64,000 bases of DNA from NCBI GenBank assembly GCA_016871395.1, contig VFYV01000003.1:62001-126000 (forward strand). The letters run 5' to 3'. The notes under the pieces were generated by a model that saw only the letters and a program-made list of their open reading frames with translations, did no database searches and had not been told where the DNA came from. This document shows, one piece after another, positions 1-64,000 of the stretch. The DNA is from Actinomycetota bacterium. Lineage in GTDB: Bacteria > Actinomycetota > Acidimicrobiia > Acidimicrobiales > Ilumatobacteraceae. The first letter of the stretch is position 1. Each line of letters begins with the position of its first letter. The position numbers were made by a program, and so were the translations under genes.

Positions 1-652
1 CGTGGGCACGTTGGGCATCGTCGACATGGACGAGGTCGACGCCAGCAATCTGCAGCGTCAGATCCTTCACAACATCGATCGCGTCGGAGACCGCAAAGTG
101 GATTCGGCCAAAAAGACGCTCACTTCGTTGAACCCCGACGTCGACGTGGTCACCTACGACACTCGTTTGTCGGCCGAGAACATCATGAGCATCATCTCGG
201 GCTACGACGTGATCGTCGACGGCGCCGACAACTTCCCCTCGCGGTATTTGCTGAATGACGCCAGCGTGAAGTTGGGCATTCCCGTCGTGCACGGCTCGAT
301 TTTCCGTTTCGAGGGAATGGTGTCGGTGTTTCACCCCCAGCAGGGTCCGACCTATCGCGACATGGTTCCCGAGCCGCCGCCGGCCGAACTGGCACCGTCG
401 TGTGCCGAAGCCGGCGTGCTCGGCGTGCTACCGGGCATCATCGGCTCGATTCAGGCGCTCGAGACCATCAAGATCCTGCTCGAACTGGGTGAGGGCTTGA
501 TCGGGCGGATTCTGGCGGTGGACACGACCGAGATGAGTTTCCGCACCTTCAAGTTGCGGGCCGATCCGACCAACCTGGTGACGTGGGCCAACCGCGACAA
601 GATCCAGGTGCGCGACCTCGACGGTTCGTGCGCACCGTGGATGAATCACTGA
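1..652 (+). CDS. moeB: ThiF/MoeB-family adenylyltransferase, 5' truncated by window edge, no C-terminal rhodanese domain
   Basis: Protein has DxDxVDxSNLxRQ-like 'DMDEVDASNLQRQILH', 'DGADNFPSRYLLND' and 'CAEAGVLGVLPGIIGSIQALETIK'; ORF open at window start; ends at WMNH without rhodanese. Confidence 0.85.
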   Translation, partial: VGTLGIVDMDEVDASNLQRQILHNIDRVGDRKVDSAKKTLTSLNPDVDVVTYDTRLSAENIMSIISGYDVIVDGADNFPSRYLLNDASVKLGIPVVHGSIFRFEGMVSVFHPQQGPTYRDMVPEPPPAELAPSCAEAGVLGVLPGIIGSIQALETIKILLELGEGLIGRILAVDTTEMSFRTFKLRADPTNLVTWANRDKIQVRDLDGSCAPWMNH

Positions 653-659
653 CGGTCAG

Positions 660-1496
660 TCAGGCGTCGAGTCTCTCGCGTTCCTGCACGACGACGCCGG
701 TCAGCACCAACGCCATGCCCACGAGGTCGATCGTCGTCGGGCGCTGATCGAGGGCGATGAAGGCCACCAAGGTGGCGGTCACGGGCAACAGCGCCAACAA
801 CACGCTGAACCGACGGACCGGGATACGTCGCAACACCGACTGGTCGATGCCGTACCCGATGGCGTTCGACATCACGCCGACGAGCATGCACAGCAGGATC
901 AGGTGGGGAGACGACCACACGGGACCACTCGACGGCGCACCGACGGGGGTGACGACCACGGCGCCGATCAACAAGCCGAATCCGAGTCCGGACACACCGC
1001 GATTCTGTTGGGCCACCTTGGACCCGATCACGATGTAGGTGGCCCACATGGCCGAGGCCAGGAAGATGAACAGCAATCCCAAAGGTTCGCCGTCGAGTTC
1101 CACGCCCGACAGGACGGCTACGCCCGCGGCGGCCAGCACCAATGCCAGCGCGTTGCGTCGCGAACGTGTTCGCACTGCGGCCACCGAGATGGGGCCGATG
1201 AACTCGATGGCCACCCCCTTGCCCAAGGGCAGGCGATCGATGGCCAAATAAAAGAACGTGTTCATCGACGCGGTCGCCACACCGAAAACGGTCATGGCCA
1301 CGAAATCAGCGCGGCTCCACGGTCGCCGCAGATGACGCCCCGACACCAACAGCACCGCGATGGCGGCACCGAACACCCGCAACCAGGCCACGGTGGCGGG
1401 GTCGACCCGATCGAACAGATCGATGGCGATGACGGCACCGACGTATTGCGCGATTGCGCTCAAGACGAAGAGAGCCTCCGGCGAGGCCGTGGCCAT
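660..1496 (-). CDS. EamA/RhtA-family (DMT superfamily) transporter
   Basis: Ten-TM-like hydrophobic protein with EamA-type repeats ('PLGKGVAIEFIGPISVA'); likely start at MATASPEALF, since the ORF extension overlaps the neighbouring aldolase gene. Confidence 0.8.
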   Translation of the reverse strand: MATASPEALFVLSAIAQYVGAVIAIDLFDRVDPATVAWLRVFGAAIAVLLVSGRHLRRPWSRADFVAMTVFGVATASMNTFFYLAIDRLPLGKGVAIEFIGPISVAAVRTRSRRNALALVLAAAGVAVLSGVELDGEPLGLLFIFLASAMWATYIVIGSKVAQQNRGVSGLGFGLLIGAVVVTPVGAPSSGPVWSSPHLILLCMLVGVMSNAIGYGIDQSVLRRIPVRRFSVLLALLPVTATLVAFIALDQRPTTIDLVGMALVLTGVVVQERERLDA

Positions 1497-1543
1497 GAAG
1501 TGCCCGACGGGGGAGTCGGGTACGGGGGAGGGGTCGACGGAGG

Positions 1544-2347
1544 TCAGTCGAACAGTTCGGGATCGGTGCGGCAGATCTCCTGCCACAGCGGTTGGAACTG
1601 GAACCAGCCGGCCAGTGAATGCCCGGTCTGGTCACGCGTGTACGAGGCGTACTCGGGTTTGATTTTCTTGGGCGTGCCGGCGGCCATGGCGAGCAACTGA
1701 GCCTGACACGAGCGATCCATCGACAAGAACCAGAACGCGGCTTCCTCGACGGTGCTGCCCACGGTGAACAAGCCGTGGTTCTGATGGATGGCCGCCTTGC
1801 CTGTCGGGAACATCGACGCCAACTCCTTACCGGCGTCGACGTCGAACACCACGGCGCCACCCTGCTCGGAGATCACCACGTGATCCTCGTAGAAGATGCA
1901 GGCATCCTGGGTGATGGGGTCGAGGGGAATACCCAACGAACTGAAGGCCTTGCCGTGCACCGAATGCGCGTGGGCGGCCGAGACGACGTCGGGTCGAGCT
2001 GCGTGAATGGCCGAGTGAATCACGAAGGCCGCCCGATTGACGGGAAGTTCACCCACCACGACCTCGCCGTGATGATTCACCAGCAGTAGATCGCTCACGC
2101 GCATGTGACGGAAACTGAGACCGAAGGGGTTGACCCAGAAGTGGTCGGGCTTCTCAGGGTCGCGCACGGTGATGTGTCCGGCCACGCCCTCGCCGAAGCC
2201 CAGGCGACCGAAGATGCGCAAGGCCCCGGCCAGACGCGATTTGCGATAGGCGCGCTCCTCCTCGACGGTGTTGAACGAGGGCATCGTCAGCAAGTTGGTG
2301 TTGCCGCCTTGGGCGGCGACGAGAGGTGATTCGGCGTTGGTGGTCAC
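1544..2347 (-). CDS. class II aldolase/adducin family protein
   Basis: 'GFGEGVAGHITVRDPE', 'HAHSVHGKAFSSLG', 'NHGLFTVGSTVEEA' motifs; likely GTG start at 2347. Confidence 0.85.
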   Translation of the reverse strand: MTTNAESPLVAAQGGNTNLLTMPSFNTVEEERAYRKSRLAGALRIFGRLGFGEGVAGHITVRDPEKPDHFWVNPFGLSFRHMRVSDLLLVNHHGEVVVGELPVNRAAFVIHSAIHAARPDVVSAAHAHSVHGKAFSSLGIPLDPITQDACIFYEDHVVISEQGGAVVFDVDAGKELASMFPTGKAAIHQNHGLFTVGSTVEEAAFWFLSMDRSCQAQLLAMAAGTPKKIKPEYASYTRDQTGHSLAGWFQFQPLWQEICRTDPELFD

Positions 2348-2435
2348 GGGCCAAAGACTAGACCCGATACGGCGCGTCACCCACCAGGGTCCGTGACGAG
2401 CGGGACGGTGGGCCCGGTGGTGGCACAATCGTCCC

Positions 2436-2819
2436 ATGAACCTGGAGATCGCCCCCGCCGGCATCGCCCCGACCGCTGCCAACTACGCGCACGCGATCCT
2501 GAGCGTCGGACCTTCACGACTTCTGCACACGTCGGGGATCGTGCCGATAGCCGTCGATGGAACGGTGCCCTCCGATCTGGCCGAGCAGGCGGCCACGGTG
2601 TGGCTCAACGTTCGGGCCATTCTCGAACAGGCCGAGATGAAGGTGACCGATATCGTCTCGGTGACCACCTATGTCGTGGTCGGCGAACCACTGGCCCCGG
2701 TGATGGCGGCTCGGGATTCCGCGCTCGGCGCACATCGCGCCGCCAGCACGTTGATCACCGTTCCCGCGTTGGCGCGCGCGGAATGGCGAATGGAGATCGC
2801 CCTGGTCGCGGCGGGCTGA
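2436..2819 (+). CDS. RidA (YjgF/UK114) family protein
   Basis: 'LLHTSGIVPIAVDGTVP...QAATVWLNVRAILEQAEMKVTDIVSVTTYV' is RidA-like. Confidence 0.8.
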   Translation: MNLEIAPAGIAPTAANYAHAILSVGPSRLLHTSGIVPIAVDGTVPSDLAEQAATVWLNVRAILEQAEMKVTDIVSVTTYVVVGEPLAPVMAARDSALGAHRAASTLITVPALARAEWRMEIALVAAG

Positions 2820-2897
2820 GGCCGCGGTTCGGCTCGGTATCGGGTCGCGTGGCGCCGAGATAGATGACGGACGGGTTCGCCCCGTACAGTCGAGTTC

Positions 2898-4472
2898 ATG
2901 AGTGACGACATCCGCACCGACTCCGGTATCGAAATCAAGGCCTTGTACACCGCGGCCGACTTGGCCGGCTTCGATGCCGCCGCACAACTGGGTGAGCCGG
3001 GCAAACCCCCGTACACGCGGGGCGTGTACCCCACCATGTACCGCGGCAAGTTGTGGACGATGCGCCAATACGCCGGCTTCGGTACGGCGGAATCCACCAA
3101 CGAGCGATTCAAGTTCCTCCTCGGCGCCGGACAGACCGGCTTGTCGTGCGCCTTCGACCTTCCGACCCAGATGGGGTACGACTCGGATCATCCTCGCGCT
3201 GAGGGCGAGGTGGGCAAGGTGGGCGTGGCCATCGACTCGATGGCCGACATGCGTCTGTTGCTGAAGGACCTGCCCCTCGACAAAGTCACCACGTCGATGA
3301 CCATCAACTCCACCGGCGCGATTCTGCTGCTCATGTACGAACTGGTGGCCGAGGAGCAGGGCGTGCCCTCCACGTCCATCAGCGGGACCATTCAGAACGA
3401 CTTGTTGAAGGAATACATCGCCCGCGGTACGTACGTGTACCCGCCACGGCCGAGCATGCGCATCATCACCGACATCTTCGAGTACTGCGCCAAGCACGTC
3501 CCGAAGTGGAACACCATCTCCATCTCCGGATACCACATTCGTGAGGCCGGATCGACGGCGGTGCAGGAGATCGCTTTCACCATCGCCAACGGCATCGCCT
3601 ACGTCGAAGCCGCCATCGACGCCGGACTCGACGTGGACGACTTTGCCCCGCGCTTGTCCTTCTTCTGGAACGCGCACAACAATTTCTTCGAGGAGGTGGC
3701 CAAGTTCCGAGCCGCCCGTCGCATCTGGTACCGCCTCATGAACGATCGTTTCGGGGCCAAGAAAGAGTCCAGCAAGTTGCTCCGGTTCCACACCCAGACC
3801 GGTGGCAGCACACTCACGGCCCAGCAACCCGAGAACAACATCGTTCGTGTGGCTCTGCAGAGCATGGCCGCGGTGATGGGTGGAACCCAGAGCCTCCACA
3901 CGAACGGTTTCGACGAGGCGCTCAGCCTTCCGACGGAACGCGCCGCGCGCATCGCGCTGCGCACCCAGCAGATCATCGGTTACGAGAGTGGCATCGCCGA
4001 CACCCCCGATCCGATGGCTGGCAGCTACCTGGTCGAGAGCCTCACCGATGAGATCGAGCGTTTGGCCCTGGAGTACATCACGCGCATCGATGAGATGGGT
4101 GGTGCGGTCGCGGCCATCGAGGCCGGCTATCAGATGGACGAGATCGAGCAGGCCGCCTACGAGTACGCCAAATCGATCGACGACGACCAGCGTGTCATCG
4201 TCGGTGTCAACAAGTTCGGCGTCGACGACGACCCCGAGCCCGAGGTGTTCCCGATCGATCCCGCCCTCGAGCGGGGACAAAAGAATCGTCTTGGTGACTA
4301 CAAGGCCGCGCGCGACCAAGCCAAGGTGAAAGCGACCCTCGACGCGGTGGTCGATGCGGCCAAAACCAGTGACAACCTCTTGTACCCGATGAAGGAGGCG
4401 TTGCGAGCCGGTGCCACCCTGGGCGAGATCAGCAATGCTCTGCGCGAGGTGTTCGGGATCTACCAGCCCTGA
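2898..4472 (+). CDS. methylmalonyl-CoA mutase family, large (catalytic) subunit without B12-binding domain
   Basis: '[16 protein letters not shown]', '[15 protein letters not shown]', '[17 protein letters not shown]', '[20 protein letters not shown]'; 524 aa, ends before a cobalamin-binding domain. Confidence 0.93.
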
Positions 4473-5036
4473 TCAATCCGAGATCCGCGTGATGAGTGGT
4501 GCCGGTCGAGTCGGCGTCTCCATCGACGTGGCTTCGTACCCGACATAGAAGATTCCCGCGATGTGAGTACCGCGCTCGAAACCGGCGAACTCGGCCACCG
4601 CCTCGTGCGAGCCTTTGGGACACGAGCCCCAATACGTGGCTATTCCGCGCGCGGTGGCGGCCAGCATCAGATTCTGGGCCGCCGCCGCCGCGGCATCTCG
4701 GTTCTCGGCGGTGCGCTCATCGGAGTCGCCGGGAATCGATCCGATGATCAAGATGTTCGGGGTGCGCTCGTACTTGGTGAGGGCCTTGGTGACCTTGGCC
4801 GGGTCGTCGCCGTGGGCGGCCATGGCGTTCGACACCACGTGGCCGAGTCGGGACCGACCGGCACCGACGACCGACGCGAAGCGCCAAGGCCAGGTGCGCT
4901 TGTGGTTGGGGGCCCAAGTGGCCAGTTCACACAGTTCGGTGATGATGCGCTCGGCAACCGGTCGCTCGCGGTCGACGAACATGTTGGTGCGACGCGCCCG
5001 GATGACGTGGTCGATGGCGGCAGGATCGGCACTCAC
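4473..5036 (-). CDS. nitroreductase family protein
   Basis: 'RRTNMFVDRERPVAERIITELCELATWAPNHKRTWPWRF' and 'NLMLAATARGIATYWGS'; GTG start overlapping the upstream stop (GTGA). Confidence 0.8.
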   Translation of the reverse strand: MSADPAAIDHVIRARRTNMFVDRERPVAERIITELCELATWAPNHKRTWPWRFASVVGAGRSRLGHVVSNAMAAHGDDPAKVTKALTKYERTPNILIIGSIPGDSDERTAENRDAAAAAAQNLMLAATARGIATYWGSCPKGSHEAVAEFAGFERGTHIAGIFYVGYEATSMETPTRPAPLITRISD

Positions 5037-5509
5037 GGCGCGAATCGATCGGCGAGCCGCTTCAAGGTCTTCTCGATCGAGACACGGTTCTTGTCGGGGT
5101 AGTTCATGACCCGCATCATCAACGGGGACCTCGAGCCGTTCCAATCGAATTGCTCAGTGACCATCGTGCCACCGTCGACGGGTTCGAGGATGTAGCGCCA
5201 CACGTGTCCACCGAAGTGGCGCCAAGCGATGCGCCGTGGTTCGTCGAACTCCACGACCTCGTTGGTGATCTTGTACTTCAACCCGATTTTCATGTCCATG
5301 CCGAACTTGGCGCCCAACGACAGTCTTTCGGGAGCCGTCGACGAGGCGTTCTGAACGGAGCCCGATCCATCGATCTCACCGTGTTTGGACGGATCGGCGA
5401 GGAGATCGAAGATGGAGGACGCATCGGCGTTCACCTTCATGGTCACGGAGACGATTTTGTTCGCATCGGCTTTCCGGGGTTCTGAACTCGACATGACTTG
5501 CTCCTTCAA
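5033..5509 (-). CDS. SRPBCC (START/Bet v1-like) family protein
   Basis: '[31 protein letters not shown]...' typical polyketide-cyclase/SRPBCC; TTG start or internal ATG (MSSSEP). Confidence 0.75.
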
Positions 5510-6756
5510 TGAGTGTTGGTGAGGTGGGCGTACACGGCATCGGCCGCTCGACGACCCGAGAACAACGCCCCCTGGATGGACGCGGTGTCGCGGTGGTCTC
5601 CGGCCACGAAGATGTTGTCACGCAAACGGACTCGTTTCTTCGGCGAGAAGGGCGGGCTTTGGTCGGGTTGTCCATGGGCGATGCGGTACGTGCGCAGATG
5701 GGTCCACGACCGAGCCCGGGGCCCGAACATCCGCGCCATCTGCTCGCGCACGGTGGCCTCGAGGCCGTCTTGCAGAGGCCCCGGAACAGCGGCCGCGATC
5801 AGGTGACGGCCCGCGGGTGCGTAACACCCGCTGATGTTGCTCATCACTGCGATGTTCAGGGCCGGACCAGCGGCCGAACCATCGAGGATGATGTACCGTG
5901 AAGCGCTGGGGGCCTCGTCGGCGGCGAAGTAGACGCAGGACACCGAACGCGAACGGACCGCCGGCAATCCGAGCAACGATGCCGCGGCCGGGCCCTCGGT
6001 GGCCACCAGCACCGCACGCGCGTCGATGTGTCGCCCCGCCACCTCGACGCCATCGGAGTGAATCGCGGTCACCGGGGTCGACAGGTGAATCGATCGGGCG
6101 TCGATGCGGCCGGCCAGTTGTGCCGGGATGGCACCCATTCCCTGCGCGGGAACGGCCGCGTCACCCTGGCTGAGCATGCGGAACACCACGTCGAACATGC
6201 GTCGGGAAGCGTCGAGGTGCGGGTCCAGTTGGATGCCGCCGACCAGGGGAGTGAAGAAACACCGCAGCATTCGCTCGGAGAATCCGGCCCCGCGGAGCAT
6301 CTCGGCGGTGGTCATGTCCTCGCCGCGCAACAGTTGCGATCCGTCTCCCCGTCGAACCCGCGAGCGCAGCACCGCGATTCGGCCCTTGTCGAGAGGCGTG
6401 CCAACGGGCGCCGTGGCGGTGGCGAGCAAGGTCGACGGTTTGCGGAAAGGATCCGACACGGTGTACCCACGCCCGCCCATCCAGACCAACGCGCCGGGAT
6501 CGAAAGCCCGAAGATCGAGCGCATCCACGTCGAATTGGACTTTCAGTTCCGGATACGCGGTGAGTAGCACTTGGAAGCCTCGATCGAGGAGGAAGCCGTC
6601 GACACGGTCGGTGCGCACGCGACCCCCGACTCCGTCTGAGGCCTCGAGCACCGTGACCTCGAGACCCCGCTCGTGGAGCAGTCGAGCCGCTGACAATCCG
6701 GCCAAACCGGCTCCCACCACCACCACGTCGCAACGCTCGGGTAACGGAGCGGCCAT
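5506..6756 (-). CDS. FAD-dependent oxidoreductase (amine oxidase/protoporphyrinogen-oxidase-like)
   Basis: N-terminal '[41 protein letters not shown]'; C-terminal '[26 protein letters not shown]'. Confidence 0.88.
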
Positions 6757-6757
6757 G

Positions 6758-7663
6758 TCAGCGCTTCAGAAGATGACGCAGCGCGGTTTCGAGATCGCCA
6801 TGAATGAACGAATAACCGCTCGACGCGAGAACTCCGGGCATCACTTTTTGCCCCGTGAACAAGAGCGCATCGGCCAACTCGCCACCGAGCAGCAGGCGGG
6901 GTCCGAAAGAGGGAACGGGCAACAACGCCGGCCGCTTGAGAACTTTGGCGAGCACGCGCGTGAACTCGGCCTGGGTGGTCGGCGTGGGGGCGGTCAGGTT
7001 GACGGCGCCGCTGACGTCGGTACGCAAGAGGTGGTCGATCGCCGACACTTCATCGTCGATCGAGATCCAACTCTGCCACTGGCGTCCCGAGCCCATCCGA
7101 CCTCCGGCGCCCAGCTTGAACAACGGCAACAACTTCTTGAGAGCTCCTCCCGCGGGGCTGAGCACGATGCCGGTGCGCAAGTAGGCGGTGCGAATTCCCG
7201 CCGCCACGGCCGGGGCGGCGCTTTGCTCCCATCGGACGCACACGTCGGCGAGGAAACCCGTTCCCGCAGCCGACGACTCGTCGAACTCGGTGTCGAGAGA
7301 TTCTCCGTAGTAACCGATGGCCGAACCGGACAACAAGACGCGCGGGCCGTCGGCGAGGCTCGCCATCGCCGATGCCAAGAGAGCGGTGCTCTTGGTGCGA
7401 CTGTCGAGGATTTGGCGCTTGTAGTCGTCGGTCCAACGCTTGTCGCCGATGCCGGCGCCAGCCAGGTGCACCACCGCGTCGACGCCCTTCAAACGATCGG
7501 CATCGATGCGGCCCACCGCCGGATCCCAGGCGATCGTCGAATCCGAACTGGTCCCGGTGCGGGTGAATCGGACGACGCGATCGCCGGCGGACGTCAGGCG
7601 CGAGGCAAGAGCAGAGCCGATGAGACCACTGGCTCCGGTGATGGCGATTGTTCGCGTGACCAT
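6758..7663 (-). CDS. TIGR01777-type NAD-dependent epimerase (YfcH-like)
   Basis: '[28 protein letters not shown]', '[26 protein letters not shown]', 'SGSAIGYYG'. Confidence 0.88.
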
Positions 7664-7719
7664 GACGTCAGGCTACGACCGTGGTGGGCTCGGTGAGAGA
7701 CCGGAGCGAATCGTGACGT

Positions 7720-9669
7720 CTAGATCTCGACGTGCGAACCGACCTCGAAGATCTGGTCCCTGGGCAGGTTGAAGAAGCGACCGGCGCTGTCAGCACCGCG
7801 ATTGAGTAGCACGAACAGTTGCTCGGCTAGCGGGTTCATGCCCGGTGCCTTGCCGGCGACGATCGATTCGTGACCGAGGAAGAACGTGGCATGCTCGGGG
7901 TCGAAGTCGAAGCCGCGTTCGTGGATATCCGAAAGCGCGGCGATCACGTCGGGTTCCTCCATGAAGCCGAAGCGCAGGAGGATCTGGAACACCCCGGGCT
8001 CCACCTTGGTGACAACGGTTCGCTCGCGGGGATCCACGCGGGGGATCTCGGCGGTTTGCACGGCGACGATCAGCGTGCACTTGTGCAGAACCTTGTTGTG
8101 CTTGAGGTTGTTGACCAGTGCCGGTGGAGCCTTTCCCAAGTCCTTGAACATGAAAACCGCGGTGCCGGCTACGCGGGCCACGTCCACGTGCTCGTCCAGT
8201 ACTTCGACGATCGGACGCTCGCCGCGGTTGATGCGGGCCGCCACCAGTTGGCGACCACGATGCCAAGTCGTCATCTGCACCAAGAGCACGATGGCCACGG
8301 CCAACGGGAACCAACCGCCGTGCGGGATCTTGGGGATGTTGGCCCCGAGGAATGCTGCGTCGACGGTGGCGAGGGGAATGCACACCGCCAACGCCTTCCA
8401 GTTCGACCAACCCCACCGCTTGCGACACACCTCGTAGAACAGCAACGTGGTGACCAGCATCGTGGATGTGACGGCGATTCCGTAGGCCGATGCGAGTGAC
8501 TTGGATGATCGGAACACCACCACGAGTCCGATACAGCCGATCATGAGCAACCAATTCACGAGGGGCACATAGACCTGACCCCGCTGCGTGGACGAGGTGT
8601 GCCGGATCTTCACGCGCGGCAGGTAATCCAACTGAACCGCCTGCACCGTGAGCGAGAACGCGCCGGAGATGAGGGCTTGGGAGGCGATGACGGTGGCCAA
8701 GGTGGCCAACACGACCAACGGCAACACTCCCCATTCGGGGGCCATCTTGAAAAGGGGGCGTTCGACCGCCTCGGGATCGTTCAAGATGAGAGAGGCCTGT
8801 CCGAAATAGTTGAGCAGCAGTCCGGGAAGCACGATTCCGTACCAACTCCACATGATGGGGCGACGACCGAAGTGGCCCATGTCGGCGTACAGAGCCTCAC
8901 CGCCGGTCACCACGAGGAAGATCGAACCCAACGTCAGGAACGACTTCATGGGTGATTCGGCGAAAAAGTCCAACGCGTACACCGGGTTGACGGCCTTCAG
9001 GACGCTCGCGTCCTCCAACAGTTGAGCGAGGCCGAGCAAGCCGAGGACCGTGAACCACACCATCATCACCGGACCGAAGATGCGTCCGATGCCGGCAGTT
9101 CCACGCCTCTGCACGAGGAACAGCACGGCCAGGATGACCACTGCAGCGGGGATGATGAGGTCATCGAGGGCGGAGGTGGCCTCTTTGACGCCCTCCACGG
9201 CACTCAGCACCGAGATCGCCGGCGTGATGAGTCCGTCCCCGTAGAGCAGTGCCGTGCCGAAAACTCCGAGGCCGACGACGATACGACCCCGGCCCTTCAG
9301 GGTGCCTTTGGGCATCACCATCGCGGTGAGGGCGAGGATTCCGCCCTCGCCGCGATTGTCGGCTTTCATCACGAAGGTGAGGTACTTGATGGAGATGATG
9401 ATCACGAGGGACCAAAAGGCCAATGACGCCACTCCGAAGGGGTACACGGGGTTCGACGCGTCGAGTTTCTGGTGATCGAACGCTTCTCGGAACGCGTACA
9501 AGGGCGAGGTGCCGATGTCGCCGTACACGATGCCCAGTGCGCCGAGCGCGAGAGCGCCCGTGCCCGCCTTGTGTCCGCCGTGTTGACCGTCGCCCACTGG
9601 GTCGGCGTCGGACACGGGGGAGTCGACGGATTCGCTTGAGTCGTTCGCCGACTCGCGTTCGAATGTCAC
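7720..9669 (-). CDS. kup: KUP-family potassium uptake protein
   Basis: 'ALGALGIVYGDIGTSPLYAFREAF', 'GEGGILALTAMVMP', 'GTALLYGDGLITPAISVLSAVEGV'. Confidence 0.95.
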   Translation of the reverse strand: MTFERESANDSSESVDSPVSDADPVGDGQHGGHKAGTGALALGALGIVYGDIGTSPLYAFREAFDHQKLDASNPVYPFGVASLAFWSLVIIISIKYLTFVMKADNRGEGGILALTAMVMPKGTLKGRGRIVVGLGVFGTALLYGDGLITPAISVLSAVEGVKEATSALDDLIIPAAVVILAVLFLVQRRGTAGIGRIFGPVMMVWFTVLGLLGLAQLLEDASVLKAVNPVYALDFFAESPMKSFLTLGSIFLVVTGGEALYADMGHFGRRPIMWSWYGIVLPGLLLNYFGQASLILNDPEAVERPLFKMAPEWGVLPLVVLATLATVIASQALISGAFSLTVQAVQLDYLPRVKIRHTSSTQRGQVYVPLVNWLLMIGCIGLVVVFRSSKSLASAYGIAVTSTMLVTTLLFYEVCRKRWGWSNWKALAVCIPLATVDAAFLGANIPKIPHGGWFPLAVAIVLLVQMTTWHRGRQLVAARINRGERPIVEVLDEHVDVARVAGTAVFMFKDLGKAPPALVNNLKHNKVLHKCTLIVAVQTAEIPRVDPRERTVVTKVEPGVFQILLRFGFMEEPDVIAALSDIHERGFDFDPEHATFFLGHESIVAGKAPGMNPLAEQLFVLLNRGADSAGRFFNLPRDQIFEVGSHVEI

Positions 9670-9729
9670 GAGATGATGCTAACCACGTGGTGAGTCGCGC
9701 GGTCGTCTCGGGCTCTAGCCTGCAGAGTC

Positions 9730-10158
9730 GTGAAGACCCGCACTTTGCTGTTGTTGTCGGTCGGATGCGGACTTCTGATCGTGTTGGCCGGCGGGATCAA
9801 ACTCTTCCAGGTAGCCTCGGATCGCACCGACGTTCCGGTCCTGGAGTTGGGCGATGAGGCGTTGATCGGCGACATGTCGGTGATGGTGAGCACTATCGAA
9901 GGCACCTCATCGGGGGTCGAGGTCGCCGTCGAGATGTCGGGAGTGTCCGGTGCGGCAGTTCTCGAGGGTTGGTCTTTGTTGGGTGACGGTGAACTGAGCG
10001 AACCCACGGCGGCGGTTTTCGAGGGTGCGTGCGATGCCACAACCGTCGTCCCCGACGGCGGCGTCGAAATCCGGTGCACCTTACGCTTTCCAGCGGTCGA
10101 GGCCGCTCAGTACGTGGCCTATCAGCGAGGTGGGGAGTTGCGTCGCTGGGCCCCCTGA
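9730..10158 (+). CDS. hypothetical membrane-anchored/secreted protein
   Basis: GTG start, N-terminal hydrophobic segment 'LLLLSVGCGLLIVLAGG', no recognised domain; divergent from kup. Confidence 0.55.
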   Translation: MKTRTLLLLSVGCGLLIVLAGGIKLFQVASDRTDVPVLELGDEALIGDMSVMVSTIEGTSSGVEVAVEMSGVSGAAVLEGWSLLGDGELSEPTAAVFEGACDATTVVPDGGVEIRCTLRFPAVEAAQYVAYQRGGELRRWAP

Positions 10159-10264
10159 GTCGGCGGCGAATCGTCGGATTCGGCGCATGAAATGGGTCAT
10201 GAGCCCCGTGGCCCGACCCGACTGACGGCTACCGTTGTTCACGCACAGCGCCACGGGCGCGAAG

Positions 10265-11683
10265 ATGTCGGAGGTGGTCCGTACGGCCGAGCAATTTGAC
10301 CTGGTGGTGATCGGTGGTGGTCCCGGTGGCTACGGCGCCGCCTTGTATGCGGCATCGGCGGGCATGAACGTGGCCTTGGTCGAGCGCGACGCTCTCGGCG
10401 GGACGTGTCTGAACCGCGGGTGCATTCCCGCCAAGGCGTTCCTCGAGACCGCTTCGGTGTACCGCCACGTGGCTCACGCGTCCGACTTCGGAATCGAAGC
10501 GTCGGCACCATCGGTGAACTTCGCCAAGACTCAGGCACGCAAGCGCAAGATCGTCGAGGGACTCGTCAAGGGCATCGGCGGTATGTGCAAGGCCCGTAAG
10601 GTCACGGTCTTCAACGGCACCGGTTCGTTGGGTCCCGATCGCACCGTCGAGATTTCCATGGCCGACGGGTCGTCGCCCTCCATTCGAGGTGCGCACGTGA
10701 TCCTGGCGGCCGGTTCGGTGCCGCGCACCCTTCCGGGCTTCGATCGAGGCGGTCCCATCATGACCAGCGACGAAGTGCTCGACCTCGAGTACGTGCCGGC
10801 GCGAGTGGCGGTCATCGGTGGTGGCGCGATCGGATGCGAGTTCGCCTCCACGTTCGCCGACCTCGGTGCGACGGTCACGATTCTCGAGGGCTTACCCCAG
10901 ATCCTTCCGGGTCTCGACACCGATGTTGCCAACGTCGTGGTGAAGTCGTTCAAGAAGAAGAACATCGACATCCGCACCGGCGTAGCCGTGAAGAGTCATG
11001 CCCCCACGACCACGGGTGGCACCGTCGTCACCTTCGGAGAGGGTGAAACATTGGAAGTCGATGTGGTGGTGGTGTCGGTGGGCCGACGACCGCACGCCGA
11101 CTTGCTCGGTCTGGTGGGCACCGGCGTCGTCGTCACCGATCGCGGTTTCGTCGATGTCGACCCGTGGTGTCGTACCAACGAACCCGGTGTCTACGCCGTC
11201 GGTGACCTGATCAACACCCCCCAGTTGGCCCACGTCGCTTACGCCGAGGCGATCCTGGCGGTCAAGCACATGCTCGGCGAAGACCCGTTGCCGATCGCTT
11301 ACGACCGCGTACCGTGGGCCATCTACTGCCATCCCGAGGTGGCGTGGGCCGGTCCGGGCGAGGATGCGGCCAAGGTGGCCGGACTCGATGTGGTGGTGGC
11401 CAAGCATCCGTTCCGCGCCAACAGCCGGGCCCAGATTCTGGGGGAGATCGACGGCCTCGTGAAGATCGTCGCCAAGAAGAATCCCGACGGAACCGCCGGT
11501 CAGATTCTCGGCGTCCACATGGTCGGGCCGTGGGTCACCGAACAACTGTCGGGCGGTTACCTGGCGGTGAACTGGGAAGCCACGGTCGCCGAGGTCGCCG
11601 AGTTCATTCAGCCCCACCCGAGTTTGAGCGAATTGTTCGGCGAGACCGTGCTGTCGATGACCGGCCGTAGTCTGAACGCGTAA
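10265..11683 (+). CDS. lpdA: dihydrolipoyl dehydrogenase (E3)
   Basis: 'DLVVIGGGPGGYGAALYAA', redox motif 'GGTCLNRGCIPAK', C-terminal 'QPHPSLSELFGE'. Confidence 0.95.
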   Translation: MSEVVRTAEQFDLVVIGGGPGGYGAALYAASAGMNVALVERDALGGTCLNRGCIPAKAFLETASVYRHVAHASDFGIEASAPSVNFAKTQARKRKIVEGLVKGIGGMCKARKVTVFNGTGSLGPDRTVEISMADGSSPSIRGAHVILAAGSVPRTLPGFDRGGPIMTSDEVLDLEYVPARVAVIGGGAIGCEFASTFADLGATVTILEGLPQILPGLDTDVANVVVKSFKKKNIDIRTGVAVKSHAPTTTGGTVVTFGEGETLEVDVVVVSVGRRPHADLLGLVGTGVVVTDRGFVDVDPWCRTNEPGVYAVGDLINTPQLAHVAYAEAILAVKHMLGEDPLPIAYDRVPWAIYCHPEVAWAGPGEDAAKVAGLDVVVAKHPFRANSRAQILGEIDGLVKIVAKKNPDGTAGQILGVHMVGPWVTEQLSGGYLAVNWEATVAEVAEFIQPHPSLSELFGETVLSMTGRSLNA

Positions 11684-11727
11684 CGAACGAGCGCGCAGCC
11701 CGAACACGAACGAAGGACGACACGGTC

Positions 11728-13080
11728 ATGGCAGAGGTAACGCTCCCTCAACTCGGCGAAACGGTCACCGAGGGAACCATCACGCGTTGGTTCAAGAAGG
11801 TGGGCGACTCGGTGGCCGCCGACGAGCCGTTGTTCGAGGTGTCGACCGACAAGGTGGACACCGAAGTTCCGTCACCGATCGCTGGCGTGCTCACCGAGAT
11901 TCGCGTGCCCGAGGGTGACACCGTGCCGGTGGGTGCCGTGATCGCCGTGGTCGGCGCGACCGACTCCGCCGCGCCCCCCGCGCCCGCCGCGCCCGCCGCG
12001 ACCCCCGCGCCCGCCGCGCCCGCGGCCCCGGTCGAGGCTGTCGTGTCGACGATGGCTCCCGAATCGGTACCTACCCGACCCAGTGTCTCGTCCCCGACTC
12101 CCGCACCGGCCGCTGCTTCGGGCAACGACAAACGGTTGCTTTCGCCCGTCGTGCGACGCTTGGTGGCCGAGCACAACGTGAACGTCGACAGCATCCGGGG
12201 CACCGGGCCTGGTGGTCGCGTCACCCGCGAGGACGTTCTCGATCACGTCGACAAACTGTCGGCCGCGTCGCCACCAGCCTCCCCGGCCGCGTCGCCACCC
12301 ACCGCGGTGGTTGCGGTGCCGACGGCCTCGGCTCCGCTCACGCCGGCTCGGAGCGTGCGCGTTGGTGAGCGCGACGATGTGGTGCCGTTGTCCAAGATTC
12401 GTCAACTCACCGGTTCGCACATGGTCATGTCCAAGAGCGTCAGCCCCCACGCGTTCAGCGTGGTCGAGGTCGATTACTTCAACGTGGATCGGACCCGTTC
12501 GCGCACGAAGTTCGAGTTCAAGTCGGCCGAGGGCTTCAGCCTCACCTACTTGCCGTTCATCTCGCGCGCCGTGGTCGACGCGTTGGCCGACTTTCCGCAC
12601 ATGAACTCCAGCATCTCGGGGACCGATTTGGTGATCCATCGCTACGTCGATCTCGGCGTCGCCGTCGACCTCGACGGGCAGGGTCTGCTGGTTCCGGTCA
12701 TTCGTGGGGCCGAGGGCAAGCGTCTGCGGGCCATCGCGCGCGAGATCAGCGATCTGGCGTCTCGGGCCAAGAGTCGCAAGTTGGGTCCCGACGAGATTCA
12801 AGGCGGCACCTTCACCATCTCCAACAACGGCTCGGCGGGAAGCGTGCTCACGATGCCCATCATCAATCAACCACAGGTCGCGATCTTGTCCAGCGACGCC
12901 ATCGTGCGCAAGCCGGTGGTCGTGTCGGTGCCCGGTGGAGGCGAGAGCATCGCCATTCATCCGGTCGGACATCTGGCCATGAGCTGGGACCATCGTGCAT
13001 TCGACGGTGCATACGCGGCGGGTTTTCTGGTGCGGGTGAAAGAAATTCTCGAGACCCGCGACTGGTCGAGCGAGATTTAG
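11728..13080 (+). CDS. 2-oxoacid dehydrogenase E2 (dihydrolipoyllysine acyltransferase), one lipoyl domain
   Basis: Lipoyl-lysine motif 'EVSTDKVDTEVPSPIAG', Ala/Pro linkers, peripheral subunit-binding domain 'LLSPVVRRLVAEHNVNVDSIRGTGPGGRVTREDVLDHV', catalytic 'SWDHRAFDGAYAAGFL'. Confidence 0.93.
   Translation: MAEVTLPQLGETVTEGTITRWFKKVGDSVAADEPLFEVSTDKVDTEVPSPIAGVLTEIRVPEGDTVPVGAVIAVVGATDSAAPPAPAAPAATPAPAAPAAPVEAVVSTMAPESVPTRPSVSSPTPAPAAASGNDKRLLSPVVRRLVAEHNVNVDSIRGTGPGGRVTREDVLDHVDKLSAASPPASPAASPPTAVVAVPTASAPLTPARSVRVGERDDVVPLSKIRQLTGSHMVMSKSVSPHAFSVVEVDYFNVDRTRSRTKFEFKSAEGFSLTYLPFISRAVVDALADFPHMNSSISGTDLVIHRYVDLGVAVDLDGQGLLVPVIRGAEGKRLRAIAREISDLASRAKSRKLGPDEIQGGTFTISNNGSAGSVLTMPIINQPQVAILSSDAIVRKPVVVSVPGGGESIAIHPVGHLAMSWDHRAFDGAYAAGFLVRVKEILETRDWSSEI
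11971..12033 (+). repeat. GC-rich degenerate tandem repeat (gcgcccgcc-type) coding the Ala/Pro E2 linker
   Basis: gcgccccccgcgcccgccgcgcccgccgcgacccccgcgcccgccgcgcccgcg; protein APAAPAATPAPAAPAAP. Confidence 0.8.
12261..12299 (+). repeat. 24-bp-period direct repeat in second E2 linker
   Basis: GGCCGCGTCGCCACC at 12261-12275 and 12285-12299. Confidence 0.7.
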
Positions 13081-13083
13081 GCC

Positions 13084-14721
13084 ATGTTGCGTGTTCGTTG
13101 GGTCGGGCGCGTCGCGTATCGCGAGGCGTTGGAGTTGCAGACCGCACTATTCGAAAACGGGTCCGAGTCGCACCTTTTGTTGCTCGAGCATCCGCACGTC
13201 TTCACCTACGGGCCGCGGGCCGAACTGGACAAGAACCTGAGATGTGATCCGGCCGCTCTCGGGGCCGACTTCGTCGCGGTCAAACGCGGGGGTGACATCA
13301 CCTATCACGGTCCCGGTCAACTGGTCGGCTATCCCATCTTGAACATCGAGAATGCCATTGGCGCCTCGCAACACGTGTGTGAGGTCGAGCAATTGGTGAT
13401 CGACACCCTCCGGGAGATCGGGGTGGACGGGGTGGGTCGCATGGAGGGTTACGCCGGCGTCTGGCTCGACGTCGGCACCGACCGAGTTCGCAAGATCAGT
13501 GCCATCGGTGTGCGTCTGGCGCACGGTCGCACCATGCACGGTTTCGCGTTGAACATCGACCCCGACATGACGTTCATGCGAGAGCACATCGTTCCGTGTG
13601 GCATCGCGGACCTCCCGGTCACGTCTCTGCGGGAGGAGGGTTTCGACGTCGACATGAAAACCGTGGTCGACATCGTCGCCCGATTGGCCGCCGAGAAGTG
13701 GGGCCAGGGTGCGTGCGAACGCCAGGACGTGGTCTGGGTCCATCGCCCGGAGGACTTGTCTCGATTCTCGCGCGGTGAGGGTCCGGGGGAACCGGTCCGC
13801 TTGCTCGGTCGTCTGGCCGATGCCGGTGTGAACGCCGGTCTGGAGATCGCCGATCGCAAACCCGAGTGGTTGCGCCCGCGGGTGAAGATCGGCGAGGACG
13901 TGCTTCGCATCAAGCGCACTCTCGCCGACCTCGATCTGGTGACCGTGTGCGAGGAAGCCGGCTGCCCGAACCTGTCGGAATGTTGGAAGGACGGCACCGC
14001 GACTTTCATGGTTCTCGGTGAGCGCTGTACTCGTGCCTGTGGCTTTTGCCTGGTCGACACCCGTAAGCCCGAGCCACCGGCGATGGACGAGCCGGCTCGA
14101 GTGGCCGAGGCCGTGGAGCGAATGGGTCTGTCTTACGCGGTGCTCACCATGGTGGCACGCGACGATTTGAGTGATGGTGGTTTCGCCCATGTGGCCGAGT
14201 GCGTGCGGGCCATCCGTGAACGCAATCCGCACACCAGGGTCGAAACACTGGTCTCCGACGCCAAGGGTGATGCGTCGTCGATCGATTCGTTGGTGGTCGC
14301 CCGTCCCGACGTGTTCAACCACAACATCGAGACGGTGGCTCGACTGCAGCGAGCGGTGCGACCGTCGGCAGGTTACGCACGAAGCCTGGGTGTGTTGGCT
14401 CACGCCAAGTTGGCCGGGCTCGTGGTGAAGTCGGGGTTGGTGTTGGGAATGGGCGAAACCGTCGAGGAGGTGGATGGTTGTCTGGCCGACTTGGCCGGCG
14501 TCGGCGTCGACATCGTGACGATCGGTCAGTACCTGCGCCCCACGTCGTACCATCTTCCGGTGGCGCGCTGGATCCATCCCGACGAGTTCGCCCGCTGGAA
14601 AAGCGTGGGTGAGAGTCTGGGCATCGGACACGTGGAGTCCAGTCCGCTGACCCGATCCAGTTATCACGCCAAGCAGGCGGCGCAAACGACCGTGCCGGTC
14701 TCGTTGGTCGTGCGCCGTTGA
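13084..14721 (+). CDS. fused octanoyltransferase (LipB)-lipoyl synthase (LipA)
   Basis: One 545-aa ORF: LipB motifs 'KRGGDITYHGPGQLVGYPI', 'RKISAIGVR' (Lys), 'VPCGIADLPVTSL' (Cys), then LipA motifs 'CEEAGCPNLSEC' (CX4CX5C), 'CTRACGFC' (CX3CX2C) and 'RSSY'. Confidence 0.93.
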   Translation: MLRVRWVGRVAYREALELQTALFENGSESHLLLLEHPHVFTYGPRAELDKNLRCDPAALGADFVAVKRGGDITYHGPGQLVGYPILNIENAIGASQHVCEVEQLVIDTLREIGVDGVGRMEGYAGVWLDVGTDRVRKISAIGVRLAHGRTMHGFALNIDPDMTFMREHIVPCGIADLPVTSLREEGFDVDMKTVVDIVARLAAEKWGQGACERQDVVWVHRPEDLSRFSRGEGPGEPVRLLGRLADAGVNAGLEIADRKPEWLRPRVKIGEDVLRIKRTLADLDLVTVCEEAGCPNLSECWKDGTATFMVLGERCTRACGFCLVDTRKPEPPAMDEPARVAEAVERMGLSYAVLTMVARDDLSDGGFAHVAECVRAIRERNPHTRVETLVSDAKGDASSIDSLVVARPDVFNHNIETVARLQRAVRPSAGYARSLGVLAHAKLAGLVVKSGLVLGMGETVEEVDGCLADLAGVGVDIVTIGQYLRPTSYHLPVARWIHPDEFARWKSVGESLGIGHVESSPLTRSSYHAKQAAQTTVPVSLVVRR

Positions 14722-14817
14722 CTCGACGACCGCGGGGCCATCGGGCCGCGTCGGATTGTGACCAACGGACCCGACACGGGCACGACTGACTCGAGGTCGA
14801 CCGCTAGTTTGAGGGTC

Positions 14818-15963
14818 GTGAGTGGACATTCGATCGTCTCTGAGCCGATCACCGACGTGAAGGTTTTCTCCGATCGCATCGACCGCACCCGTCGCGCCAT
14901 GCGCGAGCAGGGGATCGACGTCACCTTGTTGTCCGTCGGCCTCGACATGCCCTATCTCACGGGCTATCACGCCATGCCACTGGAGCGACTCACGATGTTG
15001 GTGTTACCCGTCGACGGGGACGCCACGTTGGTGATTCCCCGCCTCGAAGCCCCCCGGGTGAACCATCTACCCGCGGTGTTCGACATGGCGCCGTGGGGCG
15101 AGACCGAGGATCCGGTGGCTCTCACGGCCTCGCTGGTGACGGCATCCTCGTGCGCCAAGGTGTTGGCCATCGGGGACACGATGTGGGCGCGTTTCCTGGT
15201 GGATCTGATGCCGATGTTGCCGGGAGCCGTCTTCCGTCGCGCGGTCGATGTGTTGGGTCCCATCCGCATGCGCAAAGATGCCGCCGAGATCGCCGCGTTG
15301 AAGGTCGCCGGTGCCGCCGCTGATCGCGTGGCGTCGCAACTTCAGGCCGGCGAGATCGATCTGGTCGGTCGCACCGAGGCTCAGGTGTCGGCCGACATCT
15401 CGGCGCGCTTGTTGTCCGAGGGGCACGATGTGGTCAACTTCGCCATCGTCGCCGCCGGAGAGAACGCCGCCAGTCCGCATCACCATCCGGGATCACGGGT
15501 CATCCGGCGCGGCGAGATCGTGTTGTGTGATTTCGGTGGAACCTTGAACGGCTACTGCAGTGACATCACCCGGTGCGTTCATCTGGGTCCCGTGCCGGGC
15601 GACATCGCCGAGGCCTACGCGGTGTTGAAGCAGTCCGAGGCCGCCGGAGTGCGCGCCGCCACCGTGGGTACACCGTGTGAGGACGTCGACCGTGCCGCTC
15701 GCGACGTCATCGATGCCGCCGGTTATGGCGAGTACTTCATTCATCGGACCGGTCACGGCATCGGCATGGGCGCTCACGAAGACCCCTACATGGTGAGTGG
15801 TAACACCTTGCTGCTCGAAGCCGGACACGCGTTCAGCGTCGAACCGGGCATCTACGTGGCCGGCAAATGGGGAATGCGCCTCGAAGACATTGTGGTGGTC
15901 ACCAACGACGATCCCGACCCGATGAACCACGTGAATCACGACCTGGTGGTCCTCGACGTCTGA
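14818..15963 (+). CDS. M24-family aminopeptidase (Xaa-Pro peptidase-like)
   Basis: 'CDFGGTLNGYCSDITRCV', 'HRTGHGIGMGAHEDPYMV', 'FSVEPGIYVAGKWGMRLEDIVVV'; GTG start assumed. Confidence 0.88.
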   Translation: MSGHSIVSEPITDVKVFSDRIDRTRRAMREQGIDVTLLSVGLDMPYLTGYHAMPLERLTMLVLPVDGDATLVIPRLEAPRVNHLPAVFDMAPWGETEDPVALTASLVTASSCAKVLAIGDTMWARFLVDLMPMLPGAVFRRAVDVLGPIRMRKDAAEIAALKVAGAAADRVASQLQAGEIDLVGRTEAQVSADISARLLSEGHDVVNFAIVAAGENAASPHHHPGSRVIRRGEIVLCDFGGTLNGYCSDITRCVHLGPVPGDIAEAYAVLKQSEAAGVRAATVGTPCEDVDRAARDVIDAAGYGEYFIHRTGHGIGMGAHEDPYMVSGNTLLLEAGHAFSVEPGIYVAGKWGMRLEDIVVVTNDDPDPMNHVNHDLVVLDV

Positions 15964-15998
15964 CGCGCGTCAGCGGGTCCGGTGAGTGAGCCGGCCCG

Positions 15999-16811
15999 TC
16001 AGGAGTGAATGGAGCCGCTGGTCTGCTTCAAGCTGGAGGCCGAATGTCCGGTGCGACGGGCGATGATCTCGGCACAAATGGCGATGGCGGTTTCCTCCGG
16101 CGTGCGGCCGCCGAGGTCGAGGCCGATGGGCGACATCAGTCGGGACAACTGTTCGGCCGACGACACACCCACGTCGGCCAACCGCTCGAGGCGCTTGGCG
16201 TGGGTCTTGCGACTGCCCATGACCCCGATGTAGCCCACACCCGTCGCCAGCGCACCTCGAACGGCGGGTACGTCGAACTTCGGGTCGTGGGTGAGGATGC
16301 ACACCGCGTCGCGCGGGCCGAGCGTGTGACCGCGAGAATCGAACATCGGCGTGGGCCAGGTGACCATGACCTCGTCGGCCATGGGAAAGCGTCGCGTGGT
16401 GGCGAAGACCTCACGGGCATCACACACCGTCACGCGATAGCCGAGCACCTTGGCCACGCGTGCGAGCGCGGCCGTGAAGTCGACCGCCCCGAAGATCCAC
16501 ATCTGCGGTGGCGGAGAGAAACTCTCGATGAAGACCACGACCGTGGGGGTGTCCACCAGATCCTCGGGGGTGGCCTGACCCTCGGGTCCGTAGTGGCGCA
16601 CACCGGTGCGACCAGCCTCCAATTCTCCGGAAGTGTCTCGGGCCACCACGCGATCGAGGTCCCGATGACCGAGCGTTCCGGACACGATTTCGTCGCCATC
16701 GACCCGGGCCACCAGTAGTTTCGCGCCCACGCCGGGACCCTCGACGATGGTGGCCAGGGCCACCGGCGTTTGTGCTCGAACGTGCGCGCGAAACTCTTCG
16801 TAGAGCGACAT
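15999..16811 (-). CDS. XdhC/CoxF-family protein (XdhC_CoxI plus Rossmann domain)
   Basis: 'GAVDFTAALARVAKVLGYRVTVCDAREVFATTRRFP', 'YIGVMGSRKTHAKRLERL', 'PIGLDLGGRTPEETAIAICAEIIA'. Confidence 0.85.
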   Translation of the reverse strand: MSLYEEFRAHVRAQTPVALATIVEGPGVGAKLLVARVDGDEIVSGTLGHRDLDRVVARDTSGELEAGRTGVRHYGPEGQATPEDLVDTPTVVVFIESFSPPPQMWIFGAVDFTAALARVAKVLGYRVTVCDAREVFATTRRFPMADEVMVTWPTPMFDSRGHTLGPRDAVCILTHDPKFDVPAVRGALATGVGYIGVMGSRKTHAKRLERLADVGVSSAEQLSRLMSPIGLDLGGRTPEETAIAICAEIIARRTGHSASSLKQTSGSIHS

Positions 16812-16813
16812 GA

Positions 16814-17131
16814 CTACCAGTCGAGTCGCTCGAGGTAGAGGCGGATGACGCCACCGCAGGTGAGTCCCACGGCGAAGGCCTCGTCGTCGGAATAACCGAA
16901 TGACACCATGCGACCGGGGCCCCCGTCGTTGATCAGGTCGAGCGCCTCGCTCACCACGGCCCCCTCGACGCAGCCGCCGCTGACCGAACCGGTGACCTCG
17001 CCATCCTCGTTCACCGCCATGGCCGCCCCGGGATCACGCGGTCCGGAGCCCTCGATGTTTATGACGCGCGCGACGGCCACCTTCTTGCCCGCCGATCGCC
17101 AGCGGTCGATGTCGTCGAGGATCTCACGCAT
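16814..17131 (-). CDS. XdhC/CoxI-family protein (single small domain)
   Basis: 'VARVINIEGSGPRDPGAAMAVNEDGEVTGSVSGGCVEGAV' and 'VGLTCGGVIRLYLE'. Confidence 0.85.
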   Translation of the reverse strand: MREILDDIDRWRSAGKKVAVARVINIEGSGPRDPGAAMAVNEDGEVTGSVSGGCVEGAVVSEALDLINDGGPGRMVSFGYSDDEAFAVGLTCGGVIRLYLERLDW

Positions 17132-17171
17132 GTTCCACAGTCTGCCGTGAACCGTCGATGGGCGGCACCTC

Positions 17172-18311
17172 TCACGAGCCGATCTCGTGGGCGAGGCGCT
17201 CCATGGCCTCGAGGGAATGTCCCTCCACGAAGCGATCGACGTACGGCATCGCCGCCGCCATCCCGCGGGCCAACGGTGCGTAGCCCGGGGACACCTTCAG
17301 CGGGTTCACCCAGATCGTGCGAAAACTGACCCGCTGCAGACGCCGCATCTGTTCGGCCAAGAGCTCGGGGTCGCCCCGGTCCCAGCCGTCGCTGAGCACC
17401 ACCACGATCGCACCACGGGCCACGCCCCGCACGCCCCATTCGTCGTTGAAGTGCCGTAAGCACTCGCCCAGTCGGGTGCCCCCACTCCAGTCGTGGACTC
17501 GACTCGACGCCAGTCGAAGTGCCTTGTCGGGATCGCGGGCCCCCAATTCGCGCGTGACGCGCGTGAGACGGGTGCCGATGGCGAAAGCCTCGACCTTCTG
17601 ACGCCCGGCCACGGCGGCTTGAACGAAGCGCAACAGGGCGCGCGCGTACGGCTCCATCGAGCCGGAGATGTCGAGCAACAGAACGAGTCGTCGGAGACGC
17701 TGGTCGTTTTCCAGATGATGTCGGGTGATGGGCTCACCGGAGGTGCGCAGGCTGGAGCGCACCGTGCGTCGTAGGTCCGGTCGACCGCGTTTCGAGCCCG
17801 GGGTCATACGAAACGAGGAACGTGGTGTGCCGACGAGACGAAGCCTCGCCATCAAGACCTGGGCAAGTTGCAGCTCCGACGGGGAGTAGGCGGCGAAGTC
17901 CTTCGTGCGCAACGTTTCGATGGAGGAAAAGCGCAACGTCATGGACCCGTCGCCGTCGTCGGCGACGTTCGCTCGACCATCATCCGACGAGTCATCGGCG
18001 GCATCCATGTTGATCGTCAGATGAAAGGTCTCCGCCTCGACGTCAGAGGACTCGGTGCGACGGGAGTTCCAGAAAACCTCGAACACCCGATCGAACAAGG
18101 CGATGTCCTCGGGGCGACGAATCAGCGTGGCGCGTCCGGCCCAGTACACGTCGTCGCGTCGATTCATGCCAAGACGAGCGATCGACTCGGTGAAGGTGAT
18201 CACGTTGCCGATGGGGGTGGCGATACCTGCTCCGCGCAACACCCGGGTGAACGCCACCGCCATACGCTCGGCGGGCGAGACGACCGCTCCGTTCGCGACG
18301 GAGGCGTTCAT
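17172..18311 (-). CDS. VWA domain (CoxE-like) protein
   Basis: 'RLVLLLDISGSMEPYARALLRFVQAA' MIDAS-type motif; adjacent to MoxR and XdhC. Confidence 0.87.
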   Translation of the reverse strand: MNASVANGAVVSPAERMAVAFTRVLRGAGIATPIGNVITFTESIARLGMNRRDDVYWAGRATLIRRPEDIALFDRVFEVFWNSRRTESSDVEAETFHLTINMDAADDSSDDGRANVADDGDGSMTLRFSSIETLRTKDFAAYSPSELQLAQVLMARLRLVGTPRSSFRMTPGSKRGRPDLRRTVRSSLRTSGEPITRHHLENDQRLRRLVLLLDISGSMEPYARALLRFVQAAVAGRQKVEAFAIGTRLTRVTRELGARDPDKALRLASSRVHDWSGGTRLGECLRHFNDEWGVRGVARGAIVVVLSDGWDRGDPELLAEQMRRLQRVSFRTIWVNPLKVSPGYAPLARGMAAAMPYVDRFVEGHSLEAMERLAHEIGS

Positions 18312-18312
18312 G

Positions 18313-19239
18313 TCAAGCGACGAGGGCGCGTCGCACCGCCGACCTCACGATCTCGGCCATGTCGGCGGCCTCGACGCGTTCTTGGTCCTCGCGGTACTTG
18401 AGCACGGTTCCCAGGGTGGAGCGCACGCTGTCCTCGTCGAGGGAGGTCACGCCGAGGCGGCCCAGTGCGGTGGCCCAGTCGATGGTCTCAGCGACGCCCG
18501 GGGGCTTGTACAACTGCATGGCGCGCATCGCCTCGGTGGCGGCAGCCAACTGGCGGGCCAGGTTCCCGTTCACCTCGGGGACACGTAGGGAAACGATGGC
18601 CACCTCGCGCTCGAACGAGGGATGCTCGACCCAGTGATAGAGGCAACGACGCTTCAGAGCGTCGTGGACATCTCGCGTGCGGTTGGAGGTGAGAACCACG
18701 ATGGGTGGTCGAGGTGCGGTGAACGTACCGAGTTCGGGAATGGTCACCTGGAAGTCCGACAGGACCTCGAGTAGGTACGCCTCGAACTCGTCGTCGGCGC
18801 GATCGATCTCGTCGATCAACAACACCGGCGGGAGGACAGCCGGTGAAAGCGCGCGCAAGACCGCCCGGCGCAACAGGAAGCGCTCCTGGTAGAGCTGGTT
18901 CTCCAGGGCGTCAGCACCCAGGCCGGCGGCCTCACCGCTCGCTTCGGCGGCGCGCAGATGAAGGAGTTGACGCGAGTAGTCCCAGTCGTAGACGGCCTGG
19001 GCGGCGTCGATGCCCTCGTAGCACTGCAAGCGAATCAGTTCTCCGCCGGTCAGCCGAGCGAGCACCTTGGCCAACTCGGTCTTGCCCACACCAGCCTCGC
19101 CCTCCAACAACAACGGGCGTTGCAAGGTGAGCGCCAGGAACACCGAGGTCGCCAGCCCGCGGTCGGCCAGGTAGCCGTGTCGTCCGAGAGCCTCGTCGAC
19201 GGCCTCCACGCTGTCGAGGGCGAAAGGTACTGCGCTCAT
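18313..19239 (-). CDS. MoxR-family AAA ATPase (CoxD-like)
   Basis: Walker A 'LEGEAGVGKTELAK', Walker B 'PVLLIDEIDRADDEFEAYLLEVLSDFQ'. Confidence 0.9.
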   Translation of the reverse strand: MSAVPFALDSVEAVDEALGRHGYLADRGLATSVFLALTLQRPLLLEGEAGVGKTELAKVLARLTGGELIRLQCYEGIDAAQAVYDWDYSRQLLHLRAAEASGEAAGLGADALENQLYQERFLLRRAVLRALSPAVLPPVLLIDEIDRADDEFEAYLLEVLSDFQVTIPELGTFTAPRPPIVVLTSNRTRDVHDALKRRCLYHWVEHPSFEREVAIVSLRVPEVNGNLARQLAAATEAMRAMQLYKPPGVAETIDWATALGRLGVTSLDEDSVRSTLGTVLKYREDQERVEAADMAEIVRSAVRRALVA

Positions 19240-19291
19240 CGAGCACAGGCTAGAGGGGTCCGAGTTGTAATCTCTGAACCGAGGGGGAGAC

Positions 19292-21025
19292 ATGTTCGAT
19301 CTGATCATTCGTGGAGGGACCATCGTCGATGGCACGGGAGCAACCCGTTTCCGGGGCGACCTCGCCGTGCAGGGCGGTCGCATCGCGCGCATCGCGCCAA
19401 CCATCGACGAGCCAGCGGCCGAGGTCATCGATGCCACCGGTTGCGTCGTCACCCCTGGATTCGTCGACATTCACACGCACTACGACGGGCAGGTGTCCTG
19501 GGACGACCTACTCGAACCGACGTCGGGACATGGTGTCACCACCATCGTGATGGGTAACTGTGGCGTGGGCTTCGCCCCGGTGCGCCCGGGTCGCGAGGAA
19601 TGGTTGGTGCAACTGATGGAAGGGGTCGAGGACATTCCGGGCACGGCGTTGCACGAGGGCATCACGTGGTCGTGGGAGACCTTCCCCGAGTACCTGGACG
19701 CTGTCGCGTCACGGCGATACAGCATGGACGTGGCCGCGTACGTGCCGCACGCGTCGGTGCGCGCCTACGTGATGGGTGACCGTGGTGCGCGCAATGAGGC
19801 CGCGACTCCTGACGACATCGAGGCCATGGGCCGCATCGTGCGCGAGGCTCGTGAGGCCGGAGCGGTGGGTTTTTCCACCAGTCGCACACTCAACCACAAG
19901 GCGCGCGACGGAGAACCGGTACCCGGCACGTTCGCGGCCCTCGACGAGTTGCAAGGTATGGCCGACGCCTTGGTGGCCGCCGGAGGCGGTCTGTTCGAGG
20001 TCGCTCCGCAGGGTCTCGAATTCGATCGTCCCGTCTTCCTCGGTGAGGTGGACTGGATGGCCGGACTCGCCGAGCGCAGCGGATTGCCGGTGACGTTCGC
20101 GATGCTGCAGAACGAGTTGAACGCCGATTCGTGGCGCGAGGCCCTCGACGTCGTCGACCGCGTCAACGCCAGGGGCGGTCGGATGCACCCGCAGATCGCC
20201 GCCCGCCCGTTCGGAATGATGATCGGCTGGGACGGTTATCACTTTTTCTCCAAGCGACCCACCTTCATGGACCGGGCAGCGAAGATGACCATGCCCGAAC
20301 TGCGCGCGGAACTGCGGCGCGGCGACGTGAAGGCTCGCATCCTCGCCGAGACCGATGCACCGGCCGATCCGACCAAGCAATTCGACGGCATCGGGGCGTT
20401 CTTGCAGATGTCGGTGGACAAGATGTACGCCATGGGCACCCCGCCCGATTACGAGCCCGGCCCCGAGTTGTTGGTGTCCAACTTGGCCCAGGCCGCCGGC
20501 CAGGACCCGTTGTCGTTCGCCTACGACCTGTTGAACCAGGACGACGGACATGCGTTCTTGATGTTGCCGTTCTTCAACTACGTGGGCGGCTCACAAGACG
20601 CGATCTACGAAATGTTGCAACACCCCGCGACGGTGTCGGGCTTGTCCGATGGGGGCGCCCACGTACGCATGATCTGTGACGCTTCGATCCCCACCTATGT
20701 GCTGACGCACTGGGCCCGCGACCGTCGTCGGGGCCCCAAGTTGACCTTGGAGCAGGCCGTGAAGGTGCAGACCCATGACACCGCCGACGTGGTGGGGTTC
20801 CATGACCGCGGTGTCCTGGTCGAGGGCAAGAAGGCCGACATCAACATCATCGACATGGAAGCGTTGACATTGGGCTTCCCCCACGCCGAGGACGACCTGC
20901 CCGCTGGTGGCACCCGATTGTTACAGACCGCCACGGGTTACGTGGCCACCATCGTCGATGGTGTGGTGACCCGGCGCCACGGTGCCGACACTGGCGCTCG
21001 CCCCGGTCGCCTCGTACGGGCCTGA
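19292..21025 (+). CDS. N-acyl-D-amino-acid deacylase-type amidohydrolase
   Basis: '[27 protein letters not shown]', '[19 protein letters not shown]', '[12 protein letters not shown]'. Confidence 0.88.
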
Positions 21026-21029
21026 GGGT

Positions 21030-21566
21030 TCAAGAGTCGGCGAGCAAGGCCGACAACTCGGAAATCTTCCCGGCGATGTCGGCGGTGCCGTCGGGCAACG
21101 CGTCGACCGGCCACCAACGAGCACCTTCGATCGGGCTCAACGGCGCGTCGAGGTCGGCGACGTACAGCCAGGCCACGTTCCAGTGTCGATGCGGTCGTTC
21201 GCCGTCGCGGTCGGTGGCGTGCACGAACGCTGGTCCGTCGAGCACCGGGCGTACGTCGAATTCGGTGAGTCCGGTTTCTTCCTCCAACTCGCGTAGCCCG
21301 GCGTCCCGTGTGGACTCGTTTCGCTCGACGTGCCCTCCCGGTGTCGACCAACCCAGCGACGGGTGCTTCACGAGCAGGGTGTGGGAGGCGGAGGGGTCGA
21401 GGATCCATGTGGTGGCACAGACGTGTCCGGCAACGACGGAGTGGTCACCGGTCAGGCCGCGCGACAATTCGTCGCCGAGCGCGTCGAGGAGGGTCACTCG
21501 TTCGACCTCTCGGCGAACCGCGGGCCAATCGCCCGGCACGTCGATGGTGGGATGGGGAAAAGCCAC
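21030..21566 (-). CDS. NUDIX hydrolase
   Basis: Nudix box 'GGHVERNESTRDAGLRELEEETGL'. Confidence 0.9.
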   Translation of the reverse strand: MAFPHPTIDVPGDWPAVRREVERVTLLDALGDELSRGLTGDHSVVAGHVCATTWILDPSASHTLLVKHPSLGWSTPGGHVERNESTRDAGLRELEEETGLTEFDVRPVLDGPAFVHATDRDGERPHRHWNVAWLYVADLDAPLSPIEGARWWPVDALPDGTADIAGKISELSALLADS

Positions 21567-21801
21567 GTGCGTTCAACGCTCCGGACTGAACGTCATGACC
21601 TCGGCCGGTACTGACGAGACGATGCGAGCCTCGACGTTGTTCTCCGGCCCCGACCGGCCGAAGAGGCCTTCGTGACGGACTCGCGTGGCGGGTGTCCTCG
21701 TCGAATGGGCACGGGCATCGGTGCCCTTTCTCGTCGTGGCGGGTCCGGACCCGGAGTTGGCGGGCATGGCCGAGACGCTACCGACGAGCGCGCGGACCCT
21801 C

Positions 21802-22548
21802 TCAGTGGCCGAACTCTCCGCTTCGGAACAAAGCGGCGAACAGGGCCTCCTCGCGAGTGCGGGCCTCGCGGGTACGGTCTCCGCGGCCGGCCACCATCAG
21901 TCGTTTGATCACCCGGGTGGAATAGGCCGACTTCGAGGCGATGTCGTGGGCCAAGGTCATCGTCGAACCCATCAACGCCTCGTCGTCCTCGACGCGCAGA
22001 GCCATACCGATGGCCACCGCCTCATCGGCGTCGATCCAGCGCGAAGTCAGCAACAACTCGGCCGCTCGTTGCCAACCCACGCGATCGGCGAACAACACGC
22101 TGCTGGCGGCCTCGGGTGGCACGCCCAGTTCGCTGAAGGGAACGCGCATTCGCGCCGAGCGCGCCATCAACACGATGTCGCAATAGGGGAGCAAGGTCAT
22201 CCCGATGCCCACGGCCACGCCGTTGACGGCGGCGATGAGCGGCTTGCCGAACGACTCCAACGCGTCGAGCAGAACCGTGAATCCACCGACCCCGGTGGAA
22301 CCTCCGGCGACCGAGTCTCCGCTGGCGACGGCCGTAGCCATCTCGGCCATCTCTTTCAGGTCCTGGCCCGAACTGAACGCCGCACCAACGCCGGTGAGCA
22401 CGGCCACCCGCAGGGTGTCGTCGGCGTCGATACGCGCCAACGCGGATCCCAGCGCGTCGTACTGCTCGCGCGTGAAGGCGTTCTTGCGCTCGGGCCGGTT
22501 CATGGTGACCACGGCGACGGCGCCGTCGATGTGCACGTCGATGCTCAT
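21802..22548 (-). CDS. enoyl-CoA hydratase/isomerase family protein
   Basis: 'NRPERKNAFT', 'AAFSSGQDLKEM', 'GKPLIAAVNGVAVGIGMTLLPYCDIVLMA'. Confidence 0.9.
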   Translation of the reverse strand: MSIDVHIDGAVAVVTMNRPERKNAFTREQYDALGSALARIDADDTLRVAVLTGVGAAFSSGQDLKEMAEMATAVASGDSVAGGSTGVGGFTVLLDALESFGKPLIAAVNGVAVGIGMTLLPYCDIVLMARSARMRVPFSELGVPPEAASSVLFADRVGWQRAAELLLTSRWIDADEAVAIGMALRVEDDEALMGSTMTLAHDIASKSAYSTRVIKRLMVAGRGDRTREARTREEALFAALFRSGEFGH

Positions 22549-22555
22549 ACGGCGG

Positions 22556-23320
22556 TCACGGGTGCTGACTGCTGACCGAGATGGTTTCGCCGGTCATGTA
22601 ACTGCTGTAGTCGCTGGCGAGGAACACGATCACGTTGGCGATCTCCCACGGCTCGGCGTACCGACCGAAGGCCTCGCGCGAGGTGAGCTCGGCCAGCAGT
22701 TCGTTGCTGGTGACTTTGGCCAGATTGGCGTGCATCGCGATGCTCGGTGACACCGCGTTGATACGCACCCCCCGCGGACCGGCCTCGATCGCGGCGCAAC
22801 GTGTGAGGGCCATGACACCGGCCTTGGCCGCGGCGTAGTGCGCTTGACCTGCCTGAGCCCGCCAGCCGAGAACACTGGCGTTGTTCACGATGACCCCGGA
22901 CCCCTGCGCGTACATGAGGTTCAACGCCGCGCGAGTGCAACGCATCGTGCCGTTCAAGGTGACATCGAGAACGACCGCCCATTGCTCATCGGTCATCTCG
23001 TGCAGTTCTGCCGTTCCTCCCAACCCGGCGTTGTTGACCAACACGTCGATGCCCCCCAATTCTTCGGTGGCGACGACGAACAGGTTTTGGACGCTGGCTT
23101 CGTCGGTGACGTCGCAGGGAATTCCGACTGCTCCCAACTCGGCGGCAGTCTCGACGAGTCGACGCTCGTGCTTGTCGCTGATGACGACTCGCGCACCCTC
23201 CTCGAGGCAGCGACGCGCGGTCGACGAACCGATCCCGCTACCGGCCGCCGCGGTGATCAGCACCCGCTTGTCGGTGAGCAGCCCATGTCCGGTCACGTAG
23301 GTGGGTTCCTTGGTCGACAT
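22556..23320 (-). CDS. SDR-family oxidoreductase (IpdF-like)
   Basis: 'VLITAAAGSGIGSSTARRCLEEGARVVISD', 'VNNAGLGG', 'YAAAKAG'; C-terminus 'SYMTGETISVSSQHP'. Confidence 0.85.
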   Translation of the reverse strand: MSTKEPTYVTGHGLLTDKRVLITAAAGSGIGSSTARRCLEEGARVVISDKHERRLVETAAELGAVGIPCDVTDEASVQNLFVVATEELGGIDVLVNNAGLGGTAELHEMTDEQWAVVLDVTLNGTMRCTRAALNLMYAQGSGVIVNNASVLGWRAQAGQAHYAAAKAGVMALTRCAAIEAGPRGVRINAVSPSIAMHANLAKVTSNELLAELTSREAFGRYAEPWEIANVIVFLASDYSSYMTGETISVSSQHP

Positions 23321-23359
23321 GTTTCCCCCGAGATGTTGTTTGGGCGAGAGTTGACGAAG

Positions 23360-24541
23360 TCAGCGCGGAAGTCCGAGAACGCGCTCGCCCAACACATTGC
23401 GCTGAATCTCGTTGGAACCACCGTAGATGGTGTCGGACCTCGTGAAGAGGAACAACTTCTGCTCGAGGGTGAGTTCGTAGGGGAGGGCCTCGGCGATCAG
23501 TCCGGCCGGCCCCATGATCTCCATCATCAATTCGCCCAGGTCGCGGTGCCATGTTCCCCAGAACAGTTTGGAGATGCTGGCCTCGGGGCCGGGCACCCCC
23601 TTGGCCGACATGCTCCGCAAAGCGTTGAGCTTCAGTAGTTGCAAGCCGGTGTGAGCCTGGGCCAACTTTTGGCGTAGCACCGGATCATCGGCGCGACCGA
23701 AACGACGCGCCAAGGCGATGGTGTCCTGCAGTTCGCGCTCGAAGCCCACCTGTTGGGCCAAGGTGGAGATGCCACGTTCGTAGCCCAGTAGGGCCATGGC
23801 CACGCCCCAGCCGGCGCCCGGTCGACCGACCACCAGTGATGCCTCGGTCTCGGCGTCGGTGAAGAAAGTCTCGTTGAACTCGCCGCCCCCGGTGATCTGG
23901 CGAATGGCGCGGACCTCCACCCCCGATTGCTCCATGGGCACCAGCAGAAAGGTCAGCCCGGCGTGTCGTTGCGAACCGGGCTCGGTGCGAGCGACGACGA
24001 AACACCAGTGACTCACGTGCGCCAAGGACGTCCAGACCTTCTGGCCGTTGATCACCCAGCGGTCCCCGTCGAGGTGGGCTTTGGTTTGCACGTTGGCCAG
24101 ATCGCTACCGGCGTTCGGCTCGCTGTAGCCCTGACACCAGCGTTCGTCACCGCGCAGAATGCCGGGTAGGAAGCGCTCGCATTGTTCGGGAGTGCCGTAT
24201 TCGATGATGGTCGGCGCGAGAAGGTTCTCGCCCATGTGATTGGTTCGGGCCGGCGCCTGCGCGCGCACGTACTCCTCGGCCCAGATGATCTGCTGATCGA
24301 CCGTGGCACCACGACCGCCGAACTCGACCGGCCACCCGAGGCCGATCCATCCGGCGCGACCGAGCACCTTTTCCCACTCGACGCGAATCTCGAAACCGAT
24401 CTCCTCGTCGCCCGGACCGCCGCGACCTCGGAGTGCGGCGAACTCACCGACCACGTTCTCACGTAGCCAGGAGCGCACCAGGTCGCGAAAGTCGCGATCG
24501 TCGGTCGGCAAGGCGGCGTCTTGGGAGGCGGTGATGGTCAT
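23360..24541 (-). CDS. acyl-CoA dehydrogenase (FadE30-like)
   Basis: 'GYSEPNAGSDLANVQTKAHLDGDRWVINGQKVWTS', 'FTRSDTIYGGSNEIQRNVLGERVLGLPR'. Confidence 0.87.
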   Translation of the reverse strand: MTITASQDAALPTDDRDFRDLVRSWLRENVVGEFAALRGRGGPGDEEIGFEIRVEWEKVLGRAGWIGLGWPVEFGGRGATVDQQIIWAEEYVRAQAPARTNHMGENLLAPTIIEYGTPEQCERFLPGILRGDERWCQGYSEPNAGSDLANVQTKAHLDGDRWVINGQKVWTSLAHVSHWCFVVARTEPGSQRHAGLTFLLVPMEQSGVEVRAIRQITGGGEFNETFFTDAETEASLVVGRPGAGWGVAMALLGYERGISTLAQQVGFERELQDTIALARRFGRADDPVLRQKLAQAHTGLQLLKLNALRSMSAKGVPGPEASISKLFWGTWHRDLGELMMEIMGPAGLIAEALPYELTLEQKLFLFTRSDTIYGGSNEIQRNVLGERVLGLPR

Positions 24542-24643
24542 GGGAGTCGGCGGGGCTCGGTTGTTTTTGACGAACCGTCAGAAAGAGTAGCCGTGAGGCG
24601 TCCGACCGGCCGAGATCGGAACGGAGGCGATTACGGTCACACC

Positions 24644-25918
24644 ATGGACTATGCCATTCCCGAGTCGATTCAACGCACCCTCGACGAACTCGACGTCTTC
24701 ATCGCGCGTGAGATCGAGCCCCTGCAAGCGGCCGAGGACAACGAGCGTTTCTTCGACCATCGACGCGAGTGGGCCCGCACCGACTTCGACAACGATGGCG
24801 TCCCCCGGCCCGAGTGGGAGGACTTGTTGCGCGAGATGCGCCGCCGCGCCGACGCCGCCGGGTGGCTTCGTCTGGCCCTGCCACCGGAGTTCGGTGGTCG
24901 CAACGCCTCCAATCTCGAGATGGCCATCATTCGCGAACATCTGGCCACCAAGGGACTCGGCCTGCACAACGACCTGCAGAACGAGTCGTCGGTGGTGGGC
25001 AACTTCCCGACCGTGCTGATGATGCGTGACTTCGGCACCGAGGAGCAGAAGAAGGAGTGGATGTCGGGATTTCTCGACGGCACCAAGCGTCTGGCCTTCG
25101 GCCTGACCGAACCGAATCACGGCAGCGACGCCACCTTCCTCGAGACCACCGCGGTACGCGACGGCGACGAGTGGGTCATCAACGGCATGAAGCGATGGAA
25201 CAGCGGCCTGCATCACGCCACCCACGACATCATCTTCGCGCGCACCTCCGGAGAACCCGGAAGCCCCATCGGCATCTCGGCCTTCCTCGTCCCGACGGAC
25301 TCACCGGGCTTCAAGGTCGATTTCTTCTGGTGGACGTTCAACATGCCCACCGATCACGCCGAGGTCAGCATGAAAGACGTTCGCGTGCCGGCCGAGGCGT
25401 TGTTCGGGCGACTCGATCACGGACTCGACCTCGCTCAGCATTTCGTGCACGAGAACCGCATCCGTCAGGCTGCCTCGTCGCTGGGTGCCGCGCAGTACTG
25501 CATCAACGAAGCCGTGGCGTACGCGAACTCGCGCGTCACGTGGGGCAAGAAACTCTCCAGCAATCAGGGCATCCAGTTCCCGCTGATCGAATTGCACACC
25601 GAGGCCGCCATGTTGCGGCAACTGATTCGCTACACCGCCTGGATGATGGACAACTCGGTGAAGTCGGACCGTCCCGACGTGGAGGGCTTCATGGAGTTCA
25701 CACACCTCGTCGCCATGTGCAATTACCGAGCGAATCGCCTCTGTTGCGATGCCGCCGATCGGGCGATGCAGACCTGCGGGGGAGTCGGATACAGCCGACA
25801 CATGCCCTTCGAGCACATCTACCGTCATCACCGTCGCTACCGCATCACCGAGGGGGCCGAGGAGATCCAGATGCGCAAGGTCGGTCAGCACCTGTTCGGA
25901 TTCGGTCGCAAGAAGTAG
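24644..25918 (+). CDS. acyl-CoA dehydrogenase family protein
   Basis: 'FGLTEPNHGSDATFLETTAVRDGDEWVINGMKRWNSG', 'MQTCGGVGYSRHMPFEHIYRHHRRYRITEGAEEIQ'. Confidence 0.9.
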   Translation: MDYAIPESIQRTLDELDVFIAREIEPLQAAEDNERFFDHRREWARTDFDNDGVPRPEWEDLLREMRRRADAAGWLRLALPPEFGGRNASNLEMAIIREHLATKGLGLHNDLQNESSVVGNFPTVLMMRDFGTEEQKKEWMSGFLDGTKRLAFGLTEPNHGSDATFLETTAVRDGDEWVINGMKRWNSGLHHATHDIIFARTSGEPGSPIGISAFLVPTDSPGFKVDFFWWTFNMPTDHAEVSMKDVRVPAEALFGRLDHGLDLAQHFVHENRIRQAASSLGAAQYCINEAVAYANSRVTWGKKLSSNQGIQFPLIELHTEAAMLRQLIRYTAWMMDNSVKSDRPDVEGFMEFTHLVAMCNYRANRLCCDAADRAMQTCGGVGYSRHMPFEHIYRHHRRYRITEGAEEIQMRKVGQHLFGFGRKK

Positions 25919-25927
25919 TTCGGCGAC

Positions 25928-26941
25928 TCAACCCGCGAAAACGGTCGCTTGCCCGCGCATGATCACGTGGACGCGAGCACCCACCGGCGCCAATTCGGCG
26001 ACACTGACGCGCACCGACACGACCTCGCCGTTTTCGAGTCGCACGCCGATGGTGCCGTCGTGACCGTAGTACGCGCGCCGCTCCACGAGGCCGGGGACTC
26101 CGTCGCTCGACACACTCAGTTGCTCGGGGCGGATCAGGACGGTCGCCGTTCCGGCCGCGATGTCGCTCGCCTGTGTTCCGAGCACGTGGGTGACAGAACT
26201 GCCGTCGGCGTGCGCCGTGAGGAGGTTCGCATCTCCGATGAATCGTGCGACCTCCACCGACGCGGGTCGCTCGTAGATGTCGGTGGGCGAACCTTGTTGG
26301 GCCACCATTCCGCCGAGCAGCACGACGACGTGGTCGGCGATCGACATGGCCTCCTCTTGATCGTGGGTGACCAGGAGCGTGGTGGTACTGGCGGCACGAA
26401 GAATGCCGATCACCTCGTCACGAATGCCGGCCCGCAAACCGGCGTCGAGTGCCGAGAACGGTTCGTCGAGAAGCACCAAGTGGGGCGAGGGTGCCAGAGC
26501 CCGAGCCAGTGCGACGCGTTGTTGCTGACCGCCCGATATCTCCGAGGGTCGACGTGATCCCATGTCGGAGAGGCCGACCAAGTCGATCAATTCGTCGATT
26601 CGGTGCTGGCTTTTTCTCGGCAAACCGAAGCCGATGTTGTCCGCCACATCGAGGTGAGGAAAGAGTGCACCCTCTTGAGGCACGATGCCGATGCCTCGTC
26701 GGTCCGGGCGCACGTGGACGCTCGATGATCCGACCACCTCACCATCGATCTCGATCCGGCCGTCACCCACGCGTTCGAAACCGGCGATGAGTCGAAGAAG
26801 CGTCGTCTTGCCCTGACCGGACGGGCCGAGAACCGCGGTGAGGCTGCCACGGGGTGCGTCGAAAGACACCCCCGAGAGAACCGACAGGGAGCCGAACGAC
26901 TTGGAGACGTCGGTGAGGCGCAAGATGGGAGTCGTGTTCAT
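25928..26941 (-). CDS. ABC transporter ATP-binding protein, Fe(III) type (FbpC-like)
   Basis: Walker A 'GPSGQGKTTLLRL', signature 'EISGGQQQRVALARALA', C-terminal TOBE-like region; in operon with permease and substrate-binding protein. Confidence 0.88.
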   Translation of the reverse strand: MNTTPILRLTDVSKSFGSLSVLSGVSFDAPRGSLTAVLGPSGQGKTTLLRLIAGFERVGDGRIEIDGEVVGSSSVHVRPDRRGIGIVPQEGALFPHLDVADNIGFGLPRKSQHRIDELIDLVGLSDMGSRRPSEISGGQQQRVALARALAPSPHLVLLDEPFSALDAGLRAGIRDEVIGILRAASTTTLLVTHDQEEAMSIADHVVVLLGGMVAQQGSPTDIYERPASVEVARFIGDANLLTAHADGSSVTHVLGTQASDIAAGTATVLIRPEQLSVSSDGVPGLVERRAYYGHDGTIGVRLENGEVVSVRVSVAELAPVGARVHVIMRGQATVFAG

Positions 26942-26951
26942 GGATGGCGAA

Positions 26952-28475
26952 TCAACGTTGTGAGGTGGCGATGGCGGTGGGAATCGCCACGAAAATGATG
27001 ATGGCCAAAGCGTACGGACCGGCCGCGGCGTAGTCCGACACCGATGTATGGGTCCAGAGCCGCGTGGCCAACGTTTCGGTGCCGGTGGGGCGCAGAAGCA
27101 TCGTCACCGGAAGTTCCTTCATCGCCGCCAAGGTGACGAGTGCAGTAGCCGACGCGATGCCCGGGGCGATGAGCGGAAGGTTGACCCGTCGGATCACGGC
27201 CATCGGCCCGCTGCCCAGTGAACGCGCGACATCGTCGAGGCCGAGGGGGATCTGTTCGGCGCTCGAACGCACTCCTCCCACCGCCACCGGCAGGAACAGA
27301 GCCACGTAGGCGAGCACCAGAAACGGCGACTCCAAGTACACCGGGCGGAAGAATCTGACCCCGATGAAGACCATCGAGATCGCCACCACGATGCCGGGCA
27401 ACGCGTGGGTGACGTACGTGGCACGGTCGAGCAGCAACGAGGTCCGACTTCGGTATCGCGCCACCAGAAGTCCGATGGGCAGAGCGACCAGCACCGTGAT
27501 GCAGGCGGCCACGAGGGAGTAGCGCACCGAACCCCACAACGCCGCGGCGACGTCGCCCACGCCGTCCTCGACGCCGTGGTCCGACACCCACGCGAGGATG
27601 CGCCAGAGAGGAAACAGCACGGCAAGGCCGACGACGATGACGATGGCCGCATGGAACCAGATCGCGAGCGAGCGAAGTCGTATCGGTCGTGGTCGTGCGA
27701 CGGCGCGCGACGTCATGGTGGACACCGCGCGACCGCGGGCCACCGCCTCGGCGGCCACCAACACCAACGCGATCATCACCAGCACGACCGCCAACACGGC
27801 TGCGCGCGAGGGATTGAAGCCCGCTCGGTAGGCGCCGTAGATGACCCAGGTGAATGCGTCGTAACGCATGGTGGCCACGGCGCCGAAGTCACTGAGAACA
27901 TAGAGTGCGACGAGTAGCGACCCGGCGGTGATGGTGCCCCGACACTGGCGTGCGGCCAGCACGATCAAGCGAGGCACCGATCCCTTGCCATGGATCGTGG
28001 CGATCTCATCGAGCGATTGATCCAGTCGCCCGAAGGCCGCGGTGAGGGGCAGGTAGACGTACGGGTACGACACGGCCGTCAGAACCAGAAACGCGCCCCA
28101 GAACCCGGCGAACGACGATTCCCAACTGATCCAGGCGAAGGCCGCGAGATAACTCGGAATGGCCAGCGGCAACGCCAACGCGACGCGCCACACGCGACGC
28201 CCCCGCAGATCGCTGCGCATCACCGACCACGCGAGAGGCACGGCGATGACGACGCTGGCCACGGTCACGCAGGCGGCCAAGAAACCGCTACGAACCACCA
28301 GATCGAGGGTTCGCCGTTGCCAGAGTTCGTCCCAAAGGAAGCCGGCTCCACGGTCGAAGGCGACATCGACCAGATACGCGAGAGGCACCAGGGAGGCCAA
28401 AGCTGCCAGCACCGCTGGGATGATCAGCGGGGCCGGCAGCTTGGAGCGCCAAGAGGATCCTCGGGCCGACGTCAC
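26952..28475 (-). CDS. Fe(III) ABC transporter permease (FbpB-like, two fused permease halves)
   Basis: About 12 hydrophobic segments, two EAA-like loops ('LDEIATIHGKGSVPRLIVLAAR', 'LDDVARSLGSGPMAVIRRVNLPLI'). Confidence 0.87.
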   Translation of the reverse strand: MTSARGSSWRSKLPAPLIIPAVLAALASLVPLAYLVDVAFDRGAGFLWDELWQRRTLDLVVRSGFLAACVTVASVVIAVPLAWSVMRSDLRGRRVWRVALALPLAIPSYLAAFAWISWESSFAGFWGAFLVLTAVSYPYVYLPLTAAFGRLDQSLDEIATIHGKGSVPRLIVLAARQCRGTITAGSLLVALYVLSDFGAVATMRYDAFTWVIYGAYRAGFNPSRAAVLAVVLVMIALVLVAAEAVARGRAVSTMTSRAVARPRPIRLRSLAIWFHAAIVIVVGLAVLFPLWRILAWVSDHGVEDGVGDVAAALWGSVRYSLVAACITVLVALPIGLLVARYRSRTSLLLDRATYVTHALPGIVVAISMVFIGVRFFRPVYLESPFLVLAYVALFLPVAVGGVRSSAEQIPLGLDDVARSLGSGPMAVIRRVNLPLIAPGIASATALVTLAAMKELPVTMLLRPTGTETLATRLWTHTSVSDYAAAGPYALAIIIFVAIPTAIATSQR

Positions 28476-28490
28476 GGACTCAGTGTGCCG

Positions 28491-29603
28491 TCACCGGGTG
28501 AGCAGACCGACCTCGGCCAGCAACTCCTGGGTCTCGGCGATGCTCGAGAGGTCCGACAAGTCCACCGCCGGGGGGTCCAGTTCGTCCAGGGTGGGTAATC
28601 CGTCGGCCGGGGCGATTCCGGCCACGAGCGGGTACTCGGAGGACCGTTCGACGAAATACTCCTGGCCGGCGTCAGAGACGAGGTAGGACACGAAGCACTG
28701 TGCCGCTTGGTCGTTGTCGGAGTTGTCGAGAACCCCGGCGCCCGCGACGTTGACGAGTCCACCGATGTCTCCGGGCAGGTACTGGTTCTCGGCCACCACG
28801 GCCTCGGCTCCCTCGGCCTCGATCTTCTCGAACAGGTAGTAGTGGTTCACGAGTCCGAGCGCCACCTCGCCCGAGTTCACCGCGTCACGCACCGCCGCGT
28901 TCTTCTCGAACGCCATCGGCTCGTTGGCGGCGAAGGCTTCCAGCCACTCGCGCGCCGCATCCTCGCCCCTTGTCACCCGCAAGGCGGTGACGAACGACTG
29001 CCACGACGCATTGGTGGGAGCGAAGCCGACTCGGCCTTTCCACGTCGGATCGAGCAACTCGTCGACCGTCGTCGGCGGGGTCGGCGCGAGGTCCGGGTTG
29101 TACACGATCACCCGCACCCGACCACTGGATCCCACCCAGTCGTTGGTGCGGGAACGAAACTCGACGGGCACGCGATCGAGCGTGGAGGAGCGCAGCTGCG
29201 CGAACAGGTTCGCTGATGCCACGGCACCCAGAGCACCGGCATCCTGCGAGAAGAACACGTCGGCGGTCGTGGCCGAATCCTCGGTGAGGATTTGGCCGGC
29301 CAACTCGCCGCTGTCGCCGTAACGGGCGTCGACGGTCACACCGGTCTCGCTGGTGAACTGGATGTACAGATCGGCGACGAGCTTTTCGCTTCGCCCGGAG
29401 TACACCGTCAAAGATCCGCTCGCCTCATCACACGGATTCGTGTCGGCGGCGATGCTGGTCTCGGGCGCCTCTGAGTTGCTCGGGGTTGGCGCCTCTGAGT
29501 TGCTCGGGGTTGTGGAATCGCTCCCGCCGCAGGCGACGAGGGTTCCGGTGATGACGAGGCTCGTCGCGATGACGAGGCTCGTGCGGTGGGCCAACAATCT
29601 CAT
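28491..29603 (-). CDS. Fe(III) ABC transporter substrate-binding lipoprotein (FutA/FbpA-like)
   Basis: Lipobox 'GTLVACGG', 'LTVYSGRSEKLVADLYIQFTSETGVTVDARYGDSGELA', 'DVFFSQDAGALGAV'. Confidence 0.9.
   Translation of the reverse strand: MRLLAHRTSLVIATSLVITGTLVACGGSDSTTPSNSEAPTPSNSEAPETSIAADTNPCDEASGSLTVYSGRSEKLVADLYIQFTSETGVTVDARYGDSGELAGQILTEDSATTADVFFSQDAGALGAVASANLFAQLRSSTLDRVPVEFRSRTNDWVGSSGRVRVIVYNPDLAPTPPTTVDELLDPTWKGRVGFAPTNASWQSFVTALRVTRGEDAAREWLEAFAANEPMAFEKNAAVRDAVNSGEVALGLVNHYYLFEKIEAEGAEAVVAENQYLPGDIGGLVNVAGAGVLDNSDNDQAAQCFVSYLVSDAGQEYFVERSSEYPLVAGIAPADGLPTLDELDPPAVDLSDLSSIAETQELLAEVGLLTR
29464..29511 (-). repeat. perfect 2 x 24-bp tandem repeat in lipoprotein linker
   Basis: ggcgcctctgagttgctcggggtt at 29464-29487 and 29488-29511, encodes PSNSEAPT/PSNSEAPE. 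Confidence 0.9.
29550..29582 (-). repeat. 15-bp direct repeat (18-bp period) in signal peptide coding region
   Basis: gatgacgaggctcgt at 29550-29564 and 29568-29582, encodes TSLVIA/TSLVIT. Confidence 0.9.
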
Positions 29604-29660
29604 GGTGACTCTTTTCGGTAGTAGGTTGGCGGGGTGGTTGCGGGGGCCGCTCCGCCCTCG

Positions 29661-29699
29661 TTAGGCGAACCTAACAGTTGTTAGGCATACCTAACAACT
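29661..29699. promoter_or_regulatory. tandem DtxR/IdeR-like iron boxes between iron ABC operon and ilvD
   Basis: TTAGGCGAACCTAA (29661-29674) and TTAGGCATACCTAA (29681-29694); second embedded in AGTTGTTAGG-CATA-CCTAACAACT palindrome. Confidence 0.7.
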
Positions 29700-29739
29700 T
29701 TTCTTTTCCGGGTCGCCCTTCGCCCAATAACCTGCGGAT

Positions 29740-31461
29740 ATGGCTCTTCACCCCTCCGATCGTCCCGCGGGCACCTCGGTCGACGTCAAGCCCCGAAGTC
29801 GTGACGTCACCGACGGCATTCAAAAAGCGGCCTCGCGGGCCATGTTGCGCGCCGTTGGTCTCACCGACGACGACTGGGACAAACCCCAGGTCGGCGTGGC
29901 CTCGTCGTGGAACGAGATCACGCCGTGCAACATGTCGATCCGACGACTCACCGAGGCGGCCAAAGAGGGGGTTCGCTCTGCCGGTGGTGTGGCGCTGGAG
30001 TTCGGCACCATCACCGTCAGCGACGGTATCTCCATGGGTCACGAAGGCATGCGCGCGTCGCTCGTGAGTCGAGAGGTCATCTGTGACTCCGTGGAGGCCG
30101 TGATGCACGCCGAACGACTCGACGGTCTCGTGGCCACGGGCGGCTGTGACAAGAGCATGCCCGGAATGATGATGGCCATCGCGCGCCTGAACCTTCCGGC
30201 GGTCTTCATCTACAACGGATCCACGCTGCCCGGTCGACACGACGGAAAGAACATCGACATCACGACGGTCTTCGAGGCCATCGGTGCGTGCGCGGCCGGC
30301 ACCATGAGCGAGAGCGAACTCATCGCGATCGAGAAGGCCGCGTGCCCGGGCGAGGGCGCGTGTGGCGGCATGTTCACCGCCAACACCATGTCGTCCATCG
30401 GTGAGGCCCTCGGGTTGTCGCTGCCCGGATCGGCTTCGGCTCCGGCAGTGGATCCCAGTCGCGAGGTCGATGCCCGACGCGCCGGCGAGGCCGTGGTGAA
30501 CATGCTCCGCCTCGGTGTTCGCCCGCGCGACATCCTCACCAAGAAGGCCTTCGAGAACGCCATCGTTTTGTTCAACGCGCTCGGCGGAAGCACCAATGCG
30601 GTGCTTCATCTGCTGGCGATCGCCAACGAAGCCGGCGTTCCGTTGGAACTCGAGGACTTCAACCGAATCGCGGCGCGGGCCCCACACATCGCCGACATGA
30701 AGCCCGGTGGCAAGTACCACATGACCGACCTGCATCGAGTGGGCGGTGTCCCTGCCGTCATGAAACATCTTCTCGACGCCGGGTTGTTGCACGGCGACGT
30801 GCTCACCTGCACGGGCCAGACCCTGGCCGAGAACCTGGCCGAGATCGCCCCGCCGGCTCCGGACGGTGAGGTGGTGCATCCCTTGTCGAACCCCATCAAC
30901 GCTGAGGGTGGAATCGTGGTCCTGAGCGGATCGCTGGCCCCGAAGGGGTCCGTGGTGAAAGTGGCCGGTCTCACGCCCGATCAACGTCGCTTCGAGGGTT
31001 CCGCGCGGGTGTTCGACGGTGAGGACGGTGCGATGGCCGCCATCATGGCCGGAGAGATCCAGCCGAACACGGTGCTCGTCATTCGCTACGAGGGTCCCAA
31101 GGGTGGCCCGGGCATGCGTGAGATGTTGGCCATCACGGGCGCGTTGAAAGGTGCCGGGCGGGGTGCCGACTGCGCGCTCATCACCGACGGCCGATTCAGT
31201 GGCGGCACGTGGGGATTCTGCATCGGTCACGTGGCCCCCGAAGCCGTCGACGGTGGACCGATCGCGTTCGTGCGCGACGGCGATCGCATTCGCATCGACG
31301 TGGCCAGCCACGGTCTCGACTTGTTGGTCGACGACGCCGAGTTGGCCCGCCGGCGCCAGGGGTGGACGCCGAATCCGCCGCGTTACACGAGTGGCGTGTT
31401 GGGCAAGTACGCCCGCCTCGCGCAGGGCGCCGACAAGGGCGCGATCACGAACCTGTTGTGA
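29740..31461 (+). CDS. ilvD: dihydroxy-acid dehydratase
   Basis: '[14 protein letters not shown]', '[15 protein letters not shown]', '[16 protein letters not shown]', '[22 protein letters not shown]'. Confidence 0.96.
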
Positions 31462-31819
31462 GTCGTGCCCGTCGCGTTCGCGCGGCGAGTCGCCAGCCGT
31501 TCAAAACCGCGCCGGTGAAGACCGTGGCGACGATCACGAACGCGGTCGCTGTGCCGTCGTCGAACACGACCTTGCGCAGAACCATGCCGAAGGCCACCGT
31601 CGTGATCCACACGATGACGCCGGTTCGCACCACGACGGGGGACCTCCATGCGCGCGCGAGCAACCACCCGGCCAGCAGGGCGATGATGAACGGGGCGGCG
31701 GTCTCGAGTACCCCGGTCGGAGCCACGCCCTCGTCGTGATTACGACGCCCGACGGTCACGAACACGACGATCCCGACGATGTCGGCCACCAACGCCCCGA
31801 GAGCGGCCTGACGCTTCAT
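31445..31819 (-). CDS. DUF3054-like small membrane protein
   Basis: [31 protein letters not shown]..., four hydrophobic segments; ATGA overlap with upstream gene. Confidence 0.65.
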
Positions 31820-34038
31820 GGCGTTGCTTTTTCGATCGTGACGATCGCGTTGTAGTCGGGGATTCGGCTGGCGTCCTCGTTCACCGTGGCCTCGATCAGT
31901 GCGTTGCCCTCGGGCCAATGCACCTGCAGGGACCGGCGGGGGAGATCGACCACGTGGGCGGTTCCCTTCATCGTGCCGGTGGCGCTGCGAAGCACGACCC
32001 GGTCGCCGTGTGACACGGCGATCGCGGTGGCGTCGCGGCGGTCGATGTACACCGCATCGCGACCGGCGCCGGTGAGTGGGTCGCGCTCGGCGAAGACCAT
32101 GCTGTTGAACTGTTTTCCCCGTCGGGTGGAAAGCAGGAACGATCCATCGGGAAGATCCGATGGACGAACATCGACGGCGGTGAAGACCGCACGACCATTC
32201 GGCAGCGGGAAGTCGCCGTTGGCGCACAGGTGGCGACCCCCGTACTGCACCGCGTCGTGAGGAGCGTGCAGCGTTTCGATTCCCGCGTACATCGGCACCA
32301 CGCGCGCGATCTCGGCACGCAATCGTTGGTTGTCGATCCAGTCGAACGCTGTCGACAGGTCGGGGCGGACCCGCGTCGCCAGTTCGGCGAAAACGCGCCA
32401 CTCACTGCGTGCCTCCCCGGGTGGATCGACCACTTGGGGACCAAATGCGATGCGACGTTCGGTGGTGGTGCTCGTGCCACCGCCCTCTTGTTCGTAGCGA
32501 GTGGCGGCTGGCAAAAGGATCACGTCGTCTCCCTCGACGAACATCTGCGACGTGAGAACGATGTCCTGATGCACGCGTAGCGGCACTCGCGAGAGTGCCG
32601 CGGCCACTCGGGTGGGGTCGGGCATGACGTCGAGAAAGTTGGAGCCGTCGAGGAACAGCACGTCGATGTCGTCGCACTCGGCCGCCAAGACCATCTCGGG
32701 AGCCGTCAGGCCCGGCGTCGACGGAACGTCGAAACCCCAGTGATCGCTCAGCGCACGAGCGTTGTCGGCGTTCACCGCGGCCCCACCGGGTAGGGCCGTC
32801 GAATACGCGCCCATCTCGGCGCCGCCCTGCACTCCGGAGTGTCCGCGTATGGGCATGAGTCCGGCGCCGTCACGTCCGACGTTGCCCCGTGCGAGAGCCA
32901 CGTTGACGATGGCCTGCACTCCCTCCACGCCATGGCGATGCTGGGTGATGCCCATGCTCCAGATCAGGATGGCCCCGCGCGCATCGGCGTACAGCTTGGT
33001 GAGGGCCTCGAGAGTCGCTACGTCGACACCGGCGTCGGCGAGGAGTTCGTCCATGTCGAGCGAGTCGAGGTGGGTGAGGAGATCGGACCAACCACTGGTG
33101 TGCTCATCGATGAAGTGCCGATCGATCGCACGTCGGTCGATCAAGCGCTTCAGCAGGGCGTTCGCCAACGCGACGTCGCCTTCGGGTCGCACGGGTACGT
33201 GCAGGTCGCAGAGCTTGGTTCCGAAGAGGAACGACTCCGGCTTCGACGGCACCCAGTAGCGCTCGAGACCGGGTTCCAAATACGGATTGATGACCACGAC
33301 CTTGGTGCCGTTCTTCTTGGCCTCGTAGAGGTACTTGGTGAACACCGGTTGATTGTTCGCGACGTTGGCGCCCCACAACACCACGAGGTCGGTCTCCAGC
33401 ACGTCCTGCAGGCTGCACGTGCTGGCGGCCACGCCGATGGTGGCCTTCAGGCCGACCGTCGACGGCGCGTGGCACGTGCGCGCGGCCGAATCGATGTTGG
33501 CCACGCCCATGGCCCGTGCCGCTTTGCCGGCGACGTAGTACACCTCGTTGGTGAGCCCGCGACTGGTGAGGTAGATGGCGGTCCGATCCCCGCCGGCCAA
33601 CTTGACCGCCGTGGCGATGGTGTCCAGGGCCTCGTCCCATCCGATGGGAACAAAGCCCTTCTCCCCGCGTCGTCGACGCATCGGATGGGCGAGACGTCCC
33701 ATCTCGCGTAATTCGGTGCCGGTGCGTTTGGCCAACCACGTCACGTCCGACAGGACACCGTGATCAAATGGTTCCGCGCAGTTCACCTCCAGCAACTTCA
33801 ATCGCGTCGTGCACAAGTGGATTCCGTCGAGGGTCCAGTCGTGCAGACCGGCCACGCCGAGCGCGCAACCATCGCACACGCCCTCGTTCAGGATCTTCCA
33901 CGCCTTCTTCGGCGAGCGCCGAACATTGACGGCGACCCGGGTCATTTCGGCCAGGTGATTCGGTTTGGTGTGCCCGATGCCGTTCGGCGCCAGGCTCACC
34001 CACGAGGACGGGTTCCAACGCCGTGGGGCCACGGCCAA
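31816..34038 (-). CDS. molybdopterin-dependent oxidoreductase alpha subunit (FdhF/YdeP-like, TIGR01701-type)
   Basis: 'NEGVCDGCALGVAGLHDWTLDGIHLC', 'GWDEALDTIATAVKLAGGDRTAIYLTSRGLTNEVYYVAGKAARAMG', 'RTCHAPSTVGLKATIGVAASTCSLQDV'. Confidence 0.85.
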   Translation of the reverse strand: MAVAPRRWNPSSWVSLAPNGIGHTKPNHLAEMTRVAVNVRRSPKKAWKILNEGVCDGCALGVAGLHDWTLDGIHLCTTRLKLLEVNCAEPFDHGVLSDVTWLAKRTGTELREMGRLAHPMRRRRGEKGFVPIGWDEALDTIATAVKLAGGDRTAIYLTSRGLTNEVYYVAGKAARAMGVANIDSAARTCHAPSTVGLKATIGVAASTCSLQDVLETDLVVLWGANVANNQPVFTKYLYEAKKNGTKVVVINPYLEPGLERYWVPSKPESFLFGTKLCDLHVPVRPEGDVALANALLKRLIDRRAIDRHFIDEHTSGWSDLLTHLDSLDMDELLADAGVDVATLEALTKLYADARGAILIWSMGITQHRHGVEGVQAIVNVALARGNVGRDGAGLMPIRGHSGVQGGAEMGAYSTALPGGAAVNADNARALSDHWGFDVPSTPGLTAPEMVLAAECDDIDVLFLDGSNFLDVMPDPTRVAAALSRVPLRVHQDIVLTSQMFVEGDDVILLPAATRYEQEGGGTSTTTERRIAFGPQVVDPPGEARSEWRVFAELATRVRPDLSTAFDWIDNQRLRAEIARVVPMYAGIETLHAPHDAVQYGGRHLCANGDFPLPNGRAVFTAVDVRPSDLPDGSFLLSTRRGKQFNSMVFAERDPLTGAGRDAVYIDRRDATAIAVSHGDRVVLRSATGTMKGTAHVVDLPRRSLQVHWPEGNALIEATVNEDASRIPDYNAIVTIEKATP

Positions 34039-34039
34039 C

Positions 34040-35368
34040 TCACGTCTCTTCGTAGTACTCGCGGCCGAGATGGGTGATGACGTCTTCGCCCATCATCCAG
34101 CGCAAGGTGTTCTTCAACTTGGTGAGTTGGATGAAGAGATCGTGCTCGGGATACAGACCGGGCGCCACCTGCGGGCTCTTGTAATAGAAGCTCAGCCACT
34201 CCTGGATTCCACCCATACCGGCGCGCGCGGCCAGATCGCTGAACAGGATCAGGTCGAGGGCCAGCGGAGCGGCCAGGATGGAGTCCCGGCAGAGGAAATT
34301 CACCTTGATCTGCATCGGATAACCCAGCCACCCGGTGATGTCGATGTTGTCCCAGCCCTCCTTGGCATCGCCGCGGGGTGGGTAGTAGTTGATCGACACC
34401 TTGTGGAAGACGTTGCCGTACAACTCGGGGTATTTGGAGGGCTGCAAGATGTCCTCGAGGACACCCAACTTCGACTCTTCCTTGGTTTTGAAGTTCTCGG
34501 GGGCGTCGAGCACCTCACCGTCGCGGTTCCCGAGGATGTTGGTGCTGTACCAACCGGAAAGTCCGAGCATGCGGGCCTTCAACATGGGGGCCAGGACCGT
34601 CTTCATGAGGGTCTGACCGGTTTTGAAGTCCTTGCCGCTGATGGCCACATTGCGGTCGGTGGCCAATTGGCGCAACACCGGAGCGTCGACGGCCAAGTTG
34701 GGTGCTCCGTTGGCGAACGGCACACCTTCCAAAAGCGCGGCGTAGGCGTAGAGCTGCGCGGGAGAGATGGTCTCGTCGTTGGCGTCGATGGCCCTCTCGA
34801 AGGACTCCAGGTCCATGTGGGCCCGACCCGGCTCGATGAAAATCTCGGTGCTGGCGCACCAGATCATGACGAGGCGATCACACTGCTTCTCTTCCCTGAA
34901 GCGGTTGATGTCCTCACGAATGGCGTTCAGCATGGCCCGCTTGTTGGTCGTGGGCTTCACGTGCTCGCCGTCGAGGTTGCGGGCGTACTTGCGCTCGAAG
35001 GCGGCCTGCATGGGGCGAACCTCGCGCAGGGCGTCGCTGATGGACTCGATGTGCTTGCCGCTCTCGAGCACCCCGGCGCGGCTGGCCGACACGTAGGCGT
35101 CGTCCGGGAAAACGTCCCACGCTCCCCAGACGAGGTCGTCGAGGGTGGCCAGGGGGACGAAGTCCTTGATCAGGGGCGAACGATCCTCGGTGCGCTTGCC
35201 GAGTCGGATGGTGCCCATCTGGGTGAGCGATCCGATGGGGGAGCCCAGACCCCGCTTGGAGAGTTCGACGCCGGCGATGAGGGTGGAGGCGACGGCGCCG
35301 AGTCCGACAGTGAGCACTCCGAGGCGACCCGAGGCCGGCTCGACAGTGGGTGACGGGGGTGTGGTCAT
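34040..35368 (-). CDS. ino1: inositol-3-phosphate synthase family
   Basis: 'GVLTVGLGAVASTLIAGV', 'AISGKDFKTGQTLMKTVLAPMLKARMLGLSGWYSTNILGNRDGEVLD'. Confidence 0.9.
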   Translation of the reverse strand: MTTPPSPTVEPASGRLGVLTVGLGAVASTLIAGVELSKRGLGSPIGSLTQMGTIRLGKRTEDRSPLIKDFVPLATLDDLVWGAWDVFPDDAYVSASRAGVLESGKHIESISDALREVRPMQAAFERKYARNLDGEHVKPTTNKRAMLNAIREDINRFREEKQCDRLVMIWCASTEIFIEPGRAHMDLESFERAIDANDETISPAQLYAYAALLEGVPFANGAPNLAVDAPVLRQLATDRNVAISGKDFKTGQTLMKTVLAPMLKARMLGLSGWYSTNILGNRDGEVLDAPENFKTKEESKLGVLEDILQPSKYPELYGNVFHKVSINYYPPRGDAKEGWDNIDITGWLGYPMQIKVNFLCRDSILAAPLALDLILFSDLAARAGMGGIQEWLSFYYKSPQVAPGLYPEHDLFIQLTKLKNTLRWMMGEDVITHLGREYYEET

Positions 35369-35411
35369 GGGGTAAGGCTAGGGGGATGGGGGTCGCCGTA
35401 GCATCACCATC

Positions 35412-36320
35412 GTGACGTACCCGACCGCGCCCCCCACATCCCAGGGCGACGAGCGCACCCCCGGTGGGGCGATTCTGATGGACGGCAATCGTTTGCGCGA
35501 CGAAATCGTCTCCGAATTGGCGACCACCATCGTGGCGGCGGGTTCCCCGTCGGTTTGTCTGGCCACGGTGCTGGTCGGTGACGACGCTCCGAGTCAGAGG
35601 TACGTGCGCAACAAACACCTGCAGGCCGCCAAAGCCGGCATGGTGAGTCGCAACGAGGTGTTGCCCGCCGACGCCGGTCAGACCCGTGTCGAACAGATCG
35701 TGTCGGCTCTGGCCGCGGATCCGAACGTGCACGGCATCTTGGTGCAGAGCCCCCTGCCCGCTGGCTACGACGAAGAGGCGGTGTTGCGATTGATCCCCGC
35801 GGTCAAAGACGTGGATGGATTGACGAGTGAGTCGATGGGGCGTTTGGTGCGCGGGTTGCCTGGCTTGGTCGGCTGCACGCCGTTGGGTGTGATGCGGTTG
35901 CTCGAGCGTCATGCGGTTCCCACCCGTGGCCGACGGGCGGTGGTGATCGGTCGTTCGATGTTGGTGGGGCTTCCGCTGTCGCTTCTGCTGGCCCGCAAGG
36001 GCGTCGACGCCACCGTGACCATCGCACACAGCCGAAGCGTGGACCTGGTCGACTTGTGTCGTGACGCCGACATCGTGGTGGGCGCGGTGGGTCAACCCGG
36101 GCTCATAACCGCGGCCCACGTGAAGCCGGGTGCGGCGGTCGTCGATGTCGGCATCTCGCGCACCGAGGCCGGGATCGTCGGTGACGTGGACTTCGACGCG
36201 GTGCAGGCCGTCGCCGGGCACATCACGCCCATGCCCGGGGGGACGGGCCCGATGACCATCGCCTGCCTGCTGGAGAACACGCTCACCGCAGCCCGACTCC
36301 AAGGCGTCTTGCCGGCCTGA
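35412..36320 (+). CDS. folD: bifunctional methylenetetrahydrofolate dehydrogenase/cyclohydrolase
   Basis: 'LVGDDAPSQRYVRNKHLQAAKAGM', 'VQSPLPAGYDEEAVLRLIPAVKDVDGL', 'VIGRSMLVGLPLSLLLARKGVDATVTIAHS', 'PGGTGPMTIACLLENT'. Confidence 0.94.
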   Translation: MTYPTAPPTSQGDERTPGGAILMDGNRLRDEIVSELATTIVAAGSPSVCLATVLVGDDAPSQRYVRNKHLQAAKAGMVSRNEVLPADAGQTRVEQIVSALAADPNVHGILVQSPLPAGYDEEAVLRLIPAVKDVDGLTSESMGRLVRGLPGLVGCTPLGVMRLLERHAVPTRGRRAVVIGRSMLVGLPLSLLLARKGVDATVTIAHSRSVDLVDLCRDADIVVGAVGQPGLITAAHVKPGAAVVDVGISRTEAGIVGDVDFDAVQAVAGHITPMPGGTGPMTIACLLENTLTAARLQGVLPA

Positions 36321-36383
36321 CTCGGCGCGAAATCTGGGACTCGGGTGGTTGCGAAGCTCCACTTGCGCTGGCACACTGAAGTG

Positions 36384-36446
36384 ATGAACGCGAACCGCAC
36401 CTCCGAGACCTCGGTCTTGTCGTTCGCGCTCGTAGTAATTCTCTGA
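36384..36446 (+). CDS. branched-chain amino acid leader peptide MNANRTSETSVLSFALVVIL
   Basis: 20-codon ORF ending in ALVVIL (ctc gta gta att ctc tga) directly before hairpins and ilvB. Confidence 0.75.
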   Translation: MNANRTSETSVLSFALVVIL

Positions 36447-36504
36447 CGCGTTCGTTGCCTCGAACGCGTCGCCCAGCCTCCCACACGGGAGGCTGTTTCG
36501 TTTT
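36445..36504 (+). terminator. ilvBNC attenuator: anti-structure hairpin plus Rho-independent-like terminator
   Basis: GACGCGTTCG(36445-36454)/CGAACGCGTC(36461-36470) and CAGCCTCCC(36474-36482)/GGGAGGCTG(36487-36495) followed by TTTCGTTTT. Confidence 0.8.
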
Positions 36505-36582
36505 CGGGGTTCGACACCGTCGGAAGAACCAACCAAATCCACGTCCGACCGCACGGTCGGCACACACGACACAGGAACCGAC

Positions 36583-38337
36583 ATGACACAGAAGATCACT
36601 GGTGCGCAGGCCCTGATCAAGGCCCTGGAGCTGGAGAACGTCGACACCATCTTCGGCTTGCCCGGCGGCTGCATCCTTCCCGCCTACGACCCGCTGCTCG
36701 ACAGCCCGATCCGGCACATCCTCGTGCGTCACGAGCAGGGAGCCGGGCACATGGCCGAGGGCTACGCGCACGTCACCGGCCGACCCGGCGTCGCCCTGGT
36801 CACCTCCGGCCCGGCGGCCACCAACATGGTCACCCCGTTGTGCGACGCGTACATGGACTCCATCCCGATGGTCTGCATCACCGGTCAAGTGCCCACCACG
36901 GCCATCGGCACCGATGCTTTCCAGGAATGCGACACCGTCGGCATCACGCGCAGTGTCACCAAACACAACGAACTCATCATGGCGGCCGACGACATTCCGT
37001 TGTTGGTGCGTCAGGCGTTCCACATTGCGACCACCGGTCGTCCCGGGCCGGTTCTCTTGGACCTACCCAAGGATGTTCTGCAGAACTCCATGACGTGGCA
37101 CTGGCCCTCCGACGAAGAAGTTCTCGACAGCCTTCCGGGCTACAAGCCGGTCACCAAGGGTCACCCGCGCATGATCAAAGAGGCGGCGCGCATGATCCTG
37201 AATTCCAAGCAGCCCGTCCTCTACGCCGGTGGCGGCATTCTGAAGGCTCGCGCGGCCGACGCTTTGCGCGAACTCGCAGAACTCATCGACACGCCGGTGG
37301 TCACCACGCTCATGGCCCGCGGTGCGTTCCCCGATGATCATCCGTTGTGTCTCGGGATGCCCGGTATGCACGGCAACGCGACCGCCATCACTGCGATGCA
37401 GAAGAGCGATTTGCTCATCACCCTGGGTGCACGTTTCGACGATCGCATCACCGGCAAGGTCGCCACGTTCGCCCCCGACGCCAAGATCATCCACGTCGAC
37501 ATCGATCCGGCCGAGCAGGGCAAGGTGCGTCGTCCCGACGTGCCGATCGTCGGTGACTGCCGCCTCGTCATCGAGGAGATCGTCAAGGCCATCAAGGATT
37601 TGTTGAACGCTGGCGAGAAGCAACAGGACATCTCGGCCTGGAAGAGTCGGGTCAGTGGTTGGCGTGAACAGTTCCCGCTGTACTACGCCAGCCACGAGCC
37701 CGGTGAAGCGCTCAAGCCGCAGTACTGCCTCGAACAATTGCGTGATGGTGCCCCCGAGGGAACCATTTTGTGTGCCGGGGTCGGTCAGCACCAGATGTGG
37801 TCGTCGCAGTATTGGAAGTTCAACGAGCCGTACACCTGGGTGAACTCGGGTGGTCTGGGGACGATGGGTTTCTCGGTTCCCGCCGCCATCGGCGCCAAGG
37901 TCGGTCGGCCCGACCGCACCGTGTGGGCCGTCGACGGCGACGGTTGCTTCCAGATGACCGCCCAAGAGTTGGTCACCGCCAGCGTCGAGCGCATCCCGAT
38001 CAAGGTCGCCATTCTGAACAACTCGTACCTCGGCATGGTCCGCCAGTGGCAGGAGATGTTCTACGAGGAGCGCTACAGCGAGGTGTACCTGTCGCCCGAG
38101 TTGCCCGACTTCGTGAAGTGGGCCGAGTCCATGGGATGTATCGGCATTCGGGTCGAGAGCCCCGAAGAAGTGCAACCGGCCATAGAGAAAGCCAACAGCA
38201 TCGACGACCGCTCGGTCGTGGTCGAGTTCCGTGTGGACGCCGGCGAAAAGGTGTTCCCGATGGTCCCGGCTGGCTCCAGCAACGACGACGTCTTGTTGCA
38301 CCCCGACCAGAACAGTCGTCGGGAGTTTCTGCGATGA
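36583..38337 (+). CDS. ilvB: acetolactate synthase large subunit
   Basis: 'GLPGGCILPAYDPLLDS', 'HEQGAGHMAEGYA', TPP motif 'VDGDGCFQMTAQELVTASVERIPIKVAILNN'. Confidence 0.97.
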   Translation: MTQKITGAQALIKALELENVDTIFGLPGGCILPAYDPLLDSPIRHILVRHEQGAGHMAEGYAHVTGRPGVALVTSGPAATNMVTPLCDAYMDSIPMVCITGQVPTTAIGTDAFQECDTVGITRSVTKHNELIMAADDIPLLVRQAFHIATTGRPGPVLLDLPKDVLQNSMTWHWPSDEEVLDSLPGYKPVTKGHPRMIKEAARMILNSKQPVLYAGGGILKARAADALRELAELIDTPVVTTLMARGAFPDDHPLCLGMPGMHGNATAITAMQKSDLLITLGARFDDRITGKVATFAPDAKIIHVDIDPAEQGKVRRPDVPIVGDCRLVIEEIVKAIKDLLNAGEKQQDISAWKSRVSGWREQFPLYYASHEPGEALKPQYCLEQLRDGAPEGTILCAGVGQHQMWSSQYWKFNEPYTWVNSGGLGTMGFSVPAAIGAKVGRPDRTVWAVDGDGCFQMTAQELVTASVERIPIKVAILNNSYLGMVRQWQEMFYEERYSEVYLSPELPDFVKWAESMGCIGIRVESPEEVQPAIEKANSIDDRSVVVEFRVDAGEKVFPMVPAGSSNDDVLLHPDQNSRREFLR

Positions 38338-38885
38338 ACTCGAATTCGCACTCCTCGAACCAGCCGACACACCACATCTTGTCGGTGTTGGTGCAGAACC
38401 GCCCCGGCGTGCTGGCTCGCGTGGCGGGTCTGTTCGCCCGTCGCGGTTACAACATTTTCAGCCTGGCGGTCGCTCCCACCGAGGACCCCATGCTCAGTCG
38501 ACTCACGATCGTCGTCGACGTGGAGTCGGCCCCTTTGGAGCAAGTGGTGAAACAACTGTTCAAGTTGGTCGACGTGGTCAAGATCAGCGAACTGGACCCC
38601 CGACGCTCGGTCGAGCGCGAGCTCCTCATGGCCACGGTGCGGGTGCCGGCCGGCGATCGCGGCCAGGTCGTGGAGCTCACCAACATCTTCGAGGGCAAGA
38701 TCCTGGCGGTCGGGGTCGAGGCCATCACGGTGTCTCTCGACGGCAGTCCCGACAAACTCGACGACTTCGAGGAACTTTTGCGCGGATACGGCATCGTGGA
38801 ACTCCAACGAACGGGTCGCGTGGCCCTTCCGAAACTCGACAAAGAGGCGCGCCTCAAGGCCGTCAAACAAGGAAAGGCAAGTTGA
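38334..38885 (+). CDS. ilvN: acetolactate synthase small subunit
   Basis: ACT domain 'HHILSVLVQNRPGVLARVAGLFARRGYNIFSLAVAPTEDP'; ATGA overlap with ilvB. Confidence 0.95.
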   Translation: MNSNSHSSNQPTHHILSVLVQNRPGVLARVAGLFARRGYNIFSLAVAPTEDPMLSRLTIVVDVESAPLEQVVKQLFKLVDVVKISELDPRRSVERELLMATVRVPAGDRGQVVELTNIFEGKILAVGVEAITVSLDGSPDKLDDFEELLRGYGIVELQRTGRVALPKLDKEARLKAVKQGKAS

Positions 38886-39917
<1,032 letters not shown>

Positions 39918-39945
39918 TCTCTCGCCCACCCGGTGCTTTCGACGG

Positions 39946-39977
39946 GGTGACGGTCGGTCTTCGACCACCCGTCATCC
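39946..39977 (+). terminator. possible ilvC 3' hairpin (no clear U-tract)
   Basis: GGTGACGG-TC-GGTC-TTC-GACC-AC-CCGTCATCC imperfect stem. Confidence 0.35.
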
Positions 39978-40005
39978 CGGTACGGGAATCGATCCGAAAT
40001 CCGAC

Positions 40006-40034
40006 TTGTTTAGTCGGGAATTGCTGAGTAGCAT
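40006..40034 (+). promoter_or_regulatory. candidate sigma70-type promoter for metY: TTGTTT-N17-TAGCAT
   Basis: TTGTTT 40006-40011, TAGCAT 40029-40034, start codon 40063; -35 overlaps dyad CCGACT-N5-AGTCGG (40001-40017). Confidence 0.45.
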
Positions 40035-40062
40035 TCGTGGGTCCAACGAGAAAGGCGCGTTC

Positions 40063-41373
40063 ATGTCAGCACAGTGGGGTTTTGAGACCAAGCAGATCCA
40101 TGTCGGCGGGGAGCCCGATCCGGCCACCGGTGCCCGGGCGGTGCCGATCTACCAGACCACGTCGTACGAGTTCCGCGACGCCCAGCACGCCGCGAACCTG
40201 TTCGCCTTGGCCGAGGTGGGCAACATCTACACCCGCATCATGAACCCCACCCAACTGGCGGTGGAGTCGCGCTTGAACGCCCTCGAGGGAGGCGTCATCA
40301 CCGCGATCGGTCTGCCCGGCACGCTGGTGGTGTCGTCGGGACAGGCGGCCGAGACGTTGGCGATCCTCACGCTCGCCGAAGCCGGCGATCACATCGTGGC
40401 CTCACCGTCCTTGTACGGCGGTACGTACAACTTGTTCCACTACACGTTGCCCAAAATGGGCATCTCGGTCTCCTTCGTCGACGATCCGCACGATCTCCAG
40501 CAGTGGAAGTCGGCCGTGCGCCCGAACACCAAGGCGTTCTATGGCGAGGTGCTGGCCAACCCGCGCAACGACGTGTTCGACATCGAGGGTGTGTCCAAGG
40601 TGGCCCATGAAGCAGGTGTGCCGTTGATCGTCGACAACACGGTGCCGAGTCCGTACGGCATTCGACCCCTCGAGTGGGGCGCCGACATCGTGGTGCATTC
40701 GCTCACCAAGTTCGTGGGTGGACACGGAACGTCGGTGGCCGGTTCGATCACCGATGGTGGCAAGTTCGACTTCTCGGCGTCGGGCCGTTTCCCGAACTTC
40801 ACCGAGCCCGACCCGTCCTACCACGGCCTGGCGTACTGGCCGGCTTTGGGCGCGGGATCGTACATTTTGAAGGCGCGCGTGCAGTTTTTGCGCGACCTCG
40901 GAATGGCGATTTCGCCGTTCAACGCGTTCTTGCTGTTGCAGGGACTCGAGACCCTGTCGCTTCGGATGGAGCGCCATTGGAGCAACGCGCAGGCCGTGGG
41001 CGAGTATCTCGCCGCGCACCCCCAGGTGGAAAGCGTGAGCTACGCCGGTCTGTCGAGTAGCCCCTGGCACGAGCGGGCCAAGAAATACTTCGGAGGCTTG
41101 GGGTTCGGCTCGGTACTGGCCTTCAACATCAAGGGTGGTCGTGATGCCGGTGAGAAGTTCGTGGCGGGACTGTCGTTGCACAGCCACGTGGCCAACATCG
41201 GTGACGTTCGCAGCCTGGTTATCCAGCCATCGTCGACGACGCACAGTCAGTTGACACCGGAGGAGCAGATGGCGTCGGGTGTGAACCCGGGGATGATCCG
41301 GTTGAGCGTGGGATTGGAATCGATCAAGGACATCCTGGCCGATCTCGACACCGGTTTCGCCGCCGCCCTCTGA
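40063..41373 (+). CDS. metY: O-acetylhomoserine aminocarboxypropyltransferase (sulfhydrylase)
   Basis: 'WGFETKQIHVGGEPDPATGARAVPIYQTTSYEFRDAQHAANLFAL', 'GADIVVHSLTKFVGGHGTSVAGSI'. Confidence 0.94.
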   Translation: MSAQWGFETKQIHVGGEPDPATGARAVPIYQTTSYEFRDAQHAANLFALAEVGNIYTRIMNPTQLAVESRLNALEGGVITAIGLPGTLVVSSGQAAETLAILTLAEAGDHIVASPSLYGGTYNLFHYTLPKMGISVSFVDDPHDLQQWKSAVRPNTKAFYGEVLANPRNDVFDIEGVSKVAHEAGVPLIVDNTVPSPYGIRPLEWGADIVVHSLTKFVGGHGTSVAGSITDGGKFDFSASGRFPNFTEPDPSYHGLAYWPALGAGSYILKARVQFLRDLGMAISPFNAFLLLQGLETLSLRMERHWSNAQAVGEYLAAHPQVESVSYAGLSSSPWHERAKKYFGGLGFGSVLAFNIKGGRDAGEKFVAGLSLHSHVANIGDVRSLVIQPSSTTHSQLTPEEQMASGVNPGMIRLSVGLESIKDILADLDTGFAAAL

Positions 41374-41406
41374 CCGACGACACGGCGACGATTCGTCGCG
41401 ACGCGC

Positions 41407-42270
41407 TCAGGGTTGGTCGTCGAGAAACTTTTGGAATTGGTCCGCCAAGTCGTCCGCCGACGGGATCGCTGCCTCGGTCACCTGATCGTACTGTCGTTCC
41501 AAATCGCTCACTTGGAGGGCCAACTCCGGATCACCGCGCATCGCCTCGTCGTGAAGGCCACGCCATCTCTCCACATCCTCGGACAACTCGGTCGATCGGG
41601 TGGGCACCCCCAGCACGTGGCCGAGATGTTGCAACAGCGCCGCCGACGACTGGGGATGTTGGGAGTAGTCCAAGTAGTACGGCACTCCGACACGTAATGA
41701 GACCGCCGGCAGGTTCTCCTTCTCACACTCGGTCTGCAACACGCCGACGACACCGGTCATGCCTTGATACGACGGTTTGGACAATCCCAGACCCCGTGCC
41801 AGATCGGGATCGACCGAACTGCCCACCACGATGGGCGCCCGTGTGTGGGGGACCGCGTCGGGAGTCGCGCCGACGGTCACCATCGCCTCGCATCCGAGTC
41901 GTAGGTAGCAAGCGATCACGCTCCGTACGTACGTCTTCCACGCCGTGTGGGGCTCGACGCCGTTCAGGATCACGACGTCACGCAGGGCCTTCGGGTAGCG
42001 AATCGCGACCACGTCGTTGTTCGGCCACACGATCGTGCGTTCGTCGTTCTCGTCGAAACGAGCCTCCGGCCGCACCTGGGTGAAGTCGTAGAAGGGGTCA
42101 GCGTCGATGGTGGCGACCAACTCCACCTCGTTGGCGTCGGTGAGATGCCGAAGCGCCGTGGTGGCTGCTCCGGCGGCGTCGAACCATCCCGTCAGAGCCA
42201 ACACCATCACCGGACGACGCAGGGGGGCCGACAATCCGTGCCATTCGAGAACGTCGGCCACTTCCATCAT
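41407..42270 (-). CDS. PAC2-family protein (proteasome assembly chaperone-like)
   Basis: '[24 protein letters not shown]', '[19 protein letters not shown]', '[40 protein letters not shown]'. Confidence 0.87.
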
Positions 42271-42278
42271 TCAGAGTC

Positions 42279-43430
42279 TCACCCGCCGAGAGCGTCGATC
42301 ACAACGTCGACGCAGGCCGTCAAAGCAGACACATCTTCGGGGTCGACGGCCGGGAACATGCCCACGCGCAACTGGTTACGCCCCAACTTGCGATAACTGT
42401 CGGTGTCCCAGATTCCGTTGGCTCGAAGAGCGGCGCACACTTCGTTGGCGTCCACGCCACCATCGGCAGGTGCCGTCAGATCGATCGTGCCCACCACGTG
42501 CGAGCGCATCGCAGGGTTCGCCACGAACGGACTCGCCCACGGACGCGATTCGGCCCACGAGTACAGAATGTCGGAGGACTTTTTCGAGCGACCGTTGCAG
42601 GCGGCGAGTCCACCGATCTCGTTCATCCACCGAATCTGGGATTCGCACATCACCAAAGTCGCCAAAGCGGGGGTGTTGTAGGTCTGGTTCGCCACGCTGT
42701 TGTCGAGGGCGATCTTCAGGTCGAGCGACGCCGGAGTCCATCGTTTCGTCGCCGCGATGCGGTTGATCCGCTCGATCGCCCGCGGCGAGCACGCCGCCAC
42801 CCACAAACCGCCGTCAGAGGCGAAGCACTTTTGTGGAGCGAAATAGTAGACGTCGACTTCCGCCGGGTTCCACAACAGACCGCCCGACGCCGAGGTGGCA
42901 TCGACGATCACCAGAGCATCGTCGTCGGCGCCCGGGGGACGGACCAGTGGCATCATCACACCGGTCGATGTTTCATTGTGGGTGAGTGCGTAGCTGTCGA
43001 TCCCCGACTCGGCGACGGCCGATGGATGGGTGCCGGGGTCGCACTTGATCACCGTCGGTTGGGCGAGATGCGGCGCCGCGACCGCCGCTTCGGCGAACTT
43101 GGACGAGAACTCGCCGAACACCAGATGTTGACTACGGCTTTCGATCAGTCCGAAGGTGGCCACATCCCAAAAGACCGTGGAGCCACCGTTGCCGAGGACG
43201 ATCTCCCAGCCGTCGGGCAACGAGAACAGATCGGTCAGACCGGCGCGCAACGAGCCCACGAGATTCTTCACCGGAGCCTGTCGGTGAGATGTGCCCATCA
43301 AGTTGGCACCCGCATCGGCGAGAGCCCGCATCTGCTCGGGCCGTATCTTGGACGGGCCGCACCCGAAGCGTCCGTCGGCGGGCAAAAGGTCCGCAGATAT
43401 TCGAATCGATCGGGGGTCGGTCACGCTCAC
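42279..43430 (-). CDS. serC: phosphoserine transaminase
   Basis: '[49 protein letters not shown]', '[10 protein letters not shown]', '[20 protein letters not shown]'; GTG start at 43430 or 43424. Confidence 0.92.
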
Positions 43431-43439
43431 TGTGTAAGC

Positions 43440-44678
43440 ATGGCACCCATGAGTTCGTCTCCCCAACGGAATCGCCCATCTTCTCGTCTGGGCGCCATCG
43501 CGGAATCGGCCACCTTGGCCGTCGACGCCAAGGCCAAGGCCCTCAAGGCTGCCGGTGAGAACGTCATCGGCTTCGGCGCGGGCGAACCGGATTTTCCCAC
43601 GCCCCAGCACATCGTCGAGGCCGCGGTGAGGGCATGTCGCGATCCCAAGATGCACCGCTACACGCCCGCTGCCGGCCTACCCGACTTGCGGGAGGCCATC
43701 GCCGCCAAGACCCTGCGCGACAGTGGTTTTCGGACCTCGGCGAGTCAAGTACTCGTCACCAACGGGGGCAAGCACGCGGTGTTCACGGCGTTCGCCGCGT
43801 TGTGCGATCCCGGCGATGAGGTCATCGTTCCCGCGCCGTATTGGACCACCTATCCCGAAGCCGTGGTGCTGGCCGGTGGGGTGCCGGTCATCGTCGACAC
43901 CGACGAAGAAACCGCCTTTCGGGTCACCATCGAACAACTCGAGAAGGCGCTGACTGCGCGCACCAAGGTCTTGTTGTTCGTCTCGCCCGACAATCCGTCG
44001 GGCTCCGTGTACCCCCCCGAGGAGGTGAAGGCCATCGGCGAATGGGCGGTTTCGCGCGGCGTCTGGGTGGTCACCGACGAGATCTACGAGCATCTCACCT
44101 ACGGTCCGCATGAATTCACCAGCATGCCCACGCTCGTTCCCGACGTGGCCGACCAGTGCGTCGTCGTCAATGGCGTCGCCAAGACCTATGCCATGACCGG
44201 TTGGCGCGTTGGTTGGATGATCGGACCTCCCGACGTCATCAAGGCGTCGATCAATTTCCAGAGCCACGCCACGTCGAACGTCAGTAATGTGGCCCAAGCG
44301 GCTGCCCTGGCCGCGGTCGTCGGCGATCTGAGTGCCGTCGAAATGATGCGCGAAGCCTTCGAGCGACGTGGTCGAACCATGCACCGCATGCTGAGTGCGA
44401 TTCCCGGCGTCACCTGCCTCGAGCCGCAGGGGGCGTTCTATTGCTACCCCAACGTCAGCGGTTTGCTCGGTCGTTCGTACAACGGTCGTTCAGCCACCAC
44501 GTCGATGGAATTGGCCGACATCGTTCTCTCGGAGTCCAAGGTGGCTTTTGTTCCGGGCGAGGCTTTTGGCTCGGCGGGGTACGCGCGCTTCTCTTTCGCG
44601 TTGGGCGACGCCGATCTCGAAGAAGGCATCAATCGCTTCGCCGATCTGGTCGCTCGCTCTCGAGCCAACGCTTCTTGA
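43440..44678 (+). CDS. pyridoxal phosphate-dependent aminotransferase (aspartate aminotransferase family)
   Basis: '[24 protein letters not shown]', 'NPSGSVY', '[22 protein letters not shown]'. Confidence 0.92.
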
Positions 44679-44688
44679 CCAGGTTGGC

Positions 44689-45444
44689 TCACCACCATGG
44701 TGGGTGATGGCCGGCGATCATCGAGATGACGATCAACACTGCGACTTCACCACATTGTTCGATGGCACCGAGGACGTCACCGGAAAATCCGCCGATCTTG
44801 CGTCGAGACCACACTGTGACCATCACCGTCGTCACGATGACCGTGGCGACCGCGACCGCGGTCCACCAACCGCCGACCAGTGCCACGATCGCCACCCCGA
44901 CGACGATCCCGGCCAGGCTCGGTGGACGTCGCAATCCGGTCACGTACTCCGACCCGAGTCCTTGTCCGCTCGCCGGACGGGCGGTCAGCATCGTGCCCAC
45001 TGCGGCGATGCGGGCCAGGCCGTGGGCGGCCACGGCACCAATGAGGGCGACCTTGGGTCCCACGGCCACCAGAGAACCGAGGGCGACGAAGCGCAGGCTG
45101 ATCGACGACACGATGGCGGCAACTCCGTAGGTGCCGTGGCGCGAATCCTTCAGAATGCGCAAGCGGTCTTCGACCGTCCACCCGCCCACGAAAGCATCGG
45201 CCACGTCTCCCAGACCGTCCTCGTGGAAACAACCCGAGATCAACAATCCGACGACGATCGCCACGCCGGCGGCGACCGCCGGCGAGGCCCATGGTTCGAG
45301 GAGCACGGCCGTGCCACCGACGAGTGCGCCGATGAGAAGGCCGACGATCGGGAACCATGGAACCGAACCTGCGGTGTCGAGGGGACGCGAGGTTCGTACC
45401 GGAAGACGGGTCAGGAACGCCAGGGCGCCGAGGAGTCCGGTCAC
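44689..45444 (-). CDS. cobS: adenosylcobinamide-GDP ribazoletransferase
   Basis: 'FLTRLPV', 'GCFHEDGLGDVADAFVGGWTVEDRLRILKDSRHGTYGV'. Confidence 0.9.
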   Translation of the reverse strand: MTGLLGALAFLTRLPVRTSRPLDTAGSVPWFPIVGLLIGALVGGTAVLLEPWASPAVAAGVAIVVGLLISGCFHEDGLGDVADAFVGGWTVEDRLRILKDSRHGTYGVAAIVSSISLRFVALGSLVAVGPKVALIGAVAAHGLARIAAVGTMLTARPASGQGLGSEYVTGLRRPPSLAGIVVGVAIVALVGGWWTAVAVATVIVTTVMVTVWSRRKIGGFSGDVLGAIEQCGEVAVLIVISMIAGHHPPWW

Positions 45445-45454
45445 ACGGAGATCC

Positions 45455-46456
45455 TCACCCGCCGGGTCCGAAGAACTCGGCGAAGGTGGGGACGTCGGTG
45501 ATGGCGGCACAGGCCATCTGAACGATCGGCACGGCGATCATGGCGCCACTCGCCTCGCCGAGTCGCATGTCGAGGTCGAGCAGAGGTTCGAGGCCGATCC
45601 GGTCCAGGAGGTGACGATGCCCCGGCTCGGCCGAGCAATGTCCGGCGATGCAGTGGTCGAGGGCATCGGGCCGAATCGCGTGCAGAACGGCTGCCGCAGC
45701 GCCGACCACGTAACCGTCGAGAATCACCGGGACGGATTTCTGTCGCGCGGCCACGATGGCCGCGGCGATCGCCACCAGTTCCAGCCCTCCCACCTCGGCG
45801 AGAACGTCGAGAGGAGACAGGCCGGTGGTTCGCGCGACTCCGCGTGCGACGGCGGTGCGCTTACGGGCCAGTCCCTCGTCGTCCAGACCGGTGCCACGAC
45901 CCACCCAGTCGTCGACCGTGCCACCGTAGAGCGCGTGAGCCACCGCGGCGGCGGCGGTGGTGTTACCGATACCCATTTCGCCGAAAACGAACACGTCGGC
46001 GTCGCTCGTGTCGACCGCCCGTCGGGCGGCGGTGACGCACTCGTCGAAGCGATCGTCGTCGACCGCTCGCTCGTTCCGCAGATCGTTACTGGGTCGACCG
46101 ACACCCACGTCGACGACCTCGATTCGCGCACCGACGACTCGGGCGAGTGTCGTGATCGTCGAGCGGTGTGTGGCGAAGGCATCGAGCATCGCTTTGGTCA
46201 CCTCGATCGGGTACTTGCTCACACCGGCCAGCGCAACACCGTGATCGGCGGCGAACACGATGCCGTGAGGGCGCTCGACGGCCGGGGACGGGGAGCGCTG
46301 CCAGCCCGCCATCCACACGGCGACGTCATCCAGTCTCGACAGGGCCCCGGCCGGTCGCAAGATGTCGTCGGCCCGGCGACGTACGTCGTCTCGAGCCAGT
46401 CGATCGGGGGATGGCAAGACCGTCGAGGCGTCGAGGAGCCTTTGGCTTCCGTTCAC
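45455..46456 (-). CDS. cobT: nicotinate-nucleotide--dimethylbenzimidazole phosphoribosyltransferase
   Basis: 'VFAADHGVALAGVSKYPIEVT', 'FGEMGIGNTTAAAAVAHALYGG', 'VILDGYVVGAAAAVLHAI'. Confidence 0.93.
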   Translation of the reverse strand: MNGSQRLLDASTVLPSPDRLARDDVRRRADDILRPAGALSRLDDVAVWMAGWQRSPSPAVERPHGIVFAADHGVALAGVSKYPIEVTKAMLDAFATHRSTITTLARVVGARIEVVDVGVGRPSNDLRNERAVDDDRFDECVTAARRAVDTSDADVFVFGEMGIGNTTAAAAVAHALYGGTVDDWVGRGTGLDDEGLARKRTAVARGVARTTGLSPLDVLAEVGGLELVAIAAAIVAARQKSVPVILDGYVVGAAAAVLHAIRPDALDHCIAGHCSAEPGHRHLLDRIGLEPLLDLDMRLGEASGAMIAVPIVQMACAAITDVPTFAEFFGPGG

Positions 46457-46992
46457 GGTGACCCTTTTTCCGAGTCGCCACCTGGATCGCTCAGAAGCAA
46501 GACCCGACCCGACACCATGAACAGTGCCCGATCAGCCTGCGCCACCAGGATTTGATTCACTCGTCCGAGAAGATCTCGGTATCGCCGTCCGAGTTCGGTT
46601 TCCGGATGCACGCCGAGACCGACCTCATTGGTCACCAACACGATGTGGGCGGGGGAGGTGCGAGCATTCTCGGCCAGTTGCGAAGCTGTTGTCGCCACCT
46701 CTTCATCGTAGTCGCCACGACGCAGGAGGTTCGATACCCAGAGTGTGATGCAGTCGACGATCACCATGGTGTCGCCACTTGCTGAAGTGATCGTCGCGGA
46801 GAAGTCGTGAGGCTCCTCGACGGTGGGCCAGTCGGGTCGTTCGGCTCGGTGGCGAGCGATACGTGTCTCCATGTCGTCATCGAGCACCGGTGCGGTGGCC
46901 ACGAAGACAACCGGACCCGGGTGTCGCATCCCCAAACGCACGACGTGCGAACTCTTTCCACTGCGAGCGCCACCGGTGACGACGGTGATCAT
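46453..46992 (-). CDS. cobU: adenosylcobinamide kinase/adenosylcobinamide-phosphate guanylyltransferase
   Basis: 'VVTGGARSGKSSHVVRLG', 'RIARHRAERPDWPTVEEP', 'VDCITLWVSNLL', 'VTNEVGLGVHPETELGRRYRDLLGRVNQ'. Confidence 0.92.
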   Translation of the reverse strand: MITVVTGGARSGKSSHVVRLGMRHPGPVVFVATAPVLDDDMETRIARHRAERPDWPTVEEPHDFSATITSASGDTMVIVDCITLWVSNLLRRGDYDEEVATTASQLAENARTSPAHIVLVTNEVGLGVHPETELGRRYRDLLGRVNQILVAQADRALFMVSGRVLLLSDPGGDSEKGSP

Positions 46993-47561
46993 CAGTAGTC
47001 GATACCTCGTTTGGCGGCGATTCCTCGGTCGTAGGCGTGTTTGATCTTGGTCATCGAGGTGACGGTGTCGGCCATTTCGATCAATTGAGGGAGAGCATCG
47101 CGACCGGTGCACACGATGTTGACGTGAGGGGGACGATTCGTCACGGTCTCGACGATCGCGCCGACGTCGACCCATTTCCACGATGCGAGGTAGGTGATCT
47201 CGTCGAGCACCACCAGATCGAATTCACCCGAGTCGATGATGCCGGCCGCCGTGAGCCAAGCCTCCTGCGCCAGCCGACGGTCGTGTTCGATGTTCTCGGA
47301 ATCCCACGTGAATCCGGCACCGAGGGACATCCACGTCACTCCCAGATCCTCGGCGACCTTCTGCTCGCCGACCTGCCAATCGCCCGATTTGATGAACTGG
47401 ATCACCCCGACCCGCCAGCCGCGCGCCACCGATCGCATCACCATCCCGAAGGCCGAACTGCTCTTGCCTTTTCCGTCGCCGGTCAGCAGTAGGACGAGTG
47501 ACTCGGCATTTCGAAGACCGTCCGGACGGGGGTCGTCGGTGAGAGGTTCGGTACCGGGCAC
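46992..47561 (-). CDS. cobO: cob(I)yrinic acid a,c-diamide adenosyltransferase
   Basis: 'LLTGDGKGKSSSAFGMVMRSVARGWRVGVIQFIK', 'DLVVLDEITYLASWKWVD', 'VCTGRDALPQLIEMADTVTSM'. Confidence 0.93.
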   Translation of the reverse strand: MPGTEPLTDDPRPDGLRNAESLVLLLTGDGKGKSSSAFGMVMRSVARGWRVGVIQFIKSGDWQVGEQKVAEDLGVTWMSLGAGFTWDSENIEHDRRLAQEAWLTAAGIIDSGEFDLVVLDEITYLASWKWVDVGAIVETVTNRPPHVNIVCTGRDALPQLIEMADTVTSMTKIKHAYDRGIAAKRGIDY

Positions 47562-47599
47562 GAGGGGAATGGTAGAGCGTGATCGCCGAACGTGTTATC

Positions 47600-47782
47600 T
47601 TCGTCTGGTCGGCAATAGTCGATGACTCGATATCAGCGAAGTCCGGTGAGATTCCGGCACTGTCCCGCAACGGTGGTCCGACACGAAGTTTCTTCGTGTC
47701 GGCAAGTCCGGTCGCCTGACCCGAGTGCGGTTACCAACCCTCGAGGTAAGGGTGAATCGTGCAGGTGCGGGAGACCGCACTC
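47600..47782 (+). ncRNA. cobalamin (AdoCbl) riboswitch with downstream long-range stem
   Basis: GAAGTCCGGTGAGATTCCGGCACTGTCCCGCAACGGT ... GGCAAGTCCGGTCGCCTGACCC (B12 box-type); followed by GAGTGCGGT(47723-47731)/ACCGCACTC(47774-47782). Confidence 0.92.
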
Positions 47783-47823
47783 CACATTCCTCTTGCTTCC
47801 CCTGAGCAATGGAGGAAGATTCA

Positions 47824-48729
47824 ATGAGGCAATCACTGACAAGGCGCTCGTTCGCGAGCCCCCGACGATCCTTGATCGGACTTGTTCTGACGGGAGCGAC
47901 CCTGATGGCGGCGTGCGGCGGAGACGACACCTCGTCGACGCCGGATTCGACCGTCACCGAGCAGGAGGCGTTGCGCATTGTCTCGTTGTCCCCGACGCAC
48001 ACCGAAATCCTGTACGCCATCGGGGCCGGCGGCGACGTGGTGGCTGTCGACTCCTACTCGAACTTTCCGGCCGACACCCCGATCACCGACCTGTCGTCGT
48101 ACGAACCCAACGTCGAGGCCATTTCGGAGTACGACCCCGACCTCGTGGTGATCGGTGACGATTTCACCGGGTTGGCCGACCAATTGACCAAGATCGGGGT
48201 CGAGTCGTGGGCGTTGCCGGCGCCGGCCTCGCTCGACGACGTCTACGCGCAGATCGTCGATCTCGGTGCGGCGGTCGGACACCTCGAGGAAGCCGAGAAT
48301 CTTGCCGCCTCGATGAAGGTCGAGATCGATGCCGTGGTGAACGGCGCGGCCAGCGTGCCCCAAGGGACGACTTTCTTCCACGAACTCGATGACACGTTGT
48401 ACTCGGTCACGAGCAACACCTTCGTCGGCTCGCTCTACGAGATGTTCGGCTTGCGCAACATCGCCGACGCAACCGAGGATGACACGGATTATCCGCAACT
48501 GTCGGCGGAATTCGTCGTCAGTCAGGACCCTACGTTCATTTTCCTGGCCGACACCAAGTGCTGCGGAGCGAGTGTTGCCAGCGTCGGCGCTCGTCCGGGA
48601 TGGGACGTGTTGAGCGCCGTGAAGACCGGCAATGTCATCGAACTGGACGACGACATTGCCTCGCGCTGGGGTCCTCGCCTGGTCGACTTCGTGAAGAAGA
48701 TCGCCGACGTTCTGGAGACCGTCAGGTGA
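47824..48729 (+). CDS. btuF: corrinoid ABC transporter substrate-binding lipoprotein (BtuF-like)
   Basis: Lipobox 'LMAACGG', 'RIVSLSPTHTEILYAIGAGGDVVAVDSYSNFP'; downstream of B12 riboswitch. Confidence 0.87.
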   Translation: MRQSLTRRSFASPRRSLIGLVLTGATLMAACGGDDTSSTPDSTVTEQEALRIVSLSPTHTEILYAIGAGGDVVAVDSYSNFPADTPITDLSSYEPNVEAISEYDPDLVVIGDDFTGLADQLTKIGVESWALPAPASLDDVYAQIVDLGAAVGHLEEAENLAASMKVEIDAVVNGAASVPQGTTFFHELDDTLYSVTSNTFVGSLYEMFGLRNIADATEDDTDYPQLSAEFVVSQDPTFIFLADTKCCGASVASVGARPGWDVLSAVKTGNVIELDDDIASRWGPRLVDFVKKIADVLETVR

Positions 48730-49781
48730 TGTCCACCCGACAGGAGCGCGAGATCACCCGTTCGTGGTGGTTGCCGGTGGCCTGTGTCGCCCTGGCGTTG
48801 GCGTTCCTGTTCGGGGCCATGATCGGTCCGGCCGGCCCCGCATGGTGGCGGGTGCCGGCCGAACTGCTCGATCACCTTCCCTTCATCAGCGTCGATTCGG
48901 GAGCGACGGCGCTGCAGAGCACCGTGTTGTGGGAGATCCGCATGCCGCGTGTGGTCTTGGCCGGCATCGTCGGAGCCGTGCTGTCGTTGGCCGGCGCATC
49001 GTTTCAGGGTGTTTTCCGCAATCCCTTGGTCGATCCGTATCTGCTCGGGGTGGCGGCGGGGGCGGGTCTCGGCGCGACGTTGGTCTTCGTGGTAGGTCGG
49101 TCCACGAGTCAATCGTGGCCCGTCGACCCCTTGCCGTTGGCAGCGTTCCTTGGTGGCTTGTTGGCGGTGTTGCTCACCTACACGGTGGGTGCCGGTTTCG
49201 GTGCCCCACGTAATCCCACCACGTTGGTGTTGGCCGGAGTGGCTATCACGTCCCTCACCACCGCGGTGCAGACTTTCTTGTTGCAAAAGAACACTGATGT
49301 CGTGCGTCAGGTGTACAGCTGGATACTCGGTCGTCTCTCCTCGGCGACGTGGGCAGACGTGCGACTCGTGTTGCCCTACGCGATCGTGAGTGGAGGTGTG
49401 CTTCTCGTGCATCGTCGATTGCTCGATGTTCTGCGCGTCGGCGAGGACGAGGCTCGATCCCTGGGTGCTCGGGTCGACCGCATTCGTCTCACGGTGGTGA
49501 TCGCCGCCACGCTCGGCACCTCGGCTGTCGTCAGCGTCAGTGGACTCATCGGCTTCGTCGGCATCGTGGTTCCCCACCTCGTCCGTTTGTTGGCTGGCGC
49601 CAGTTACCGACGACTACTTCCCCTCTCGATTCTGACCGGTGCGGCTTTCCTGATCGTGGCCGACATTCCCAGCCGAGTGTTGTCGGACCCTGCCGAAACC
49701 CCCATCGGGGTGGTTACGGCGTTTCTTGGTGCACCTTTCTTCATCCTCGTTCTTCGGTCACGACAAATCGAGGCGCGATGA
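48729..49781 (+). CDS. btuC: corrinoid ABC transporter permease (BtuC/FecCD family)
   Basis: 'RMPRVVLAGIVGAVLSLAGASFQGVFRNPLVDPYLLGVAAGAGLGA', 'GLIGFVGIVVPHLVRLL'. Confidence 0.92.
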   Translation: MSTRQEREITRSWWLPVACVALALAFLFGAMIGPAGPAWWRVPAELLDHLPFISVDSGATALQSTVLWEIRMPRVVLAGIVGAVLSLAGASFQGVFRNPLVDPYLLGVAAGAGLGATLVFVVGRSTSQSWPVDPLPLAAFLGGLLAVLLTYTVGAGFGAPRNPTTLVLAGVAITSLTTAVQTFLLQKNTDVVRQVYSWILGRLSSATWADVRLVLPYAIVSGGVLLVHRRLLDVLRVGEDEARSLGARVDRIRLTVVIAATLGTSAVVSVSGLIGFVGIVVPHLVRLLAGASYRRLLPLSILTGAAFLIVADIPSRVLSDPAETPIGVVTAFLGAPFFILVLRSRQIEAR

Positions 49782-50563
49782 CTTCCCTGACGTTCGAGAA
49801 AGTCTCGGTGAAGTACGCGGATTCGACCGCGGTGGCGTCGTTCTCCGACACCGTTCGGCCGGGCGAGTGGTTGTGTCTCATCGGCCCCAATGGTGCCGGT
49901 AAGTCGTCGTTGTTGCGGGCCGCGGCCGGGTTGGTACAACACGACGGCGTCATCCTCGTCGACGGTACCCCAATCGAACTGCGCTCGACCCGTCGTCGGG
50001 CCGCCCTCATCGCGCACGTGCCGCAGTCCCCGTCTCTGCCCGACGACATGTCGACTTTCGAGTACGTGCTCCTCGGGCGCAATCCTTTCATCGGCTACTT
50101 CGGTCGGGAGAGCAAGCACGATCGATCGATGGTCCATCAGGTGCTCGAGCGGCTGTGCTTGGAAGAGCTCGCCCAACGTCGCCTGGGTTCGCTGTCCGGC
50201 GGCGAGCGTCAGCGCGTCGTGATCGCCCGCGCGTTGGCGCAGGAGGCGCCGATCATGCTGCTCGACGAGCCCACCAGCGCTCTCGACATTGGTCATCAGC
50301 AGCAAGCCTTGGAGTTGGTCGACACTTTGCGACGCGAGCACGGGTTCACCGTGGTTTCGGCCATGCACGATCTCACGCTTGCGGGCCTGTACAGCGATCG
50401 GCTCGCCCTGTTGCATCACGGTCACTGTGTCGCCGCCGGTGCCGCGGAGGAGGTGCTACGAGCCGAGACTCTGTCCGAGTTCTACGGGGTCGCGGTGTCG
50501 GTTCACCACGAGCCCGACGGTACTGTCGTGGTCATCCCACGGCGAACGGCTCCGCTGGCCTGA
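49778..50563 (+). CDS. btuD: corrinoid ABC transporter ATP-binding protein (BtuD-like)
   Basis: Walker A 'GPNGAGKSSLLRA', signature 'LSGGERQRVVIARALAQ', Walker B 'IMLLDEPTSALD'. Confidence 0.92.
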   Translation: MTSLTFEKVSVKYADSTAVASFSDTVRPGEWLCLIGPNGAGKSSLLRAAAGLVQHDGVILVDGTPIELRSTRRRAALIAHVPQSPSLPDDMSTFEYVLLGRNPFIGYFGRESKHDRSMVHQVLERLCLEELAQRRLGSLSGGERQRVVIARALAQEAPIMLLDEPTSALDIGHQQQALELVDTLRREHGFTVVSAMHDLTLAGLYSDRLALLHHGHCVAAGAAEEVLRAETLSEFYGVAVSVHHEPDGTVVVIPRRTAPLA

Positions 50564-50588
50564 TCTCGACGGCGACTAACGTTCGAAG

Positions 50589-51284
50589 ATGGACGCTCTG
50601 ACGTTGAATCGTCAGGTCGAGGGTCTCGCGGCGTCGCATCAGCGTTTGTTGTCGACGCTCGATCCGATCGAGGGCCAGGGCCTCACCGACGAGATGGTGC
50701 GACGACCGTCGCGATTGCCCAACTGGACGGTGGGCCACGTTCTCACGCATCTGGCGCGTCATGCCGACAGTTTCACGAGGCTCACCATGGCTGCGGAGAA
50801 CGCCGCTCCTGGTTCCTTCGATCCGGTCGACCAGTATCCCGGGGGTGTCGAGATTCGAAACGCCGACATCGAGGCCGGGGCCACGCGAGGCGCCCGTGAT
50901 CAGATGGTCGACCTACGTCGGTCGATCTATGAATTGGAGGGCGCTTGGGTGGTGGCTCGTCGAGCGTGGTTCGGTCGTGGTCGCCTGCTGGCGGGGTTCG
51001 AGGTCCCGATCTCGGAGTTGCCGTTGCGGCGATGGCGTGAAGTCGAGGTCCATATCGGTGATCTGGGTTTGGATGAGTTGGGTTGTGACGGGCCCGATTC
51101 ATGGTCGGCCGAATACGTGCGCCACGACCTCACCGTCATGGCGATGCAGTGGAGGGCGAGAGGTCCCATGGGAATGACCGAGTTACCTACGTTGGTCCTG
51201 CGGCTGGATCCGGCGTATCGTCTGGCATGGCTCTTGGGTCGATTCGACGTGGAGGGTGTCGCATCGGCGGGGATGATCGCGTGA
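50589..51284 (+). CDS. mycothiol-dependent maleylpyruvate isomerase-family (DinB superfamily) protein
   Basis: 'LPNWTVGHVLTHLARHADSFTRL', 'RWREVEVHIGDLGL'. Confidence 0.82.
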   Translation: MDALTLNRQVEGLAASHQRLLSTLDPIEGQGLTDEMVRRPSRLPNWTVGHVLTHLARHADSFTRLTMAAENAAPGSFDPVDQYPGGVEIRNADIEAGATRGARDQMVDLRRSIYELEGAWVVARRAWFGRGRLLAGFEVPISELPLRRWREVEVHIGDLGLDELGCDGPDSWSAEYVRHDLTVMAMQWRARGPMGMTELPTLVLRLDPAYRLAWLLGRFDVEGVASAGMIA

Positions 51285-51291
51285 TGTTCCG

Positions 51292-52932
51292 ATGATTCGA
51301 AGGGCGATGTCGCGTCGGTTCCCACGTGTCGTGGGAGCGTCGCTGACCTTCGTCGTGTTCATCTCGATGCCATCGTCGGTATCGGCCCACGCACAACTGG
51401 AATCAGCGTCGCCATCTCCCTCGGCGGTGTTGGAGAGCGGGCCCACCGAGGTGGTACTCGACTTCGACGACCCGGTCTCCCCGGTGCCCCGTTCCATCGA
51501 GATCTACGACGAGAGTGGTAATCGGTTGATACTCGAGGAGGCTCTCGTTGCCGACGACGACCCCACCGTCATGTCGGCCGGAGGAGTGCCCGACTTGCCC
51601 GGGGGGATCTACGCGGTGGTCTATCGCGCGCTTTCCAGTGACGGTCATGTCGTCGAGGGTGCGTACACGTTCCGAGTGGGCACCGACCCCTCCGCTGTCG
51701 ACCCTTCCGACCTCCTCGACGGGTTGCTCGACGGATCGGCCGGTCCGTCGGGTCTGTCGTGGGCGATGGGCATCGGTCGCTGGCTGGCCTACGTCGGAAT
51801 GTCGGTTCTCCTCGGTGGATTGGCGCTCATGGCCGGCGGCGGAATCTCCTCGCGCCGTTCCGTGACGCTGATCGGTGGAGGTTGGTTGGCCGCGGTCGCC
51901 GGATCCCTGGTCGTGTTTTCCCTACAAGGCCCGTACACGGTGGCCGGTCGTTGGTCCGACGCGTGGGACCCTTCGTTGTGGTCCGATGTCGCCGACACGC
52001 GACTGGGCAAGGCGATCCTCGTTCGCTTGTCTCTGCTCGTGGTGTTGGCCGTCCTGCTGCTCGTCCTGCGCGGGGCCTTTGCGCGGACCACCACCACGTG
52101 GTGGAGGTCGACCACGGCGCTGGTGGGCGCCGGCAGCGTCGTTTCCTTCGCAGCGTCGGGTCACCTCAGCACCTCGAGTCTGTCCGGACTCGCCGTGGCC
52201 GTGGGCGCGGTCCACACGTCCTCGGTCGTTTTGTGGCTCGGAGGCCTTTCGCTGGTGGTCGGGGGAGGGGTTCTCCGGTCCCCCGACGCTCCGGCGGTGG
52301 TGGCGCGGTTCTCGCGTCTGGCCACGTGGGCGCTTCCGATCTCGGTGGTCACCGGACTGTGGCAGGCGTGGCATCTGTTGCCCGCGTTGTCGAGGATCAC
52401 CTACTCCGATTGGGGTAAGGGTCTGCTCATCAAGGTGAGTCTCGTCGTCGGAGTAGTCACCTTGGGAATGTTCGGACGGTGGTTGGCGCGACGCGACGAC
52501 AGGGAGGGCCTGCGGCGACTCGTCGCCGTGGAGTTGGTTCTCGGGGTTCTGGTGCTCGCCGTCACCGCCGGTATGGTCGCCAAGTCGCCGGAGGTTGCAT
52601 CGGAGTCCACGGTGGTCGAGGTGGCATTGGTCGATGGAGACATGATCGCCAATCTCGCGGTGACGCCGGGTCGTGTCGGATTCACCGAGCTTCATCTCAT
52701 CATCGAATCTCCGGCTGGTTCGCTGCGCCCCGTGGAATCCGTCGAGATGCGCATGACCCTCGCGAACTCGGAGATTCCGACTGTGGTGGTCCCGGTCGAG
52801 ATTCTCGGTCCGAATCACTTCGTCGGTTCGTTGTCGGTTCCCTACGCCGGCGTATGGAACGTGGAGATTCTGGTCAGTCCCGATTCGACCTCGAGCAAGC
52901 GTCTCACCACCGACGTGACGATCGTTTCCTAG
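51292..52932 (+). CDS. CopC-CopD fused copper resistance/import protein (YcnJ-like)
   Basis: N-terminal CopC 'AHAQLESASPSPSAVL...VVYRALSSDGHVVEGAYTFRVG', then multi-TM CopD with conserved His-containing TM loops. Confidence 0.85.
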   Translation: MIRRAMSRRFPRVVGASLTFVVFISMPSSVSAHAQLESASPSPSAVLESGPTEVVLDFDDPVSPVPRSIEIYDESGNRLILEEALVADDDPTVMSAGGVPDLPGGIYAVVYRALSSDGHVVEGAYTFRVGTDPSAVDPSDLLDGLLDGSAGPSGLSWAMGIGRWLAYVGMSVLLGGLALMAGGGISSRRSVTLIGGGWLAAVAGSLVVFSLQGPYTVAGRWSDAWDPSLWSDVADTRLGKAILVRLSLLVVLAVLLLVLRGAFARTTTTWWRSTTALVGAGSVVSFAASGHLSTSSLSGLAVAVGAVHTSSVVLWLGGLSLVVGGGVLRSPDAPAVVARFSRLATWALPISVVTGLWQAWHLLPALSRITYSDWGKGLLIKVSLVVGVVTLGMFGRWLARRDDREGLRRLVAVELVLGVLVLAVTAGMVAKSPEVASESTVVEVALVDGDMIANLAVTPGRVGFTELHLIIESPAGSLRPVESVEMRMTLANSEIPTVVVPVEILGPNHFVGSLSVPYAGVWNVEILVSPDSTSSKRLTTDVTIVS

Positions 52933-54146
52933 CGCTCGGCGAACGCATCGCCGAGGTCCGCGGCGTTCGAGATGGCGTCGGCGGCGTGTTGAATCTGCAC
53001 GCGCACGTCGGCGGGTACGTGGGCCGAGTCGGGGTTCATCAAGCCGTCCTCGATGGCGGCTCGACGGGCGCTGGTCTCGGCGACGCGTGCCAGACGTTCG
53101 CGGTCGTGGTGCTCGGTTCGAGCGGAGCGTTCCGCGACGTCCTGCCGGGTGTCCATGCGACCCGCCAGCGTGGTGGTGACGGCCTCGAGAGCTTTTCCGG
53201 CCGGCCACGACAGGCCGAGGGGAAGATGGGTGGGGATCGACAGGAGCGCGGCACGGGTCGCCGTTTCTCGTCGAGCCCGTTCCACGTCCACGTCGCGCAG
53301 AATCTCGGTGCTCGCCCCGACAGCGAAGGCGATTTGGTCGATGCGCGTCATGCGTGCTTCGTGCTCGAGGGGCAGATCTCGGAAATCGCGCTCGATGGCG
53401 GGACCCAACGCTGTTCGAAGACGTCGCGCGGCCGCGTCGTGATCAGCGATTTGCCGCAACCGGTCGCGTCCGGCAACGGGATCGCCGTTCCAGCGTGCCG
53501 ACAGGCCGGTGAAGTACAGAATCCACGGTGCGGCCATCGATCCCAGCATTTCCCGCAATTCGGAGCGTCGCTGTGCCAGCGCCCGGACATCGAGGCGGGC
53601 GCCACTGAAGACCTCACGTGTGTTCGGCTCGGCGAACACCGCGGCAGCGACGGCCTCGATGCGTATCCGCGCTTTCTCGGGGTTCACCGAGCGAGGATCG
53701 GTGGCTCGTATCCAAAGGTCACGAAGTTCGGAAATGTCCGTCGTGCTGAAGAGAAGTGCGGTCAGGTGTAGAGATTCGCGCTCGATGATGGAGTCCATCA
53801 GCGCATCGCGGGTGGGATCATGCGCCGCCATCGTGCGAACCACCGAATCGATCGGGGTGGAGTCGAACGTCGTGGATCGGGCCCACCACTTCACATCGGC
53901 GATCCAGTCGTCGATGATCGCGGTGAGAGCGGTGTTTCGTGGTAGCGGATCGAGCGCCAATGGGGAGGTCAGTATTCGGTGAACGCGACGCGTCACCTCC
54001 TCCAACGCCACCAGGCAACGTCCCACCTCGGCGACGTTGGCGACTCGCTCCGAGGTGACGCGGACCCGATGCAAGAGGTTCTGGGCTTCGGTGAGTCGAT
54101 GGCGCCCCCGGTGCAGGGCCTCGATGTCGATCATGAGCGTGCTCAC
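52929..54146 (-). CDS. hypothetical, mainly helical protein of unknown function
   Basis: About 405-aa ORF with GTG start overlapping upstream stop (GTGA); no recognised motif. Confidence 0.65.
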   Translation of the reverse strand: MSTLMIDIEALHRGRHRLTEAQNLLHRVRVTSERVANVAEVGRCLVALEEVTRRVHRILTSPLALDPLPRNTALTAIIDDWIADVKWWARSTTFDSTPIDSVVRTMAAHDPTRDALMDSIIERESLHLTALLFSTTDISELRDLWIRATDPRSVNPEKARIRIEAVAAAVFAEPNTREVFSGARLDVRALAQRRSELREMLGSMAAPWILYFTGLSARWNGDPVAGRDRLRQIADHDAAARRLRTALGPAIERDFRDLPLEHEARMTRIDQIAFAVGASTEILRDVDVERARRETATRAALLSIPTHLPLGLSWPAGKALEAVTTTLAGRMDTRQDVAERSARTEHHDRERLARVAETSARRAAIEDGLMNPDSAHVPADVRVQIQHAADAISNAADLGDAFAER

Positions 54147-54325
54147 GGGAGCCACGTGTTCTGGAGGTGACGAAGCCGATGGACGAGGTGGGCGAGATCA
54201 CGAGTGATCTCCTGGATCACCGGACCATGATTCAGTGATCGATCGATGATGCCCAACGTTTCCTCGATCAATTCGCGGGCGACGACGAGTTCTCGGGGAA
54301 TATGTTGCGCGACGGCGACGCTCAC
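54143..54325 (-). CDS. small hypothetical helical protein (about 60 aa)
   Basis: VSVAVAQHIPRELVVARELIEETLGIIDRSLNHGPVIQEITRDLAHLVHRLRHLQNTWLP; first in-frame start GTG 54325; coupled to 52929-54146. Confidence 0.5.
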   Translation of the reverse strand: MSVAVAQHIPRELVVARELIEETLGIIDRSLNHGPVIQEITRDLAHLVHRLRHLQNTWLP

Positions 54326-54353
54326 GGCTGAGGGTGGGACGTGGGCGACGTTC

Positions 54354-55871
54354 TCAGGCGAGTCGAAGAACGACTCGGTGATGGGGCAGGGTGGTGACCG
54401 GTTCGACGAACCCCTCACCGACCACCACGAAACCGTTGCGTCGGTAGAAGTCGACAGCGGTGTCGCGCGCGTTCGCCCACACGATCTGAGCACCCTCGTG
54501 TCCGGCTCGATCGACGCCGGCTGCCAGCAAACGAGTTCCGATTCCGACTCCCTGCAGGTGGCGGGCGGTGGCCATACCTCGCAGTTGAACGGCCACGAGG
54601 TCGGGGTGATCGACGCTTGCCCGGCGCATCCACGTACTGGTCCCGACGATGCTTCCAGATCCGTCGACGGCGGCGAGGTGAAAGGTGGTGGGGTCGTGGT
54701 CGCCATCGAAATCGATCGAGCGATTGGCCATACCGCGGCGCAACACGTCGAGACGCAACGGTCTCACGTCGTCGACGCCAACTTCGAGGATCGCCTCCAC
54801 GGGCTGAATGGCAACGGTGGTTCCATCGTGGCTGGCGGATCGGTACATGGCGTCCACCACCCGATGGGCCCGTAAAGCCACGCCGGCATCGGGGTGGGCG
54901 GGAACTCCGAGAAGAACGGCCCGCAGGAACGCGGCGTCCGGATTCGGATCCCGGCTCACCAGAGACCGGGTGGCGCTCATCAGCTCGGCGCCCCCGATGG
55001 AGGACGTCGAACCGTCGGAGTCGGTCCACGTGACCGGACCCGACCAGTCATCACCTTCGATGGTGATGAAACGCCGTTCGCACAAAACCTCCACTCGACG
55101 CGAGCCCGGGCGGGCGAGATTGTCGTGCCAGACACTGGTGAGAACTCCCTGCGGGGAGGCCGAGCCCGTCTCGGCGTCGAAGGTGAAGGAGGCAGCGACC
55201 ACGTCCTCGATTCCGGCGTGTTCGTGGAAACTCGAACGACGGGCGCTGACGCTACGAATGGGTCCGATGAGGGCGTGCAACATGTCGACGTCGTGGATGC
55301 TGTGTTCGAGGAGGGTTCCGGCGCCGGCCTTACTGGCGTCGCTTCGCCACGTGGATGCGTAATGACCTTGGATTGGAATGAATTGGTCGTCACGAAACGC
55401 CACACTCATGACTCGGCCGGCACTCGGGTCCTCGATCAACCGTCGGGCCATCAGATACGCGGGAGAGTGTCGAAGCACGAGACCGACCTGATTGATGGTC
55501 CCCGACGATTCGAGGAGTTCGGTGATGGTGATGGCGTCGGCGAGGTTGGGGGCCAATGGCTTCTCGCAGAACACCGATCGGCCAGCGTCCACGGCGGCCT
55601 CGACCAGACGACGATGCTCCGACGTCCAGGTGCAGATGTAGACGGCGTCGCAGGAGGCCAGCACGTCGTCCACCGACTCCATCACGATGTGACCACTCGC
55701 TCGAGCGAAACTCTCGGCTCGGGTGCGTTCGGTGTCGAACACTCCGGCGCGCTCGACGGTGAAATCCAGATCGGCGCTGGCCCGGCGAATGCTCTTGGAG
55801 TGGTAGGTGGCGATGTGGCCGGCACCGATGAACCCGATGCGCACCACGTCCGAATGCACCGACCGTGACAT
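54354..55871 (-). CDS. Gfo/Idh/MocA-family oxidoreductase fused to C-terminal GNAT acetyltransferase
   Basis: N-term 'IGFIGAGHIATYHSKSIRRA', 'VDAGRSVFCEKPLAPNLADA'; C-term GNAT 'RGMATARHLQGVGIGTRLLAAGVDRA...DFYRRNGFVVVGEGF'. Confidence 0.88.
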   Translation of the reverse strand: MSRSVHSDVVRIGFIGAGHIATYHSKSIRRASADLDFTVERAGVFDTERTRAESFARASGHIVMESVDDVLASCDAVYICTWTSEHRRLVEAAVDAGRSVFCEKPLAPNLADAITITELLESSGTINQVGLVLRHSPAYLMARRLIEDPSAGRVMSVAFRDDQFIPIQGHYASTWRSDASKAGAGTLLEHSIHDVDMLHALIGPIRSVSARRSSFHEHAGIEDVVAASFTFDAETGSASPQGVLTSVWHDNLARPGSRRVEVLCERRFITIEGDDWSGPVTWTDSDGSTSSIGGAELMSATRSLVSRDPNPDAAFLRAVLLGVPAHPDAGVALRAHRVVDAMYRSASHDGTTVAIQPVEAILEVGVDDVRPLRLDVLRRGMANRSIDFDGDHDPTTFHLAAVDGSGSIVGTSTWMRRASVDHPDLVAVQLRGMATARHLQGVGIGTRLLAAGVDRAGHEGAQIVWANARDTAVDFYRRNGFVVVGEGFVEPVTTLPHHRVVLRLA

Positions 55872-55880
55872 GAGGGCAAA

Positions 55881-56540
55881 CTATCCGAGGCGTACCGTCG
55901 AGGAGGCCAGGAAGTCGGCCTCGTTCTCGTCGTGTGTGACGATCAGAGTGGCCGTGTTGCTGTCGAGGAGGATCTCACCGACGTCGATCATCAATCGATC
56001 GTGAAGATCCCGATCCAAACCGGTGAGGGGTTCGTCCAACAGTAAGGCCGCCGGCATCGGAGCCAGTCCCCGAGCCAGAGCAACTCGTTTGGCCTCGCCT
56101 CCGGACAGGATGCCAACCGGATCGTCGTTGCGTCCGTCGAGACCCACGAGTCGTAAAAGTTCCTCGACACGCTCGTGGGTGCGACGTCCACGCCATGATC
56201 GCCGATCGTCGCGGTTGGCGGTATTGCGCAATCCGTAGGCGATGTTCTCGGCGACGGATAGGTGGGGGAAGAGTTGATTGTCCTGAAAGACCAGGCCGAT
56301 TCGGCGTGCGTGGACGGGGGTGTCGGTGACGTCGATCCCGTCGAGGGTGACGCGACCGCTGAGGGGACGGTCGATGCCGGCGATGACCCGTAGCAGCGAG
56401 GACTTTCCTATTCCCGACGGTCCGAGGAGTGCCACGGCCGAGCCTCGTTCGACGGCGAAGGACAGATTGTCGACCAGTATCCGGCCCTCATGGGCGACGG
56501 AGATCCCGTCGATCTCGAGTCCGCTCACGACGACCCCCAA
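55881..56540 (-). CDS. thiQ: thiamine ABC transporter ATP-binding protein (ThiQ-like)
   Basis: 'GPSGIGKSSLLRVIAGID', 'LSGGEAKRVALARGLAP'; operon with ThiB/P downstream of TPP riboswitch. Confidence 0.82.
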   Translation of the reverse strand: MGVVVSGLEIDGISVAHEGRILVDNLSFAVERGSAVALLGPSGIGKSSLLRVIAGIDRPLSGRVTLDGIDVTDTPVHARRIGLVFQDNQLFPHLSVAENIAYGLRNTANRDDRRSWRGRRTHERVEELLRLVGLDGRNDDPVGILSGGEAKRVALARGLAPMPAALLLDEPLTGLDRDLHDRLMIDVGEILLDSNTATLIVTHDENEADFLASSTVRLG

Positions 56541-58090
56541 GTTCGGTCGGATCGCGAGGTCGAGATCAACGCGAAAGTGGTGACGAAAAGCAGCACGACC
56601 GCGGCCCCCTGCCCGGTGAGACGGGCCAGATCACCCGAGCGACCCAGCAGACGCTCGATGATTATGGGCAAGGTGTCGGTATCGGAGCGCGAAAGGAAAC
56701 TGGTGGCCCCGAATTCACCGAGCGAGATCGCGATCGACAGGCCGATCGCCGTGCGAATCGCGCGGGCGATGAGAGGGACGTCGATCGTGGCCCATACGCG
56801 TGCCGGTGATGCTCCGAGGGTGGCGGCGACGGAGCGGAGTCGACCGGGAATTCGGGCCTGCACCGGCTGGACGACGCGAATGACGAAAGGTAGGGCGACC
56901 ACTGCGTGCACGACCGGCACGAGCCACCACGCTCCACGGAAATCGAACGGAGCCGTGTCGTAGGTGATCAGGATGCCGAGGCCGACCGCGACCGCCGAGG
57001 CCCCCAACGGGATCAGGAGGATGCGATCGACGACCGTTCGACCCATGACGGCCGCGGTCGACGTGGCCACTCCGATCGGTACCGCGATGGCGGTCGCGAC
57101 CAGGGCGAACAGCAGCGATCTTGGCAGGACGTGCGCCAGGTCGACTTGGAGTCCGGGCATGTTCGATCCCCCGAACAGCAGTCGCCAGCCGCCCAGAGTC
57201 CAGCGCCCCCGCGATCTCAGTGACGAAACGACGAGCGAGATCAACGGGAGCGCGGTGAGTGCGATGGTGATCGCGGTGACGAGTCGAGCCAAGGGTCGAT
57301 CACGCCGACGGGAGCGATGAGACGAGTCGGTGAAGACGACCCGATCCTTTCTGAGCCACGAGAACAAGCACACCGCCGCCACGATCAACTGGGTGATCGC
57401 CAGGGTCGCAGCGCCGGGAAGGTCGTCGAACAGAATCGCCCGCCGGTACACCTCGACTTCGATCGTGGCGTGGTTGCCGCCCAGCATGCGAACCACGCCG
57501 TAAGAGGTGGCGCACATGAAGCCGACGATGGCCGTAGCCGACGTCAAGGCCGGCCGCAGCAGGGGGAGGGTGATGGTGGTGAAAGTTCGAACCCGACCGG
57601 CCCCCAAACTGCGGGCGGCGGCCGACAACAGAGGGTCGATGGTCGCCCAGACCGGGGCGATGGTGCGGATCACGACGGCGACGTTGACGTAGACGTGTGC
57701 GATGACCACGGGCGTCAGGCCTCGTTCGATGGAGTCGGGGAGGAGTCCGAGAAATGCCGCTCCGACCACGACGGTCGGCATCATGAAGGGCACCGTGGTG
57801 ACGGCCAGCGCCGAACGATGACCGGGCATCGAGTGGTGGGAGAGGGCCCAGGCGGGTGCGAGACCGAGCAAAACGGTGACGACGGTGGACAAAGCCGTCT
57901 CGAGGAGGGTGAACGACAAGGCGTCACCGATACCCGGCCGTGACCAGACCCCGAACAAAGCGTCGGAGTCGATCGTTCGCAAGCCCAGAGCGATGACCGG
58001 AATCACGATCGATGCGAGCACCAGCAAAAATCCGGGTGCCGCGAGCAGCGGACCACGGAGTCGAGCGAGAGGCTCAGCCGACGATTTCAT
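56525..58090 (-). CDS. thiP: thiamine ABC transporter permease (ThiP-like)
   Basis: Multi-TM, two EAA loops ('AAARSLGAGRVRTFTTITLPLLRPA', 'SVAATLGASPARVWATIDVPLI'). Confidence 0.82.
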   Translation of the reverse strand: MKSSAEPLARLRGPLLAAPGFLLVLASIVIPVIALGLRTIDSDALFGVWSRPGIGDALSFTLLETALSTVVTVLLGLAPAWALSHHSMPGHRSALAVTTVPFMMPTVVVGAAFLGLLPDSIERGLTPVVIAHVYVNVAVVIRTIAPVWATIDPLLSAAARSLGAGRVRTFTTITLPLLRPALTSATAIVGFMCATSYGVVRMLGGNHATIEVEVYRRAILFDDLPGAATLAITQLIVAAVCLFSWLRKDRVVFTDSSHRSRRRDRPLARLVTAITIALTALPLISLVVSSLRSRGRWTLGGWRLLFGGSNMPGLQVDLAHVLPRSLLFALVATAIAVPIGVATSTAAVMGRTVVDRILLIPLGASAVAVGLGILITYDTAPFDFRGAWWLVPVVHAVVALPFVIRVVQPVQARIPGRLRSVAATLGASPARVWATIDVPLIARAIRTAIGLSIAISLGEFGATSFLSRSDTDTLPIIIERLLGRSGDLARLTGQGAAVVLLFVTTFALISTSRSDRTWGSS

Positions 58091-59123
58091 CCCATTCTTC
58101 CAACCAGCCGTCTCGCGAGGACGCGATGGTGTCAGGATCCATCACCAGTGGGCTCGTCACCGGCTGCACGTGCGCAGCGAAAGTCCGAGGTAAGGCGGCG
58201 CGTTCGTTGGCGGGGAAGACGAACAGGCTCTCGGGCATCGTCTCTTGGAACGTCGTCGACACGAGGAAGTCGATCAGTGTGCGGGCCTCGGTAACGTGTC
58301 TCGAGCCCCGGAGCACACCGACGTACTCGATTTGTCGAAAGCAGGTGGCCGTCACGACGGCGGTTGGTGCGGGGGCACCCTCCGGCAACGGGGGGTCGGC
58401 GTAGAGCACCTCGGCCGGTGGTGACGACGCGTAACTGACGACCAGTGGGCGATCCCCGCCGTATCGAGAAAAGGCGGTGTAGTAGGCCTCGTACCAGCCG
58501 TCGACCACCAAGAGGTCGTTGTCGCGGAGATCACGCCACGTGTCGCGCCAGTTCTCAGGGTCGGCGACGATGGACCCCAGCAGGAACGCCAGGCCCGTCG
58601 ACGAAGTCAGAGCGCTCGGCGTGACCAGCAGACCCCGGTACTCCGGTTCGGTGAGGTCGGCGAACGAGTTCGGCGGCTCGATTCCCAACGTCTCCAGTCG
58701 TTCGATGTCGTAATTGACGCAGACGTCGCCGTAATCGACGGGAGTCACGGTGTCGGCGGCCGTGGCCACGAGTTCGGACGACAATCCGTCGACACGACTC
58801 ACGTACGGGTCGAAGACGTCGGCCTCGATGGCTCGACCCAGAAGGGTGTTGTCGACACCCCACATCACGTCGCCCTCCGGGTTGCCAGCGGTGAGCGCGG
58901 CCTTGGCGAGCATCTCGCCGGTGTCGCCGGCCGCGATGACCCGAACCGCGATTCCGGTGTCGTTCGTGAAGTCGTCGAAGATTCCCTCGAGGGGGGTGAA
59001 TGACTCGTACGCGACGATGGTCAGGGTGACACCGTCGGTCTCGGTGTCACTCCCGCCGGAGCAGGCCAACGAGGTCGCCACGCTCAGGCCGGCAATCGAT
59101 AGGGCGGCAATCCGTGATCTCAT
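58074..59123 (-). CDS. thiB: thiamine ABC transporter substrate-binding lipoprotein (ThiB/TbpA-like)
   Basis: Lipobox 'ATSLACSGG', 'LTIVAYESFTPLEGIFDDFTNDTGIAVRVIAAGDTGEMLAKAALTAGNPEGDVMWGVDNTLLGRA'. Confidence 0.88.
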   Translation of the reverse strand: MRSRIAALSIAGLSVATSLACSGGSDTETDGVTLTIVAYESFTPLEGIFDDFTNDTGIAVRVIAAGDTGEMLAKAALTAGNPEGDVMWGVDNTLLGRAIEADVFDPYVSRVDGLSSELVATAADTVTPVDYGDVCVNYDIERLETLGIEPPNSFADLTEPEYRGLLVTPSALTSSTGLAFLLGSIVADPENWRDTWRDLRDNDLLVVDGWYEAYYTAFSRYGGDRPLVVSYASSPPAEVLYADPPLPEGAPAPTAVVTATCFRQIEYVGVLRGSRHVTEARTLIDFLVSTTFQETMPESLFVFPANERAALPRTFAAHVQPVTSPLVMDPDTIASSRDGWLEEWDEIVG

Positions 59124-59854
59124 GATGTCCTTTTCTCCATGGGGGACGCGGTCAGCAGGGTGGGTTCGAGGTGGACGGCGCCCGGGATGACGACCGCCAA
59201 CACTCCTGACCGAAGGCTGATTCGGGTGGGGCCCGCGACGATGTTGCTGACACCACGTGCACGTTGCGACAGGAGGGTTTCGTCGCGCAGATCCCATCGC
59301 AGACCGGAGGTGACCACGCCGTGCGCCGGGCCGGTGATCGGTACGAGGCTCAACGTGGTTCCAACTGCTCGACCGACGTCGAACGCTCGGGGTCCGTGCA
59401 GAAAATGGACCAGATCATCGGCGACCCACAACCCGAGCCGCTCGATGGGGGAGAGCGCGGGTTCCGCCAGCGCGGCCATGACACCCAGCACGTGGTCGAT
59501 ACGGTTGCCGCCCCCCCAGAGGACCGTGACGGCCCGCGGGTGCATCGAGGCGATCGCCGCGAGAGCGAGTTCGGTGTCGGTTCGGTCCTTGTCCCGGTCG
59601 GTGATCGCAAAGGACGCCCCCTCGGCGGCGGCCCACGAGCGAGCGTCATCACTGATCGAGTCCATGTCCCCGATGACGAGGTTCGGAATCAAACCGAGGG
59701 CGCGAGCGTGATCGACGCCCGAGTCGGCGCACACGACCCGATCGAATGAAATCACGTGCCGCAACACGAGGGGATTGGGCGCCGACCCGCCGATGACGAG
59801 CAGGACGTGATCGGCATCGGTCGACGAATGCGGGTTGAAGGTGTCTGCTGACAT
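59120..59854 (-). CDS. thiamine pyrophosphokinase
   Basis: 'VVCADSGVDHARALGLIPNLVIGDMDSISDDA', 'DKDRTDTELALAAI', 'LWGGGNRIDHVLGVMAAL'; ATGA overlap with thiB. Confidence 0.9.
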   Translation of the reverse strand: MSADTFNPHSSTDADHVLLVIGGSAPNPLVLRHVISFDRVVCADSGVDHARALGLIPNLVIGDMDSISDDARSWAAAEGASFAITDRDKDRTDTELALAAIASMHPRAVTVLWGGGNRIDHVLGVMAALAEPALSPIERLGLWVADDLVHFLHGPRAFDVGRAVGTTLSLVPITGPAHGVVTSGLRWDLRDETLLSQRARGVSNIVAGPTRISLRSGVLAVVIPGAVHLEPTLLTASPMEKRTS

Positions 59855-59858
59855 TCGA

Positions 59859-59950
59859 TTCCTCCGCTGGAATTACCCAGTTCAGGTTCTCGGGTCGATG
59901 GCGGCAGCCACCCTCTCAGCCCACTGTTCCCGTGAGCTCCCCGTCGTAAT
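59859..59950 (-). ncRNA. TPP riboswitch (THI element)
   Basis: Minus strand: GGGAGCTCACGGGAACAGTGGGCTGAGAGGGTGG...ACCCGAGAACCTGAACTGGGTAATTCCAGCGGAGGAA. Confidence 0.95.
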
Positions 59951-60061
59951 GACAACCCTACCCCGGCCGTCGTGGTTTGTCCCGCTGGAAACGATGTCGA
60001 TGCCAGACTGTGGTTCGCACCGTCGATTCCGCTGGTGCGTTTCGGGGAGTCGGGGGTCGAA

Positions 60062-60844
60062 ATGAACCAGGACAAATTCTTGACCGGTCGAGTCGCTCTG
60101 GTGTCGGGCGGGGGACGAGGTATCGGACGGGGTATCAGCGAGTTGTTGGCGGCCCACGGGGCGTCCATCGCGGTGAACTATCGATCGGACCGCGATGCGG
60201 CGTTGGAGACGGTGGCGACCATCGAGTCCAATGGTGGAAGGGCGCTCGCGTACGAAGCATCGGTCGACGATCCCGGTGCGGTGGCGTCGATGGTCGACTC
60301 GGTGGTGACGGATCTGGGAGGTATCGACATCTTGGTGTGCAACGCCGGGGTGGCGTCGCGCGGACGAGCCGTCGCCGACACCGACCCGGGAGAAGTCGAG
60401 CGTTTGCTGGCCACGCACGCCGTGGGTCCGCATCACCTCGCACGTTGTGCGTTGCCGAGCATGCGAACCCGTCGACGGGGTGACATCGTGATGATCTCGT
60501 CCGTGGCCACCTCCCACATGAACGCGAACGGCGCCCCCTATTCGATGGGCAAGGCGGCGATGGAGGCGTTGGCGCTGACGTTGGCCAAGGAAGAGCGTTC
60601 ACACGGGATCCACGTGAACGTGGTGGCACCCGGCTTGGTGGAGACCGACATGGGGTTGCGACTGGCTCGCGCGATGACCGGTCAAAAGGAGATGACGGAC
60701 CTGCGAGGCCTCGACAAGGGATCGCCTTTCGGTCGGGTGTGTCAGCCGTCAGATGTCGCCAACGTCGTGCTGTGGCTGTGCAGTGAGGGAGCCGGCTACG
60801 TCACGGGCCAACGAATCGAATGTGACGGTGGCGGACCGCGCTGA
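60062..60844 (+). CDS. SDR-family oxidoreductase (FabG-like)
   Basis: 'VALVSGGGRGIGRGISELLAAHGA', 'VCNAGVASRG', 'YSMGKAAMEALALTLAKE', 'YVTGQRIECDGG'. Confidence 0.88.
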   Translation: MNQDKFLTGRVALVSGGGRGIGRGISELLAAHGASIAVNYRSDRDAALETVATIESNGGRALAYEASVDDPGAVASMVDSVVTDLGGIDILVCNAGVASRGRAVADTDPGEVERLLATHAVGPHHLARCALPSMRTRRRGDIVMISSVATSHMNANGAPYSMGKAAMEALALTLAKEERSHGIHVNVVAPGLVETDMGLRLARAMTGQKEMTDLRGLDKGSPFGRVCQPSDVANVVLWLCSEGAGYVTGQRIECDGGGPR

Positions 60845-60882
60845 CCGGTGGTTGGGTTTGGGCTGGCGGTATCCTGCGACCC

Positions 60883-61515
60883 GTGAGCCCATTTGCCCCC
60901 CAAAACTCGGGCGTCGACAGCGGAACCATCATCACGATCACCGACGACGCATTGGACGAACTGATCAAGTTGCGTGACGCCGAGCAGGACGCGTCGTCGC
61001 TGGGCTTGCGACTCGAGATCGTCAGCGGAGCCGGAGAGGAGTTCAAGTACGACCTCTCGCTCGACGAGTTTCGTAAGGCGGCGTTCACCGACGAGGTACG
61101 CACGCACGGTGGGATGAAGGTCATCATCCCCGCGAAGGATCTGGAATCACTACAGGGTGCGGTGCTCGATTACGCGTCGTCGACCGGCCTCGTGATTCGC
61201 AATCCCAACAAGCCCGTGGCGATGGTGGTCGAGGGATTGGTGAGCGACGATGCGATGTCGGCCGAGATCGAGGCGGTGATCGCGAGCGAGGTGAATCCGG
61301 CCCTGGCGGCCCACGGGGGGTTCGTGACCTACGTCGGACACGACGCCGAGGGGACGGCCTACCTGACGATGGGTGGCGGTTGCCACGGGTGCTCGATGAG
61401 CCGAATGACGATGCTGGAGGGCGTTCAGACCCAGTTGGTGGAAAAGGTGGACGGGCTCGAGCGAGTGCGCGACCTCACGGACCACAGTTCCGGCGAGAAC
61501 CCCTTCTATCGCTGA
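60883..61515 (+). CDS. Fe-S biogenesis protein, A-type-like N-terminus plus NifU C-terminal domain (NfuA-like)
   Basis: HesB/IscA-like N-term and 'PALAAHGGFVTYVGHDAEGTAYLTMGGGCHGCSMSRMTMLEGVQ' with CxxC. Confidence 0.88.
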   Translation: MSPFAPQNSGVDSGTIITITDDALDELIKLRDAEQDASSLGLRLEIVSGAGEEFKYDLSLDEFRKAAFTDEVRTHGGMKVIIPAKDLESLQGAVLDYASSTGLVIRNPNKPVAMVVEGLVSDDAMSAEIEAVIASEVNPALAAHGGFVTYVGHDAEGTAYLTMGGGCHGCSMSRMTMLEGVQTQLVEKVDGLERVRDLTDHSSGENPFYR

Positions 61516-61529
61516 GTCCCTCACCACGC

Positions 61530-61546
61530 GACGACCTCTGGTCGTC
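61530..61546. terminator. possible bidirectional hairpin between convergent nfuA-like and amidohydrolase genes
   Basis: GACGACC-TCT-GGTCGTC. Confidence 0.4.
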
Positions 61547-61583
61547 TTCGACTGGATGTGCTCGAGATGTCGAAGTGCCGACT

Positions 61584-63311
61584 TCAGCACCTTTGGGGAC
61601 CGCGGATGAGGTGGCCGGGGAGAGCCCCCGTGAATTCGTCATGGTCCACCGTTTGTTGGCCGGCCACGAACGTGGCCACGTACCCGCGTCCTCGCTGGAT
61701 CAAACGACGCCCGCCGGCTGGCAGGTCGAACGCCATGTGGGGCACATCGAACCCCAGATTTTCGTAGTCGATGATGTTCAAGTCTGCTCGTTGGCCGGGG
61801 GCGACCACACCGCGATCGAAGAGTCCGAACAATTTGGCGGTCTGGGCGGTCTGACGGTGAATCACGTACTCCAACCCCAAACGCGGCCCGCGCCGACGAT
61901 CACGAGTCCAATGCGTCAACATGAAGGTCGGCATTCCGCCATCGCAGATCGCCCCACAGTGGGCGCCCGCGTCCGACAGTCCCATCCGCGTTCCGGGATG
62001 CAGGTGGGCCTCGTACGTCATCGACAGATCGCCGTAGGAATAGTTGAAGAACGGGGCATAGATCATCCCGTGCCCGTCGTTCGACATCAGTTGATCGAGG
62101 ATGAGCTCGACCGGGTTCGCTCCCGTTCGTCGTGCGATTCCTCCGATCGAATCCTCGCGGCTCGGCTCATAATCGATGTTCTCGCCGTTCACCAACCACA
62201 TCCCGTCCAACTTGTCGAGGACGATTCGTCGGAAGAATCCGCCGTCGTCGGGAACGTCCCCGATGATCCGGCGACGACGCTCCGGGTCCTCGAGGGCTCG
62301 AAGTCGTTCGCCCATGGGTAGGTCCTGAACCTCGCCGTAGGCGGGATGAAAAAGCAACGGGTGCAACGACCCGTGCAAGCAATACATGATTCCGATCGAG
62401 CGACCGGCCACCTGGGCCACCATGGGAATTCCCGCCGCTCGCGCTTCGTCGAGCCGCGAGAGGACCGAACGCCAAATCTCGGGGGATTGGTCGGTCTGGC
62501 TGAGGTTCACGCTCACGGTGCGACCGGTTCGGCGAGCCAACTCGCGCATCCAACCCCATTCCTCGTGGGGAACCCGGATGTGTTCGGGTGAAAACTGGAA
62601 GTTGCCGTGACCGGCCCTGGTCATGGCTTCGGCGATCTCGAACAACTCTTGGGCGTCGACCATCGTTCCGGGTACGAGTTCACCACTCTTGGACCTGTGG
62701 AGTGGGGTGCGACTGGTCGAGAAGCCGAGAGCGCCGGCGCGGAGGGCTTCCTCGACCAGTTCGGCCATTCGTTGGCGGTCGTCCCCGGTGGCCGGTGAGT
62801 TGTCGGCGCCACGTTGCCCCATCACGTACGCGCGAAGGGGTCCGTGCGCGATTTGTGTTCCGATGTCGAGCACGTACGAGCGGGCAGCGACGGCGTTCAG
62901 ATAGTCGGGGAAGCTCTCCCATTGCCAGTCGATGCCGTCGGTCATGGCCGCGCCGGGGATGTCCTCGACGCCCTCCATCAACTCGATGAGCCATTGATGT
63001 CGCTCGGGGTGAGCGGGCGCGAAGCCGACTCCGCAGTTGCCCATGACCGCGGTCGTGACACCGTGCCACGAACTGGGGGTGAGCCAGGGATCCCACGACA
63101 CCTGGGCGTCGTAATGAGTGTGAACATCGACGAAGCCGGGCGTCACGAGGGCGCCCGCAGCGTCCAACACCCGTGCAGCACCGGCGGTACCGGCCGAGCC
63201 CGCCCCACCCACGTCGATGAATCTGCCGTCCTCCATGGTGACGTCGGCCATGCGCGCGGGCGCACCGGTTCCGTCGACGAGATTGGCGTTCTTGATGACG
63301 ACGCGAGTCAT
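61584..63311 (-). CDS. N-acyl-D-amino-acid deacylase-type amidohydrolase
   Basis: Start MTRVVIKNANLVDGTGAPARMADVTMEDG; 'VTPGFVDVHTHYDAQVSWDPWL', 'SDAGAHCGAICDGGMPTFMLTHWTRDRRRG'; upstream ORF extension judged spurious. Confidence 0.88.
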   Translation of the reverse strand: MTRVVIKNANLVDGTGAPARMADVTMEDGRFIDVGGAGSAGTAGAARVLDAAGALVTPGFVDVHTHYDAQVSWDPWLTPSSWHGVTTAVMGNCGVGFAPAHPERHQWLIELMEGVEDIPGAAMTDGIDWQWESFPDYLNAVAARSYVLDIGTQIAHGPLRAYVMGQRGADNSPATGDDRQRMAELVEEALRAGALGFSTSRTPLHRSKSGELVPGTMVDAQELFEIAEAMTRAGHGNFQFSPEHIRVPHEEWGWMRELARRTGRTVSVNLSQTDQSPEIWRSVLSRLDEARAAGIPMVAQVAGRSIGIMYCLHGSLHPLLFHPAYGEVQDLPMGERLRALEDPERRRRIIGDVPDDGGFFRRIVLDKLDGMWLVNGENIDYEPSREDSIGGIARRTGANPVELILDQLMSNDGHGMIYAPFFNYSYGDLSMTYEAHLHPGTRMGLSDAGAHCGAICDGGMPTFMLTHWTRDRRRGPRLGLEYVIHRQTAQTAKLFGLFDRGVVAPGQRADLNIIDYENLGFDVPHMAFDLPAGGRRLIQRGRGYVATFVAGQQTVDHDEFTGALPGHLIRGPQRC

Positions 63312-64000
63312 GCGCCGAGAATACCGATCACCGACGAGTGCAAACGACCGTTCGTCGAGATCGCCGAGTTGCTCGTGTAGTCGCGGTGCCCGAATCGGTC
63401 GGTGTGCGTACCTCCGGCGGCCTCGACGACCGCTTGAACCGCGGCGTTGTCGTAGGGAGCCAATCCGATGGCGTCCACGGCGACGTCGACGGCCCCTTCG
63501 GCGACGAGCATGTGTTGCCAGAAGTCTCCGTAACCGCGGGCTCGATACGCCGTCTGTTGCAGTCGGACGAGATTCGCGGTGTGTCCCGCCTCGTCCCAGC
63601 CGCGATTGAACGTGACACTGACCTGTGCGGCATTCACGGCATCCACCTCGGAGACGCGAATCGGCCGACCGTTGGCGAACGCACCCAGGCCGATTCCTCC
63701 CCACCAACGACGAGCCATGGCCGGTGCGGAAACGACTCCCAGCACCGGGCCCCGGTCGTGGTGGACGAGTGCGATGAGCGTCGCCCACACGGGCACCCCT
63801 CGCACGAAGTTGGACGTGCCGTCGATGGGGTCGATCGTCCAGGTCCAAGTCGACTCGGTGTCGCCGCTGATGCCGTGCTCCTCGCCATAGATGCCGTGCC
63901 CGGGCCGTTCCTCGAGAAGCATCGAGGTGATCGTCGACTCGGTGTTCCGGTCGGCCTCGGTCACCTCGCTCGAGTCGTCTTTTCGCGAGAGAGTGAAGGA
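63308..64000 (-). CDS. inositol monophosphatase family protein, 5' end beyond window
   Basis: 'VTEADRNTE', 'WTWTIDPIDGTSNFVRGVPVWATLIAL', 'YDNAAVQAVVEAAGG'; frame stays open past 63964. Confidence 0.88.
   Translation of the reverse strand, partial: SFTLSRKDDSSEVTEADRNTESTITSMLLEERPGHGIYGEEHGISGDTESTWTWTIDPIDGTSNFVRGVPVWATLIALVHHDRGPVLGVVSAPAMARRWWGGIGLGAFANGRPIRVSEVDAVNAAQVSVTFNRGWDEAGHTANLVRLQQTAYRARGYGDFWQHMLVAEGAVDVAVDAIGLAPYDNAAVQAVVEAAGGTHTDRFGHRDYTSNSAISTNGRLHSSVIGILGA

What the first reader, a model, noticed from the sequence alone, without database searches (positions are those of the whole stretch)
13084..14721. Octanoyltransferase and lipoyl synthase fused in one intact ORF (LipB-LipA)
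A single 545-aa ORF starts 3 nt after the E2 stop codon and carries a full LipB (Lys137 in RKISAIGVR, Cys172 in VPCGIADLPVTSL) followed by a full LipA (CX4CX5C, CX3CX2C, RSSY). LipB and LipA act consecutively, and LipB makes the octanoyl-protein that LipA sulfurates, so a fusion could channel the modified domain. They are normally separate proteins. I cannot tell from here how widespread the fusion is.
Basis: partly seen in the sequence, partly recalled or inferred. Interest (0 to 1): 0.72.

Follow-up and report, generated by a model that had tools for sequence, protein, structure and literature searches.

The report
Class-wide LipB–LipA lipoylation enzyme fusion
The two enzymes that build the cofactor lipoate on its carrier proteins, normally separate, are one continuous protein here and in practically every member examined of a whole bacterial class (Acidimicrobiia), so the join is real, old and kept by selection, although the two activities themselves are ordinary.

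Summary
One intact 545-codon ORF (13084-14721 +) encodes a complete LipB followed by a complete LipA. It starts 3 nt after the stop of a dihydrolipoamide acyltransferase (E2) gene. It is class-wide: all 74 class loci aligned and all 37 Acidimicrobiia-type GenBank contigs carry both domains in one ORF, and about 140 of 198 sampled class genomes show both in one alignment. It was not found in about 270 other Actinomycetota, 198 Bacteroidota-type genomes or the plasmid hits listed, where lipB and lipA are often tandem but separate. K137, C172, all six LipA cysteines and RSS are invariant. The junction evolves as coding sequence, carries a class-specific F-[S/T]-R-G-x-G motif and shows no conserved internal start. 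The order E3–E2–lipBA is conserved. AlphaFold gives pTM 0.87-0.89 for two distant members, suggesting a fixed domain arrangement. The genome has no other LipB or LipA. Most likely this is a bifunctional octanoyltransferase/lipoyl synthase; channelling is plausible but unproven. I found no paper on this fusion; NCBIfam lists a different one (LplA–LipA).

The parts
13084..14721 (+). lipB-lipA fused gene, 545 aa, one ORF
   Evidence: NCBIfam/Pfam hits to both families; same ORF in class relatives
13084..13698 (+). LipB (octanoyltransferase) domain, residues 1-205
   Evidence: NF010925, TIGR00214 over cut-off; PDB 1w66 Mtb LipB by sequence and fold
13492..13494 (+). LipB catalytic Lys137
   Evidence: invariant 74/74
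13597..13599 (+). LipB catalytic Cys172 (acyl-enzyme nucleophile)
   Evidence: invariant 74/74
13699..13791 (+). junction, residues 206-236, with ...DLSRFSRGEGPGEPV...
   Evidence: class-specific F[ST]RGxG motif, not seen in stand-alone LipB C-termini or LipA N-termini; translated and constrained: differences per codon position 0.070/0.087/0.498 within the genus; pLDDT under 50 at 226-237
13792..13851 (+). LipA N-terminal extension, residues 237-256, counterpart of [17 protein letters not shown] in stand-alone actinobacterial LipA
   Evidence: comparison of N-termini
13852..14685 (+). LipA (lipoyl synthase) radical-SAM domain, residues 257-534
   Evidence: TIGR00510 over cut-off; PDB 5exi/5exk Mtb LipA
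13948..13983 (+). auxiliary-cluster motif CX4CX5C (C289, C294, C300)
   Evidence: invariant 74/74
14026..14049 (+). radical-SAM cluster motif CX3CX2C (C315, C319, C322)
   Evidence: invariant 74/74
14653..14664 (+). RSSY motif, residues 524-527 (serine ligand of the auxiliary cluster)
   Evidence: RSS invariant 74/74
11728..13080 (+). E2 dihydrolipoamide acyltransferase with one lipoyl domain; likely substrate, directly upstream
   Evidence: Pfam 2-oxoacid_dh, E3_binding, Biotin_lipoyl; E2 directly upstream in 79 class loci
10235..11683 (+). E3 dihydrolipoyl dehydrogenase, first of the gene run (mechanical start; the real start may be a later ATG)
   Evidence: TIGR01350 482.6 bits over cut-off

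Best explanation
It is a bifunctional octanoyltransferase/lipoyl synthase that makes bound lipoate in two steps on one polypeptide. The LipB domain takes octanoate from octanoyl-ACP onto Cys172 and passes it to the lipoyl-domain lysine of the neighbouring E2 (and of GcvH). [quoted passage not shown] The fusion most likely arose once, before the radiation of the class Acidimicrobiia, from a tandem lipB-lipA pair, and has been kept since. Shown by sequence: one ORF, both catalytic sets intact and invariant, translated junction, no other LipB or LipA in the genome. Inferred: that both activities are present, and that the two domains sit in a fixed arrangement that helps hand over the octanoylated domain (my estimate for real channelling about 0.35).
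For: Intact ORF with both families over curated cut-offs. Catalytic residues invariant in 74/74. Only one LipA match and one full LipB in the own genome, so this gene should carry both functions; lipoylation substrates E2 and GcvH are present. Class-wide single ORF. Junction under protein-level constraint. In-frame ATG in the junction in 27 of 74 loci against about 50 in random stretches, and no start with a Shine-Dalgarno-like sequence in the window's own junction. LipA halves form one group (SH-aLRT 75); for LipB halves one group is not rejected (AU p 0.61). Gene order E3-E2-lipBA conserved. AlphaFold pTM 0.89 and 0.87 for two members 48% identical. In human LIAS the N-terminal residues 66-110 wrap the carrier protein (PMC12246082); the equivalent stretch here is about 249-293, just after the junction.
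Against: No biochemical or proteomic data were available. The inter-domain error map of the models was not available, and the junction core has pLDDT below 50 in both. Clade support for one origin is modest (75 for LipA; LipB only not rejected). The genome also has a distant LplA-like protein (G000:C5:83589-84119, 56 bits to LplA-B_cat), so another octanoyl/lipoyl-attaching enzyme cannot be excluded. A few class MAGs carry a LipB that ends before any LipA (G144, G238).
Confidence: 0.9

Rival explanations
1. The fusion is a neutral accident fixed once in the class ancestor: the two domains act independently, as they would apart, and the joined form gives no channelling.
For: lipB and lipA are often tandem elsewhere, in some Bacteroidota and Actinomycetota even in the same frame with only a stop between them, so a single stop-codon loss could join them. 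The junction core is predicted disordered. Junction length varies (C172 to C289: 100-157 residues). Part of one order (for example L045-L049) lacks the motif.
Against: Practically no reversal across more than 60 families, constrained junction sequence, high pTM in two models.
Confidence: 0.4
2. Two proteins are made from one ORF: LipB is cut off, or LipA is also translated from an internal start in the junction.
For: The junction and LipA N-extension hold in-frame GTG/TTG codons, and 31 of 74 loci have some start codon with a Shine-Dalgarno-like stretch (about 22 expected). Proteolysis cannot be excluded from sequence.
Against: No such start is conserved, and the window's own junction has none with a Shine-Dalgarno-like sequence; ATG is rarer than in random stretches (27 against about 50). 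If translation were separate, nothing would keep the frame open across the class.
Confidence: 0.07
3. Assembly artefact, frameshift error or a broken pair read through by chance.
For: The window lies in a metagenome-type assembly (43 contigs, 87% complete).
Against: Same ORF in single-contig genomes (G035, G062, G205) and independent assemblies.
Confidence: 0.005

Closest known systems
Separate LipB (octanoyltransferase, EC 2.3.1.181) and LipA (lipoyl synthase, EC 2.8.1.8), as in Mycobacterium tuberculosis (PDB 1w66; 5exi/5exj/5exk) and E. coli
   Same: Both halves have the full fold and catalytic residues; same pathway order.
   Different: One polypeptide with a conserved, class-specific junction instead of two proteins; no single PDB chain covers both halves.
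NCBIfam NF053790 LplA_LipA_fuse, 'bifunctional lipoate--protein ligase/lipoyl synthase'
   Same: A cofactor-attaching enzyme of the LplA/LipB superfamily placed N-terminal to LipA.
   Different: The partner is the ATP-dependent ligase LplA, not LipB; the model is 606 positions long and matches only the LipA half here, 334.3 bits against a cut-off of 800.
Tandem lipB-lipA operons of other Actinomycetota and Bacteroidota
   Same: Same gene order and direction, in some cases the same reading frame.
   Different: A stop codon or a frame change separates them; the F[ST]RGxG motif is absent from the termini inspected.

Membership tests
LipB octanoyltransferase | Profile match over curated cut-off | tested here: met
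   NF010925 175.4 > 155; TIGR00214 126 > 83.55
LipB octanoyltransferase | Cys/Lys catalytic dyad | tested here: met
   K137 and C172 invariant 74/74
LipB octanoyltransferase | Octanoyl-ACP-dependent transfer activity | not testable with these tools
   needs an assay
LipA lipoyl synthase | Profile match over curated cut-off | tested here: met
   TIGR00510 342.1 > 310.25
LipA lipoyl synthase | CX3CX2C radical-SAM, CX4CX5C auxiliary-cluster motifs and RSSY serine | tested here: met
   all six Cys and R524-S525-S526 invariant 74/74
LipA lipoyl synthase | Sulfur insertion at C6/C8 | not testable with these tools
   needs an assay
NF053790 LplA-LipA fusion | LplA ligase half plus LipA half over the cut-off of 800 bits | tested here: not met
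   334.3 bits, positions 330-605 only (LipA half); the N-terminal half is LipB
Single bifunctional polypeptide | Continuous translated junction without stop or conserved internal start | tested here: met
Substrate-channelling enzyme | Intermediate passed between active sites without release | not testable with these tools
   high pTM suggests a fixed arrangement; no kinetics, no inter-domain error map

The most novel reading that the evidence does not exclude
The fusion is a true lipoylation machine: the junction (F[ST]RGxG motif) and the LipA N-terminal belt hold one carrier domain and swing it from the LipB to the LipA site without release, so that octanoylated E2 never appears free in this class, and the motif may dock the E2 core or ACP.
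Probability: 0.25. Interest if true: 0.7.

Novelty: new variant of a known kind. Interest (0 to 1): 0.5.

Why it matters
LipB and LipA act one after the other on the same tethered substrate, and how the octanoylated domain passes between them is not settled. A naturally fused, class-wide enzyme gives one protein in which that handover can be studied by structure and kinetics, suggests that the two enzymes can work side by side, and gives a clean molecular marker for Acidimicrobiia. It also warns annotators: a pipeline that gives one name per gene may show Acidimicrobiia as lacking LipB or LipA.

Tried and rejected
(1) Chance or artefact: rejected, same ORF class-wide. (2) Fusions in Bacteroidota: the genome search reported open frames of 555-610 aa there, which looked like parallel fusions; reading 12 such loci showed tandem genes separated by stop codons in the same frame, so rejected. 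(3) Two-piece matches in about 30 class genomes looked like split genes; the pieces lie in one frame of one open reading frame. (4) Internal start for LipA: not conserved. (5) A resemblance of the junction to the E2 peripheral-subunit-binding domain (VRRL...GTGPGGR) was considered and dropped: that stretch corresponds to the LipA N-extension of stand-alone LipAs. (6) PHROGs scan: nothing. (7) Papers: none found that describes a LipB-LipA fusion; Hassan & Cronan 2011 on interactions in lipoate assembly is not held.

Full report
What is there. The ORF at 13084-14721 (+) is intact, 545 codons, and begins 3 nt after the stop of an E2 gene. Residues 1-205 are LipB and residues 257-534 are LipA, each over its curated cut-offs. 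By sequence and fold the nearest solved structures are M. tuberculosis LipB (1w66) and LipA (5exi/5exk), and none of the matches listed covers both halves.

How widespread. In the own genus and family the fused ORF is found wherever the gene is assembled whole. In 198 genomes sampled across the class, 186 have a match; by my count of the listing about 140 show both domains in a single alignment, and the remaining listed two-piece matches share one frame and one open reading frame. I read 74 class loci directly: all are one ORF. An independent scan of genome contigs gave named records: uncultured Ilumatobacter, Ilumatobacteraceae, Acidiferrimicrobium, Candidatus Microthrix, Acidimicrobiaceae, Acidimicrobiales and Acidimicrobiia; all 37 loci of this kind are fused, two of them (L105, L128) with the open frame broken within one domain, while the Bacteroidota-type and Gordonia loci are not. 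I therefore infer that the group is Acidimicrobiia; one complete genome (G035, 4,830,181 bp) also fits the size I remember for Ilumatobacter coccineus. Titles such as 'Bifidobacterium breve' on one fused contig (L110) look like wrong MAG labels.

Outside the class. In 297 genomes drawn from the phylum (about 270 outside the class), LipA matches outside the class are separate proteins. In the loci read, lipB lies next door in another frame or behind stop codons (L056 and L078 are in frame but with stops). In 198 genomes of the Bacteroidota group no fusion was found: apparent long frames were tandem genes with a stop between them. The best plasmid records carrying both genes show separate lipA and lipB features or two separate pieces.

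Exceptions inside the class. G144 carries a LipB that ends at the junction with no LipA beside it, and G238 has an extra stand-alone LipB. Both are draft assemblies. They may be secondary splits, extra copies or contamination.

The junction. LipB C-termini outside the class end soon after the last helix, and actinobacterial LipA has an N-terminal extension ([24 protein letters not shown] in several) that corresponds to residues 237-262 here. The real joining piece is about 206-236. In Ilumatobacteraceae and many relatives it reads ERQDVAWxHxxxDLSxFSRGEGPGE; in other orders xQLAAFTRGxGRxxxFEVDRLLxxGTFSP. Some lineages lack the motif (L045-L049). Among nine genus members the differences per codon position are 0.070, 0.087 and 0.498, and the rate of amino-acid change (0.13) equals that of the LipB body (0.145): it is translated and constrained. 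No internal start is conserved.

Origin. In trees of each half with other Actinomycetota and Bacteroidota, the fused LipA halves form one group (SH-aLRT 75), and holding the fused LipB halves together is not rejected (AU p 0.61). One ancient origin from a tandem lipB-lipA pair is the simplest reading; support is modest.

Setting. E2 lies directly upstream in 79 of the class loci examined (86 had at least 1.2 kb upstream; a few shorter ones are among the 79), and E3 before it where the sequence reaches; in several lineages E3 itself is directly upstream. The own genome has no other LipA or LipB, one GcvH, and one distant LplA-like protein.

Mechanism. Established biochemistry: LipB moves octanoate from ACP to the lipoyl-domain lysine, LipA then adds two sulfurs. 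In human LIAS the N-terminal residues 66-110, up to the first auxiliary-cluster cysteines, form a belt around the carrier protein (PMC12246082). The equivalent here is about 249-293, so LipB is attached directly before the substrate-binding belt. AlphaFold models of two members 48% identical give pTM 0.89 and 0.87 although the junction core itself is low in confidence; two domains of this size in random orientation would normally give a lower pTM, so I infer a fixed arrangement, without having seen the inter-domain error. [quoted passage not shown] Channelling is therefore reasonable but not shown.

Novelty. Both activities are textbook. The architecture is not described in any paper I could search, and the large lipoate-assembly survey of 2023 mentions LplA-LplB fusions but not this one in its main text (PMC10332631). 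NCBIfam has an LplA-LipA fusion model. Automatic databases may already label such entries as multifunctional proteins; I could not check. I rate it a new variant of a known kind.

Noticed in passing
G000:C5:83589-84119 (L183:1414-2166), outside the window: A single-domain LplA-like protein (250 aa, RRSGGG motif, 56.7 bits to LplA-B_cat, far below every NCBIfam cut-off) in the same genome; possibly a divergent ligase or octanoyltransferase.
   Followed up: partly
window 11728-13080: E2 with only one lipoyl domain; best NCBIfam model SucB_Actino at 405 bits, just under its cut-off of 423, so whether it serves pyruvate or 2-oxoglutarate dehydrogenase is open.
   Followed up: no
L238 (G144), L240 (G238): Stand-alone LipB genes inside the otherwise fused class; possible secondary fission, extra copy or contamination.
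   Followed up: partly
L190-L201 (Bacteroidota group): lipB and lipA tandem, in the same frame with only one to a few stops between them: one or a few mutations from a fusion, yet not fused.
   Followed up: yes
L148, L151, L167, L171, L174: Bacteroidales-type loci with the reverse order lipA-lipB, with the two open frames close together or overlapping.
   Followed up: no
L110, L112, L117: GenBank MAG titles (Bifidobacterium breve, Ferrithrix, Acidimicrobium) that look mechanically assigned; L110 is clearly an Acidimicrobiia-type sequence.
   Followed up: no
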